Origin: Candidatus Poribacteria bacterium
GTDB taxonomy: Bacteria; Poribacteria; WGA-4E; B28-G17
Length of the DNA stretch: 50,881 nucleotides
Assembly (NCBI GenBank): GCA_021162805.1
Contig: JAGGXZ010000103.1
Location: 1-50,881 of the forward strand
Direction: 5' to 3'
Part shown: in pieces, positions 1-50,881 of the stretch
Numbering within the stretch: position 1 is the first letter of the stretch
How the letters are laid out: each line of letters opens with the position of its first letter
Translations under genes and position numbers: made by a program
The notes under the pieces: model-generated
Database searches by the model: none
The model's input: the letters and a program-made list of their open reading frames with translations, nothing else
What the model was told of the DNA's origin: nothing

Positions 1-279
1 GAGGGAATAGCAGGGGTGAGGGGAGAAATAGCGGAGCAGAGAGATGAGATGAAGGAGGAGATAACAGAGGTGAAGGGAGAGGTAGATAGGCTGAGGGGCG
101 AGATGAAAGAGGAAATCAAGGGATTAAGGGAGGAGATGAGAGAGGGGTTCCAAAGGATAGATGGAAGATTTCAGGTGATGGACGAGAGGTTCTATACCTT
201 CATGAAATGGATTATAGCTGCCCTCATCGGCTCATGGGCGACGCTGATGGCGGCTATACTGACGTTGATGCTAAAATGA
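1..279 (+). CDS. Coiled-coil protein with C-terminal membrane helix (5' partial)
   Basis: The frame is open from the first base, so the gene may begin upstream of the window; the first usable internal start is GTG at 16. The product is highly charged and repeats Glu/Lys/Arg heptads (EIAEQRDEMKEEI and similar) over roughly residues 1-60, as expected for a coiled coil. It ends in one hydrophobic segment, FMKWIIAALIGSWATLMAAI, that would anchor it in the inner membrane with the coil in the cytoplasm. Small coil-plus-TM proteins of this type are widespread and unassigned. No function is inferred. Confidence 0.6.
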   Translation, partial: EGIAGVRGEIAEQRDEMKEEITEVKGEVDRLRGEMKEEIKGLREEMREGFQRIDGRFQVMDERFYTFMKWIIAALIGSWATLMAAILTLMLK

Positions 280-348
280 TAGCGCGGGTTTACCCCGCCG
301 AAAACGGCAACACTACGAAAGAAAATATAACTTGAAAGGTGGGAAATT

Positions 349-1248
349 ATGGAGGTTGTTCTTCAGACCAAGCTGGAAGGTGTTAAGCTCTTCAAGAGAG
401 GGAAGGTCAGGGACATATACGATCTGGGGGATAAGCTCTTGATCGTCGCCACCGATAGGATCTCCGCCTTCGATTACGTCCTTCCAAACGGTATCCCCTA
501 CAAGGGGAAAGTCCTCAACGGACTTTCGGCATTCTGGTTCGATTTCACCCGATCGATAGCTCCGAATCACATGATCTCGACCGAAGTCCCCGAATTCCCC
601 GATGATCTCCACAGGTTCGCCGATCTGCTTGAGGGCAGGGCGATGTTGGTCAGAAAGGCTGAGAGGATAGATATAGAGTGCGTCGTGAGGGGATATATCT
701 CCGGATCGGCCTGGAGGGAGTATCGTCAAAGCGGCACCGTGTGCGGGATGAAACTCCCTGAGGGGCTCAGGGAGTCGGATAAACTGCCCGAGCCGATCTT
801 CACCCCGGCCATCAAGGCCGAGACGGGACATGACGAGAACATACCGATCTCCAAGATGAAGGAGCTCATTGGGGAGGATCTGATGGAGAGGATAATCGAG
901 AAAAGCATCGAGATCTATCGGGCGGCCGCCGAGTATGCGGACTCCAAGGGGATAATCATCGCCGACACCAAATTCGAATTCGGCCTTCATGACGGAGAGC
1001 TCATATTGATAGATGAGATGCTCACCCCCGATTCCTCCAGGTTCTGGGATAAATCCGACTATGAGCCCGGCAGATCCCAGAGGAGTTTCGATAAACAGTA
1101 CGTGCGGGATTATCTGGAAAGCATCAACTGGGATAAACAGCCGCCCGTGCCCGAATTGCCCGACGAGGTGGTCAGGAACACCTCCCTTAAATATCTGGAG
1201 GCATACCGGAGGATCACCGGCAGGTCTCTAACGCCTCAGCCCGTCTGA
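349..1248 (+). CDS. purC: Phosphoribosylaminoimidazole-succinocarboxamide synthase (SAICAR synthetase)
   Basis: PurC catalyses ATP-dependent condensation of CAIR with aspartate to SAICAR in de novo purine synthesis, in the cytoplasm. The 299-residue length fits the longer PurC type. Diagnostic segments are FKRGKVRDIYDLGD (nucleotide loop), VATDRISAFDYVLPNGIPYKG, ECVVRGYISGSAW, and the C-terminal DTKFEFGLHDGELILIDEMLTPDSSR split over two neighbouring motifs. AAGGTGGG lies just before the ATG and supports the start. It is monocistronic here, with no other pur genes nearby. Its last 35 bp overlap the 3' end of the convergent glycyl radical enzyme gene. Confidence 0.96.
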   Translation: MEVVLQTKLEGVKLFKRGKVRDIYDLGDKLLIVATDRISAFDYVLPNGIPYKGKVLNGLSAFWFDFTRSIAPNHMISTEVPEFPDDLHRFADLLEGRAMLVRKAERIDIECVVRGYISGSAWREYRQSGTVCGMKLPEGLRESDKLPEPIFTPAIKAETGHDENIPISKMKELIGEDLMERIIEKSIEIYRAAAEYADSKGIIIADTKFEFGLHDGELILIDEMLTPDSSRFWDKSDYEPGRSQRSFDKQYVRDYLESINWDKQPPVPELPDEVVRNTSLKYLEAYRRITGRSLTPQPV

Positions 1249-3385
1249 TGAGCTCCTCCTGCTCCTTCCGGGATAGATCGATGAACCTCGTGCAGAAACC
1301 GGCGACCCGCACCACAAGATCCCTGTATTTCTCGGGTTCCTTTTGAGCCTCTCTGAGCATCTCGGCGTCGAAACAGTTGATCTGGAGCTCCTGTCCTCCC
1401 CTTGCGAAGAATCCCTCGATGAGGGGCAGGAGCACCTCCGGTTTCGCATCGGTTTTCGGGAGGGTTAGGTTCAGGTTATATCCCCCGCGATAGCATCCGG
1501 GGTAATCCAGCTTGAGCACGCTTTTGAGGATGGCCGTCGGGCCGTTGCGTCCTATCCCCATCTCCGCCCCGATGCTATCGGCAACCGGTGTCCAGGCCAG
1601 ACGACCGTCGGGCGAGGCGGCTATGCGCCTGCCATCCACGTGATGAAGGCTGCGGACGACATGGCAGACCGTATGTGTCGGATGGCCGAACTGCGCGTCC
1701 ACCTCCTTCAGCACCCTCTCACGCATCCCCGTCAAGACGGAGGCCCACCGATCAACCCTCTCATCGTCCTCCCCCCATTTCGGGCCGGCGAGCAGGAGCT
1801 GGCGTATCCTCTCGTCGGGGAAATTCTCACGCATAGCTCGGATCAGATCACCGAGCGAGATCGATCTCTCCTGGAAGACCGTCCTTTCGATGGCGGCAAG
1901 GGCGTTAATGGCATTGGTCAGCCCCCGCTCATAGTAGCCCGGGAACCAATATTTCATCCCCAAAAGCAAATCCCGTCCCCGCTCGATGCAGCCATGCATG
2001 AGCGAGGAGGTAAAGGGGGTGGGGACGCGCTCCGCCATTCTCCTCCATCGGTTCAACCCACGCCGGCGCATCTCAACGGCACGCCGTCTCATCCTCTCCT
2101 CCAGATAGGCTAGAAGTTGCGATATATCGCGTATCGAATCGGGTTCGGGGAGGTTAAACAGCGTCTCATTGAGTAGCTCCAGATATTGAATCGTGCCGCC
2201 GATCGTTGCGGTCGCGGTGGACATCATACGTCCGGGTATCCCCAGCTCGTTACAGCCTATCACGCAGTAATCCCAGGCGTCCTCCTCGGAGATGCCCAAA
2301 TTGATGAACCCTTCCACCGTCGGCCTATCGTTGATAAACTGAGGCATGCTGATTCCGGATGCGATCATCCCGGCGGCCCGTCGTTTCACCCCCTCGTCCA
2401 GCCCTTCATGCCAGCGCAGGAAGAGATGGGGATCGCCTATACGAAGGAGGTCGAAGGCGTCCAGAAAACATGATGTTATGGCATTGGATTGATCCTCGCC
2501 CAGATGGTTCGCACCTCCAACGGTGATCGCCTGGGTTTTAGAACCCCGGCCCAGGAAGGAGTTGGCGGCGATCTTCAGGAGGAAAGCGGCAATGAGATCC
2601 GTGGCCTGCTCAGCGTCGAAACGATCATCGATAAATGGGGCTAAGGTTCTATCGGGCAGGCCGATGGATATGGACATGCCATGCCCCTCGATGGCAACCG
2701 CCAGATGAACAAGGGCCATCGCCTGTAAGGCCTCGAACAGATCTCGGGCGGGTTTAGCGGGGACGTGACGACAGGCTCGTGCGACGCGCAGTAGAAGTTC
2801 GCGAATCACATCATCTCGCTCCGACCGTGCGGCTTCCTCGGCCGCCTTCGCGTATCGATGTGCCCAATCGATGACCGCCTGGAGGGAGATGATCATCGCC
2901 TCACGATAGATCCGCCTTTCAGGATCGGTCTCATCAAGGTTATGCCGTTCAGCCTCGGCGATCAACGATTCCAATCCCCTGTGGACAACCGTATCCATGT
3001 CCACGGCCAGATGGCCGATGCCCGCAGCTCCGCCGAAGCTTTTATCCTTCCAGTAATCCAGAATCTCCTGTGGTATCTTACCGTCCAGAATATGGTCCAA
3101 CCCCTCGTTTTCGATAAGCACCTGCGTGTCATTGGTTATGCCGTGCTCCGGGATGAGCATCCAGGCCCGCGGGCGGGAGGATGTGTTTCCGGCGAAGATT
3201 GGGTTCGAGCTCAGGTCCAGATCCATATTGCCAAGGACATGTGCGAACGCCTTTGCCCTCTTCAGCGGAGGCGGGTCATCCTCATATCTCCGATAGGCCT
3301 CGGTGACCAGCCATGCCCTCTGCAGACATACCGTGTCCTCGGTGGAGATGAGCTCGTCGCGAACCCGTCTGATTAAATCCCTCAT
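1214..3385 (-). CDS. Pyruvate formate-lyase-like glycyl radical enzyme
   Basis: A 723-residue member of the PFL/glycerol-dehydratase-type glycyl radical family. The active-site cysteine motif is CVIGCNELG (thiyl Cys about residue 378, general-base Glu about 380). The C-terminal radical loop contains RDLVVRVAGFCTRF with the radical Gly near residue 696, preceded by GGQELQINCFDAE. The motif GCNE differs from the GCVE of choline and glycerol enzymes, so the substrate cannot be named. The start is placed at the second Met because GGAAGGCGAG sits just upstream of it; an in-frame ATG at 3409 lacks a good ribosome site. No radical SAM activase is adjacent, which is unusual, so activation must come from elsewhere. 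The gene converges on purC with a 35-bp overlap. Confidence 0.88.
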   Translation of the reverse strand: MRDLIRRVRDELISTEDTVCLQRAWLVTEAYRRYEDDPPPLKRAKAFAHVLGNMDLDLSSNPIFAGNTSSRPRAWMLIPEHGITNDTQVLIENEGLDHILDGKIPQEILDYWKDKSFGGAAGIGHLAVDMDTVVHRGLESLIAEAERHNLDETDPERRIYREAMIISLQAVIDWAHRYAKAAEEAARSERDDVIRELLLRVARACRHVPAKPARDLFEALQAMALVHLAVAIEGHGMSISIGLPDRTLAPFIDDRFDAEQATDLIAAFLLKIAANSFLGRGSKTQAITVGGANHLGEDQSNAITSCFLDAFDLLRIGDPHLFLRWHEGLDEGVKRRAAGMIASGISMPQFINDRPTVEGFINLGISEEDAWDYCVIGCNELGIPGRMMSTATATIGGTIQYLELLNETLFNLPEPDSIRDISQLLAYLEERMRRRAVEMRRRGLNRWRRMAERVPTPFTSSLMHGCIERGRDLLLGMKYWFPGYYERGLTNAINALAAIERTVFQERSISLGDLIRAMRENFPDERIRQLLLAGPKWGEDDERVDRWASVLTGMRERVLKEVDAQFGHPTHTVCHVVRSLHHVDGRRIAASPDGRLAWTPVADSIGAEMGIGRNGPTAILKSVLKLDYPGCYRGGYNLNLTLPKTDAKPEVLLPLIEGFFARGGQELQINCFDAEMLREAQKEPEKYRDLVVRVAGFCTRFIDLSRKEQEELIRRAEALETCR

Positions 3386-3402
3386 CTCTCGCCTTCCAGA
3401 AC

Positions 3403-3481
3403 AAGTCATTCATTGTCACTTGTCGTCATTTATGGTCATTGAAATGACAACAAATGACCATAAATGACTACAAATGACTTA
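3403..3481. repeat. Inverted array of 10-nt words (TGAC/GTCA), intergenic
   Basis: The right half reads as four decads of the form AAATGAC-NNN (AAATGACAAC, AAATGACCAT, AAATGACTAC, AAATGACTTA). The left half holds the same word inverted (GTCATT) at the same 10-nt period. The arms, about 24 nt with two mismatches (roughly 3417-3440 and 3452-3475), could fold into one long hairpin. It lies between the starts/ends of two minus-strand genes, directly upstream of the glycyl radical enzyme, so it may act as a terminator for the lipoprotein transcript or as a protein-binding array. Confidence 0.75.
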
Positions 3482-3492
3482 CTCAGCCTTTA

Positions 3493-3963
3493 TCACTCCA
3501 CGTAGAAGAGATACGACCTTTCGAAGGAGTTATCCAGGTAGACGTACACCTCCCACTCACCTCTGGCAAACCCGCCCGCAGGCTTCTCCAGGTAGAACCA
3601 TGTTATCTGCTCGCCGTTGGAGGTGAAGTATTCCGCGCTTTTGTAATAGGGAGGTTCCCCTGCGCCCTGTTCCGGCGAGAACCATTCGACTCTGACGTTA
3701 TGGCTTCCCTCGACGTTGATCCAGTAGATCCACAGATATATCCTTTCGTCGTCCGGGCGGAAGGTGTTGGTTATCCCGTTGGGTCGGTTGTCGACCACAT
3801 CCAGCGACAGGACTGAATCCACGATCATCGGCTCGCCTTTGAACGGGCTGATAGAGCTGCTTCCTCCCGATTGGCTTCCACAGCCGGTCAACATCCAGGC
3901 TATAACGGAGATCAGCAGGATCAACGCTCCAAGTCGAGCTTTTCTCTTCCAAGAATTGACCAT
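3493..3963 (-). CDS. Small lipoprotein of unknown function
   Basis: The 156-residue product has an n-region rich in Lys/Arg (NSWKRKAR), a hydrophobic stretch, and a lipobox MLTGC, so it should be exported and lipid-anchored at Cys about 28. The mature part starts with a Ser/Gly-rich linker (GSQSGGSSS) and is rich in Trp, Tyr and beta-prone residues (IYLWIYWINVEG, EWEVYVYLD), suggesting a single beta-sandwich domain. The ATG at 3963 is favoured because GTGAGGGG precedes it; an in-frame GTG four codons upstream is less likely. No family is recognised. Confidence 0.7.
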   Translation of the reverse strand: MVNSWKRKARLGALILLISVIAWMLTGCGSQSGGSSSISPFKGEPMIVDSVLSLDVVDNRPNGITNTFRPDDERIYLWIYWINVEGSHNVRVEWFSPEQGAGEPPYYKSAEYFTSNGEQITWFYLEKPAGGFARGEWEVYVYLDNSFERSYLFYVE

Positions 3964-4036
3964 CTTTCCCCTCACCGAAATTCATCGTTGAGATGTAAGG
4001 ATGATAACTGAGAACCCTTCGAATTTCAAGAGCGAG

Positions 4037-4066
4037 TTGCTCAGGCCGATCCCTCCATGGTATAAT
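4037..4066 (+). promoter_or_regulatory. Putative promoter of hypF-larB, likely leaderless transcript
   Basis: TTGCTC (4037-4042) and a perfect TATAAT (4061-4066) are separated by 18 bp. The predicted start of transcription falls at about 4073-4078, on or next to the ATG of hypF, and no Shine-Dalgarno sequence is visible between them. Confidence 0.6.
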
Positions 4067-4077
4067 CTCACTTGATC

Positions 4078-6399
4078 ATGACCGTCAGAAGGTATCTCCT
4101 CATAAAGGGCGTAGTTCAAGGCGTCGGGTTCCGCCCCTTCATATATAACCTCGCCGCCAAGTATGATTTAAAAGGATGGGTTCTGAACTCCACTGACGGC
4201 GTGCACATCGAAGTGGAAGGCCCCGTCGATGAGGTAGAGGGGTTCATCTCTCAGATCCGTCTCGAGGCTCCTCCTTTGGCGCGGATAGATTCGATAGAGG
4301 TCAGGGAGCTTGAACCTATCGGATACACCGATTTCACCATCCGACATAGCGAGGGCGATTCGAGCAAGTATATCAAGATCTCGCCCGATGTCTCCATCTG
4401 CGAGGATTGTCTCAGGGAGCTTTTCGATCCCACCGACAGGAGATACCTATATCCGTTCATCAACTGCACCAACTGCGGCCCGAGATTCACGATAATCAAG
4501 GATATCCCCTACGACCGGCATAACACCACCATGAGACCTTTCAAGATGTGTAAGCTGTGTCAGGCGGAATATGATGATCCGTCGAATCGGAGGTTCCACG
4601 CCCAGCCGAACGCCTGCCATACCTGCGGGCCACACGTATGGCTTGAAAGAAGCGGCTCGAGGGGGATCGTCGCCGAAAGGGATGAGGCGATAAGGGAGGT
4701 CATACGCAGGTTGTCCAAGGGCGAAATCGTCGCCATCAAAGGACTGGGCGGATTTCACCTGGCATGCGACGCCTCAAATCAGGAGGCGACTGCGAAGCTC
4801 AGGGAGAGGAAACGCAAAAGCCTTAAGCCCTTTGCCATAATGGCACCTGATATCGAGACGATAAAAACCTTCTGTTTCGTCTCAGATCAGGAGGAGAAGC
4901 TTCTTTCCGGATATCAGAGGCCGATCGTGCTTCTGAGGAGAAAGCCCGGTGCGCCGATAGCGGAGGCCGTCGCGCCGAACAACGAGTTTTTGGGCGTGAT
5001 GCTGCCCTATACCCCGCTGCACTATCTGCTGTTCTGCTCCGATCTCCGGCCTGAGGGGGTGAAACCCTTCATCGCTCTCGTCATGACGAGCGGGAACCTC
5101 TCCGAGGAGCCGATAGCGATAGATAACGAGGAGGCCAGAGAGAGGTTAAAGGATCTGGCGGACTGGTTTTTGATGCATAACAGGGAGATATGCACGCGGT
5201 GTGACGACTCGGTGGCTAAAGTGGATCTGGGAACGCAGATCATGATCCGACGCTCCCGCGGATATGCGCCCTACCCGGTGGATCTTCACATCGATATGCC
5301 GCAGATCCTCGCCTGCGGAGCGGAGCTCAAAAACACCTTCTGCCTGACCAAGGAGAATCACGCCTTCCTGAGCCAGCATATCGGCGATCTACAGAACGCG
5401 GAGGCCTTCAAGTTCTTCGCCGATTCGATAGAGTATATGAAGAAGCTCTTCAGAATCGAGCCCGAATTCATCGCCTACGACCTTCATCCGGAGTACCTCT
5501 CGACGAAATATGCCATGGAATTCCAGGGGAAGCTGGATCTCATCGGCGTGCAGCATCATCACGCTCACATAGCAAGCTGTATGGCCGAAAGGAGAGTTGA
5601 GGGGAAGGTGATAGGTGTGTCATTCGATGGGACGGGATACGGAACGGACGGGAGGATATGGGGGGGCGAGTTTCTGGTGGCCGACGAGAGGGAATTTGTG
5701 AGGATCGCTCATCTCAAATATCTGCCTCTGCCCGGCGGGGACGCGGCCGTCAGGGAACCCTATAGGATGGCGCTGAGCTATCTGTGGGATCTGTATGGAG
5801 ATGGACTTTGGGAGGCGGGTTTGCCCATGCTTGAAAGGATCAACCCGGCCAATCTCAGGCTTATCGTGCAGATGATCGAACGGGGAATCAACTCCCCGCT
5901 CACCTCAAGCTGTGGGAGGCTCTTCGATGCCGTCTCCGCACTGGCCGGCGTCCGATCGGTCATAAGCTACGAGGCTCAGGCCGCTATGGAGCTGGAGATG
6001 AAGGCATGGAGGGAAGGGGGTTTAAAGGTGGAGGCCCCAAGCTACGGCTGGGATCTGATAAAGGATGAGAGCCCATGGCTGGTGGATATGTCCGAGACGA
6101 TCAGAGGCGTGGTCGAGGACGTCTTATCCGGCAAAAGCGCGGGATGGATCTCACACAGGTTCCATCGGACGATGGCCGATGTGATCGCCGTGGTCTGTCG
6201 GGAGATGAGAGGGGAATTCGGATTGAACGATGTGGCCCTGAGCGGAGGGGTCTTCCAGAACAGGTTGCTCCTGAACCTCTCCTTTAAAAGGCTGGCTGAG
6301 CAGGGATTTCGCGTGCTGTTCAACAGGGAGGTTCCCGCAAATGACGGCGGGATATCCCTGGGGCAGGCCTACATCGCCGCTTCGAGGGTGAGAGGATGA
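4078..6399 (+). CDS. hypF: Carbamoyltransferase HypF
   Basis: HypF makes and transfers the thiocarbamate that becomes the CN ligands of [NiFe] hydrogenase, handing it to HypE. All domains are present in order: N-terminal acylphosphatase ([16 protein letters not shown], about 1-90), two zinc-finger units ([22 protein letters not shown], about 105-190), a YrdC-like ATP/carbamoyl domain (about 200-385), and a Kae1/TobZ-like domain with the metal motif HHHAHIAS. At 773 residues it is full length. The ATG at 4078 overlaps the predicted transcription start; an in-frame TTG two codons earlier is possible. The stop overlaps larB by ATGA, so the two are translationally coupled. No other hyp or hydrogenase gene lies in the window. 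Confidence 0.95.
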
Positions 6400-7163
6400 A
6401 CCGGGAAAGGCTAAAGGAGTTGCTCGAGAGGGTTAAATCGGGTGAGCTATCGATAGATGAAGCTCTAAGTGACCTCAGATCACTTCCATTCGAGGATCTG
6501 GGATTCGCTAAGGTGGATCATCATCGCGGGATCAGACAGGGGTTTCCCGAGGTGATCTTCTGTCAGGGGAAAAGGGTGGAACAGGTGGTTGAGATATCCA
6601 GGCGGATCATATCGAAGGGGGCCGATCTTTTGGCCACGAGGGCGTCGAGGGAGATATACGAGTCGATCCGCGAGATAGCCCCTAAGGCCAGATATAACGA
6701 TCTGGCGAGGGCGGTGATACTGGAGCAGGTTCCCAAGGAAAGGCTCAAAGGGGTGACCGTCATCTCGGCCGGGACGGCGGACCTTCCCGTCGCCGAGGAG
6801 GCCGCTGAGACGGCTTGGATAATGGGAAATGAGGTCGATAGGATCTATGACGTCGGCGTGGCTGGGCTGCATAGATTGCTTGGGAACCTCGATAGGATCA
6901 CCTTGGCCAACGTTCTCGTGGTCGTCGCTGGGATGGAGGGAGCTTTGGCAAGTGTGGTAGGCGGATTGGTCGATAAACCCGTCATAGCTGTGCCTACGAG
7001 CGTGGGATATGGGGCTAGCTTCGGGGGATTGGCGGCGCTTCTGACCATGCTCAACAGTTGTGCCTCAGGCGTGGCGGTGGTCAACATAGATAACGGTTTC
7101 GGCGCGGGATATATCGCCTCGCTCATAAACCGACTCGCTCATGCCCCCCATCAGCCCATATAG
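6396..7163 (+). CDS. larB: Pyridinium-3,5-biscarboxylic acid mononucleotide synthase LarB
   Basis: The 255-residue protein belongs to the PurE-related LarB family, which carboxylates nicotinic acid adenine dinucleotide in the first step of nickel-pincer nucleotide cofactor synthesis. Recognisable parts are the N-terminal helical region ending in [23 protein letters not shown], and the PurE-like core [43 protein letters not shown] and [13 protein letters not shown]. It overlaps hypF by 4 bp. LarC and LarE, needed for the cofactor, are not in this window. Pairing with hypF gives a two-gene nickel-enzyme maturation transcript. It ends with TAG, showing that TAG is an ordinary stop here. Confidence 0.92.
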
Positions 7164-7394
7164 CCATGATAGACGGAATTATGTCGTCGATAAGGCCGTT
7201 CCAACCGCCGCTTGATCCTCTACACCTTGACCGATGATGAGCGTTGTCAGACGCCCTTCGATAACGTAGCGCGTTACCTTTTGATCGCCCCTAGGTGATG
7301 GCGAGCTTATCCTTGGGCTCGACAGACAGAAATGCGGAATTGGATGCCAGATATTCGATGATATTCGCCGTCAGTTTTCTCAGGTTTTCGCTCC
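7164..7394. other. Gene-poor stretch with possible minus-strand gene remnant
   Basis: No intact gene is seen. On the minus strand a short open stretch ends with TAG at 7291-7293 and reads SENLRKLTANIIEYLASNSA before it. It looks protein-like but has no start and no recognisable family. It abuts the formylglycine-enzyme fragment that begins on the other strand near 7395, consistent with a region of rearranged debris. Confidence 0.3.
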
Positions 7395-8150
7395 CCTTCG
7401 ACTGGAATAGATGAATATGAGGTCACAAATTCTCAATATCAGAGGTTCGTTGACGAAACTGGTTATCCACCTCCTCCACACTGGAAGGACGGGAGATATC
7501 CGGTCGGCCAGGGGGATTTCCCAGTCGTTAACGTTTCATATGAGGATGCTAAGGCTTACGCATTATGGGCGGGGAAACGGCTGCCCACGGCCGCGGAATG
7601 GGAAAGAGCGGCGTTCGGATCGGTGGACGAGGGGAGAAATGAATGGCCATGGGGTAAAACCTGGAATGGATTGAAGGCTAACTTCGTCACATCAAAGGGT
7701 ATAAACCTCAGATCGGTCTTCGCTTTCCCGAACGATGCTTCTCCCGATGAAATGGTGGCCACGATTAAAGGTTCTGATGTCTTCTCCGGAGAGTTAAGCG
7801 CTATCCTGGGAACTCCTAGAACAGCTACGGTGAAAGCGTTAACGAGAAGCAAAATTACCTTCTACTCTGGCGGAATCCAGACTATAATCGAAAACCTACC
7901 CATTGTGGCCGAGAAGCTCCTCATAACACTGGCCAAAAGATTGGCTCAGACCACGGAGGAAATGTGAGAAACTGCAGATAAAGAAGATGGAGGGAAAAAC
8001 TCGATCCTTCAGGAGCAGGTAAACAAATTGAAGGCTGAAAATGAGCAACTCCAATCTAAGCTCGATGAGCTTAATCAGGAGCTCGAATGGTTGAAAAGCC
8101 GCCTGACGCCAAAGGGGAAAAACGATAAGGAGCGAGGAAAACAGCGTTGA
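7395..8150 (+). pseudogene. Chimeric remnant: formylglycine-generating-enzyme fragment joined to a cNMP-binding/coiled-coil fragment
   Basis: One reading frame, without a credible start, first encodes about 100 residues typical of FGE-sulfatase (SUMF1/EgtB) domains: DEYEVTNSQYQRFVDETGY, FPVVNVSYEDAKAYALWAGK, RLPTAAEWERAAFG and WPWGK. Near 7700 it changes to a shortened cyclic-nucleotide-binding domain (SGELSAILGTPRTATVKALT) followed by LPIVAEKLLITLAKRLAQ. An in-frame TGA at 7965-7967 interrupts it. Beyond the stop the same frame continues with a coiled coil (NKLKAENEQLQSKLDELNQE) to TGA at 8148-8150. The simplest reading is fusion of two decayed genes by deletion, plus a nonsense mutation. 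Confidence 0.7.
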
Positions 8151-8155
8151 AACCC

Positions 8156-8184
8156 TTGACATCGAAGCCCAGCGGATCTATAAT
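8156..8184 (+). promoter_or_regulatory. Consensus sigma-70-type promoter
   Basis: TTGACA (8156-8161), a 17-bp spacer and TATAAT (8179-8184) match the housekeeping consensus exactly. It would start a transcript near 8191, about 34 nt before the ATG of the epimerase-like gene at 8225. Confidence 0.75.
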
Positions 8185-8224
8185 CTCAAGTTGGAGATGG
8201 AAAATCAAGTTCTGAGGTGAGGAT

Positions 8225-9097
8225 ATGTTCAAACTGGGAGTTATATCGGATGAGGTATCTCAGGATTTCGAAAGGGTTGTCAAGCTTGCTACGGAGTTCA
8301 AGCTCGATTCAATCGAGATAAGATCGGTGTGGGATAAACCCCCTCAGGAGCTAACGGAGAGGGACGTCGATAGGATGAAGAAAATCATGGATGGGACCGG
8401 ACTACGGGTCGTAAGCATCGCCTCTCCGTTTTACAAATGCGACTTTGAGAACGTGGAGGAGCGAAGAGAACACATCGAGATACTCAAAAGATGTATCAAA
8501 CTTGCAAAATCCTTCGGCGCAAACATCATCCGCGGCTTCGCCTTCTGGAACACGGGCAGGACGGAGGAGATCTGGGACGGCATATTGGAGGCCTTCGAGG
8601 AGCCGGTGAAGATCATCCAGGATGAGGGAGTGTTTTTGGGAATCGAGAACGAATCCTCCACCTCCTTGGCCACGGCGAAGCTAACACAGAGGTTCATAAA
8701 GGAGTTGAACTGTCCGAACGTCAGGGCGATATGGGATCCTGCCAACGAGCTGTCGGCGGAAGGAGGGGAAAAACCGTATCCCGATGCCTATAACAGGCTC
8801 AAGCCCTATATGATCCACGGCCACATCAAGGACGGCAAGCGCGATCCTCAAACCGGAAGGTTCATACCCACCCCTATAGGGGAAGGTGAGGTGGGTTGGA
8901 AGGAACAGCTACAGGCCTTCATAGATGACGGGTTTGAAGGGCATCTGTCGCTGGAGACACACTGGAGGCCCACAAAGACCCTGTCCGAGGACCTACTCAA
9001 CAGGCCCGGAGGCAGCGCCTTTTCGGAGGCAGGAGAGGAGGCATCGAGGATCTGCCTAGAAAAGCTCTTCGCGATCATAGAGGAACTCAGAAGGTAA
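8225..9097 (+). CDS. Sugar phosphate isomerase/epimerase (xylose isomerase-like TIM barrel)
   Basis: The 290-residue protein shows the AP-endonuclease-2/xylose-isomerase-like TIM barrel. Its features are an N-terminal LGVISDEVSQDFERVVKLATEF strand/helix split around DSIEIR, the metal-site segments GIENESSTSLAT and AIWDPANELSAEGG, MIHGHIKDG, and the C-terminal GHLSLETHW. The conserved Glu, Asp and His residues expected to bind a divalent metal are visible. Family members isomerise or epimerise sugars and inositols, but substrate cannot be read from sequence. GAGGTGAGG precedes the ATG. It has its own strong promoter and a hairpin terminator shared with the convergent ftsB-like gene. Confidence 0.85.
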   Translation: MFKLGVISDEVSQDFERVVKLATEFKLDSIEIRSVWDKPPQELTERDVDRMKKIMDGTGLRVVSIASPFYKCDFENVEERREHIEILKRCIKLAKSFGANIIRGFAFWNTGRTEEIWDGILEAFEEPVKIIQDEGVFLGIENESSTSLATAKLTQRFIKELNCPNVRAIWDPANELSAEGGEKPYPDAYNRLKPYMIHGHIKDGKRDPQTGRFIPTPIGEGEVGWKEQLQAFIDDGFEGHLSLETHWRPTKTLSEDLLNRPGGSAFSEAGEEASRICLEKLFAIIEELRR

Positions 9098-9103
9098 GAG
9101 ATC

Positions 9104-9140
9104 GCCGCGGGGCGGGATGAAATCTCCCGTCCCCGACGGC
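9104..9140. terminator. Bidirectional hairpin between convergent genes
   Basis: GCCG-CGGGGCGGGA pairs with TCCCGTCCCCG-ACGGC around a short A/T-containing loop, giving a GC-rich stem of about 15 bp. It lies exactly between the stop codons of the epimerase-like gene and the ftsB-like gene. There is no strong T-run, so termination efficiency is uncertain. Confidence 0.6.
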
Positions 9141-9509
9141 TCAAAACTCCCTCAGCTCCCTCGCGCTTTTTAATCTGGCGGAAGCTCCCTCCAAGATGGG
9201 ATTGGTTTCGGTTCCGGTCTTATCCTGGCGAAGGGCCTGAAGTTCCTTCCTGCTGAGGATCACATATATCCTTTCGCCCTTCTTAACGTAACCTAGACTT
9301 CTAAGGGCCATCTCCTGCGCTGTAGGGTCCTCTTTGAGCGCCTTTATCTCCTCTGAAAGCCGGGCACATTGGGCTTTGAGCGCTTTTATCTCATCGAGCT
9401 TCGACCGGAACAGCTTCCTGCTCTCTTGCCAGTGTCCCATAGTACTCGGGAGGGTTGCCGCTAGGGTCAAAACTGCCAAGGCCAGGCAGGCCATTAACGC
9501 TTTCAGCAT
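9141..9509 (-). CDS. Septum formation initiator family protein (FtsB/DivIC-like)
   Basis: A 122-residue single-pass membrane protein: hydrophobic N-terminus (LKALMACLALAVLTLAATL), a coiled coil of about 45 residues (SKLDEIKALKAQCARLSEEI), and the short conserved end ALRSLGYVKKGERIYVI typical of FtsB/DivIC. Such proteins join FtsL and FtsQ in the divisome. The tail beyond residue 95 is longer than usual and Lys/Arg/Glu-rich. It lies 32 bp downstream of enolase, a gene order seen in many bacteria, which supports the call. GGGGGAAG precedes the ATG. Confidence 0.8.
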   Translation of the reverse strand: MLKALMACLALAVLTLAATLPSTMGHWQESRKLFRSKLDEIKALKAQCARLSEEIKALKEDPTAQEMALRSLGYVKKGERIYVILSRKELQALRQDKTGTETNPILEGASARLKSARELREF

Positions 9510-9541
9510 CTCTTCCCCCTTGACCGCCTAAACGGGCGGGT

Positions 9542-12714
<3,173 letters not shown>

Positions 12715-12754
12715 CTCTTAATCCCCCATATTACCTTGTCCTTTCCTTGACTTT

Positions 12755-12788
12755 GACGGCGGTCGGCGGACTGCCGACAGCGGACGTC
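12755..12788. repeat. Inverted heptad repeat (GGCGGAC-type words)
   Basis: Consecutive 7-nt words GGCGGTC, GGCGGAC, TGCCGAC and AGCGGAC form both a tandem period-7 array and an imperfect palindrome with GTCGGC facing GCCGAC. It occupies the gap between map and the flavoprotein gene, which may make it a terminator or an intergenic repetitive element. Confidence 0.65.
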
Positions 12789-12789
12789 T

Positions 12790-13572
12790 TTAAAACTCTA
12801 TATCGGGATCAGGCAGGGTGAGGATCTCAGGGCCATCTGAGAGTATGGCGACGGTGTGCTCGAAGTGCGCTGAGAGGCTACCATCGGCGGTGACAACGGT
12901 CCACCCGTCCTCCAGCACCACCACCCTCCAATCCCCTGCGCTGACCATCGGCTCGATGGCAAGGACCATCCCGGGTTTAAGTTTAGGGCCAACTCCGGGC
13001 TTGCCGAAATTGGGGATCTGGGGTTCTTCGTGCATCTCCCTGCCTATGCCATGGCCGACGAAATCCCGTATCACCGAATACCCATGTGACTCCACATGGC
13101 GCTGTATGGCGTGACATATATCCCCCAACCTGTTGCCGGGCTTCGCCTGTTCGATCCCTTTATATAGTGCCTCACGGGTAACGCGGAGAAGCCTGCGAGC
13201 CTCCTCCGATATCTCGCCCACGGGGAAGGTGAAGGCTCTGTCCCCGTGATATCCCTTCAATCTGGCGCCGACATCCACGCTCAGGATATCCCCTGAGCGC
13301 AACACCGTATCGTTTGAGGGTATGCCGTGTATAACCACCTCGTTCACCGAAGCACAGATGGCACCGGGATATGGCGGGTGACCGGGTATGGTATATCCCA
13401 GGAAGGAGGGATATGCCCTGTTCTTTCGGATCACCCTCCTAGCCAGCGAATCGAGCGATTTTGTGGTGACGCCGGGCCTGATCTGCTCGGCTATCGCCAT
13501 GATCACCTCGCTCACCACCTGTGCGCTCTTACGCATCAGCTCGATCTCTTCCTTGGTCTTGATCGGTATCAT
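12790..13572 (-). CDS. map: Methionine aminopeptidase, type I
   Basis: Removes N-terminal methionine from nascent proteins. The 260-residue protein begins MIPIKTKEEIELMRKSAQVV, typical for type I MAP without N-terminal extension. Metal ligands are in SVDVGARLKGYHGDRAFTF (two Asp), GHGIGREMHEEPQIPNF (His), LAIEPMV (Glu) and AHFEHTVAI (Glu). GGAGAGGGG precedes ATG 13572, so the upstream in-frame Met at 13638 is rejected. The gene starts inside the 3' end of the BadF-like gene (44-bp overlap), so the two are tightly coupled. Confidence 0.96.
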   Translation of the reverse strand: MIPIKTKEEIELMRKSAQVVSEVIMAIAEQIRPGVTTKSLDSLARRVIRKNRAYPSFLGYTIPGHPPYPGAICASVNEVVIHGIPSNDTVLRSGDILSVDVGARLKGYHGDRAFTFPVGEISEEARRLLRVTREALYKGIEQAKPGNRLGDICHAIQRHVESHGYSVIRDFVGHGIGREMHEEPQIPNFGKPGVGPKLKPGMVLAIEPMVSAGDWRVVVLEDGWTVVTADGSLSAHFEHTVAILSDGPEILTLPDPDIEF

Positions 13573-14233
13573 ATCCCCTCTCCCTAAGAGATTTGACCAG
13601 GCCCCAAAGCAGCACATTCCTGCCCAATTCCACCACATCGCAGTAGAACCTCAGGCTCTCAACGAAACACCTGTTAAGGCAAAGGCCCCCGGAGAGGTAT
13701 ATCTTATCGGGTTTGCCGGCGAAGGTGTAGACGTTATAGGCCACGCCGTGGACGAAGCTGGCGACGGCCTCCTCGATCGAGCTCCCCTTTATTATGGAGT
13801 CGAAGACCCTCTCCAGTCCGAATATGCCGCATGTGACGTTCGCTCGCTTACGCGTGGCGGGCAGGATCGAGTAGTCTATCTCGTAATACTTCCCCAACAA
13901 TTCAAGCGTGAAGCCGGTTGCCGCCCCGCATGCCTGATTCCAATCGAGCCTCACAGGTCTGCGTGATCTGAACTGGCACAGCTTTGTATCGCGCGCCCCG
14001 ACATCCACTATCACGAAATCCTCCTCCTCGACCAGCATAAGACCGCCGAGCGAAAGGGCGATGAGCTCGTTCTCGTAAACTTCACACCGGCTTCTCCCCA
14101 GATGTCCCGTCGCCGCCTCGAAGGTCAGGGATCTATTCCCGATGATCTCCCTCGTGGGAAGGACCTTCACCTTACGGCTTTCGATCTCCATTATCTTCGT
14201 CCATGATGTGCCGCAGTCGGCTATAAGTGTCAA
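13529..14233 (-). CDS. BadF/HgdC-type ASKHA ATPase ([4Fe-4S] activator)
   Basis: A 234-residue ATPase of the BadF/BadG/BcrA/HgdC family, whose members form homodimers bridged by one [4Fe-4S] cluster and deliver low-potential electrons to partner enzymes. The actin-like phosphate loops LIADCGTSWTK and IVDVGARDTKLCQF are present. Both cluster-ligand cysteines are recognisable: Cys102 in ACGAATGFT and Cys135 in VTCGIFGLERVF. The C-terminal IYLSGGLCLNRCFVE matches the adenosine motif. No canonical 2-hydroxyacyl-CoA dehydratase or benzoyl-CoA reductase is nearby. Instead it lies 21 bp after a Cys-containing gene of unknown function, its likely partner. Confidence 0.8.
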   Translation of the reverse strand: MTLIADCGTSWTKIMEIESRKVKVLPTREIIGNRSLTFEAATGHLGRSRCEVYENELIALSLGGLMLVEEEDFVIVDVGARDTKLCQFRSRRPVRLDWNQACGAATGFTLELLGKYYEIDYSILPATRKRANVTCGIFGLERVFDSIIKGSSIEEAVASFVHGVAYNVYTFAGKPDKIYLSGGLCLNRCFVESLRFYCDVVELGRNVLLWGLVKSLRERGYDTDQDQGRDRADA

Positions 14234-14254
14234 GCTATCAACCTCCAGAGGTCA

Positions 14255-14995
14255 TCAAGTCTTATGTTTCACGTCCCAATTAAGCCTTATAAACGCCTCT
14301 ACTTTGGCGATCACGCTGTTGGTGAGTTTGCCGTGGACATCTATGTAGAGTCCATCGTACTTTTCGGCCAGATACTTCGCCAGGGCGTTCTTAGCGCAGA
14401 AGGATTGGGCGTAGAAGACGGTCGGCACATCCGGATCGACCTCCATCTCGGCCTCCAGATCGGCGGGAGTGCCGTACTCGACCGCCCTCGTCCAACCGTA
14501 AACATGCGTGGTGTTCGGAAACAGCTCCAGCAGCCTCATGTCGTGAGGCGGGACCCCCCAGAAGCCATGTGTCGGCTTACACTGAACGTATTCCCTCTCA
14601 TCGTCGGCCTGGATCAGATCCATTATCCTCTCGACCTTCTCCCTAAGCGGCAGATTGGACGTGGCTATCCTGAGCGGGCGTAGACGTCTCATGTTATGAT
14701 TCCTCACCTCTACGACTTCAAACCCCATGTCCTTCAGGATCTTAGCGGCAAACCTTCCCTGATCGCATTTGTCCTCCCCTACCGCCGCTACGATCACGCC
14801 GAGTTGATCTTTCAGGTGAAGGGCGTTGTTGACTATGTTACGAATGATGTGACAGTACACCTCGGGGATAACCCCGAAGTCGGGCGCGCCCAGATCGACG
14901 TCCAGATCAACGGGATCGCCGCTGAACCTCTCCCTCTGCTTGTCAAGGGCATCCCTCGGAGGATACCCGTAATATCCTATCTTCTTCCCCCGCAT
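14255..14995 (-). CDS. Unknown Cys-containing protein, putative partner of the BadF-like activator
   Basis: A 246-residue soluble protein that I do not assign to a named family. Four Cys residues (48, 77, 139 and 200) stand in conserved-looking contexts: PEVYCHII, GEDKCDQGRF, VQCKPTHGFWGVPPHD and YAQSFCAKN. Three or four of them could ligate an iron-sulfur cluster, as in HgdB-like dehydratase subunits that receive electrons from HgdC-type activators. Alternating strand/helix pattern (GVIVAAVGEDK, GFEVVEVRNHN) suggests a Rossmann-like fold. AGGTGA precedes the ATG, which overlaps the 3' end of miaB by 19 bp. The gene precedes the BadF-like ATPase. Function is inferred only from the neighbour. 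Confidence 0.6.
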   Translation of the reverse strand: MRGKKIGYYGYPPRDALDKQRERFSGDPVDLDVDLGAPDFGVIPEVYCHIIRNIVNNALHLKDQLGVIVAAVGEDKCDQGRFAAKILKDMGFEVVEVRNHNMRRLRPLRIATSNLPLREKVERIMDLIQADDEREYVQCKPTHGFWGVPPHDMRLLELFPNTTHVYGWTRAVEYGTPADLEAEMEVDPDVPTVFYAQSFCAKNALAKYLAEKYDGLYIDVHGKLTNSVIAKVEAFIRLNWDVKHKT

Positions 14996-16302
14996 AGGCT
15001 TTCACCTATCAGCGTGTGTGAGGTAACCCTTTTCACGATCACCCTCACGATCTCCCCGGGCGATGAGCCGTCATCCGGGAAGACGGTCGTCCGGAAATCA
15101 TCCGTTTTGCCGAAGAGATCGCCCTCGCCCTTTTTAGAGCGGCCTTCAACCAGCACCTCGACCTTCCTGTCGATGAAGGCCCTGTTTTTCTCAAGCGATA
15201 TCCGCTCCTGAAGATCTATTATCTCCGCGAGCCTTCTGGATTTAACCTCCTCGGGCACATCGTCCCTGAACCGTTTGGAGGCTATTGAGCCCTCCCGCGG
15301 CGAGTATTTGAAGGTGAAGGCGGAGTCGAACCTGATCCTCTCCATCATCTCATACGTCGCCCGGAAATCCTCCTCAGTTTCAGTGGGGAATCCCACGATG
15401 ATATCGGTCGAAAGGCCAACTCCCGGCATCCTGCCGCGCAGCTTATCGACCAGATCGAGGAATTCACCCGATGTATAGCTCCGTCTCATCAGTTTGAGTA
15501 TTCTATCCGATCCGGCCTGTAGTGGCAGATGAACGTGTTTACAGATATTGTCGTGCGACGCCATGACCTCTATTACCTCATCGGTCATATCGGACGGATA
15601 GGGAGCGGTGAACCTGATACGGAGTATCCCATCCACCTCGGCGACCCTATCGAGCAGATCGGCGAAATTGTGTCTGCCATCGTTGTATGAATTCACGTTT
15701 TGCCCCAATAGGACTATCTCCTTGTACCCCTCATCGGCCAGGGATTTGATCTCGTCGAGGATGGTCTCCAGCGGCCTGCTCCTCTCCCGCCCCCGCACGA
15801 AGGGAACTATGCAGAAGGTGCAGAACTTATTGCAACCCCGCATTATCGTCACCCACGCCCTAACGCCTTTCTCCCTCATGGGCTCCACATCCTCATAGAG
15901 CTCCGAAGCGTCCAATCTCAGGTTGAGATACGGCTCATCCCTCCGGACTTTGGCGAGGGCCTGTGGCAAAGACCTGTAAGCGTCGGGGCCGAGGATCAGA
16001 TCCACATACGGGGCCTTTTCGATGATTCTATCGCCCAGATGCTGTGCCATGCAGCCACAGACGCCCAAAATCAACCTCGGATTACGTTGCTTGTATACCT
16101 TGAGATTGGAGAGCCTACCGAAAACCCTCCTTTCGGCGTGTTCCCTGACGGCGCAGGTGTTGAGCAGGATGACGTCCGCCTCATCCGGGGAGTTTACGAT
16201 TCGGTATCCGCTTCTCGTAAGGATGCCCGCCATCACCTCGGAGTCGTTCAGGTTCATCTGGCATCCATATGTCTCTATATAAACCCTCCTGGGCCTTGAC
16301 AT
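14977..16302 (-). CDS. miaB: tRNA-2-methylthio-N6-dimethylallyladenosine synthase MiaB
   Basis: Radical SAM methylthiotransferase that adds the 2-methylthio group to i6A37 of tRNAs. The 441 residues show the N-terminal UPF0004 domain (ETYGCQMNLNDSEVMAG, NTCAVREHAERRV, GVCGCMAQ) with three cluster-ligating Cys, the radical SAM CxxxCxxC loop (GCNKFCTFCIVPFVRGRE), and a C-terminal TRAM domain (RKVEVLVEG). The protein reads FVRGRERSR after the cluster, as in MiaB rather than RimO or MtaB. It heads the minus-strand block that includes the BadF pair and map, and has its own promoter at 16339-16367. Confidence 0.95.
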   Translation of the reverse strand: MSRPRRVYIETYGCQMNLNDSEVMAGILTRSGYRIVNSPDEADVILLNTCAVREHAERRVFGRLSNLKVYKQRNPRLILGVCGCMAQHLGDRIIEKAPYVDLILGPDAYRSLPQALAKVRRDEPYLNLRLDASELYEDVEPMREKGVRAWVTIMRGCNKFCTFCIVPFVRGRERSRPLETILDEIKSLADEGYKEIVLLGQNVNSYNDGRHNFADLLDRVAEVDGILRIRFTAPYPSDMTDEVIEVMASHDNICKHVHLPLQAGSDRILKLMRRSYTSGEFLDLVDKLRGRMPGVGLSTDIIVGFPTETEEDFRATYEMMERIRFDSAFTFKYSPREGSIASKRFRDDVPEEVKSRRLAEIIDLQERISLEKNRAFIDRKVEVLVEGRSKKGEGDLFGKTDDFRTTVFPDDGSSPGEIVRVIVKRVTSHTLIGESLCGGRR

Positions 16303-16338
16303 AATCCTCGCCTCCGAATCACTTGATCTCTGACTACA

Positions 16339-16367
16339 ATTATACTCTCACGCTCGGCGTAACGCAA
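16339..16367 (-). promoter_or_regulatory. Promoter of the miaB block
   Basis: On the minus strand TTGCGT (16367-16362) and TATAAT (16344-16339) are 17 bp apart, about 36 bp upstream of the miaB ATG. It is placed back to back with a plus-strand promoter for the secreted DUF4091 protein. Confidence 0.65.
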
Positions 16368-16388
16368 GTAGGAGCATTGCCGGGGAGG

Positions 16389-16417
16389 TTGACAGCGCAC
16401 CGGGGAAGGGATAAAAT
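16389..16417 (+). promoter_or_regulatory. Promoter of the secreted DUF4091 protein gene
   Basis: TTGACA (16389-16394), 17-bp spacer, TAAAAT (16412-16417). Transcription would begin near 16424, about 37 nt before the chosen ATG at 16461. This supports rejecting the in-frame start at 16323, which lies upstream of the promoter. Confidence 0.65.
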
Positions 16418-16460
16418 CAGAGCTGAATCAGATAGGAATCACAGTGGAACGGGTGAGGAG

Positions 16461-19298
16461 ATGATCAGATCGGGAATGGTGACGGTCTTGATATCGATGG
16501 CAATATATGGGTTGGCATTCGGACAGCTACGGACGGCCCGGCTGAAGGTCATCGCCGATAACTCCATAGCCGCTGCCGGAGATGAAATCCATCACAACGC
16601 CGGGGCGAAATCCGTCCTGCGCATCAAAGGGATCGAGCATATCCTTATATTCAAATTCGATCTCTCACCGATCAAGGGATGGAAGGTGCATAGAGCCTAT
16701 CTGTATCTACACGCCGCTCATGAGCATCGCCTGCGCACCATAGGTCTTTCGACCATAGCCTCCAACTGGCAGGAGGGGAACGGAGTGGACAGGGCGGTCG
16801 ATGGGGGATCCTGCTTCACACACGCTATTTACCCTTATAAACGCTGGGCCGGTGAGGGAAGCGATCTGACCGATGTCACCTTTGGCGCCGGAAACACCCT
16901 TTACGCCTTCGTAGATCTAAAGGAGATTGGGGGTGGTTGGCTGGAGATCGATGTGCCGGCAAAACTGATATCGGCCATGCTATGTGGAGCCTCATACGGT
17001 TTGGCGGTCAGCGATGAGAAGGGCCAGACGATGTGGAATAACGACATCCATAGCCGTGAGACCCCTTTTGCCCCCTATCTCGTCGTCAAGGGCGAGCCAT
17101 CAAAGGAGAGGACAAAACCACCTGCTGTCAAAAATCTTACCGCCCGACCTGACCCCGATTTATCCACCCTCAACTCCGGAGCTATTCGGCTGACGTTTGA
17201 CATCCCCATACCCGATGGCTCTCAATCCTTTCCCTTCGCATATCGCCTCGAGATAAAAGGCGGGCAGTTTGAGGGATGGACTCAACTCCCACGCCGGTTG
17301 ATCCCCTTCGCCGCACTGCCGGGCGAGAGGCAGGAGATAACGGTGCCGAATCTTAAACCTGAAACGGCCTATGAACTGAGGCTGAGCGTCTTAGATGAGG
17401 TGGGATCCACAAGCGGACCAAGCATAGTGAAGGTCACGTCATCCTCATCTAAGTCATATCCCAAACCTCTACCTGAAGTACCTCTGTTGCCAAAGCCCGA
17501 TCCGAATCCGATATCCTCGCTCTTCGTCGTCCCCGACACCGTTAAGCCGGATCCCGTGACGGGGAAGGTGATGGAGGACAGGAGAGGGAATTATGACAGA
17601 CTTAATCCCATTTGGGATGGCAGAACAATTCGCCTAGCGGCCGCTCGAAACGAGACCATCGCCTTCCAGATCGTCATCAGGGCCAAACAGGTCGAGTCGG
17701 TCGAGATAGGAGATCTCAGGGGGAAAAGCGGCAGTATACTGGCGTCGAACGTCCGACCCTATCGCGTCTGGTGTGTCAGAGAGGGAAATCGCTGGTTCCC
17801 TGAAATCGCCGTGCCGATACAGGTCAGGTTCGACGATCACGTCCCGAATCAGGAGTATCGGGTGATCTGGGTGGATCTACATGTGCCGAAAGGAATCCCA
17901 GCCGACGTGTACCGAGGAAACATAGTCGCGCTCGCCGATGGAAAAAGGATAGATGTTCCGATATACCTCCGTGTATGGGATTTCACCCTTCCGGATAGGC
18001 CGGGCTTCGTCGTGGATCTGAACGGATACGGCTCCGTCGCCTCCAGATTCGGCGTTAGGCATAACACGCCTGAGGGCATAGCGATCGAACACGCGTATCA
18101 TCGCCTTGCGTATGAACATCGAGCCACGCTAAATCTGCTCGCCTACAGCCATTCGGGACGAACATATGAGGGATGGGCTCCGCCGATTGAGGGCGAGGGC
18201 GAAAACGCCCATGTGGCTGAGTGGAGGGATTACGACGCCCATTATGGAGCGCTGTTTGACGGATCGGCCTTCTTCGGCCTGACTTGGGGCGGTCTACCGA
18301 TCCATCATCAGTATCTGCCGTTTCATGAGAACTACCCGATCCCGATTAAAGGACATTATCGGTATGAGAGCATGCCGGGGGATTACCGCGATATCATCAT
18401 CCGCCATGCCATGGAGGCACCACCGGTTGAGGAGGCTTTCACGCCGGATTACATCGCGGGGTTCAAGGCGGTGGTTCGGGATTTCGTCAGACATTTTCGG
18501 GAGAAAGGCTGGAGAGGGGTTCAGATGCAATGTTACTTCAACAACAAGTATTACTACAAAGACCCTCGCAAGGGAGGAAGAGGCACATCGTGGTGGCTGA
18601 TGGATGAGCCGATGCACAGGGACGATTGGCGCGCGCTGATCTTCTTCGGGAGGATGTTCAAGGAGGCGGTGCGGGATGCGGGCGGAGGAGTGAACTTCAT
18701 ATTCCGATGCGATGTGTCCAGACCCCAATGGGTGCGAGATCCGGATGAATTTCTCCCTTTGGTCGACCTGATGTGTGTCAGCGGGGAGTTCTTCCGGAAA
18801 AACAGGAGATGTATGGAGTTCCACAGGCGATACGGCATCCGGTTCTGGAACTACGGCACCCCTAATCGGGTGAGCGAGACTAACCTGAACGGGGAGGCAT
18901 GGGCGATTAAGGCCTTCCTGTTCGGCGCTGACGGAATCCTGCCGTGGAACACCATAGGGAGGGATGAGAACTTCGAACGGGCTGAGCCGACGGCGCTGCT
19001 CTATCCGGGGAAGCGGTTCGGCATCAATGGGCCACTGGCCAGCTTGAGGCTGAAGGCGCTAAGACGGGGGGAACAGGATGTGGAGTATCTGATCGCCCTT
19101 GCGCGAAGGTTCGGCTACGATCGGGAACAGATCGCATATGAAGTCGCCCGGTTTCTCGATTTGAGGGCGAGGACGGAGGAGAGATTCGTGGACGATGCCG
19201 GACGCACGGTTTTCGAATCGCTCCGACCGGAGGACTTCTTCAAGCTCAGATATGCCATCGGAACGATCCTCACCCCTTCAGCCTTCCACCGCCATTAA
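16461..19298 (+). CDS. Large secreted protein with CBM-like, Fn3 and DUF4091-type glycosidase-like domains
   Basis: A 945-residue exported protein. The N-terminal segment VTVLISMAIYGLAFG is a signal peptide. Next comes a DNRLRE/CBM96-like beta domain (about 25-220, with RAYLYLHAAH and WLEIDVPA), then a fibronectin type III-like domain (about 220-330), a Pro-rich linker, and a long region typical of DUF4091 proteins (about 350-930). The latter has AARNETIAFQIVIRA near its start, a TIM-barrel-like body, and LRLKALRRGEQDVEYLIALARRFGY at the end, written here as one motif split by AL. DUF4091 proteins are predicted glycoside hydrolases, so a role in polysaccharide degradation is likely. GGTGAGGAG precedes ATG 16461. 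Confidence 0.8.
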   Translation: MIRSGMVTVLISMAIYGLAFGQLRTARLKVIADNSIAAAGDEIHHNAGAKSVLRIKGIEHILIFKFDLSPIKGWKVHRAYLYLHAAHEHRLRTIGLSTIASNWQEGNGVDRAVDGGSCFTHAIYPYKRWAGEGSDLTDVTFGAGNTLYAFVDLKEIGGGWLEIDVPAKLISAMLCGASYGLAVSDEKGQTMWNNDIHSRETPFAPYLVVKGEPSKERTKPPAVKNLTARPDPDLSTLNSGAIRLTFDIPIPDGSQSFPFAYRLEIKGGQFEGWTQLPRRLIPFAALPGERQEITVPNLKPETAYELRLSVLDEVGSTSGPSIVKVTSSSSKSYPKPLPEVPLLPKPDPNPISSLFVVPDTVKPDPVTGKVMEDRRGNYDRLNPIWDGRTIRLAAARNETIAFQIVIRAKQVESVEIGDLRGKSGSILASNVRPYRVWCVREGNRWFPEIAVPIQVRFDDHVPNQEYRVIWVDLHVPKGIPADVYRGNIVALADGKRIDVPIYLRVWDFTLPDRPGFVVDLNGYGSVASRFGVRHNTPEGIAIEHAYHRLAYEHRATLNLLAYSHSGRTYEGWAPPIEGEGENAHVAEWRDYDAHYGALFDGSAFFGLTWGGLPIHHQYLPFHENYPIPIKGHYRYESMPGDYRDIIIRHAMEAPPVEEAFTPDYIAGFKAVVRDFVRHFREKGWRGVQMQCYFNNKYYYKDPRKGGRGTSWWLMDEPMHRDDWRALIFFGRMFKEAVRDAGGGVNFIFRCDVSRPQWVRDPDEFLPLVDLMCVSGEFFRKNRRCMEFHRRYGIRFWNYGTPNRVSETNLNGEAWAIKAFLFGADGILPWNTIGRDENFERAEPTALLYPGKRFGINGPLASLRLKALRRGEQDVEYLIALARRFGYDREQIAYEVARFLDLRARTEERFVDDAGRTVFESLRPEDFFKLRYAIGTILTPSAFHRH

Positions 19299-19835
19299 GT
19301 CACATTTAGATTGTGAGAGGCAATGGTTCCCTTTCGACCCTTGAATAGAGCCCGTCGATCTCCTCCTGGAGTTTAATGGTACGTATTAGAGCGGTCACTA
19401 TCCGGCAATAAGTACGGATATCGTCTAAGCTGAGCCGTCGTTCCCTTCGATCTTTAAGCCATTTTTCACAGACCTGGTAGCCACCGATGGGATATTCCCA
19501 TACCTCTAACGGCACCGGTGTGAAATACTGAGTCCTGTTGATGTACATTCTTTCGGTCTCCGCATCGTAGCGAAAGCCTTCACGCTTGTTCTTCGCCACG
19601 CGGTTATCGCCTTTACCTTCAAAACGGGTTAAGGGCGGGTCCAGCTCGGGTGATTCGAGCAGATGCAATGCTACAAGGCGTCTGCCAAGCTCGGCCATAG
19701 CTTCAAAGGTCTCCCGCTCAGCCGGAAATGGAATGCGCGGAAAGTCCAATCGCAGAAATTCGGCGTATTTCTCCCGATAGGAGGGGCGTAGAGTACGGCG
19801 TAGATGTAGTGGAAGATCTGCTCCGGGGTAATGGA

Positions 19836-20285
19836 CGCTGACGCTGGAGGGTTGGGGGATTCAACCTCCTGGAGAGCGCTGGCAATAGCTTCCAAGACGC
19901 TTTCGATATTCGATAGCACCTGCTCGTTGGTGAAGCGTATGACGCGTAGGCCAAGGCTTTCCAAGAACTCTCGACGAATGGCGTCCTCTTGAGGGGTGTA
20001 TTGATGAATAGGTCCGTCTACCTCAACCACGAGCTTGGCTTCCTGGCAGTAGAAGTCCACGATAAAACGGTCGATAGCGTGTTGGCGGCGAAACTTATAA
20101 CCCAGTAACTGGCGGCGACGCAGATGCTGCCAGAGTTTCTTCTCCGCTGGTGTGGGATTCCGGCGCATCTCACGGGCTAAAGGCTTGAGTTTCTCCCAGA
20201 GGTGCGGAGGGGTATACCATCCATACCCCTCCCCTTGCTCCCCTCCCCGTTTACGGGGAGGGGAAACAGGGGTGGGGTTATATGC
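19836..20285 (-). mobile_element. DUF559 (Vsr-like) endonuclease unit with GC-rich palindrome inserted in frame
   Basis: Within the restriction-enzyme remnant, about 150 codons encode a DUF559 domain: NPTPAEKKLWQHLRRRQLLG, GYKFRRQHAIDRFIVDFYC, AKLVVEVDGPIH and LGLRVIRFTNEQVL. These carry the D-(x)n-ExD-type residues of very-short-patch-repair-like nucleases. The host protein reads continuously on both sides (LNEELMGKLEEAY before, SITPEQIFHYIYAVLY after), so the insert is in frame and did not stop translation. The 5' edge of the insert is a GC-rich palindrome (20224-20280), as in REP-like elements. No target duplication is obvious. The interpretation as a mobile unit is inference. Confidence 0.6.
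20224..20280. repeat. REP-like GC-rich palindrome at the edge of the DUF559 insert
   Basis: The core 20240-20263 is a perfect inverted repeat: CCCCTCCCCGT, loop TT, ACGGGGAGGGG. Flanks extend it imperfectly (CCCCTCCCCTTG facing CAGGGGTGGGG). It is translated as the Pro/Gly/Arg-rich stretch TPVSPPRKRGGEQGEG, an obvious low-complexity graft in the protein. Confidence 0.75.
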
Positions 20286-20864
20286 CTCTTCCAGCTTTCC
20301 CATCAGCTCCTCATTTAAGTTCGGCCGCCGTTCCTGCGGTTCTAGATCGCTGAACAGGTCTTCCCGCTCGGCATCAGGATATAGATAGAGGGGGAAATGG
20401 TAATCAATCGTTTTCAGCGATACCGCTACATGCTCTGAAATCGCTTTAGTGACAAAGGCATGTTGCCAACCGCCTAAATGCTCCACCCGTCTAGGCACGA
20501 TTAACGCCATGTTCTCCCCCGCCAACATATGACGCATGATCTCGGGGCGAGGCCTACAGTGGAAACCTCGGGAGCGGCCCGTGTAATAGGTGTAACGGAG
20601 GTCAAAGGGGCGGTATAGGATGGGGACGATGTGATCGCGGGATGGGCCGCTTTCCCTCAGGTCTTCCTGGGCCAGCGTGATTTTCCAATCCCTGGCGTCT
20701 CTGCCCAAGTTATAGGCATGACGGGCCAGCTCAGGGTCCATTCGGGAGAAGTTGAGCACGGTGGTCCAGAGTCTCTGCATCAAAACCTAACGCCATCGAG
20801 CTCAGGCTTATGGTTGAGGCATTGCAAGGTAATCGGGGAAAACATGAACGATCTCGATGAGACG

Positions 20865-20893
20865 ATTATATATGGCTTTTGAAAACTTGTCAA
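20865..20893 (-). promoter_or_regulatory. Perfect consensus promoter facing the restriction-enzyme remnant
   Basis: On the minus strand TTGACA (20893-20888), 17 bp, TATAAT (20870-20865). The transcript would start near 20858 and run into the remnant at 20783. Between them an ATG at about 20845 opens a 21-codon frame that stops before the remnant, so the original 5' end is gone. Confidence 0.65.
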
Positions 20894-20907
20894 GAACAAC
20901 CGCTGAC

Positions 20908-20936
20908 TTGAAAACAGGTTGAGGTTATGATAGTAT
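20908..20936 (+). promoter_or_regulatory. Possible promoter of the nucleotidyltransferase gene
   Basis: TTGAAA (20908-20913), 17 bp, TAGTAT (20931-20936). The match is moderate; it lies about 45-50 bp upstream of the start codons at 20985 and 20994. Confidence 0.4.
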
Positions 20937-20984
20937 TACCCCATCCTAAGGATGAGTTTCAGGTAGTTTGGAATCCTGGGGATT

Positions 20985-22010
20985 GTGGACGTCATGAACC
21001 GGGAGATCTACATCGAAGCGGCGAAGTCGGAGATATTGGTCCTAGCCCGCACCTATCCCGTCGTCGCCGCTTTCGTATGTGGCTCAACCGTGTATGAGGC
21101 GGAGCCGAGGGAGACGGACGTTGACGTCAGGGTGATCCTCGATGGCGAACCCGTTCCCGGCTTTCTCGTCGAACGGGATGGGGTACCGATTGAGGTGACG
21201 TTCACCAGTCTCAGGAACTTCCTCGACGAGGAACAGGTCCTCTCCCACCCTGTCCTGCCTTCAGATATCCTGCGCGGCAGGATCATATATGACCCCACCG
21301 GAATGTTGAGCGAGCTCAAGGAGAGAATCGGCAGAAGATACGGGGAACGAAGATATATAGCTGCAAGGGCGCGCAAAATGTTCGAGGAGGCTTTGGAGGT
21401 GACGATGAGGGCGCAGAGGGATTTCGAGAGGGAGGGGAGGATACCGCTTTGGACCTTCAGAGGTGCCCTCTTCAGGGCGGGAGAGGTGCCGCTTATACTC
21501 CTGGATATGCCCTTAACCCATAGAAGGCTTTTCCTCTTCCTCAGGGAAGCGGCATATAGGATGGGAGATGATGAGATACACGGGCTTGGATTGGAAACGC
21601 TCGGATCGTCGGGGATGTCGAAAGCAGAGGTGCTCAGGGCACTCGATGAAACGATGGCGATATTCGACATACAGGAAGAGGTCTCTCACTTCTATCTCTC
21701 TCCGTTGAAGAGAAGATATTGGGAGAGGGGAACCCTGATGATGACGGAGGAGGGACTCTATGCCGAGGCGGTATGGCCTCTTTTCACACTGATTTCCCTA
21801 TACTGCATGGACGATCCGACTAAGGCCAAGCGGTTCTGGCTGCTCGATAGACTGGGTTTTAACTCCTATGAATCGTGCCGGCGCAAGTTCACATGGATGA
21901 AAGGATGGCTGGATCGGATAGGATCTCATCTTGGAGGAACGTTCACGACGCTGCCTGGCGGCACGAACGGGTTGTCCTTTTTCAGGTCAACTATCAGGGG
22001 TTTTGAGTGA
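20985..22010 (+). CDS. Nucleotidyltransferase-fold protein of unknown substrate
   Basis: The 341-residue protein has a pol-beta-type nucleotidyltransferase motif near the N-terminus: VCGSTVYEAEPRETDVDVRV, with Gly33-Ser34 and the metal-binding Asp45/Asp47, and a third acidic residue possible in GVPIEVTF. The rest (about 110-300) is helical with LWTFRGALFRAGEVPLILL. The layout resembles aminoglycoside- or DUF4037-type nucleotidyltransferases, not the minimal MNT toxin-antitoxin type, because a full C-terminal helical domain is in the same chain. GTG 20985 is used, but ATG 20994 is equally plausible. The last 85 bp overlap the 3' end of the convergent SLBB gene. Confidence 0.65.
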   Translation: MDVMNREIYIEAAKSEILVLARTYPVVAAFVCGSTVYEAEPRETDVDVRVILDGEPVPGFLVERDGVPIEVTFTSLRNFLDEEQVLSHPVLPSDILRGRIIYDPTGMLSELKERIGRRYGERRYIAARARKMFEEALEVTMRAQRDFEREGRIPLWTFRGALFRAGEVPLILLDMPLTHRRLFLFLREAAYRMGDDEIHGLGLETLGSSGMSKAEVLRALDETMAIFDIQEEVSHFYLSPLKRRYWERGTLMMTEEGLYAEAVWPLFTLISLYCMDDPTKAKRFWLLDRLGFNSYESCRRKFTWMKGWLDRIGSHLGGTFTTLPGGTNGLSFFRSTIRGFE

Positions 22011-22918
22011 CCGGGCGGATAAAGCTCCACCTTTGATATATCTCCCTTTGGACCCCATCCGCCGGCCTTTTGCAGAAGCTCCTTAAGTCGGATTGGTCCT
22101 TTCCAAGGGATTTCTCCTTCCCTCCTCACCTCACCTACCACCAACACCTTCTTGCTCCTATATTCTTTAACCGACACCTCGATCCTGTAGTTTCTGAGAT
22201 ACTTTTTTAACGCCTCCTGCAGGAGCTGTTTTATCTGTCGGGTGGTTTGTCCACCGACTTTCACCTCACCGAGCAGCGGATGGATGATTTGTCCCTCACC
22301 ATCTACGATGAACTCCTCGCTTTCCGAGTCACCGTCATCCCATACCGTCTTTACCTCGATCAGGTCGCCGGGTCCGATCGTATATTCGGTCGGTTTCATA
22401 GGGGATACCGGTTTTCGAGCTTTGATCTCGCTTCGGTGTTTGATCTCTTCCTTGGACATCCGTTTGAAGACTGACTTCAATTTGGGCGGCGGAGAGGAGA
22501 TCAGATAAAGTATGATGGAGTTGAGGGTGTTTTCGACCCTCACAGCAGCGGGATCGATGGGGGAATTGAATTTCAGCGTGATCCTAGCTTTGATCGGTCT
22601 AGTGCTCACCACCGTGGCTTTTATGAGCTTCAACCTTTTGGAGCCGATCGGTATGAATCCCACCTCCTTGGACCCGACGTGCAGCGAGTAGATATCCAAC
22701 GTGAGGCTTGCTCCTTTTGGATCGACTCTCCAGGTGTACCGAGGTTTTGCGCCTAGAAACAGGATCATCTTCCATTCCCTCCCCTCCTCCAGCGACGCCT
22801 TAAGCGTTTCGCCTTTCAGTGTGCTCACGCCTTTGATCTCAAACAGCGCCGCCGGAGAGAGGAGAGGAATCAGAACGAGCGAGATGGAGGAGATTATGTT
22901 CAGGAATCGCCGGATCAT
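21926..22918 (-). CDS. Exported AMIN/SLBB polysaccharide-export-like protein
   Basis: A 330-residue protein with signal peptide (FLNIISSISLVLIPLLSPAA), an AMIN-like beta domain (about 30-140, with RYTWRVDPKGASLTLDIY), then a Poly_export domain (YTIGPGDLIEVKTVW, GQIIHPLLGEVKVGGQT, LKKYLRNYRIEVSVKEYRSK in two neighbouring pieces) and an SLBB domain (KVLVVGEVRREGEIPWKG, LKELLQKAGGWGPKGDIS). It resembles Wza-like periplasmic/outer-membrane exporters but lacks an obvious lipobox. The ATG overlaps the aconitase stop by ATGA, an odd pairing. Its 3' end overlaps the convergent nucleotidyltransferase gene. Confidence 0.78.
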   Translation of the reverse strand: MIRRFLNIISSISLVLIPLLSPAALFEIKGVSTLKGETLKASLEEGREWKMILFLGAKPRYTWRVDPKGASLTLDIYSLHVGSKEVGFIPIGSKRLKLIKATVVSTRPIKARITLKFNSPIDPAAVRVENTLNSIILYLISSPPPKLKSVFKRMSKEEIKHRSEIKARKPVSPMKPTEYTIGPGDLIEVKTVWDDGDSESEEFIVDGEGQIIHPLLGEVKVGGQTTRQIKQLLQEALKKYLRNYRIEVSVKEYRSKKVLVVGEVRREGEIPWKGPIRLKELLQKAGGWGPKGDISKVELYPPGHSKPLIVDLKKDNPFVPPGSVVNVPPR

Positions 22919-24861
22919 ACCTGTCCTTTTAATCTCTTCCTGACATAGTTGAGCTTCCCCCCCGAAAGGAGCACTTCAAGCTCCCTATCGGAGAGATCAT
23001 GCCTCAACTTTATCTCATATCCCTTCGTCCTGTTCAGCGCCGCGATATCATTTCCTGATCTAAGTTGAAGCTCGAGGGACTCGATCTCGATCCTATCCAG
23101 CTTATCGATCTTCCTATAGTCGTCCTCATCGATGAAGGTTAAGGGGAGGATGCCGAAGTTTATGAGGTTGTCCCTGTGGATTCGGGCGAAGGATTTGGCA
23201 ATGACGAGTTTCACTCCGAGATACATCGGTGCGAGGGCGGCGTGTTCTCTGCTGGAGCCCTGACCGTAATTATGCTCCGCTACGACGGCAGCAAAAGTCC
23301 CTTCGGGCAATTCCCTTGCCCTATTGGGGAAAGTCGGATCAATCCTTTCGAAGACGAAGTCTGAGATAGCAGGGATATTCGACCTGAGGGGTAGTATCCT
23401 TGCACCGGCTGGCATGATATGATCTGTGGTGATGTTGTCTCCGACTTTCAGCAACACGATACATGAGAGGTGTTTGGGCATTGGCTTTCCGGTCGGTACC
23501 GGCTTTATGTTCGGTCCACGAATTACATGAACCTTTTGGGGATCTCTCGCGGGCGGGATGATCATGCTATCGTCTATGCGGATCGAAACGGGCAGTGAGA
23601 CGGTTATCGGTTTTCCCAGCTCTCTGGGATCGGTTATCACGCCGGCTATGGCCGTCGCGGCTGCCGTTTCAGGACTGGCCAGATAAACCTGTGCATCCTT
23701 CGTGCCGCTCCGGCCCTCGAAGTTTCGGTTAAACGTTCTCACCGACACCCCACCGGAGGGTGGTGCCTGCCCCATACCGATGCATGGGCCACAGGCGCAC
23801 TCCAACACCCTCGCCCCAGCGGCTATCATGTCGGCTAAGGCTCCATTTCGAGCTAGCTCCTCCAGAACCTGTCTCGATCCGGGCGATATAACCAGGCTGA
23901 CATCCGGATGAACTTTTCTGCCGCGGAGGATCGCCGCGACGGTCATCATGTCCTTCAACGATGAGTTGGTGCAACTGCCGATCGCTACTTGATCGACTTT
24001 CAATCCTTCCACATCCTTGACCTTCCTGACCTTATCGGGACTATGGGGACAGGCGATCAGCGGTTCGAGCTCTCCTAGATTTACCTCTATCACCTCGGCA
24101 TACTCCGCACCATGATCGGCTTCGAGCCTGCGCCAATCCCTTTCCCGTTTCTGCCATCTCAGAAACTCCCATGTTATCTCGTCACTGGGGAAAATGGAGC
24201 TTGTAGCGCCCAGCTCTGCACCCATGTTAGTTATGGTTGCCCTTTCGGGGACTGAAAGGTGTTTAACGCCATCTCCGAAATACTCCATCACCTTTCCAAG
24301 TCCACCTTTGACCGTCAGCCTTCGCAGAAGCTCCAGTATAATATCTTTGGCTGAGACCCAAGGCGGGAGCTTCCCCACCAGTTTAACCCCTATCACCTCG
24401 GGCATAGTCATGTAGAACGGCTCGCCCGCCATCGCTACCGCTACGTCTAATCCCCCCGCACCTATCCCTAACATTCCTATCCCGCCAGCAGTAGGGGTAT
24501 GGCTGTCGGAGCCCAACAGGGTCTGCCCTGGAACGGCGAACCGTTCAAGATGAACTTGATGGCATATCCCATTTCCCGGCCGTGAGAAGTATATCCCATG
24601 TTTCGCTGCCACCGACTGGAGAAATCTATGATCATCGGCGTTCTCGAATCCGATTTGAAGCGTATTATGATCGACATAGCTGACGGAGAGCATTGTTTTA
24701 ACCCTATCGATGCCCAGCGTCTCAAACTGAAGATAGGCCATCGTTCCGGTGGCATCCTGGGTTAGGGTTTGGTCTATCCTTATGCCGATCTCCTCCCCAG
24801 GGGACATCCTCCCTGAGACAAGGTGATCGCCGATTATCTTCTCCGTTAAGGTCAAAGCCAA
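22915..24861 (-). CDS. Aconitate hydratase
   Basis: A 648-residue aconitase of the short bacterial/archaeal type, interconverting citrate and isocitrate in the TCA cycle. The [4Fe-4S] ligands appear in AIGSCTNSSLKD and LECACGPCIGMGQ. Other landmarks are TQDATGTMAYLQFE, LLGSDSHTPTAGGIGMLGIG and the swivelling-domain pieces GDNITTDHIMPAGA and NYGQGSSREHAAL. The start is TTG 24861: GGAGG lies 8 nt upstream and the protein then begins like family members (ALTLTEKIIGDHLVSG). An earlier in-frame TTG at 24903 coincides with the predicted transcription start and is rejected. The SLBB gene follows in the same operon. Confidence 0.94.
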   Translation of the reverse strand: MALTLTEKIIGDHLVSGRMSPGEEIGIRIDQTLTQDATGTMAYLQFETLGIDRVKTMLSVSYVDHNTLQIGFENADDHRFLQSVAAKHGIYFSRPGNGICHQVHLERFAVPGQTLLGSDSHTPTAGGIGMLGIGAGGLDVAVAMAGEPFYMTMPEVIGVKLVGKLPPWVSAKDIILELLRRLTVKGGLGKVMEYFGDGVKHLSVPERATITNMGAELGATSSIFPSDEITWEFLRWQKRERDWRRLEADHGAEYAEVIEVNLGELEPLIACPHSPDKVRKVKDVEGLKVDQVAIGSCTNSSLKDMMTVAAILRGRKVHPDVSLVISPGSRQVLEELARNGALADMIAAGARVLECACGPCIGMGQAPPSGGVSVRTFNRNFEGRSGTKDAQVYLASPETAAATAIAGVITDPRELGKPITVSLPVSIRIDDSMIIPPARDPQKVHVIRGPNIKPVPTGKPMPKHLSCIVLLKVGDNITTDHIMPAGARILPLRSNIPAISDFVFERIDPTFPNRARELPEGTFAAVVAEHNYGQGSSREHAALAPMYLGVKLVIAKSFARIHRDNLINFGILPLTFIDEDDYRKIDKLDRIEIESLELQLRSGNDIAALNRTKGYEIKLRHDLSDRELEVLLSGGKLNYVRKRLKGQV

Positions 24862-24908
24862 CTCATTTTCCTCCGACGTCGGTAAGGATAAAGGTTCCCT
24901 CAAGCTTG

Positions 24909-24937
24909 AGTATAACTTTGATCGTTTTCCCTGTCAA
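24909..24937 (-). promoter_or_regulatory. Promoter of the aconitase-SLBB operon
   Basis: Minus-strand TTGACA (24937-24932), 17 bp, TATACT (24914-24909); transcription from about 24902 gives a leader of about 40 nt to the TTG start at 24861. Confidence 0.7.
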
Positions 24938-24969
24938 GCCGGTTGTATCTGAAGAGAACCTTCGTCCTA

Positions 24970-24999
24970 TTGACTGATAAGGCAGGCAACAGGTAAAAT
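24970..24999 (+). promoter_or_regulatory. Promoter of the 25035 operon
   Basis: TTGACT (24970-24975), 18 bp, TAAAAT (24994-24999), ahead of the epimerase-like gene; divergent from the aconitase promoter. Confidence 0.5.
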
Positions 25000-25034
25000 T
25001 AATCCGAAGATCGAGATCAAATCGGAGGATTAAT

Positions 25035-25844
25035 ATGAAGCTTTCCTTCAGCACGTTAGGATGTCCCGACTGGGATCTGGAAATGATCGTCAGAAGGGCT
25101 AAAGAATACGGCTATGAGGGAATAGAGATAAGGGGGATCCTCAGACAGTTCGATCTGACGAGGGTACCTGAGCTGACAGAAGGGGTGGCGGAGACCCGAA
25201 GACTGCTCGAATCACATGGCATATCCGTAGCATGCATATCCGCATCATCGAGGTTCAGCTCCTCGGATCCGGACGAGAGAAGGGCCAACCTCATCTCGGC
25301 TAAGGCACACATGGATATCGCCAAATCCTTCAACGCCCTATGCATCAGGGTCTTCGGCGGTCAGATACCCGATGGTGTTGAAAGGGAGAAGTGTGAGAAT
25401 TACATAGCCGAGTCATTAAGGGAGTTGGGCGAATACGCCGAGAGCGTGGGCGTTAAGGTGGTGATCGAGACACACGACAGCTTCAGCACGGGGGAACATC
25501 TCGCCGCCGTCCTGGATAAAGTCGATCACCCGATGGTCGGGGCGCTTTGGGATATCCACCATCCCGTCAAAAACGGCGAATCCCCCGAGGATACCATGAG
25601 ATATCTCAGCGGAAAGGTCTTTCACGTGCACGTCAAGGACGGCGATTTCACCACCTACACGATGCTGGGCGAGGGGAAGGTGCCGACCTTAAAGATACTT
25701 CGCCTGTTAAAGGGGAGCGGCTATGACGGGTACCTCTCGGTCGAGTGGGAGAAGGCGTGGCATCCGGAGCTGCCAGATCCTGAGGTGGCGCTGCCGCAAT
25801 ATGCCCGCAAGCTCAGGGAATACCTGAGTCAAATAGGAGGATAG
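25035..25844 (+). CDS. Sugar phosphate isomerase/epimerase (TIM barrel)
   Basis: A 269-residue xylose-isomerase-like TIM barrel: SFSTLGCPDWDLEMIVRRAK, YGYEGIEIRG, VACISASSRFSS, the metal-binding VKVVIETHDSFSTG and GALWDIHHPVKNGE, then VFHVHVKDGD and GYDGYLSVEWEKAWHPELP. The His, Glu and Asp ligands are intact. It differs clearly from the gene at 8225, so the two are not recent duplicates. GGAGG precedes the ATG. The next gene starts 2 bp after its stop, so the two form an operon probably handling one carbohydrate. Confidence 0.85.
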   Translation: MKLSFSTLGCPDWDLEMIVRRAKEYGYEGIEIRGILRQFDLTRVPELTEGVAETRRLLESHGISVACISASSRFSSSDPDERRANLISAKAHMDIAKSFNALCIRVFGGQIPDGVEREKCENYIAESLRELGEYAESVGVKVVIETHDSFSTGEHLAAVLDKVDHPMVGALWDIHHPVKNGESPEDTMRYLSGKVFHVHVKDGDFTTYTMLGEGKVPTLKILRLLKGSGYDGYLSVEWEKAWHPELPDPEVALPQYARKLREYLSQIGG

Positions 25845-25846
25845 GG

Positions 25847-27355
25847 ATGGACCTTACTTTCTCCACCCTCTTCACCGCCCAGAACGTGAGGGATCATCTT
25901 TCAAGCGAAGAGGGAATAGAGAATGCCATCGACTGGTGCCGCCGCACGGCCGTGACCAAGGTGTACATAGAGTCCTTCAGAGACGGATACACGGCGGAGA
26001 GAAAAAACCTGGAGAGGGCGAGGGACCGATTCAAGGAGGCCGGATTTGAGGTGGCCGGATGTGTCACCACCACCAACGTAGGCAAAAGATCCACGGGCTG
26101 GAACATAATCGCATGCTATACCGATAGGGAGACACAGGAGAAACTACAGAGGATCTTCGAATACACCGCATCGATGTTCGACCTGATAATGATAGATGAC
26201 TTCCTCTTCACCGACTGCCAGTGTCAGGAGTGTCAGGCAGCCAAAGGAGATCGATCCTGGGTTCAATATAGATGCGAACTTATGACCCGAATATCCAGGG
26301 AGAGGATAATCGGCCCTGCCAAATCGGTCAATCCCAAAGCCAGGATCATAATAAAATATCCACAGTGGTACGATAACTTCCACAACCGAGGATATGACGT
26401 GGTGAGGGAGACGGAGGAGTTCGATTACATCTGGGTGGGAACTGAGACCAGAGATCCGGACAACGAGAGATGGGGGAGAAAAGCACAGTATGAGGCATAT
26501 TACATCATGAGATGGCTGGGCGAGATCGGAGGTGAAAAGACGGGAGGCGGATGGTTCGATCCGTTTGGAACCAACCCTCCGACCTACCTGGAGCAGGCCC
26601 GGCAGACGGTTCTAGCCGGCGCCAGGGAGGTTTTGCTCTTCTGCTATGGAGCCCTGCAGAGGGATACCGGTCCGGCGAACGTCCAACATCTGAGGGAGGA
26701 GATACCCTATCTCTACGATCTCGCCCGTATCGTCCGAGGCAGATCGATCCTGGGAATCGCCGCCCCTAAACCCCCTAACAGCGATCCAGACGGCGAGCCT
26801 TATGTCTTCGATTTCATCGGTATGCTCGGGCTGCCTCTCATCCCGACCGCCAGGATAGATCCCGAATCGTCCGACGCCCTCTTCCTCTCATATCACGCCC
26901 TGAAGGATGAGGATCTGAACGATAAGCTCTCATCCATGATCGATTCGGGCAAACCCCTGATGTTGACGGATGGTCTTGCCCGCGAGCTTAAAGGGATGGA
27001 TCTGAAGGGGGATAACGTGGTGATCCTCAACGTCAGGGGCGAGCCGAGATCCCTGTTGGATCTGGGACGCGAGGATTTAAAGGCGATACGTGATCTCATG
27101 CTGAGACCCTTCTCGCTCGGATTCGATTCCCCCAGCAGGGTGGCGCTGTATCTCTTCGGGGAGGAGTATGTGGCGATTGAGAACTTCAACGACGAAGAGG
27201 TCGAGATCGCCCTGACCGGGGATAGGATAGGCGGCTCAGAGCTCGCCCTGATCCTTCCCATGACCGCTACGGCGGACATGCGTTTCTCATCCCGTTCGCT
27301 CAGGGCGATTCTACCGCCCAGATCGCTGACCGTTCTGAGAAGGGGTGAACCCTGA
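25847..27355 (+). CDS. Uncharacterised glycosidase-like protein
   Basis: A 502-residue soluble protein without signal peptide. The N-terminal two thirds look like a TIM barrel of the glycoside-hydrolase kind: NAIDWCRRTAVTKVYIESFR, AGFEVAGCVTTTNVG, LIMIDDFLFTDCQCQECQ and IIIKYPQWYDNFH. The DDF motif after a hydrophobic strand would be the natural place for a catalytic acid, and the adjacent CxCxxC could bind metal. Residues 310-500 form an alpha/beta plus beta-sandwich part (DALFLSYHALKD, FGEEYVAIENFNDEEVE), as in trimerisation or accessory domains of GH42-like enzymes. I recognise no named family; the sugar role rests on the coupled epimerase. Confidence 0.6.
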   Translation: MDLTFSTLFTAQNVRDHLSSEEGIENAIDWCRRTAVTKVYIESFRDGYTAERKNLERARDRFKEAGFEVAGCVTTTNVGKRSTGWNIIACYTDRETQEKLQRIFEYTASMFDLIMIDDFLFTDCQCQECQAAKGDRSWVQYRCELMTRISRERIIGPAKSVNPKARIIIKYPQWYDNFHNRGYDVVRETEEFDYIWVGTETRDPDNERWGRKAQYEAYYIMRWLGEIGGEKTGGGWFDPFGTNPPTYLEQARQTVLAGAREVLLFCYGALQRDTGPANVQHLREEIPYLYDLARIVRGRSILGIAAPKPPNSDPDGEPYVFDFIGMLGLPLIPTARIDPESSDALFLSYHALKDEDLNDKLSSMIDSGKPLMLTDGLARELKGMDLKGDNVVILNVRGEPRSLLDLGREDLKAIRDLMLRPFSLGFDSPSRVALYLFGEEYVAIENFNDEEVEIALTGDRIGGSELALILPMTATADMRFSSRSLRAILPPRSLTVLRRGEP

Positions 27356-27744
27356 TGCCAGATCGCTCTCGTGACTGGTTCAATCAAGCGGTGAGAGATC
27401 TAGAACAGGCAGAGGATTCCCGGCGTGCCGGACGCCACGAATGGGCCTGCTTTGCCGCACAACAAGCGGCGGAGAAAGCTGTAAAAGCTCTACATCTTCA
27501 TCGTGGTCAGGAAGCATGGGGACATGTAATCGCAAGATTGCTTTCTGAATTGCCGGAGGAAATTACCGTTCCACAGAGATTAATAGAACAAGCCCATGTC
27601 CTTGATAACTATTACATCCCGGCACGATACCCTAACAGTCATCCGGAAGGAGCGCCATTTCAACACTACGGACCTTTACAAAGCGGGGAGGCGATCCGGT
27701 ATGCCCGTGAGATCATTGAATTCGTCCGTGCTCAGATGGCCTGA
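27355..27744 (+). CDS. HEPN-domain protein (partner of the following nucleotidyltransferase)
   Basis: A 129-residue helical protein of the HEPN family, COG1895/COG2250-like. It starts DWFNQAVRDLEQAEDSRRAG, continues WACFAAQQAAEKAVKALHLH, and has the typical DNYYIPARYPNSHP followed by AIRYAREIIEFVR. It lacks a clear RxxxxxH RNase motif, as many members of this subgroup do. The ATG overlaps the upstream stop by one base, and its own end overlaps the nucleotidyltransferase gene by 17 bp. HEPN and MNT partners form toxin-antitoxin or regulatory pairs. Confidence 0.85.
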   Translation: MPDRSRDWFNQAVRDLEQAEDSRRAGRHEWACFAAQQAAEKAVKALHLHRGQEAWGHVIARLLSELPEEITVPQRLIEQAHVLDNYYIPARYPNSHPEGAPFQHYGPLQSGEAIRYAREIIEFVRAQMA

Positions 27745-28075
27745 CAGCCGGCTGGTGCATAAATCTATATGTCAATGGGCACAGGAAATCGTCCGGTGCT
27801 ACAAGGAGATAGATCGCATCGGTTACTTCGGTTCCTATGCGCGGGGCGATTGGGGGGTGGGAAGTGATTTAGATGTAATCATAATTGTGAGGGCTTCTCG
27901 GTTACCTTTCGAAAGACGGGCTGCGGTATGGGATACAAACGGGCTGCCCGTACCGGTAGACCTGTTCGTCTATACACGTGATGAATGGCAATCGCTGCAA
28001 AATAAGGGGCAATTTTATCAAACGGTGATGCGGGAGATCGTCTGGATATACGTGAGAGACCGCCGATCGCCCTGA
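27728..28075 (+). CDS. Minimal nucleotidyltransferase (MNT)
   Basis: A 115-residue minimal pol-beta nucleotidyltransferase: RIGYFGSYARGDWGVGSDLD with Gly35-Ser36 and Asp47/Asp49 forming the GSX10DXD motif, followed by VPVDLFVYTRDEW whose Asp would be the third acidic residue. No upstream ATG with a ribosome site is visible, so GTG 27728, inside the HEPN gene, is chosen. The order HEPN-MNT is the reverse of the classic MntA-HepT order at 42332. It sits between a carbohydrate operon and smpB. Confidence 0.8.
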   Translation: MLRWPDSRLVHKSICQWAQEIVRCYKEIDRIGYFGSYARGDWGVGSDLDVIIIVRASRLPFERRAAVWDTNGLPVPVDLFVYTRDEWQSLQNKGQFYQTVMREIVWIYVRDRRSP

Positions 28076-28090
28076 GAAAGGGTTGAGAAG

Positions 28091-28543
28091 ATGAAAAACA
28101 TAACGGTCAACAGAAGGGCGAGACATGATTACCACATACTGGACACCTTCGAGGCCGGAATAGAGCTTAAGGGAACGGAGGTCAAGTCGCTCCGTCAGGG
28201 AAAGGTAAGTCTGAAGGGGGCATACGCCACCGTCGAGGACGGTGAGATGTTCCTTCACGATGTTTACATAGCACCGTATGATGCCGGATCGAGGTTGAAC
28301 CACGACCCCACTCGTCCGCGCAAGCTATTGATGCACAAGAGGGAGATAAAGAGGCTGGCCGGGTTGAGCAGACAGCCCGGCTACACCCTCGTGCCGTTAA
28401 GGATGTATTTCAACGAGAGGGGGCTGGTCAAGGTGGAGCTGGCCCTTGCCAGGGGGAAATCGCAATACGATAAACGGGAGGCGATAAAACGGGCGGAGGA
28501 TCAAAGACGGATACGCGAGGCGAGGATGCAGCCCCGGAGATGA
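28091..28543 (+). CDS. smpB: SsrA-binding protein SmpB
   Basis: SmpB binds tmRNA and brings it to stalled ribosomes for trans-translation. The 150-residue protein has all hallmarks: NRRARHDYHILDTFEAGIEL, GTEVKSLRQGKVSLKGAYA, RLNHDPTRPRKLLMHKREIK and the basic C-terminal tail (KGKSQYDKREAIKRAED-like). The tmRNA gene itself is not seen in the window. The stop overlaps the glycosyltransferase start by ATGA. Confidence 0.97.
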   Translation: MKNITVNRRARHDYHILDTFEAGIELKGTEVKSLRQGKVSLKGAYATVEDGEMFLHDVYIAPYDAGSRLNHDPTRPRKLLMHKREIKRLAGLSRQPGYTLVPLRMYFNERGLVKVELALARGKSQYDKREAIKRAEDQRRIREARMQPRR

Positions 28544-29970
28544 TATACCGGCTCGGATTGACTGTGATAATTATCCTGGCAGCTCTCCTGAGGTTCTGGA
28601 GATTGGGGAGGTGGAGCTTCTGGGCCGATGAGGCCCTTACCTTTCTGGACGCGCAGAACTTCCCCCACCTCCTCAGGATAAATCCCCTTCCGTATGCCCT
28701 GGTGAAGCTCACCACGGCGCTCCTCGGACGGGATGAGTGGGGCGCGAGGTTCGGCTTCGCCCTCATCGGAGTTCTCTCCGTTCCGGTGATATATCTGATC
28801 GCCTCACGCCTCTACGACAAGAAGACCGGTCTGATCTCGGCCCTTCTTTTGGCCCTGCTGCCCTGGCATATCTTCTGGTCACAGAACGCCCGGTCGTATT
28901 CGCTGGTGCTGCTGTGGAGCCTTCTCTCCTCAGGGCTGTTCTACCTGGCATTTGAGAGGGATAGTCTGTCCTATCTTTTAAGTTCTATGTTTTTCATCCT
29001 CATGCTGATCGGGTCGCATCTGCTTTCAGGCGTCCTGGTCCTCGGCTTTCTGGCCTATCTGATCTCGATAAAGATCCTTCGAGCTGAAAGGCCGGGGGGT
29101 TACAGACGTAGAAACATACTGATCTTCATCTCACCGATCCTCCTGGTAACCTTTGCTGCCCTGCATCCCAGGGTTTTCGGATTTATAACCTCAGGGTGGG
29201 GTCACAACATATGGGCCAGGAGCCCGATCTATGTGGCTATGACCTTGGCGTGGGGTGTGACCGTTCCGGTGGCAGTGGCCGCGATCTTCGTCCTGAGCGA
29301 TGATCTCATCCTCAAAAGATCGCCCTCCAGGCCGACCTTACTTCTGGCCTGTTGGTCGATCGTACCGCTGGCCTTTTTCGTTTTAGGTTCCCTCTTTCAG
29401 AACGTCGCCGGATATTACCTCTTCTTCACCGTTCCCGCCTATCTGATCCTGGCCGCTCGTGCGTGCCGGATTCCGGATCGGAGGATAATCGTTCTTCTGC
29501 TTGTGGCGGTATTGGGATCGGAGATGATAGGATGGGACTACCTGTATTTCACGAGGGAAAACGGAGGCCGACCGATGTGGAGGGAGGCCTTTCGTCTGGT
29601 CGGGGAGAGGATGAAGTCGGATGACTTGGTTGTCTCGACCATCCCGGCGTTAGCGCGGTGCTATCTGCCTGAGGCGAATTTCGTCAAGATCGACGCCTTC
29701 ACATTCGACAAGAGCTTTTCGCAAACTGATGGATCATCGATCCGCATAAGCGGTGGACGGCAGATGGCCGAGGGCGAACGTTATTTTCGAAATAGAAGGA
29801 GGATTTGGTTTATCTTGGACGAATCGAACATGAACGTGATCGATCCGGATCATCGGCTCAGGGATCACATCGCCGAGGAAGGGAGATTTATAAGGCGGTT
29901 TCCAGTCTATTCCAGAGCGTCGGATAGAAGTATAACGGTCTTCCTCGTCTCCCGTCATAGCGCTCCCTGA
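28540..29970 (+). CDS. GT39/ArnT-like membrane glycosyltransferase
   Basis: A 476-residue polytopic membrane protein. The first helix (LGLTVIIILAALLRFWRLG) is followed by the periplasmic loop SFWADEALTF, with the Asp-Glu pair characteristic of GT39/PMT and ArnT enzymes that use polyprenyl-phosphate sugars. About ten further hydrophobic segments fill residues 70-340 (VPVIYLIASRLYDKKTGLIS, LLLALLPWHIFWSQNARSYS and others). The C-terminal 130 residues are soluble and probably periplasmic. The acceptor, lipid or protein, cannot be told. It is coupled to smpB by a 4-bp overlap. Confidence 0.82.
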   Translation: MIYRLGLTVIIILAALLRFWRLGRWSFWADEALTFLDAQNFPHLLRINPLPYALVKLTTALLGRDEWGARFGFALIGVLSVPVIYLIASRLYDKKTGLISALLLALLPWHIFWSQNARSYSLVLLWSLLSSGLFYLAFERDSLSYLLSSMFFILMLIGSHLLSGVLVLGFLAYLISIKILRAERPGGYRRRNILIFISPILLVTFAALHPRVFGFITSGWGHNIWARSPIYVAMTLAWGVTVPVAVAAIFVLSDDLILKRSPSRPTLLLACWSIVPLAFFVLGSLFQNVAGYYLFFTVPAYLILAARACRIPDRRIIVLLLVAVLGSEMIGWDYLYFTRENGGRPMWREAFRLVGERMKSDDLVVSTIPALARCYLPEANFVKIDAFTFDKSFSQTDGSSIRISGGRQMAEGERYFRNRRRIWFILDESNMNVIDPDHRLRDHIAEEGRFIRRFPVYSRASDRSITVFLVSRHSAP

Positions 29971-30061
29971 GTTGAAGATGATATAGGTAAAACGCTTAAG
30001 TCGAACCGAGAAATATCCGATAAACATCATGCAAGCTTCCCTGTCCCGGGGAGGAGATCAG

Positions 30062-31135
30062 ATGAAGCACAAAGCCAAGATCCTGATCGTGGACGATGAG
30101 AGGAACATCAGGGATTATCTGCACCTTATCCTATCCATGGAGGGATACAAATGCTCACAGGCCTCAGGAGGGGAAGAGGCGCTCGATATCCTGAGGAAGG
30201 AGGAGTTCGATCTCCTCATCACCGATATACGAATGCCCGGTATTTCCGGAACCGAACTGATCAGAGAAGCCGCTAAGATAAGACCTCATATAGCTTCTAT
30301 AGTTATATCAGCTGTGGCGGAGGTCGAAACCGCCGTCGAGTCGCTTAAATCAGGGGCTTATGACTATATCACCAAACCGTTTAAACAAGAGCGTCTGATG
30401 CTTACCATTGAACGCGCTTTGGAACGAAGAAATTTAATACTGGAAAACCTGAGATATCAGCGTTACCTTGAGGATATGATCCAACAGAGGACGAAACATG
30501 TCCGCGAGCTTTTTTTCAGAGCTATAACCTCCCTCGTCAGGGCGATCGAGGAGAGGGACAAATACACAAGGGGCCACTCCAAAAGGGTCGCCGAGATATC
30601 CCGCGTGATAGGAGAGGAGATGGGATTGAGCGAGGAGCAAATAGTTCAGCTTGATCTGGCCGGGCAGCTCCATGATATAGGAAAGATAGGAATTCCGATA
30701 GATGAGATCCTCCACAAAGCCGATCCCCTTACGCCGGAGGAGTATGAGATCATAAAGACCCATCCCGTCAGATCCTATCATATACTACGTCCTCTCTTCG
30801 AGTTCAAAGGCTCTCTAGATGAGATAACGATGAACGAAAACGGAAGGGCCAAGGAGGAGACGCTTGATATCATACTGCATCACCATGAGAGATTCGACGG
30901 GAAGGGATATCCGCACGGACTTAAAGGAAATGGGATTCCACTTGGAGCGAGGATATTGGCCGTCGCCGATTCATATGATGCCATGACATCCCTACGTCCC
31001 TATAGATCCTCCCCTCTATCGCATAGGGAGGCCATCGAGGAGATTAAAAGGAACTCCGGAACTCAATTCGATCCGAATATAACCGATCTCTTTCTCAGGC
31101 TTTGCGATAAAGGGTATATTCGTAAATCCTCTTGA
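30062..31135 (+). CDS. Response regulator with HD-GYP phosphodiesterase domain (RpfG type)
   Basis: A 357-residue two-domain protein. The receiver (about 7-120) has DDE-type acidic residues, phospho-acceptor Asp55 in LITDIRMPG, and Lys in YITKPF. After a coiled linker comes an HD-GYP domain: HSKRVAEIS, GQLHDIGKIG, KTHPVRSY, HHHERFDGKGYP and ARILAVADSYDAMTS. HD-GYP enzymes hydrolyse cyclic di-GMP. An insert of about 20 residues (DEITMNENGRAKEE) sits between the HPVRSY and HHHE motifs. GGGGAGGAG precedes ATG 30062; the in-frame ATG at 30029 has no such site. No histidine kinase lies nearby. The last 41 bp overlap the convergent alr gene. Confidence 0.92.
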   Translation: MKHKAKILIVDDERNIRDYLHLILSMEGYKCSQASGGEEALDILRKEEFDLLITDIRMPGISGTELIREAAKIRPHIASIVISAVAEVETAVESLKSGAYDYITKPFKQERLMLTIERALERRNLILENLRYQRYLEDMIQQRTKHVRELFFRAITSLVRAIEERDKYTRGHSKRVAEISRVIGEEMGLSEEQIVQLDLAGQLHDIGKIGIPIDEILHKADPLTPEEYEIIKTHPVRSYHILRPLFEFKGSLDEITMNENGRAKEETLDIILHHHERFDGKGYPHGLKGNGIPLGARILAVADSYDAMTSLRPYRSSPLSHREAIEEIKRNSGTQFDPNITDLFLRLCDKGYIRKSS

Positions 31136-32222
31136 TCCTTTCGCCTATCCCCGATAGGATATCATACGGAATAGTGCCGGCGAGTTTGGCGAGATAGTTC
31201 GGGGATATCTCTTTGCTGTTATCTTTCCCGATCAGGATCGCTTCATCTCCTATCTTCACACCCGGTATATCCGTCACATCGCACATCATCGTATCCATAC
31301 AGATCCGCCCGATAATGGGCGCCTCTTTGCTCCTGATCAGAACCTTGCCACAGTTGGAAAGGTGCCATTTGTATCCGTCTCCGTATCCGACCCGAAGTGT
31401 CGCTATCAGGGATGATCGCAAGGTCTTATAGGCACGACCGTATCCTACCGGCTGATATGCCTCAATCCGTTTCAGGTCTATCACTCTCGTTTTCCATGTC
31501 AGTGCAGGTTTCAGATCAAGTTTGTCCTCCAGGTGAGAACTCGGCGGGACACCGTATAATATCAATCCTGGTCTCACAGCCGTAAAGCTCGTTCGTCTCG
31601 GGAGAGCCATTATGGCGGCGCTGTTGGCGGCGTGAACGATCGGTGGGCATATTCCTCGCTCCTTCAAACCTTTTAATACCTCCTGAAACCTGTTAAGCTG
31701 TATGAAAGTGAACTCCGGATCGGGATCGTCGGCAGATGAAAAATGGGTGTACACCCCCTCCACCTCTACGTTTTGTATCTTCGTCAGTCTGGAGGCCATA
31801 TCTATCGCATCCGAATACCACACACCCGTGCGCATCATACCGGTATCGATCTCCAGGTGGATCTTAACCTTTTTTCCTCTATCTTTAGCGCATCGCGCCA
31901 GGGATAGGGCAAGGTTCAGATCGCCGACCGTCTGGGTTATGTTATAATCCACCACGGGCTCGACCTCATCCGGGAGAACGGGGAAGAGGTTAAGTATCGG
32001 AGCTCTTATGCCTGCTTCCCTCAGCCTTATCGCCTCCTCCAATCTGGCGACGGCGAGCATATCAGCCTTCCCCTGCAGATACCGGGCTACGGGGATAAGG
32101 CCATGGCCGTAAGCGTTGGCCTTGACCACGGCTATGACCTTTGACCCGCCGGTTATCGATCTTACCAGCTCCAAGTTTCGTCCGATGTTTTCCAAATTCA
32201 CCTCAACCCAACATCCATCCAT
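31095..32222 (-). CDS. alr: Alanine racemase
   Basis: PLP-dependent enzyme making D-alanine for peptidoglycan. The 375-residue protein begins DGCWVEVNLENIGRN and has the PLP lysine in VIAVVKANAYGHGLIPVA, the segment HLEIDTGMMRTGV, VRPGLILYGVPPSS, the catalytic Tyr/Arg region VGYGDGYKWHL and the C-terminal GRICMDTMMCDVTD. GAGGTG precedes the ATG at 32222, which overlaps the corrected stop of the preceding gene as TGATG. It is the last gene of the radical SAM operon and ends inside the 3' end of the HD-GYP gene. Confidence 0.96.
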   Translation of the reverse strand: MDGCWVEVNLENIGRNLELVRSITGGSKVIAVVKANAYGHGLIPVARYLQGKADMLAVARLEEAIRLREAGIRAPILNLFPVLPDEVEPVVDYNITQTVGDLNLALSLARCAKDRGKKVKIHLEIDTGMMRTGVWYSDAIDMASRLTKIQNVEVEGVYTHFSSADDPDPEFTFIQLNRFQEVLKGLKERGICPPIVHAANSAAIMALPRRTSFTAVRPGLILYGVPPSSHLEDKLDLKPALTWKTRVIDLKRIEAYQPVGYGRAYKTLRSSLIATLRVGYGDGYKWHLSNCGKVLIRSKEAPIIGRICMDTMMCDVTDIPGVKIGDEAILIGKDNSKEISPNYLAKLAGTIPYDILSGIGERIKRIYEYTLYRKA

Positions 32223-32496
32223 CACAGCACCTCACCTCTGACGTTGTCGATGGTGGCGTCGGCGAGCATCCATTCCCTATCCACTCGGTTGGCCGGTTTG
32301 GCCGGATGAACCCCTTATGCTCTATGACCGCTGATATGAAGATGACATCGCCGGGATAGATCTCATTCCGCTCGGGACGGAGCTCAAGGATGGATAAAAC
32401 CTCCTGTGGCGGGGAGAAGAGGGCATCCTTTCTCCATCCCACCACCCCCGCCATGATAATTAAAGCGATTATCCCCGTAAGGACCTTTATCTTCAT
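32222..32496 (-). pseudogene. Small exported/membrane protein, frameshifted near its 3' end
   Basis: The start encodes a signal-anchor (KIKVLTGIIALIIMAGVVGW) and a short beta-rich domain (ERNEIYPGDVIFISAVIEHK). In the uninterrupted frame the product is 97 residues but ends in a low-quality, Cys/Thr/Pro-rich tail overlapping alr. Shifting frame by one base near 32305 gives PAKPANRVDREWMLADATID and a stop (TGA 32224-32222) that overlaps the alr ATG as TGATG. This makes the shifted version the likely original. Either the gene carries a one-base deletion or the assembly does. The ATG overlaps the radical SAM stop by 4 bp. Function unknown. Confidence 0.6.
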
Positions 32497-34106
32497 TCAC
32501 CCCTATATGGAACAGAGAACTTCCTCTCTATCACCTCGCGAAATACAGGTCCGGAGTTATAGGCGCAGAAGGGGTACATCTTTCCGTCCGGAGCGGCATA
32601 GTGGATGACACATCTTCTGACCCTTTCGACGTCGTAGTTATAGGCGTCCATGAAATGCATGCCGCCGATCATAATGCTTTTGTAGCTGTGTTTGCCGACC
32701 TCGTTCGGGTTCCGATCGTATTTGTTGCTGGTCAGCTCGTCTATCGTGGCGAGGAATTTTCTAAAGGTGAGCCCTTTGGGGGCTTTCTCCTTCTTAAAGT
32801 ATTTACGCAGCACATTCAGCGCCCGAACACCTGAGAGCAGCTTGAAGTTGAACCTGGAGTTTGCGATCTTATCCGCGAGGTGGTCCATCTCCGTCAATAG
32901 CCCTTTAAGGTCGATGAAATCGCTCACCTGAACGGCGTTGCCTTCATCATCCACGAAGAGATACGTCGCTAGCGAACAGATCGGGTGGCATGAGTACATC
33001 GTCACCTCATGGCCGGCTATAGCGGCCATAACCCTGGAAATCGGTGTCACAGCACAAAGCGGAACCCAATCCTTCGCCTTAATGAACCCTGTCTGTTCCT
33101 CTATCCTCTTGGCCAAATCTGGTAACGTGAAGCGGAGCTTAGCCCGCTCCTCCCTATCTATTCTACCTGTGAATGCAACCGGCTGGAAGCTTACGCCACT
33201 TATGACATCGACGTTTTCAATGGCGAATCGGACCATCTCGCCGAGCTTGTCGTCGTTGATGGTGTTAACGACCGTTGGAACCAGAACCACCTTCATGCCC
33301 GTTTTACGGGCGTTTTCGATAACCTTTAGCTTAGTCTCTAGTAATCTCCTCCCTCTCGTTTTGATATACACGTCATCGTCGAGGCCGTCGAACTGCAGAT
33401 ACAGGGAGTGCAGCCCGGCCTCTCTCGATTTCTGAGCGAATTCCAGATCGGCCAGCTTTATCCCATTTGTGGCTACCTGGACGGCCGAAAAGCCCATATC
33501 CCTGGCCGTCTCCAGTATTCTGAGGAAATCGGGATGTATCGTCGGCTCGCCCCCTGAAAACTGAACACATGCCACGGGAACTGGCCTTCTCTCCCTAAGC
33601 ATCCTCATCATCTCGACGACTTGCTCATAGGAGGGCTCATACAAATACCCTGTAACGGCGGCGTTGGCGAAGCAGATGGGACATCTGAGATTGCACCTAT
33701 TCGTCAGATCGATGTTGGCTAAAGCGGTGTTGCTGGTGTGAAGGCTGCATATCCCGCAGCTTAAAGGACACGCCCCCGGACTCGTCACCTGAGGGTTGGA
33801 AAACCCCCTTCCATCCCCGAAGAACCAATTCTTCACATTGAGGTAGAACTCGACGTCGGACCAAACCACGTCCTTGAACTTCCCGTGTTCAGGGCATTCC
33901 TTCTCCATCATCACCTTTCCGTCCTCCTCGAACACTAGGGCGGGCAACAGCCTCCTGCATTCGGGACATATTGACACGGTGCGCTTGGGCAGGTCAAACT
34001 GGGGCGGCGTAATCTTCGCTCCTGAGTAGGTGGTTTCAGGTTGGTGGATCACGTGAGGCGGCACCTTCCGTTCCCGAGCTTCCGCGCTTTTGACAGTGCT
34101 TTCCAT
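32493..34106 (-). CDS. Radical SAM protein, COG1964/Tes (tetraether lipid synthase)-like
   Basis: A 537-residue radical SAM enzyme. N-terminal zinc/iron-sulfur-type Cys pairs (SICPECRR at 47-50, ECPEHG near 71), then PGACPLSCGICSLHTSNT with three Cys, then the SAM-cluster loop NRCNLRCPICFANA (Cys138, 142, 145), the SAM-binding VQFSGGEPTIHP, and a C-terminal auxiliary region with Cys in YSCHPICSLATYLFVDD and RCVIHYAAPDGKMYPFCAYN. This arrangement matches MJ0619-like proteins (COG1964), which include the archaeal tetraether lipid synthase Tes; bacterial homologues may couple lipid tails but are mostly untested. AAGGAG lies 7 nt before the ATG. It heads an operon with the small gene and alr. Confidence 0.8.
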   Translation of the reverse strand: MESTVKSAEARERKVPPHVIHQPETTYSGAKITPPQFDLPKRTVSICPECRRLLPALVFEEDGKVMMEKECPEHGKFKDVVWSDVEFYLNVKNWFFGDGRGFSNPQVTSPGACPLSCGICSLHTSNTALANIDLTNRCNLRCPICFANAAVTGYLYEPSYEQVVEMMRMLRERRPVPVACVQFSGGEPTIHPDFLRILETARDMGFSAVQVATNGIKLADLEFAQKSREAGLHSLYLQFDGLDDDVYIKTRGRRLLETKLKVIENARKTGMKVVLVPTVVNTINDDKLGEMVRFAIENVDVISGVSFQPVAFTGRIDREERAKLRFTLPDLAKRIEEQTGFIKAKDWVPLCAVTPISRVMAAIAGHEVTMYSCHPICSLATYLFVDDEGNAVQVSDFIDLKGLLTEMDHLADKIANSRFNFKLLSGVRALNVLRKYFKKEKAPKGLTFRKFLATIDELTSNKYDRNPNEVGKHSYKSIMIGGMHFMDAYNYDVERVRRCVIHYAAPDGKMYPFCAYNSGPVFREVIERKFSVPYRGE

Positions 34107-34152
34107 CGCTCTTCTCCTTATAAATCAGGATTCGGAAGTTTCCCTGCGATTA

Positions 34153-34181
34153 ATGTTAACATCAATTTAAGCTTTTGTCAA
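34153..34181 (-). promoter_or_regulatory. Promoter of the radical SAM-alr operon
   Basis: Minus-strand TTGACA (34181-34176), 17 bp, TAACAT (34158-34153); the start of transcription near 34146 gives a leader of about 40 nt containing the AAGGAG site. Confidence 0.65.
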
Positions 34182-34233
34182 CAAAAAAACACAGGGTTAG
34201 GGGGTTTCAACGCCTTTTGCCGGCGCTGTAATT

Positions 34234-34300
34234 GTAGCGAGTAGCGAATGGCGAGCAGCGAATGGGGAGAATCACCACTCGCTACTCGCCATTCGCCGTT
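34234..34300. repeat. Inverted heptad repeat (AGCGAAT-type words)
   Basis: The left arm reads AGCGAGT, AGCGAAT, GGCGAGC, AGCGAAT at a strict 7-nt period. The right arm has CGCTACT, CGCCATT, CGCCGTT, its inverse. Arms of about 25 nt with three mismatches enclose a loop of a few bases. It lies between divergent promoters (radical SAM operon and tRNAs). Confidence 0.7.
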
Positions 34301-34336
34301 CCTCCTTGTGCCTGCCGGATTGCCGGATTCGGGGAC

Positions 34337-34366
34337 TTGACTTATCCGAAAGCGGTTTTGTATAAT
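34337..34366 (+). promoter_or_regulatory. Promoter of the tRNA-Met/tRNA-Val transcript
   Basis: TTGACT (34337-34342), 18 bp, TATAAT (34361-34366), with the start of transcription about 10 nt before the first tRNA. Confidence 0.7.
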
Positions 34367-34382
34367 TATTACGTTCTCAGGA

Positions 34383-34457
34383 GGGCCCATAGCTCAGTGG
34401 CAGAGCCTCCGGCTCATAACCGGGTGGTCCGAGGTTCGAATCCTCGTGGGCCCACCA
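34383..34457 (+). tRNA. tRNA-Met (anticodon CAT)
   Basis: Full cloverleaf with encoded CCA. Acceptor GGGCCCA pairs with TGGGCCC, D-arm AGCTCAGTGGCAGAGC, anticodon loop CTCATAA within a CCGG stem, T-arm GAGGTTCGAATCCTC. Position 1-72 is a G-C pair, so it is not an initiator tRNA. CAT could also be an Ile tRNA read as AUA after lysidine modification; sequence alone does not settle it. Confidence 0.9.
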
Positions 34458-34464
34458 CTCTTAT

Positions 34465-34539
34465 GGGGCGTTAGCTCAGCGGAAGAGCGCTACCTTCACA
34501 CGGTAGAAGTCACAGGTTCGAACCCTGTACGCCCCACCA
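34465..34539 (+). tRNA. tRNA-Val (anticodon CAC)
   Basis: Seven bases after the first tRNA and clearly co-transcribed. Acceptor GGGGCGT pairs with ACGCCCC, discriminator A, CCA encoded. The anticodon stem CTACC/GGTAG holds the loop TTCACAC, giving anticodon CAC for GTG codons. T-arm ACAGGTTCGAACCCTGT is normal. Confidence 0.93.
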
Positions 34540-34581
34540 TTTCTCACCTCATTTCCCTCCCGCTAAGGAGGTTAAACCCCA

Positions 34582-34896
34582 ATGACGCTGGTGCATCTGA
34601 AGATGGACAACTGTAACTTCAACACCACCATCACCGCTCAGAGGATCGGTGAGTTTGAGGTGAAGATCTCGATAGAAAGCGAATGTGATTCCATACAGTC
34701 GCTTCAAGGGATGGTCGAGAGGATAAGCATCGATGACATCTGGGCGCGAAGACCTCCGCTTAATCTCGAATGTCACTCGAAGCTCAAACATCCCTCATGT
34801 GCCTTCCCGGTGGCATTGGCGAAGGCAGTTGAGGTTGAGCTCGGACTGGCTCTGCCAGGGGAGATCATACTCAAATCGGAGAGGATCGATGGTTAG
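34582..34896 (+). CDS. Small Cys-containing protein, DUF6951-like
   Basis: The 104-residue product has four Cys: NCNFNTTI, SECDSI, ECHSKL and SCAFPVALAKAVEVELGLAL. The last motif, with the pattern C-x-P-x-A-x-x-K-A-x-E-V, resembles a small family known from archaea and anaerobes (DUF6951). I name it from memory and with reserve. The four Cys could bind one metal or cluster. AAGGAGG stands 10 nt before the ATG. Its stop lies inside the start of the LOG-like gene, giving an operon with LOG and rtcA. Confidence 0.55.
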   Translation: MTLVHLKMDNCNFNTTITAQRIGEFEVKISIESECDSIQSLQGMVERISIDDIWARRPPLNLECHSKLKHPSCAFPVALAKAVEVELGLALPGEIILKSERIDG

Positions 34897-35437
34897 GAAG
34901 GGCGTGATAACACTTTTCGGTGGATCGGCGGTTGAGGAGGGGGGAAATGAATGGGAAAAGGCATATCAGATAGGCCGTTTGATCGCAATGGCGGGGTTCA
35001 CGCTGTGTAACGGGGGTTTCGGGGGGACGATGGAAGCCTCAAGCAGAGGGGCAAAAGAGGCGGGTGGTAAGACGATAGGGGTGATAACCTCCTTCCTGGA
35101 TGCTGAAAGGCCGAACCCATGGGTTGATGAGGTGATCTACGTCGGAACGTACCTGGAGCGCATCCGGAGGCTGATAGAGCTCGGCGATGGCTTCATAATT
35201 TTGAGGGGAAGCGTGGGGACGTTCTCCGAGTTCTTCCTGCTCTGGTGCCTAGAGTATATCGGCAAGATCCCACGCAAACCGATCGTCCTTATGGGTGAAG
35301 CGTGGCGAAAGGTGATACAGGCGATCGAAGGACAGATGCAGCTTACACCTTCACATCTCGACCTGCTTAGCTTCGCCGATTCCCCACAGGAGGCGGTCAG
35401 GATTATCACCGAAGGTCTCAAGGGGAAATCGAAATGA
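34889..35437 (+). CDS. LOG-family (lysine decarboxylase-like) protein
   Basis: A 182-residue Rossmann-fold protein of the LOG/TIGR00725 group. Visible motifs are VITLFGGSAVEEGG, LCNGGFGGTMEASSRGAKEAG and ILRGSVGTFSEFFLLWCLE, the last corresponding to GGxGTxxE of cytokinin-activating phosphoribohydrolases though with GSVG in place of GGxG. Such proteins release ribose phosphate from nucleotides; the true substrate is open. ATG 34889 is used because it overlaps the preceding stop; a much longer frame from 34733 would lie within that gene. Its stop overlaps rtcA by ATGA. Confidence 0.82.
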   Translation: MVRKGVITLFGGSAVEEGGNEWEKAYQIGRLIAMAGFTLCNGGFGGTMEASSRGAKEAGGKTIGVITSFLDAERPNPWVDEVIYVGTYLERIRRLIELGDGFIILRGSVGTFSEFFLLWCLEYIGKIPRKPIVLMGEAWRKVIQAIEGQMQLTPSHLDLLSFADSPQEAVRIITEGLKGKSK

Positions 35438-36477
35438 AGGACGGAATCATCACGATAGACGGCTCTTTCGGAGAAGGCGGAGGCCAGATATTGCGCACCG
35501 CCCTGGCACTATCAAGCCTTTTGGGTGTAGGGATAAGGATAGAAAAGATCAGAGCGAAGAGGAGGAACCCGGGGCTAGCCCCTCAACATCTCACCTGCGT
35601 CGAGGCCGCCGCGGAGATATGCGGAGCTAAGGTCGATGGGGCGGAAATCGGATCAAAGGAGCTCACTTTTATCCCCGGCGAAACCAAACCTGGGGTATAC
35701 CTGTTTGATGTCGCACGGAAACGACCCAGCGCTGGATCTGTCTCACTTGTCCTCCAGGCTATATATCTACCACTTGCCCTTTCAGGTGGGAGAAGCGAGG
35801 TGATCATCCGAGGGGGAACACACGTGCCCTGGAGTCCCCCGGCTCATTACCTTCAACAGGTCTTTTCACCTATCGCCTTGAGGTTTGGGCTTAGGTTGAA
35901 CATCGAGATTTTAAAATGGGGGTTTTATCCTAAGGGCGGCGGCGAGATAAAAGCCATTATACATCCCTCAAAGCTCACACCTGTTTCGATCTTGGATAGG
36001 GGAGCGCTTACCAGGATCAGAGGATTCTCGGCCTGCGCGAGACTTCCGATCTCAATCGCTGAAAGGCAGAGAAAAGCCGCCGTGAGAAAGCTAAATGGAA
36101 TCTCAGACGTGGAAATTGAAACGGTCTCTGTGCGATCCAAGGGGCCGGGGACAGCCGTCTTTCTCGTCGCGGAGTTCGAGAACAGCATCGCCGGGTTCTC
36201 GTCCCTGGGTGAGAAAGGGAAACCGGCCGAGAAGGTCGGAGAAGAGGCAGCGGAGGAATTACTGATCTTCCTGAGGTCAAGATCCGCTTTCGATCCCCAT
36301 TTGTCCGATCAGATGATACCTCTCATGGCTCTGGCGGGCGAAGGATCGGCCATCACCACATCATCGATAACCCGACATCTTATGACCAACATATGGCTGG
36401 TCGAACGACTCACCGATGTGAGATTCGAAGTCAGGGGGAAACTCGGAGAGCCGGGGAGGATAAAGGTTATCGCTTGA
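35434..36477 (+). CDS. rtcA: RNA 3'-terminal phosphate cyclase
   Basis: RtcA adenylylates RNA 3'-phosphates and converts them to 2',3'-cyclic phosphates. The 347-residue protein has the typical start IDGSFGEGGGQILRTALALS, RAKRRNPGLAPQHLTCVEAA, RGGTHVPWSPPAHYL, and the nucleotidyl-accepting His region TTSSITRHLMTNIWLVE (His near 315). No rtcB or rtcR gene accompanies it, unlike the E. coli operon; its partners here are the LOG-like and small Cys-containing genes. Its 3' end overlaps the convergent HTH gene by 11 bp. Confidence 0.95.
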   Translation: MKDGIITIDGSFGEGGGQILRTALALSSLLGVGIRIEKIRAKRRNPGLAPQHLTCVEAAAEICGAKVDGAEIGSKELTFIPGETKPGVYLFDVARKRPSAGSVSLVLQAIYLPLALSGGRSEVIIRGGTHVPWSPPAHYLQQVFSPIALRFGLRLNIEILKWGFYPKGGGEIKAIIHPSKLTPVSILDRGALTRIRGFSACARLPISIAERQRKAAVRKLNGISDVEIETVSVRSKGPGTAVFLVAEFENSIAGFSSLGEKGKPAEKVGEEAAEELLIFLRSRSAFDPHLSDQMIPLMALAGEGSAITTSSITRHLMTNIWLVERLTDVRFEVRGKLGEPGRIKVIA

Positions 36478-36856
36478 ACTTCCAGAATCCACCAAATCTA
36501 AGTCTGAATCTCCTTGGAGATGCCTTCTCATCACTTCTGGATAGCTTGGCTTTTAGCCTCTTTATCTCGGCTTTCAGCCTCTCGTTCTCCCGTTTAAGTT
36601 CCTCCCTCTCCTGAGAGAAAAGCTCAAGATGCAGGATCTGACAGGCCAAATTCTCGATTATCTCGGTCGTGGGCATGTTGTAAGCGAGCTTTTTAAGGAT
36701 AATCGGTAGCCCCGCCAGATCGATCAATCTCTCCTCTCCGAGGTCTATGAGATATGGGGTTACCTCAGGATCATCCCGCGTTATAACGCGCAATATCTCC
36801 CTTTCCTCTATACCGACCAGATTTGAAACCTCACGAGGTTTTAAAAGCCTTTTCAC
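36467..36856 (-). CDS. Helix-turn-helix protein with C-terminal coiled coil
   Basis: A 129-residue protein. Residues 1-55 resemble a MerR/excisionase-type winged helix (LLKPREVSNLVGIEEREILR, then VTPYLIDLGEERLIDLAGLP). Residues 80-110 form a coiled coil (SQEREELKRENERLKAEIKR), and the C-terminus is very basic (RRFRLRFGGFWKFKR). It could bind DNA as a dimer or contact nucleic acid through the tail. It starts with GTG. No target is evident. Confidence 0.55.
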   Translation of the reverse strand: MKRLLKPREVSNLVGIEEREILRVITRDDPEVTPYLIDLGEERLIDLAGLPIILKKLAYNMPTTEIIENLACQILHLELFSQEREELKRENERLKAEIKRLKAKLSRSDEKASPRRFRLRFGGFWKFKR

Positions 36857-37008
36857 CTCAGCTCTTCACCTCATCGCTTGGAGATCTTGGTGAAATTATA
36901 TCAAATCGGAATGGAGTTGTCGACCAGCTCATTCTCTCTCATCGTCTGAAAATCTTTCTCCATGCCTCCGCAGAAAGCTGGGGAATTTCTGTTTCAGAGC
37001 TATTATCC

Positions 37009-37037
37009 TGACGTTGAGGGGCGGGTTATAGTATAAT
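37009..37037 (+). promoter_or_regulatory. Promoter of the deacetylase-like gene
   Basis: CTGACG (37009-37014), 17 bp, perfect TATAAT (37032-37037). Transcription from about 37044 leaves a leader of about 13 nt that is almost entirely the ribosome site GGAGGTGA before ATG 37058. An upstream in-frame ATG at 37046 sits at the predicted transcript 5' end. Confidence 0.6.
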
Positions 37038-37057
37038 CTTGGGAGATGGAGGTGACC

Positions 37058-38278
37058 ATGGTAACGTATAGCCCCCTGATCGTTATACCGTCCGATATCC
37101 CACAGTCCGCCATCACGATTGTCAGGAAGATCGCCAGAGCCTTTCACCTTCACGGAATACCCATGACATGGGCGCTGTATGCTCAATTTCCCAGGCTGAT
37201 AGCCCTGGATATCAACCGATGGCATGACAGGTTCGGCGATGACGTGATCATGATGATCGACCTCGAACCGATCATGGACCCGAACGTCAACCCGCTTGAT
37301 CCGAGATCGGTCGCCGAGGAGTCGGTCAGGCTGAGGGAGATCCTGCCGAAGCTGCTTGCCGAGGGGCGAGGGAGACTTCAAGAGGAGATGCCGTGGGCCG
37401 AGGTTACGGTCGCCGGAGCAGGTTTGAAGAACGCCGAGCTGCTCTTCGCCCTCAGGGAAACGGGCTTTATAGGTCTATGGGGATACGATCATCTCTCGGA
37501 AAGGGATGGCCCCGCGCCGTTCGGCCCGTTCCTCATCTCGGAGGACTCCCCCGTATCGACGTATCCCCCCTCTTCAAAACCGCTCTTAGGATTGCCGAGG
37601 TCCTCCGTCCGGCTCAACGATCTGATCCGGAGAAGGCTGCCGGGTGACCCGCTCTCCCAATGTTTATGGGCCCTCGATCAGCACATCAAAAGCGCTGGAT
37701 GGAACGCCTTCATGCCTTTCATCCATGAGCTGGATATCGAGGAATACGGTGAGATCGCAACCGATTATGCCGAGGACCTGGAGATCTTCCTGAGAGAGCT
37801 TAAGGATAGAGGCGTCGATTTCGTCACTCTACCGAAGATCGCATCGGGTCCTCAGCTTAACCCGGAGATGGCCTCCACGATCTACCTGCTGGCCGAGGAG
37901 GAGCGTGAGCTAAGGAAGATCCTGTTCTATCACGACTCCTCCTGTAGGATGAGATTTGAAGGGGACGAGATCACCCCCGTTGAGATCAGAGATTACACGA
38001 CCCCATACAACCGTTCTCACACCGATTTCCTATGCAGGAGGATGCCGGAGCTGCTGAGATTCTCGACCGGCAGGGAGAGGGAGAAACTCGTGATGCTCAT
38101 TGAGGTGAAATCGGACGGAAAAATCCCCTATGCCCTCGCCGTATGGGGCGATTTCAGAGGGTTGAAGGTGAAGGAGACGAACGTCGGGCAGGTCTCCCTC
38201 TTAGGCGATCATCTCCTCTTCCTGCGTATGGCGCTTATCCCCGGCACCAACTCCTTTAAGATCGTGCTGACCATATAG
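37058..38278 (+). CDS. Polysaccharide deacetylase-like protein of unknown function
   Basis: A 406-residue soluble protein. The N-terminal half resembles NodB/GH57-type (alpha/beta) barrels that begin with a strand ending in a polar site: LIVIPSDIPQSAITIVRKIA, IPMTWALYAQFPRLI, NRWHDRFGDDVIMMIDL (His and Asp expected near the metal). A second part carries HELDIEEYGEIATDYAED and FVTLPKIA. The C-terminal 120 residues are beta-rich. A carbohydrate deacetylase or related hydrolase is plausible but the usual H-x3-H motif is not clear. It is monocistronic. Confidence 0.5.
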   Translation: MVTYSPLIVIPSDIPQSAITIVRKIARAFHLHGIPMTWALYAQFPRLIALDINRWHDRFGDDVIMMIDLEPIMDPNVNPLDPRSVAEESVRLREILPKLLAEGRGRLQEEMPWAEVTVAGAGLKNAELLFALRETGFIGLWGYDHLSERDGPAPFGPFLISEDSPVSTYPPSSKPLLGLPRSSVRLNDLIRRRLPGDPLSQCLWALDQHIKSAGWNAFMPFIHELDIEEYGEIATDYAEDLEIFLRELKDRGVDFVTLPKIASGPQLNPEMASTIYLLAEEERELRKILFYHDSSCRMRFEGDEITPVEIRDYTTPYNRSHTDFLCRRMPELLRFSTGREREKLVMLIEVKSDGKIPYALAVWGDFRGLKVKETNVGQVSLLGDHLLFLRMALIPGTNSFKIVLTI

Positions 38279-38283
38279 ATCTC

Positions 38284-40482
38284 TCACCTCATGATGACGA
38301 GCTTACGAACGTCGAAATAGGAGGGGGTTCTGATCGAATAGAAGTATACCCCTGAGGCCACCCTTTCCCCCCTCTCATCCCTTCCATCCCAATATGCCGC
38401 CTTACCTTTGGTCAGATAGGCTCCGGCCCTCAGGTATCCCAGATCCAGCCTTCTCACAAGGCCGCCCGATAGGTCGTATATCTCGACGATCACCCTGCCG
38501 TCCTCAGATATGGAGAAGGGTATCCACGTCTCGGGATTGGCGGGATTGGGGAAGTTCTGTCCCAGCCAGCTCTTAAGACCGCCCCAGCGTGTGATCAGCT
38601 TCCCCTTCGGATCGACCTCCCACGCTTTGGGAATCCTCCACACGAGAATCGTCCCCTTAGGGGTGCTCACGGCGAGGAGCTGTCTATCGGGGCTGAAGGC
38701 GATAACGCCCGTTCTCACGTCGCCTATCCTCAGTTTGGCTATCACCCTCTCCTCCATCACCTTCCACACCCTCAGCGTATCCCCTTTGTATCGCTCCAGT
38801 ATCAGGAAATCCCCATCAGGGTAGCTTATAAGCGAGCTGCCGATGAAATCCGCGACGGGGCTCTCGAGGATCTTCACGATCTCCCCGCTCCTCAGATCCC
38901 ACACCACCACGCTCATCTTGGAGGCTGATGCTAGGGATCTCCCGTACGAGCCGAATTCGATCCCCTTTATCAGTTCGACCTCCCATCCCCTTTCAAGCCT
39001 GGCTATCCTCTTCCCTGTGGCGATATCCCAGATCAGGACCGTCTGCTGTTCGCCGATCACACCGCCCATTCCGGCGGCGAGCAATCTGCCATCCGGGCTG
39101 ATGGCGGCATCATAGGTTTTATAATCCCACGTTCCGATCTCCTCCAGATCCCCCAACCTGAGCACTTTTATCACACCACTCCACGTGTTTATGAGAAGGA
39201 GAAGCTTGCCGTCGGGACTGAGCTTGATCCTGCTTGCGCTCATAAGATGGCCCTTGTGGATCACATCACCATGGAGCAGCTCCTGCATCGTCTCGGCGTC
39301 CCAGATCCTCACCCTTCCCTGGCCCGCCCCTATCAGCCGTTCGCCGTCGGGGGTGAAGGCGAGGGCGTATATCTCCCAGCTATTTCCGAATCTCCTCAAC
39401 AGCCTTCCGGTTCCCAGATCCCAGAGCAGCCCTCCGTTGCGACTTGTGGCGAGGATCTTATCGTCCGGGCTGATGGCGAGATATGAGGTCCATGTGATGA
39501 AGCCCTCGATCCTGCCCCTTATCTCCCACGTCCTGGCATCCCCTATCAGCACGACATCCTCTTTCCTTATGGCGACCTTTCTCCCATCAGGGCTGAATGA
39601 GACGTCGCCGGATTTATCCATGCCTATGGTTTTAACCGGCTGATACGTCCTCAGATCCCATATCTTGAGCTCCGTTACGTCGCTGCATATGATGGAGCGG
39701 CCGTCGGGTAGGAACTTTAAAAGGAGGATCCCGCCGTTGGAGGCCTTCCAGGAGTGGATCACCCTGCCGGTTTCGAGGTCACATAGGATGATCTTGCCCG
39801 ACCAATCGCCGATCGCCAGAAGCTTCCCGTCGGGGCTGAACGAGATCGGCGGGAAATAGAAGGATATGCCTCCGCCGACCAGAACTCTCTGCTCAACCTT
39901 AAACCTCCAGACCAGGTTTCCGCTCCTCGCGTTCCACACGCGCACGATGTCCCCCAGACCGGATGTGGCGAGGAATCTCCCATCGGGGCTGAAGAGTACA
40001 CAGCTCACCGACTTGAGAAAGGGCGGCAGATCGATCTCCTTCTCCCCCGTTTTGACGTTCCATATGGATACGGTGTTATCCTTGTAGTTAGAGAGGGCGA
40101 TGTGTTCCCCGTCGGGGCTGTATGAGATGGCGTTGACCGAGAACTCGCCCAGATCCAACGTCCTGAGCTCCTTGTTCTGCCTAACGTCCCAGAACCTCAC
40201 CCTTCCATCCTCGGCTAGGGCGATCAGGCTTCCGTCGGGGCTGATATCGAACGTCCGGCCAACCCCCTTCGCCTCGATAAAATCCTTCTCCTGAAGGGTC
40301 TCGGGATCGTACAGCCATATACCCATCGTGGTGCTTACGGCGATGTAGGAGTTATCGGGTGAGAAGACGACTTTGAGAAGCCTTCCCTTGCTCAGTTCCA
40401 GGAAGGGTTCCTGAACCTCCCCCCAGGCGGCGAATGCTGTCAAAATGAGGATCACCAGGCATGAGGGACGAAGACACCTCAC
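38284..40482 (-). CDS. Secreted WD40 beta-propeller protein with FlgD-like C-terminal module
   Basis: A 732-residue exported protein. The N-terminus (LVILILTAFAAWG) is a signal peptide. Residues 30-635 consist of about fourteen WD40-type repeats, recognisable by recurring FSPDG..LA and IWD/VWD motifs (FSPDNSYIAVST, WLYDPET; YSPDGEHIALSN, IWNVKTG; and so on), probably folding as two propellers. The last 90 residues hold GQNFPNPANPETWIPF, DGRVIVEIYDLSGGLVRRL and AAYWDGRDERGERVASGVYF, a FlgD-Ig-like module common in Poribacteria and in secretion/cell-surface proteins. The GTG start is preceded by GGTGAG. The propellers probably bind proteins or glycans outside the cell. Confidence 0.85.
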   Translation of the reverse strand: MRCLRPSCLVILILTAFAAWGEVQEPFLELSKGRLLKVVFSPDNSYIAVSTTMGIWLYDPETLQEKDFIEAKGVGRTFDISPDGSLIALAEDGRVRFWDVRQNKELRTLDLGEFSVNAISYSPDGEHIALSNYKDNTVSIWNVKTGEKEIDLPPFLKSVSCVLFSPDGRFLATSGLGDIVRVWNARSGNLVWRFKVEQRVLVGGGISFYFPPISFSPDGKLLAIGDWSGKIILCDLETGRVIHSWKASNGGILLLKFLPDGRSIICSDVTELKIWDLRTYQPVKTIGMDKSGDVSFSPDGRKVAIRKEDVVLIGDARTWEIRGRIEGFITWTSYLAISPDDKILATSRNGGLLWDLGTGRLLRRFGNSWEIYALAFTPDGERLIGAGQGRVRIWDAETMQELLHGDVIHKGHLMSASRIKLSPDGKLLLLINTWSGVIKVLRLGDLEEIGTWDYKTYDAAISPDGRLLAAGMGGVIGEQQTVLIWDIATGKRIARLERGWEVELIKGIEFGSYGRSLASASKMSVVVWDLRSGEIVKILESPVADFIGSSLISYPDGDFLILERYKGDTLRVWKVMEERVIAKLRIGDVRTGVIAFSPDRQLLAVSTPKGTILVWRIPKAWEVDPKGKLITRWGGLKSWLGQNFPNPANPETWIPFSISEDGRVIVEIYDLSGGLVRRLDLGYLRAGAYLTKGKAAYWDGRDERGERVASGVYFYSIRTPSYFDVRKLVIMR

Positions 40483-40544
40483 ATCAGCTCACCCCTCTTC
40501 CCATGGATATGGAATTATGATATAACTTCTTCGAAGCTGAGATA

Positions 40545-40573
40545 ATGATACGGCGATCGAAGTTCTAAGTCAA
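40545..40573 (-). promoter_or_regulatory. Possible promoter of the WD40 gene
   Basis: Minus-strand TTGACT (40573-40568), 17 bp, TATCAT (40550-40545), about 60 bp upstream of the GTG start. I found no equally good plus-strand promoter for cas6 in the same gap. Confidence 0.45.
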
Positions 40574-40598
40574 CATTTGATGGTAAGGGGTCAAAGCC

Positions 40599-41339
40599 AT
40601 GCGATTGAAGGTGGTTTTTAACTTCAGCGGCCGGATCTTTCTCCCCTGGAACTACCTGGATTACCTGAAGGGCATGTTCTACGAGGTGATGATGAGGGGA
40701 GATCCAGAGGTGGCGAGGTTCGCCCATGAGGAGGGATTTCAATCGGAGGGAAAGCGGTATAAGCTGTTCACCTTCTCCCTGCTTTATCCGAGGCACAAGA
40801 AGAGGCGATCTGACGGACTCATCATGTGGGGCGAGGTCAACTGGTTTTTCTCCTCCCCGATCCCCGGGATCGTTGAGGCGTTCGCCGCCGGGATGTTGAT
40901 GGAGGGGCAGGTCAAGCTAGGAAGGGCAAGGTGTGACCTCGCCCGAGTTGAGGTGATGCCCGCGCCGGAGTTTTCAGAGGAGATGAACTTCAGGACGCTT
41001 TCCCCCATAGTCGCCTCAACGGGTCAGAGGAGCAGGGATAAGTTCGGCAAGGTCTTCCTCAACCCTGATGATCCTGACTTCCGAAGGGTATTGACCGAAA
41101 ATCTGGTCAGGAAATACAAGGCCCTTTTCGGTGAGGAACCGGAAGGTGAAGTCGAGATCGAACCGTGCGAGCCTTATAAATCTAAGCTCTTCAACGTCAG
41201 CGGGACAAATGTGCGGGGATATGAGATGCGACTGAAGCTGAAAGGCGATCTCACCCTCATAAAGCTCGCCTATGAGGCCGGATTGGGGGAGAGAGACGGC
41301 CAGGGATTCGGCATGATTGTCGTCGATTTAAGGAGGTGA
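40599..41339 (+). CDS. cas6: CRISPR RNA-processing endoribonuclease Cas6
   Basis: Cas6 cuts pre-crRNA within repeats. The 246-residue protein starts RLKVVFNFSGRIFLPWNYLD, carries a His in VARFAHEEGF that could be catalytic, the central segment GRARCDLARVEVMPAPEF, the KxxLFNVSG-type strand and the C-terminal Gly-rich loop AGLGERDGQGFGMI diagnostic for Cas6 RAMP proteins. It is intact. It lies about 3 kb upstream of cas8, separated by non-cas genes, and is followed 6 bp later by a conserved unknown gene. Together with Cst1-type cas8 and cas7 it fits the I-B (Tneap) layout. Confidence 0.85.
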   Translation: MRLKVVFNFSGRIFLPWNYLDYLKGMFYEVMMRGDPEVARFAHEEGFQSEGKRYKLFTFSLLYPRHKKRRSDGLIMWGEVNWFFSSPIPGIVEAFAAGMLMEGQVKLGRARCDLARVEVMPAPEFSEEMNFRTLSPIVASTGQRSRDKFGKVFLNPDDPDFRRVLTENLVRKYKALFGEEPEGEVEIEPCEPYKSKLFNVSGTNVRGYEMRLKLKGDLTLIKLAYEAGLGERDGQGFGMIVVDLRR

Positions 41340-41345
41340 TGAGAA

Positions 41346-42020
41346 ATGGCCAGGAGTGAGGCGAGGCGACAGAAGAAGCTGATGAAAAAGAGACGGAAGG
41401 ATAAAATGAGGAGGAAGAGGAAACAGGGGATATTTCCGGATATCTCCAAGACGAAGATGATCCTCAACGCCCGCGAGTATCCGATACATGAGTGCCTGAT
41501 AAACTCCTCATGGCGGGAACAGGGCATAGCCAGCATACTGCTTTCGCGCAGACAGCTCGATGGCAGGATCGTCTTCGGTTTATATCTCGTGGACATATTC
41601 TGCCTCGGCTTGAAGGATACCTTCTGTAACGCGGATGTCTCCCTTCTAACCTATGAAAGGGAGGTGAAGCCCAGGGCTTATTCGGCGGACGAACCGGTTG
41701 AATGTCCCATCCCACTGGCTCATTCCATCATCTACGGCGGCATAGAATACGCCGAAAGGCTCGGATTTAAGCCGCATAGGGATTTCAAGCTCTCAAAGCA
41801 CATCCTCGAAGAGCCGGATAAGATCGAGAGGGTGGAGGTGGAGTTCGGGAAAGACGGCAAGCCGTTTTATATCTCAGGACCCCACGACGATCTTAGGAGG
41901 ATCAAGAACGTCATAAAGCAGTTGGAGGAGAGAGTTGGATCGGGTAACTACGAGGTTCTCATCCGCCTAGGGGATGAAACAGAGGTGATGGAGCTTTTGA
42001 AGGATCCGGAGGAGACGTGA
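41346..42020 (+). CDS. Conserved protein of unknown function next to cas6
   Basis: A 224-residue protein. The first 30 residues are extremely basic (ARRQKKLMKKRRKDKMRRKR), suggesting nucleic-acid or ribosome contact. Then come segments that look strongly conserved: EYPIHECLINSSWREQGIAS, GRIVFGLYLVDIFCLGLKDT and AHSIIYGGIEYAERLGFKPH, and later EFGKDGKPFYISGPHDD. I have seen similar sequences in many bacterial genomes as unnamed proteins but know no function. It is coupled to cas6 (6-bp gap) and overlaps the following CARF remnant region, so it may be co-expressed with the CRISPR locus or only an incidental neighbour. Confidence 0.6.
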   Translation: MARSEARRQKKLMKKRRKDKMRRKRKQGIFPDISKTKMILNAREYPIHECLINSSWREQGIASILLSRRQLDGRIVFGLYLVDIFCLGLKDTFCNADVSLLTYEREVKPRAYSADEPVECPIPLAHSIIYGGIEYAERLGFKPHRDFKLSKHILEEPDKIERVEVEFGKDGKPFYISGPHDDLRRIKNVIKQLEERVGSGNYEVLIRLGDETEVMELLKDPEET

Positions 42021-42022
42021 GG

Positions 42023-42313
42023 ATGACGGGCGAATCCCTCATCGCCACCTTGGGCATTCAACCTCAGGTGGTGACGCTGGTGCTGGATGAGCTTAGGAGG
42101 AGGGGATTTGGGATCGGGCGTGTGGCGGTGATCCACACCGACGATTCCAAAGAGCCGATGAGAGGCTGCGTCTCCAGGCTCAGGACGGAGTTTGAGGTTC
42201 ACTACTCCGCTCCTGAACAGCTTGAGGCAGAGTTTATCCCCATCGATGGGATCACCGACATCTTAACGGAGGAGGATGCGGGGGTTGAGCCGAGCTGCCA
42301 ACGGAATGATTAA
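42023..42313 (+). pseudogene. Truncated CARF-domain protein (NE0113/Csx-type ring-nuclease-like)
   Basis: The 96 or 98 codons begin LIATLGIQPQVVTLVLDELR, GFGIGRVAVIHTDD, the first two strands of a CARF domain of the NE0113/Csm6-related family that senses or degrades cyclic oligoadenylate. It continues to EFIPIDGITDILTEEDA, where full-length relatives go on for over 100 residues, then ends abruptly (GVEPSCQRND). The rest of the domain is missing. GTG 42017 and ATG 42023 are both possible starts. The mntA gene begins 18 bp later, so the distal half was probably replaced or deleted. Confidence 0.65.
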
Positions 42314-42331
42314 GAAGCTGAGGTAAACATC

Positions 42332-42769
42332 ATGCCGAAACGACGAACAATCATTGAGGAGATCAAAGACGTCCTGGAAGCTCAGGATTTCGTCGAGTTT
42401 GCTCTCCTCTTCGGCTCCTTTGCCAGGGGAAGACAAACCCCGCTCAGCGATGTTGATATAGGCATTTATCTCTCCCGACCGGTTGACCTCTTGACCTTGG
42501 GGCGGTTGATAGCAGAATTGGAGCGGATCACCGGTAGAAGCGTCGATGCTCTGGTTTTAAACGACCTTCCGGCCAGAAATCCCGATATAGCATATCAGGC
42601 CATCTCATCGGGGGAAATCATCACGTGCAAAGATCCATCGGCATATGTGAGCTTTAAAACCAGGGCTATCTTGAGATACCTGGATACGGCATATTTACGG
42701 GATATGGTGAGCAGGGCGTTTATGGAAAGGCTGAGAAATAACAGATTTGGGGAGAGAAGCCATGCTTGA
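42332..42769 (+). CDS. mntA: MntA-like nucleotidyltransferase antitoxin
   Basis: A 145-residue minimal nucleotidyltransferase with ALLFGSFARGRQTPLSDVDI (Gly28-Ser29, Asp40, Asp42) and a third acid in RSVDALVLNDLP. In MntA-HepT systems this enzyme transfers AMP groups to a Tyr of the HEPN toxin and so silences it. The C-terminal helix FKTRAILRYLDTAYLRDMVS is typical. Its last 8 bp overlap hepT, the conserved order for this module. It stands between a CARF remnant and a second CARF remnant within the CRISPR locus. Confidence 0.88.
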   Translation: MPKRRTIIEEIKDVLEAQDFVEFALLFGSFARGRQTPLSDVDIGIYLSRPVDLLTLGRLIAELERITGRSVDALVLNDLPARNPDIAYQAISSGEIITCKDPSAYVSFKTRAILRYLDTAYLRDMVSRAFMERLRNNRFGERSHA

Positions 42770-43175
42770 GCGTCTCCAAAGACTCGAGGAGAACATCCTC
42801 CAGTTGCGCCGTTTTCGGGAGATTCACCGTGAAGAGGATGTGAGCAAGGACCGCCATCTTGAATGGGCACTGCGATATGGCTTACTGGAGGCGATTCAGA
42901 TTGTGATCGACGTGAGCTGTTACCTTATTAGCCGGGACAACTTAGGCGCTCCCTCTTCATATAGTGAATGCATTGAATTACTCCAACAGGCAGGATACAT
43001 TGATGATTCCCTCGCTGATATCCTGCTGGGGATGGTCGGTCTGCGTAACATTCTTGTGCACGAATACATCCGTGTCGATGTACAAAGGCTGTATAGCCTG
43101 CTGGACAGAATAGACGATTTCAGCGCTTTCGTCCGGGAAGTCGTCCCTTATCTCACTCAGAAGGATAGCATTTGA
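42762..43175 (+). CDS. hepT: HepT-like HEPN ribonuclease toxin (DUF86)
   Basis: A 137-residue helical HEPN protein. The catalytic RX4HXY motif is present as LRNILVHEYI (Arg95, His100, Tyr102), and the rest (RYGLLEAIQIVIDVSCYLIS, YSECIELLQQAGYIDDSLAD) is typical DUF86. HepT cuts RNA, including tRNA 3' ends, when not AMPylated by MntA. ATG 42762 is chosen with GGGGAGAG upstream and overlapping mntA. All key residues of both partners are intact, so this pair is likely functional even though the surrounding CRISPR locus is damaged. Confidence 0.9.
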   Translation: MLERLQRLEENILQLRRFREIHREEDVSKDRHLEWALRYGLLEAIQIVIDVSCYLISRDNLGAPSSYSECIELLQQAGYIDDSLADILLGMVGLRNILVHEYIRVDVQRLYSLLDRIDDFSAFVREVVPYLTQKDSI

Positions 43176-43190
43176 GGGGGGGAAACAAAA

Positions 43191-43327
43191 ATGGGAAGAA
43201 TCCCGATCTCCATGTTGGGCGAAAGACCAGCGGTAGTGGTGGAAACCATTGACCGCCTTAAGGTGGATGGGGTTAGGGCGTGCAGCCCGGGAAGATAGAA
43301 CGCTGGTTGGAGAGGGAGGTGTGCTGA
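43191..43327 (+). pseudogene. Internally deleted CARF-domain gene: N- and C-terminal ends only
   Basis: A good ribosome site (GAGGGGGGG) and ATG 43191 open a frame reading ISMLGERPAVVVETIDRLK, the first strand and helix of CARF proteins (the LGxxPAVVTETID pattern). It stops at TAG 43296 after 35 codons. In another frame the following bases read QPGKIERWLEREVC and stop at 43325-43327, 3 bp before the next ATG, as the natural end of a gene in an operon would. The middle several hundred base pairs appear to be deleted. This is inference from the two ends. Confidence 0.5.
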
Positions 43328-43330
43328 GCC

Positions 43331-43576
43331 ATGAAGGCCCTTTCTGAGAAATTGCAGAAGATCGGCGGCAAGCTCAGAAGCCTCTCCCGTTCCCTCCATC
43401 TGAGCCGTCCTCGGGAGGTGATGCTGCATTCTAATGATCTTATCCCGATGCTTGAGGATGTGACGTTGGAAGCTCAAAGATGGGCGAAACCTTTCGCCGT
43501 CATCCTGGTGAATAAAATCGAACGACAGGTGTAGAAGATCGTAGAGCATCTGCGAGTGTTCTTGGACGAGAGGTGA
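43331..43576 (+). pseudogene. Small unknown frame with in-frame TAG
   Basis: A 67-codon frame starts at ATG 43331 with GGGAGGTG nine bases upstream. It reads LSEKLQKIGGKLRSLSRSLH, then DLIPMLEDVTLEAQRWAKPF and AVILVNKIERQV before TAG 43532-43534. The same frame continues beyond the stop (KIVEHLRVFLDER) to TGA 43574-43576, so a nonsense mutation or a truncated gene is likely. The part ARRY-GRPF-like in GGDEF domains is vaguely recalled by EAQRWAKPFAVILV, but this is too weak for a call. Confidence 0.35.
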
Positions 43577-43596
43577 TACCTTGAGGAGGTCTATTG

Positions 43597-44454
43597 ATGG
43601 GAACAGATGAACTTGCGAAGTTAAAGTCGGCGTTATCCGAGATCTGTCAGAAACACGGGGTAGCGGTTTGTTACCTCTTCGGATCGTCAGCGCAGGGATT
43701 CGATGATCGGCTAAGCGATGTTGATATCGCCGTGGTGTTCTCCGATGAGCCGGGTGATGATTGGCTGGAACGGTGGTCGAGGCTCTCGGAGGAGATTGAA
43801 AAGGTCATAGCACCGAAGGAGCTAGATCTGGTCCTCCTTCAGCGCGCTCCCCTTTTACTGCAATGGCAGGTCATCTCGAAGGGGGAAGTGCTTTATTGTG
43901 CTGATGAGCTGTTCCGCATCACCTTCGAGGAGCGAATCGTCGGCGAATGGCTGGATTTCTCGGGATGGTTGAAGCGATTTCACGACGAGATGGTCGAGGG
44001 TATCCTGGGTATGAGTGGGGTGATGCTCGATCGAAATGTTCTGCTCACCCAGCTTTCTTTCGTTCAGCAAGCGCATCGCCGACTTGAGCGGTTGGCACAA
44101 CTGGACGAGGAGGCGTTTCTCGCCAATGAAGATAACATAGACGTAGCCCAGAGCAGGCTTCGTATAGCCGCCGAGGCAGCGACTGATATGGGGAGACATA
44201 TCATCGCCCGGATGGGGTGGGGCACGCCGATCAGTTATCCGGACGTATTCGTCCGTCTGGCAATACATGGAGTCTTATCGTCATCGCTTGCTCGGCGAAT
44301 GGGGGAACCGGTTCGTTTCCGCAATATTTTGGTTCATCGCTATCCCCTTGTTACTCCAGAGGAGCTATATCGGCATGTTAGACGCCATCTCACCGATATC
44401 GGCGATTTCATTTATGAGATAACCTCTTACCTGCGAGATCAAGGGATGTGTTGA
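43597..44454 (+). CDS. Single-chain MNT-HEPN fusion protein
   Basis: A 285-residue protein joining both halves of a MntA/HepT module. Residues 1-110 are a minimal nucleotidyltransferase: CYLFGSSAQGFDDRLSDVDI with Ser31-type GS motif at about 29-30 and Asp41/Asp43, plus ELDLVLLQRAPLLL for the third acid. Residues 120-285 are a DUF86 HEPN domain ending with the RX4HXY motif RNILVHRYP (Arg242, His247, Tyr249). Both active sites look intact. GAGGAGGT precedes ATG 43597; the in-frame TTG just upstream is rejected. The stop is 14 bp before cas8, so it may be co-transcribed with the cas genes. A self-controlled toxin is the natural hypothesis. Confidence 0.82.
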   Translation: MGTDELAKLKSALSEICQKHGVAVCYLFGSSAQGFDDRLSDVDIAVVFSDEPGDDWLERWSRLSEEIEKVIAPKELDLVLLQRAPLLLQWQVISKGEVLYCADELFRITFEERIVGEWLDFSGWLKRFHDEMVEGILGMSGVMLDRNVLLTQLSFVQQAHRRLERLAQLDEEAFLANEDNIDVAQSRLRIAAEAATDMGRHIIARMGWGTPISYPDVFVRLAIHGVLSSSLARRMGEPVRFRNILVHRYPLVTPEELYRHVRRHLTDIGDFIYEITSYLRDQGMC

Positions 44455-44467
44455 AGGAGGTATCACC

Positions 44468-45913
44468 ATGACAACTGTCCACTTCACAGGCCATCCCTTC
44501 GTGGATGCCGGGCTGGCGGCATTGATGGTGAAGGCCGAGGTCGAACGTCCGGAGGAATTAACGCCGGAGTCGCTCGAGAGGGCCTGTAAGGCGCTGGAAA
44601 ACGTAATGCTCAGCGATCAGGCGCTGGGTATCAACGTGGATAAAAGCTTTGCCAGAGGCCCTATGTCGCAGATCTTCCCCAACAGCGAGCTGGTCAACCC
44701 TTCCAACTGGAAAGGAGGGACGGATAACGTCCGATCGAGGTTCCGCGAAGGGTTATACGGTGATCTCGCCAGAGCTAAACGGTGTTTGACGGAAAAGGGC
44801 GAGGCGATCTGCCTCTCCTGCGGCGCACGGTGTCCCGCCGATGCGATGATCGTCGCCAGGAAGGTTAACATGCCCCTCCTGGAGGGAATCGTGAACTATT
44901 ACCCCGCATTCGCATATGGGCAATCCATATGTGGGTTATGCGCCCTAGCGGTGCGGTTCCTCCCCATGACCGTCATGCGGGTCGGCGGAGGGAAGGCGAT
45001 GTGGTTCCTACACACGCAATCCCCTGAGATCGCCACCCTCATCGCAGAGGAATACGGCTGGATACATCTCGAAAGGCTGATAGCCGAAAACAAAACCCTC
45101 GATTTCTACAGCGACTGGAACACATCCGGCGAAGCGGGGACGATACTCTACCTGATGTTCGAGCTCCTGGGGAAATTCCACTACGAGCTTGAGATGATCT
45201 ATGAAAGCCCGCTTCCGACCACCGGCTACATCTTCTCCAACGATAATAGGGGTGGGTTTGTCAGATCGATTCCTATTCCTAACGAGTTCATGCGATTCCT
45301 GCCTCGACTTTGGAAACATCCCAAGGAATACAGGAGGTTTCAGAGGGAGCTGCTGGAGGTGAGGGGCGATCTGAAGGGTAAGAGGAAACAGGACAGGGAG
45401 AGGTTCGTCGCGAGGGTTGCAAGATCCATCCTCTCCACCGAGAGGATCATAGGCGCCTGTCTCAGCGATGATCCGCCATATCTTTCAGGGGGATGGGTGG
45501 GGCATCGGCTTTATCTTGAGGAGGTTCAAAGGATGCCGAAGAGCAAAATCAAAATGTTGGAGCGTATCGGGCTGTCAATAGCCTGGGATGATGACGCCAA
45601 AAAGCTGATCTATGCCCTACGCACGGCGACGGGAGGCGAGCTCTATGGGACGTTGTTGGATTTCGTGCGACGCGGATGGATGAGCCACGAGGAGTTCTAT
45701 CAACTGGTGCCGCCCAGCAGCTACAACGTGGCGGCTGAGGTGAGGGACATCCTGCTCGCCGTGATCTATGAATATCAGAACCGTCGGGATAAAGGCGAGG
45801 AGTTTCCGATCATGGAAGAGGAGGCGGAACCGATCGCCCCGGACGAGACCCTGAGACAAATCCAGCGGATCGGAGGCCGTCTGATCGAAGGGCTGCCTAA
45901 CCTGGGGAGATAG
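44468..45913 (+). CDS. cas8: Cas8 large subunit, Cst1/CXXC-CXXC type (type I-B), truncated by an in-frame stop
   Basis: The N-terminus FTGHPFVDAGLAALMVKAE and the paired zinc motif ICLSCGARCPADAM (Cys115, Cys118) and SICGLCALAVRFLP (Cys155, Cys158) identify the Cst1 family of type I-B Cascade large subunits, which recognise the PAM and recruit Cas3. The open frame ends at TAG 45911-45913 after 481 codons, in LIEGLPNLGR. In the same frame, Cas8-like C-terminal sequence continues to 46141, so the native protein was probably about 550 residues. AAGGAGG precedes the ATG. The next genes are cas7, cas5 and cas3 in the same direction. Confidence 0.85.
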   Translation: MTTVHFTGHPFVDAGLAALMVKAEVERPEELTPESLERACKALENVMLSDQALGINVDKSFARGPMSQIFPNSELVNPSNWKGGTDNVRSRFREGLYGDLARAKRCLTEKGEAICLSCGARCPADAMIVARKVNMPLLEGIVNYYPAFAYGQSICGLCALAVRFLPMTVMRVGGGKAMWFLHTQSPEIATLIAEEYGWIHLERLIAENKTLDFYSDWNTSGEAGTILYLMFELLGKFHYELEMIYESPLPTTGYIFSNDNRGGFVRSIPIPNEFMRFLPRLWKHPKEYRRFQRELLEVRGDLKGKRKQDRERFVARVARSILSTERIIGACLSDDPPYLSGGWVGHRLYLEEVQRMPKSKIKMLERIGLSIAWDDDAKKLIYALRTATGGELYGTLLDFVRRGWMSHEEFYQLVPPSSYNVAAEVRDILLAVIYEYQNRRDKGEEFPIMEEEAEPIAPDETLRQIQRIGGRLIEGLPNLGR

Positions 45914-46141
45914 ATCGGTCGCCTCCGCACGTCCCGAAACCCGATGATGATCCGTGGGGCATATCTGAACGCCGCACAAAGGGGGGCTATAGGTTGGAGT
46001 GATTTCATCTTCCTGGCCCCTTTGGAGGACGTCAACAGGCTTTTCCTCCTGCGTGATTACCTGCTCGCCTATCTCTTTGATCGGGCGAGAGATCAGATCC
46101 CGTCGGAGGAGATCGAGGGTGAAAACGAAGAGGAGGTGTGA
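45914..46141 (+). pseudogene. C-terminal part of cas8 beyond the stop codon
   Basis: In the same frame as cas8 the sequence continues RGAYLNAAQRGAIGWSDFIF, LAPLEDVNRLFLLRDYLLAY and ends with TGA 46139-46141, just before cas7. The helical, hydrophobic pattern RDYLLAYLFDRA is typical of the end of Cst1. The linker 45905-45960 reads partly sensible protein in other frames (SVASARPET; PPHVPKPDDDPWG), so two or more small indels are also possible. A 65-codon frame from ATG 45944 could be translated alone, like a Cas11-type internal product, but has no ribosome site. Confidence 0.55.
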
Positions 46142-46143
46142 GG

Positions 46144-47189
46144 ATGGCATATCCGGTTTTAACGGGAGCGGTGCTTATTGAAGCCAACGGCGCCGCATTG
46201 AACAACGCCGGTCAGGATCAGGGGGTCCGAGCCGACAACGCTATCGTTGTCAAACAGATCCGTATCGGCGCCTCCGCTACCCTTACGTTTCGGGACAGGC
46301 GTGGAGGCGATGGTGGAGAGAGGTGCTCTATGAGGATTTCGGTTGGACGCCCAGCGAGGTGATCCGTGAAGCGAAAAGCGCCTACACCAAGGGCGATCCC
46401 ATCCAGTTCGAGGAGGATGATCTGTTCGGATACATGGCCGCACGCAAACGGGATAAGGGCAAAGGAGGCGGAACCTACAGGAGGGTCTCGCCTCTGAAGA
46501 ACAGCCTTCTGATCTCCGTCATCCCAAACGTGATCGAGCGGGATTTCGGCCACTTCTCACGCAATCTGCCACCCGACGCCGACATCATCCCGTTTGAATC
46601 AGAACATTATACCACCTGCCTGCAGGGGGTTTTCACGATATCGCTGGCCGATGTAGGACGGTTTGACGTGGGCGAGATGAAGGATCTGTCCGATGATATA
46701 GCGAGGGAATACGGTGAGGAACTGGTCGAGAGAGACGGATCGCTTTGTCTGTCGCTGAGTGAACGGATACGGCGTGTGAAAGAGGTTCTGCTCGCCCTTG
46801 AGAGGCTACGCTATGGAGCCCACCTCGCGCGGAACCTGTCCGACGTGTCCCCTGTCGTAGCGCTCGTGGGATTTCTGGACGGAGGCAATGCTCCCTTCCA
46901 AAGGCTGTTCGAGCCGGACGTGAATCGAGAGAGCGTCACGTTGAACCTGGATCGTCTGAGATCGGTCTTAACCGATTACAGGGATCGGCTGCTCAGAATT
47001 CAGGATGGTGACAAGGCATTGTTTTTCGGGTATCGTCCCACCGTCCTGACGAACGAGGATGAGGTGCTGAGGGCGTTCAATGAGGAGAAGCCGTTCAGCG
47101 AATGCGTAGAGGTCTGCGGCACTCCTCGAGGGGCGATCGAGACAGCGGCTGACCTTGTAGAGCCGGTCTTCGAGAGATTCGTGGGATAG
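46144..47189 (+). pseudogene. cas7: Cas7 (Cst2/DevR) crRNA backbone subunit, frameshifted
   Basis: Frame one encodes the typical start YPVLTGAVLIEANGAALNNA and VRADNAIVVKQIRIG. Near 46270 the frame must change by one missing base. The downstream frame then gives RYPYVSGQAWRRWWREVLYE and runs to 47189 with LLISVIPNVIERDFGHFSRN, TTCLQGVFTISLADVGRFD and YGAHLARNLSDVSPVVALVG. Together these make a complete DevR/Cst2-family protein of about 348 residues. GAGGAGGTG stands before ATG 46144. The single-base lesion would abolish Cascade assembly if real. Confidence 0.8.
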
Positions 47190-47203
47190 GCGAGGTGGAG
47201 GAG

Positions 47204-47899
47204 ATGCTCAACGGAATTCGGATAGATCTGATCGCCTATACCGCATCTTTCAGGGTGCCCTGTTTCGTCGGACATCAGATCACCCTGCCCGTCCCGCCGC
47301 TCTCAATGATCTACGGAATGATCTCCGCCGCTATGGGACGAATAATTCACCCGAATGAGGTCGAATGGCTGGCCTTCAGATGTCAGCATGAAGGCGTGGC
47401 GAGCGATCTGGAGGCCATTGTGACCTTCGATCGAGGTCAAGCGCGCTCCATCGCCGTTCCGAAAGGGCGGAACGTGATCCAGAGGGAGTTTCTCCTCCTC
47501 CCCCATCTGACGCTTTACCTGCCTTCCGAGTGGCGCAGGGCGTTTGAACGGCCGAGATATGCCCTATTGTTGGGTAGGACGCAGGACCTCGCGACGGTGG
47601 ATCGCATTTCAGAGGTAAAGTTGGAGGAAACGGAGGAGGGGGAGGTGCAGGGGGTGCTTCTGCCTCGCGAGATCGTGTTCCGCCAGGCCGGCGTTCCGTG
47701 TATGATATACAACCTCCCGATCAGCTTCACCGAGGACCCGAACCGACAGCCGCTGGGAGTTGATATCTTCGGCGTCGTCACAAGGCCATATCCTCTCAGA
47801 GCCCCGGGATGGCTGATACGTGATGCCGAACGAGACTGGACGATCCCGATCTATCGAAGGAGGTGGATACGCGATGCCATCGGACGTGCCGCTGGCTAA
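47204..47899 (+). CDS. cas5: Cas5 (Cas5t) Cascade subunit
   Basis: A 231-residue RAMP protein that caps the crRNA 5' handle. The N-terminal strand IRIDLIAYTASFRVPCFVGH and LPVPPLSMIYGMISAAMGR match the Cas5 pattern (PxPxTxxGxx with a Ser/Met variant). Later segments are REFLLLPHLTLYLPSEWR, YALLLGRTQDLATVD and YNLPISFTEDPNRQPLG. GAGGTGGAGGAG leads to ATG 47204. The last 26 bp overlap cas3. The frame is intact. Confidence 0.85.
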   Translation: MLNGIRIDLIAYTASFRVPCFVGHQITLPVPPLSMIYGMISAAMGRIIHPNEVEWLAFRCQHEGVASDLEAIVTFDRGQARSIAVPKGRNVIQREFLLLPHLTLYLPSEWRRAFERPRYALLLGRTQDLATVDRISEVKLEETEEGEVQGVLLPREIVFRQAGVPCMIYNLPISFTEDPNRQPLGVDIFGVVTRPYPLRAPGWLIRDAERDWTIPIYRRRWIRDAIGRAAG

Positions 47900-50159
47900 A
47901 TCGGATGAAAGAGGATCTGTCCCCCTTGAAAAGCATCTGTGTGATGTTACGGATTATGCCCTCTCGATCATGAGGGCGTATCGCCTCCATCTCGACAGAT
48001 TGCTGACTCAGGGGAAGGTAGATCAATTGGAGAACGCCCTGGTTTTAAGCGGGATGAGCCACGACCTGGGAAAGGCCGCCCAGGGGTTCCAGGAATCGCT
48101 GAGAAAAGGCGGTGGATGGAACTTTCGTCATGAGGTGCTCTCCGCTTCACTGTTGAAGTCGATGGCTGAGGAGAGAGACCCGATCGTGAAGATCGCACTC
48201 GCGGCGGTGATCACCCATCATAGGGACATAGACGATCAACAACTGATGGCGGATTCGGGATACTCTCCTGACCCACAGCTACGTTCCGAGGCGGAGGAGA
48301 ATTTCAAGGAAAGAAGATCTGAGATGGAGGGATTTTGGGGGTGGATCGGGGATTTCATATCCTCACAGCCGATCTTCTCGGGATTCCATCTTCCGAGTTC
48401 CCCTTCGTCGCTTGATCCTCCGGCCCCCATTTTGAGGGAGTTATATCGGGGCTTCAGAAGGAGAGGGTTGTTAGGCGAGATCGGATTTAATGAAGAAGCA
48501 CTGGTATACACGCTTGCCCGAGGTTGGCTTATGGCTTCCGACCATGCCGTCAGCGCCGGCGTCCCCCAGTTCATATCTCAGATCCCGTCCCCCGATCCGC
48601 CGCCTCTCCGCCGTTTTCAAAGGAGAATCGGGGAACATAAAGGCGATGCCATACTGGAGGCACCAACCGGTTCAGGCAAGACATGGGCGGCATTGCTCTG
48701 GGCGATGAACAATCGTGAGGGCGGAGAACGCATCTTCTATCTGCTTCCCTATCAGGCGAGCATCGAGGCGATGTCCAAAACCCTCGAAGGGATCTTCGGC
48801 CCGGATAACGTATCAGTTCTGCATGCTCGCGCCTTGGATTATGCCTTCAGAGAGTATTTTGACGAAGTGGGCGAATACGAGGTGGCCTATAGAAAAGCTA
48901 AAGATGAGGTGAACGTGAACCGCTTGGTCCACAAACCGATCAAGATAGCGACCCCGTTTCAGATCCTGAAATGGCTCTTCGGGGTTCGGAGATTCGAGAT
49001 CGGTGTAGGGGAGATCGTCGGCGGACTCTTCATCTTCGACGAGATCCATGCCTACGACTCACACACCACGGCGCTTATCCTCCAGATGATCCGAGTGATC
49101 AAATCACTGGGCGGACGTGCCCTGTTCATGAGCGCCACCTTTCCCACCTTCCTGAAATCATTGCTTTCGGAGGCCGTGGATGAGGAACTGCCGGAATTTA
49201 AGCTCGAAGAAGGAGATGATGAATGGACAGGCCATCTCCTGAGCCAAGCACGTCATCACCTCCGTTGGCGATCGAAGGCGCTAGAGGAGATGATTCCGGA
49301 GATTATCGCGGCAGCCCATGAGGGCAAGAGCGTGTTGGTGGTGGCTAATAGGGTCGCCCAAGCCCAGGAGATCTACCTCAGCCTGAGGGACGAATTGGAG
49401 GGGGTGCATCTGCTACACAGTCGATTTGCCAGGAGAGATAGGGCGGAGAAGGAACGAGAGGTGATGGAGATATTACGCGGGGAGAGAAACGATCCGTTAA
49501 GCGTGCTTGTAGCAACTCAGGTCGTAGAGGTCTCCTTGGACGTGAGCTTTGACATCTGCTTCACCGAGATCGCCCCCGTCGATGATCTGCTTCAGCGGTT
49601 CGGCCGGGTGAACCGATATGGCGAACATGAGGGAGGCGTAGAGGTACACGTCACAACTGAGTTCGATCCGGATAGAGTGAGATACATTTATGAGATTGAG
49701 CGATTGAAGAGAACGATGGAGGAAGGCCCACCTGATGGAGCACCGCTTACAGTGTCGGAGATGCGGAGATGGGTGGAGAGGGTTTACCGAGACGGATGGA
49801 CGGAGAGAGAACGGGAGAGATTCGATCGCATCCACAACGTATTCGGCGAGTTGCTCAAAGCTCTTCGGCCGCTGCAGCATTATGAGGAAGGAGAGGAGGA
49901 ATTTAGAGGGCTTTTCAAAGGGGTGGAGGTTTTGCCCCGTCCGCTTTATGAGGAGTTTAGAAGTCATTTTGACGAGAGACGATACCTGTTGGCAGAGGGG
50001 TTACTGACGCCTATCACAATGGGATTGTTTCACAAACTCAACAATGAAGGACGGATGCGCCGGCTTGAGAGGGAACGCTTGCTTATGGCGGACGTACGGT
50101 ATGATGGAGAATTGGGTTTAACTCCGGATGAGCCAATAGATGAAGGGATAATCATTTGA
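47874..50159 (+). CDS. cas3: Cas3 helicase-nuclease
   Basis: The effector that nicks and degrades target DNA. The 761-residue protein has an N-terminal HD nuclease domain (LEKHLCDVTDYAL, LSGMSHDLGKAAQGFQ, WNFRHEVLSA, VITHHRDID; His21, His63-Asp64, His86, His115-116), then an SF2 helicase: Walker A EAPTGSGKTWAAL (263-270), FIFDEIHAYDSHT (DEIH 389-392), ALFMSATFPTF and ATQVVEVSLDVSFD with QRFGRVNRYGEH. It is full length and uninterrupted. AAGGAGGTG lies 7 nt before ATG 47874, within the end of cas5; an earlier in-frame ATG at 47820 has no ribosome site. Confidence 0.95.
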   Translation: MPSDVPLAKSDERGSVPLEKHLCDVTDYALSIMRAYRLHLDRLLTQGKVDQLENALVLSGMSHDLGKAAQGFQESLRKGGGWNFRHEVLSASLLKSMAEERDPIVKIALAAVITHHRDIDDQQLMADSGYSPDPQLRSEAEENFKERRSEMEGFWGWIGDFISSQPIFSGFHLPSSPSSLDPPAPILRELYRGFRRRGLLGEIGFNEEALVYTLARGWLMASDHAVSAGVPQFISQIPSPDPPPLRRFQRRIGEHKGDAILEAPTGSGKTWAALLWAMNNREGGERIFYLLPYQASIEAMSKTLEGIFGPDNVSVLHARALDYAFREYFDEVGEYEVAYRKAKDEVNVNRLVHKPIKIATPFQILKWLFGVRRFEIGVGEIVGGLFIFDEIHAYDSHTTALILQMIRVIKSLGGRALFMSATFPTFLKSLLSEAVDEELPEFKLEEGDDEWTGHLLSQARHHLRWRSKALEEMIPEIIAAAHEGKSVLVVANRVAQAQEIYLSLRDELEGVHLLHSRFARRDRAEKEREVMEILRGERNDPLSVLVATQVVEVSLDVSFDICFTEIAPVDDLLQRFGRVNRYGEHEGGVEVHVTTEFDPDRVRYIYEIERLKRTMEEGPPDGAPLTVSEMRRWVERVYRDGWTERERERFDRIHNVFGELLKALRPLQHYEEGEEEFRGLFKGVEVLPRPLYEEFRSHFDERRYLLAEGLLTPITMGLFHKLNNEGRMRRLERERLLMADVRYDGELGLTPDEPIDEGIII

Positions 50160-50181
50160 CTTTCAAACGGGGGGATCTGGA

Positions 50182-50331
50182 ATGACCGATCAGGAATTTG
50201 AAGAGCTGAAGGTGGGTGGGATGGAGGTGAACTACCTCATTGTCTGCCCGAGGAAGCTCTGGCTCTATACACATGATCTGAGGATGGAGAAGCTCAGCGA
50301 TAAGGTCTCGCTCGGAGCCTTTATTAAATGA
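50182..50331 (+). pseudogene. cas4: Cas4 N-terminal stump
   Basis: Forty-nine codons begin after GGGGGG with ATG 50182 and encode GGMEVNYLIVCPRKLWLYTH, DLRMEKLSDKVSLGAF, the unmistakable start of Cas4 with the first iron-sulfur Cys in VCPRKLWL. The frame stops at TGA 50329-50331, about 130-150 codons short. None of the RecB-like nuclease motifs or the C-terminal Cys triad follow. No cas1 or cas2 is found downstream, so the adaptation module has been lost, probably by one deletion that starts inside cas4. Confidence 0.8.
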
Positions 50332-50561
50332 CGCTCTTTCGGTTACGACGGACACTACATATAACCAAGTTGGAATTAGCCGAACGCCGATCGTTGTTGG
50401 CTTCATCATGTGATCTGCAGTCGATCCTCCTATTTCGAGGGGGATGGACGGATGCATTTTGCGTTTTGAAAGGATGATATTTTGGTGTGGAAGGTTGAGT
50501 TTATTGGGTTTATAAGTTTGCCGTCGGTCTCCTGGGGATTTTCCCCTACTGGGGTTCGACG
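50332..50561. other. Non-coding stretch between the cas4 stump and the CRISPR remnant
   Basis: No gene is supported here. It is AT-richer near 50455-50520, which would suit an array leader, and holds a few short open frames without ribosome sites (for example GTG 50482). No recognisable cas1 or cas2 fragment was found by eye. Confidence 0.4.
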
Positions 50562-50667
50562 GATTCTAACCAGGCCAAAGTGGGAATTGAAGCTTGATTT
50601 TTCCTCGAAATTATTGCTTATGATGATTTCACCTAGGGTCCTAATCGAACCATGGTGGGATTGAAAC
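50562..50667 (+). CRISPR. Collapsed CRISPR array: one degenerate and one intact repeat
   Basis: The intact repeat at 50638-50667 is 30 nt, starts GTCCTAATCGAACC and ends GTGGGATTGAAAC, the classic 3' end of type I-B repeats. At 50562-50593 a 32-nt copy, GATTCTAACC...GTGGGAATTGAAGC, is clearly related but has about ten changes and two extra bases. Between them is one spacer-like segment of 44 nt (50594-50637). No further repeat is found in the 214 bases to the window end. The orientation is the same as the cas operon. Confidence 0.7.
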
Positions 50668-50673
50668 GACGGT

Positions 50674-50716
50674 CCGTTGCACGTTCAACGTTTAACGTTG
50701 TAACGTTTTCCGTCCT
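50674..50716. repeat. Heptad repeat (GTTNNAC words) next to the CRISPR remnant
   Basis: The words GTTGCAC, GTTCAAC, GTTTAAC, GTTGTAAC and GTTTTCC follow one another at a 7-nt period (one step of 8). GTTTAAC and GTTCAAC-type words are self-complementary, so the array can also fold. It begins within about 10 nt of the last CRISPR repeat. Confidence 0.6.
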
Positions 50717-50881
50717 GGTTCCTCGTTCCTTTTCGCCCTGAGAAATAAGCACTTCTGACCTCTCAAATCCCCCCTATATTTAGTCATATCCGGTTCATCG
50801 CAGAGCCATCTCTCGGCAATGAGACGGAGCATACGGCGCCATAGATCCCCTTGATCCCTTCAAGCAAGAACTGCTTGAACA

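Follow-up and report, generated by a model that had tools for sequence, protein, structure and literature searches.

The tes locus

The window analysed here is a 50,881-nucleotide stretch of DNA from a Candidatus Poribacteria genome. On its minus strand, at 32493..34106, it encodes a homologue of tetraether lipid synthase (Tes, or GDGT-MAS) of 537 amino acids. This interval is a single open reading frame on the minus strand, while the plus strand is interrupted by 14 stops. The NCBIfam Tes profile NF045702 matches the protein with 601.7 bits (8.9e-181) against a cut-off of 450, and the Tes-like radical SAM gene that an earlier note had read at this position is thereby borne out, on the minus strand. 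The closest solved structure is GDGT-MAS (7TOL, 4.8e-143), followed at a great distance by MoaA (5e-12), which aligns over the radical-SAM domain only. Pfam PF04055 is found with 95.8 bits, and identity to the crystallised MJ0619 is 44-46%, varying with the alignment. Thirteen further proteins of the same genome, among the matches listed, resemble the window Tes over residues 113-368 at most, so that tes is the only full-length Tes gene found in the genome.

The GC content of tes (0.53) is close to that of the window (0.54) and thus bears no sign of recent transfer. Contamination of the contig was considered and is unlikely: four chunks of the window gave mean tetranucleotide correlations of 0.92-0.94 with eight stretches of their own genome, where own-genome stretches correlate with one another at 0.91, and of at most 0.77 with 16 stretches from other genomes. 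Tes homologues of bacteria, including poribacterial ones, are already published (PMC8941075; PMC11868695), and according to the available text of the second of these reports, 10 of 29 Poribacteria MAGs have a Tes hit.

Downstream on the same strand lies an alanine racemase gene, alr (31095..32225; TIGR00492, 351 bits against a cut-off of 168; PF01168 and PF00842). Between the two genes is an open reading frame of 97 amino acids with an N-terminal hydrophobic stretch (32203..32496, minus strand). It has no match in Pfam or NCBIfam and no counterpart in the eight loci compared, and it may be no gene at all. The three frames are co-directional, tes and the small frame overlapping by ATGA and the small frame overlapping the start of alr, and from this layout they look like one transcript. 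A promoter scan around the genes returned 5 sites where 3.2 were expected, too small an excess to be informative.

The operon with alanine racemase proposed in the earlier note stands as far as direction and overlapping ends are concerned, but the arrangement did not turn up in the relatives compared. Seven window proteins, among them Tes, were looked for beside alr in seven relatives (flanks of about 1.5 kb) without a match, and the other six are absent from the 6-kb flanks of the sister Tes locus in Ca. Poribacteria UWMA-0232 (L039). The UWMA-0232 genome (G005, 79% complete) has no alr match, nor have two other incomplete genomes (G001 and G015). Clustering of conserved Tes neighbours placed the window frames in no cluster; many of the bigger ones trace to a distant acidobacterial group or to near-identical archaeal contigs. 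Since the adjacency is not seen in the relatives checked, it says little on function. The link to alr looks incidental, and the coupling to a cell-wall gene, once offered as a functional clue, is not supported.

Phylogenetic placement

A Tes scan using one genome per species yielded 68 loci. Four of these (L101, L102, L104 and L106) were left out before tree building as fragments, a long fusion or not Tes, and the 66-row tree was built from the remaining 64 loci plus MJ0619 and the window protein. In it, the window protein pairs with the Tes of UWMA-0232 as its sister (support 100/99), and the two group with KSB1 and another bacterium (88/83). Archaeal Tes rows, together with one MAG labelled Aminicenantes (L088), form a separate branch (99/97) that excludes the window protein. 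The main bacterial set, as the term is used below, comprises the bacterial rows left after removal of the archaeal branch and of two distant groups (L098-L099, and L089-L096 with L103); it is not demonstrably one clade because the deep forks of the tree are supported at 46/77. One locus, L102 (genome G097), belongs to this set through its 51% identity and not through the tree, from which it had been dropped beforehand.

Within the host's class, Tes passes the cut-off in only two of 58 genomes, the host (G000) and UWMA-0232; a match also passes it in three of 14 control genomes. A Solibacteraceae protein is 56.8% identical to the window Tes and further acidobacterial proteins are 52-56% identical. 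Solibacter usitatus is described as a producer of brGDGTs that has Tes homologues (PMC10087280). The window protein lies among bacterial Tes homologues, and the outcome that the earlier note had named as a refutation, a position in some other COG1964 branch whose reaction is known to differ, did not arise. The reaction of this surrounding group is itself only proposed, and a demonstrated activity was not found in the accessible portions of published work.

Metal sites and fold

Alignment to MJ0619 locates four metal sites, one more than the "all three Cys groups" seen earlier, a description that was correct and understated. A rubredoxin-type iron site is formed by C47, C50, C71 and H74 (33885..33968, minus strand), corresponding to C9, C12, C33 and H36 of MJ0619, and is supported by a match to Pfam PF23545 (71 bits). 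The ligands of an N-terminal auxiliary [4Fe-4S] cluster follow as C113, C117, C120 and H123 (33738..33770, minus strand; C73, C77, C80 and H83 of MJ0619). The MJ0619 numbering of both sites is given in PMC9433317, whose "conserved histidine" is presumably H83. The radical SAM CX3CX2C motif, supported by the PF04055 match, consists of C138, C142 and C145 (33672..33695, minus strand). Toward the C terminus, the auxiliary cluster region (32565..32978, minus strand) contains C377, M483 (Met439 of MJ0619), C499, Y503 (Tyr459) and C514. Conservation and domain position suggest that C377, C499 and C514 are the ligands of this C-cluster; in the accessible text of PMC9433317, Met439 alone is named in the C-cluster context. 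Met439 and Tyr459 are reported there as invariant among 1000 archaeal homologues.

Of the 15 ligand columns counted in the alignment, none is altered in 34 of the 37 main-set rows; the exceptions are L070, where Asp replaces the rubredoxin His, and the short rows L071 and L083. The Tyr459 column, which is not among these 15, reads Phe in L053, L054, L058 and L105, and a Y459F variant of MJ0619 is reported to be robustly active (PMC9433317). The nine distant rows L089-L096 and L103 retain only one of the four N-cluster ligands.

A ColabFold/AlphaFold model of the window protein built with 30 sequences (pLDDT 89.5, pTM 0.90) superposes on 7TOM with a Z score of 45.8 and an rmsd of 1.9 over 473 residues, and Foldseek TM scores are 0.84/0.91. 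The predicted structure thus has the whole-length GDGT-MAS fold; the next unrelated structure reaches Z 20.2, in a ranking that speaks only for the families in the compared list. The window protein is a well-preserved and probably functional bacterial Tes.

Candidate ester-to-ether reductases in Tes genomes

Ger, together with Mss, was reportedly discovered by Sahonero-Canavesi in 2022. A protein of the Ger/PlsA type surfaced when Tes loci were searched with the lipid proteins of the host. The host protein (1018 amino acids; contig C3, 28388-31441) carries the two BcrAD_BadFG activase domains (PF01869) and the DUF2229 domain (PF09989) that mark Ger/PlsA, and its domain content thus suggests membership of that family. 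It is followed by a frame of 287 amino acids and then by a partner of 445, and UWMA-0232 has an equivalent pair of 1022 and 417 amino acids. Ger enzymes that have been validated by expression are described as having two such activation domains (PMC13274423), and Ger expressed in E. coli is shown to form mono- and dialkyl glycerols (PMC11150832).

Ger was sought in 68 genomes at E 1e-30 or better, a match being called strong at 45% identity or above, a threshold set after the scores had been seen. Strong matches occur in 31 of 39 Tes genomes, made up of 29 of the 37 non-poribacterial genomes of the main set and both Tes-positive poribacteria. Among 22 poribacteria without Tes, two have a strong match (G001, 76% complete; G004, 91%), three have matches of 30-31% only and 17 have none. 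The difference between the two poribacterial groups has a hypergeometric probability of 0.022 with kinship ignored, and this Tes-negative baseline consists of Poribacteria only.

Ger is not obligatory beside Tes, since eight of the 37 main-set genomes have no strong match: three have none at all (G068, G081 and G090) and five have weak ones (about 300 residues at 34-37% in G071, G076 and G078; 31% in G079; 35% in G080). Outside the main set, no match was found in G094, G096 or G101, and matches of 31-33% only in G095, G099, G100 and G102.

Physical linkage is less frequent. A Ger gene lies near Tes in four of 38 main-set loci, within fetched flanks where many contigs end early. An acidobacterium (L051) has a co-directional Tes-GerA-GerB string and a planctomycete of the Phycisphaerae (L072) a co-directional GerA-GerB-Tes string; in L053 and L102, GerAB and Tes are separated by about 4 kb, and some of the intervening frames are on the opposite strand. 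In the host, tes (contig C103) and the Ger pair (contig C3) are on different contigs. PlsAR followed by Tes has been proposed as the route to the brGDGTs of Solibacter usitatus (Halamka et al.; PMC10087280), and the counts given here are genomic support for this PlsAR-Tes pairing across a wider set of bacteria.

Candidate archaeal-like diether genes in the host

The host genome also contains candidates for an archaeal-like diether pathway. Its GGGPS passes the TIGR01769 cut-off (221.1 bits against 161.6) and has a GGGPS as its best PDB match. A UbiA protein on contig C57 is closest to the DGGGPS 6m31 (1.4e-44) and falls short of both DGGGP synthase equivalog cut-offs (NF009521, 231.7 against 296; NF009522, 189.4 against 353). 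The GGR has digeranylgeranylglycerophospholipid reductase 3oz2 as its best PDB match (5.5e-83) and passes the TIGR02032 subfamily cut-off (227 against 159), remaining below that of NF041160 (303.4 against 780). A G1PDH-like protein is closest to the G1PDH 9h4x (2.3e-43) and stays below the NF002022 cut-off (204.1 against 413 bits). Because their equivalog cut-offs are not reached, the G1PDH, DGGGPS and GGR of the host are candidates only. CarS (PF01864) has no match in the host genome, which does contain two genes of the PlsY family.

Each of the four host genes is on a contig of its own (C57, C174, C182 and C183). In other genomes UbiA, GGR and GGGPS are adjacent (G041, G006 and G005), as are GGR and GGGPS (G029). 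GGGPS-family matches are present in all eight genomes of the class tested, regardless of Tes, and GGR passes its cut-off in five of the eight. A strong G1PDH-like match occurs only in the host and G001 of these eight (118 and 113 bits), the Tes-positive UWMA-0232 having weak matches, at best 48 bits. Across the main set, TIGR01769 is passed in five of 39 genomes, namely the host, UWMA-0232 (as G058), G063, G065 and G074; this count may be too low for another GGGPS type, since TIGR01769 missed the archaeon Methanoperedens (G101). No published description of Tes joined with a diether pathway in Poribacteria was found among the passages and listed titles and abstract openings covered, mostly of openly available papers.

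Proposed function and alternatives

The window Tes is most plausibly an enzyme that joins alkyl tails derived from fatty acids into membrane-spanning lipids resembling brGDGTs, a reading to which we give a probability of roughly 0.6. Tails of this origin are the likeliest substrate since Ger accompanies Tes in 31 of 39 genomes and GGGPS in five of 39. They are favoured not only by the Ger association but also by the place of the protein outside the archaeal branch and by the fatty-acid lipid genes of the host. Membrane-spanning lipids had been suggested before from the family and from the neighbouring cell-wall gene; the suggestion survives as the best-supported reading on the strength of family, ligands, fold and the company of Ger, while the cell-wall gene no longer counts in its favour. 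Reaction, substrate and product are all predictions from sequence.

MJ0619 is reported to use two SAM molecules to remove hydrogen from terminal carbons one after the other, and a sulphur-bearing lipid formed with MJ0619 suggests that the first radical is stored at the C-cluster (PMC9433317). The presence of the cluster ligands leads us to infer the same chemistry for the window Tes. At the radical-SAM cluster, SAM would be cleaved twice in succession to abstract hydrogen from the terminal carbons of two tails. The C-terminal auxiliary [4Fe-4S] cluster would keep the first alkyl radical until the second attacks the tail so held, creating an sp3-sp3 carbon-carbon bond and one membrane-spanning chain. 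Bacterial phospholipids are reported to have occupied the active site of MJ0619 (PMC9433317).

The same coupling may act on isoprenoid diethers, turning phytanyl tails into archaeal-type GDGTs, alone or beside fatty-acid tetraethers. Such a substrate, which we regard as possible though doubtful, stays alive because the host has candidate archaeal diether genes: its GGGPS is over the cut-off, its UbiA, GGR and G1PDH-like proteins have their best PDB matches in the archaeal pathway, and the corresponding genes are neighbours in related genomes. MJ0619 expressed with archaeal genes in E. coli is reported to yield GDGT (PMC12042123). Yet Tes does not track GGGPS, the latter being found in eight of eight class genomes and Tes in two of 58, and TIGR01769 leaves most main-set genomes without GGGPS. 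The scatter of the four host genes over four contigs, the cut-offs that three of them miss, the failure to find CarS, the lack of a strong G1PDH-like match in UWMA-0232 and the position of the window Tes outside the archaeal branch all argue against it.

A Tes-fold enzyme could instead act on lipids in a different way: it might, for example, close a macrocycle within one molecule, or desaturate or methylate a tail or some non-membrane lipid. MA_1114, the Tes homologue of M. acetivorans, reportedly gave only traces of macrocyclic archaeol, Tes homologues occur in 20 haloarchaeal genomes although lipid analyses of such strains are described as free of GDGTs (PMC8941075), and the accessible published work contains no assay of any bacterial homologue. 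The retention of the cluster ligands, Met439, Tyr459 and the entire C-terminal domain, as well as the Ger association, make such a departure unlikely. Assignments beyond the Tes family fare worse. Function as a pterin methylase (HMPTM) is brought to mind by the name of PF23545, "HMPTM N-terminal zinc ribbon", and by an older assignment of MJ0619; it is highly improbable given that MJ0619 is shown to couple lipids and has a lipid-filled pocket (PMC9433317). A TrsS-type radical SAM (seleno)protein or a MoaA-like enzyme is more improbable still. The NF045646 and TIGR02666 profiles score 355.1 and 87 bits, below cut-offs of 490 and 284, against 602 over 450 for Tes, and both are thus excluded at the family level. 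A role for Mss in the host finds no candidate among six other radical-SAM proteins of the genome that were scanned: none passes an equivalog cut-off among the families listed and none can be named as Mss.

Joining of fatty-acid-derived tails thus remains the preferred reading, and a wider variant of it deserves mention. It is conceivable, as a tentative suggestion, that the host builds its membrane-spanning lipids from isoprenoid as well as fatty-acid tails, and perhaps makes hybrid chains; the basis is the presence of candidate G1PDH, GGGPS, DGGGPS and GGR genes, which with Tes complete a candidate gene set for archaeal tetraethers, beside a Ger-type reductase and PlsY. If true, the host would have a naturally mixed membrane, its tetraethers belonging to both sides of the lipid divide. 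The genome raises the question of which tails a bacterial Tes picks when both supplies meet in one cell, and with two possible lipid supplies, one bacterial and one archaeal-like, this poribacterium is a good test case for bacterial membrane-spanning lipids. The link to Ger and these two supplies are what give the window Tes experimental worth.

brGDGTs are widely used in reconstructing past temperature and pH, and the enzymes that couple their tails are not settled, Mss being proven for fatty acids and bacterial Tes homologues being proposed. The co-occurrence of Tes with Ger/PlsAR and the gene strings across several phyla make a scheme in which Ger forms the ether and Tes welds the tails testable with two or three genes.

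Comparison with known systems

The window protein shares domain order, metal ligands, Met439, Tyr459, predicted fold and 44-46% identity with archaeal Tes/GDGT-MAS (MJ0619; 7TOL and 7TOM). In contrast to these enzymes it has an N-terminal extension of about 40 residues, stands outside the archaeal branch and belongs to a bacterium with fatty-acid lipid genes, its reaction being a prediction. Mss of Thermotogota and Bacillota, compared here by description only, has the same proposed reaction on fatty-acyl tails, and model superposition is reported to give Mss and Tes the same catalytic architecture (PMC13274423).

GGGPS and DGGGPS occur in the FCB group and related bacteria, for which tetraether synthesis could not be assessed according to the accessible text of PMC7852524. 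The host resembles these organisms in its GGGPS and DGGGPS candidates, its GGR and its lack of CarS; it differs in having Tes and a G1PDH-like gene, G1PDH being undetected in the four FCB-group MAGs of that report.

Like known Ger/PlsAR proteins, the host Ger pair combines two PF01869 domains with PF09989; it is split into 1018 and 445 amino acids, whereas a single frame of 1411-1457 amino acids is found in six of eight deltaproteobacterial Tes genomes. Bacterial Tes homologues of Acidobacteria (including Solibacter usitatus), Planctomycetota and Poribacteria are a further parallel, Ger/PlsAR-type genes being present in most of their genomes. In most other main-set genomes TIGR01769 finds no GGGPS, whereas the poribacterium described here also carries candidates for GGGPS, DGGGPS, GGR and G1PDH.

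Gene neighbours of bacterial Tes

A second radical SAM gene lies near the gene for the tetraether lipid synthase (Tes) homologue at four bacterial loci (L040, L041, L054 and L105), the four forming one cluster in the neighbour clustering. It is directly downstream of Tes in the three loci scanned (L040, L054 and L105), and its product carries a SPASM domain in L040; possibly, this gene serves another lipid-modifying step. Genes of a LolA-type cluster are found near Tes at five loci (L046, L053, L055, L102 and L105; two scanned) and those of a CDP-alcohol phosphatidyltransferase cluster at three (L054, L058 and L105; two scanned), and L105 also has an ABC/FtsX transporter pair. These neighbours hint that the loci may take part in exporting envelope lipids or in head-group steps.

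In a MAG labelled Aminicenantes (L088, 4398-8832), Tes adjoins matches to the archaeal-type diether-lipid enzymes GGGPS, DGGGPS and GGR in a single stretch. The Tes of this locus falls among archaea in the tree; the stretch may be an archaeal lipid cluster acquired by transfer, or the contig may be archaeal and mis-binned.

A group of acidobacterial Tes-like proteins (L089-L096 and L103) stands apart in the tree. In the alignment they keep the rubredoxin and radical-SAM ligands and have lost three of the four N-cluster ligands. Their neighbours are conserved, one cluster (860-aa representative) occurring in 9/9 loci.

Lipid genes in poribacterial genomes

Three poribacterial GGR genes contain an in-frame TGA: L147 (G041, contig C1, about 5540-6735, + strand), L148 (G006, contig C35, about 6770-7949, + strand) and L157 (G029, contig C2, about 5253-6460, - strand). 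Because the TGA occupies the Cys position of the PVRCAE motif of the host genome (G000) and of the Tes-positive poribacterium UWMA-0232 (G005), and is followed by a hairpin (z -2.9, -2.5 and -1.1, respectively), the sequences suggest that these are candidate selenocysteine-containing geranylgeranyl reductases.

The bacterial phospholipid-synthesis family PlsY was matched in G000, G001 and G005; it had no match in three high-completeness poribacterial genomes (G006, G017 and G041), two of which are single contigs. All three possess GGGPS-family genes. If PlsB, PlsX and PlsC were also absent from them, their membranes would be very unusual.

Other genes in the window

A HEPN-domain protein (PF05168) overlaps an ORF resembling its nucleotidyltransferase partner (27355-28075, + strand), likely a HEPN/MNT pair. 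Three consecutive genes at 34582-36477 (+ strand) code for proteins of the DUF6951 and LOG-type Rossmann kinds and for an RNA 3'-terminal phosphate cyclase, which scores 397 bits against a cut-off of 250.
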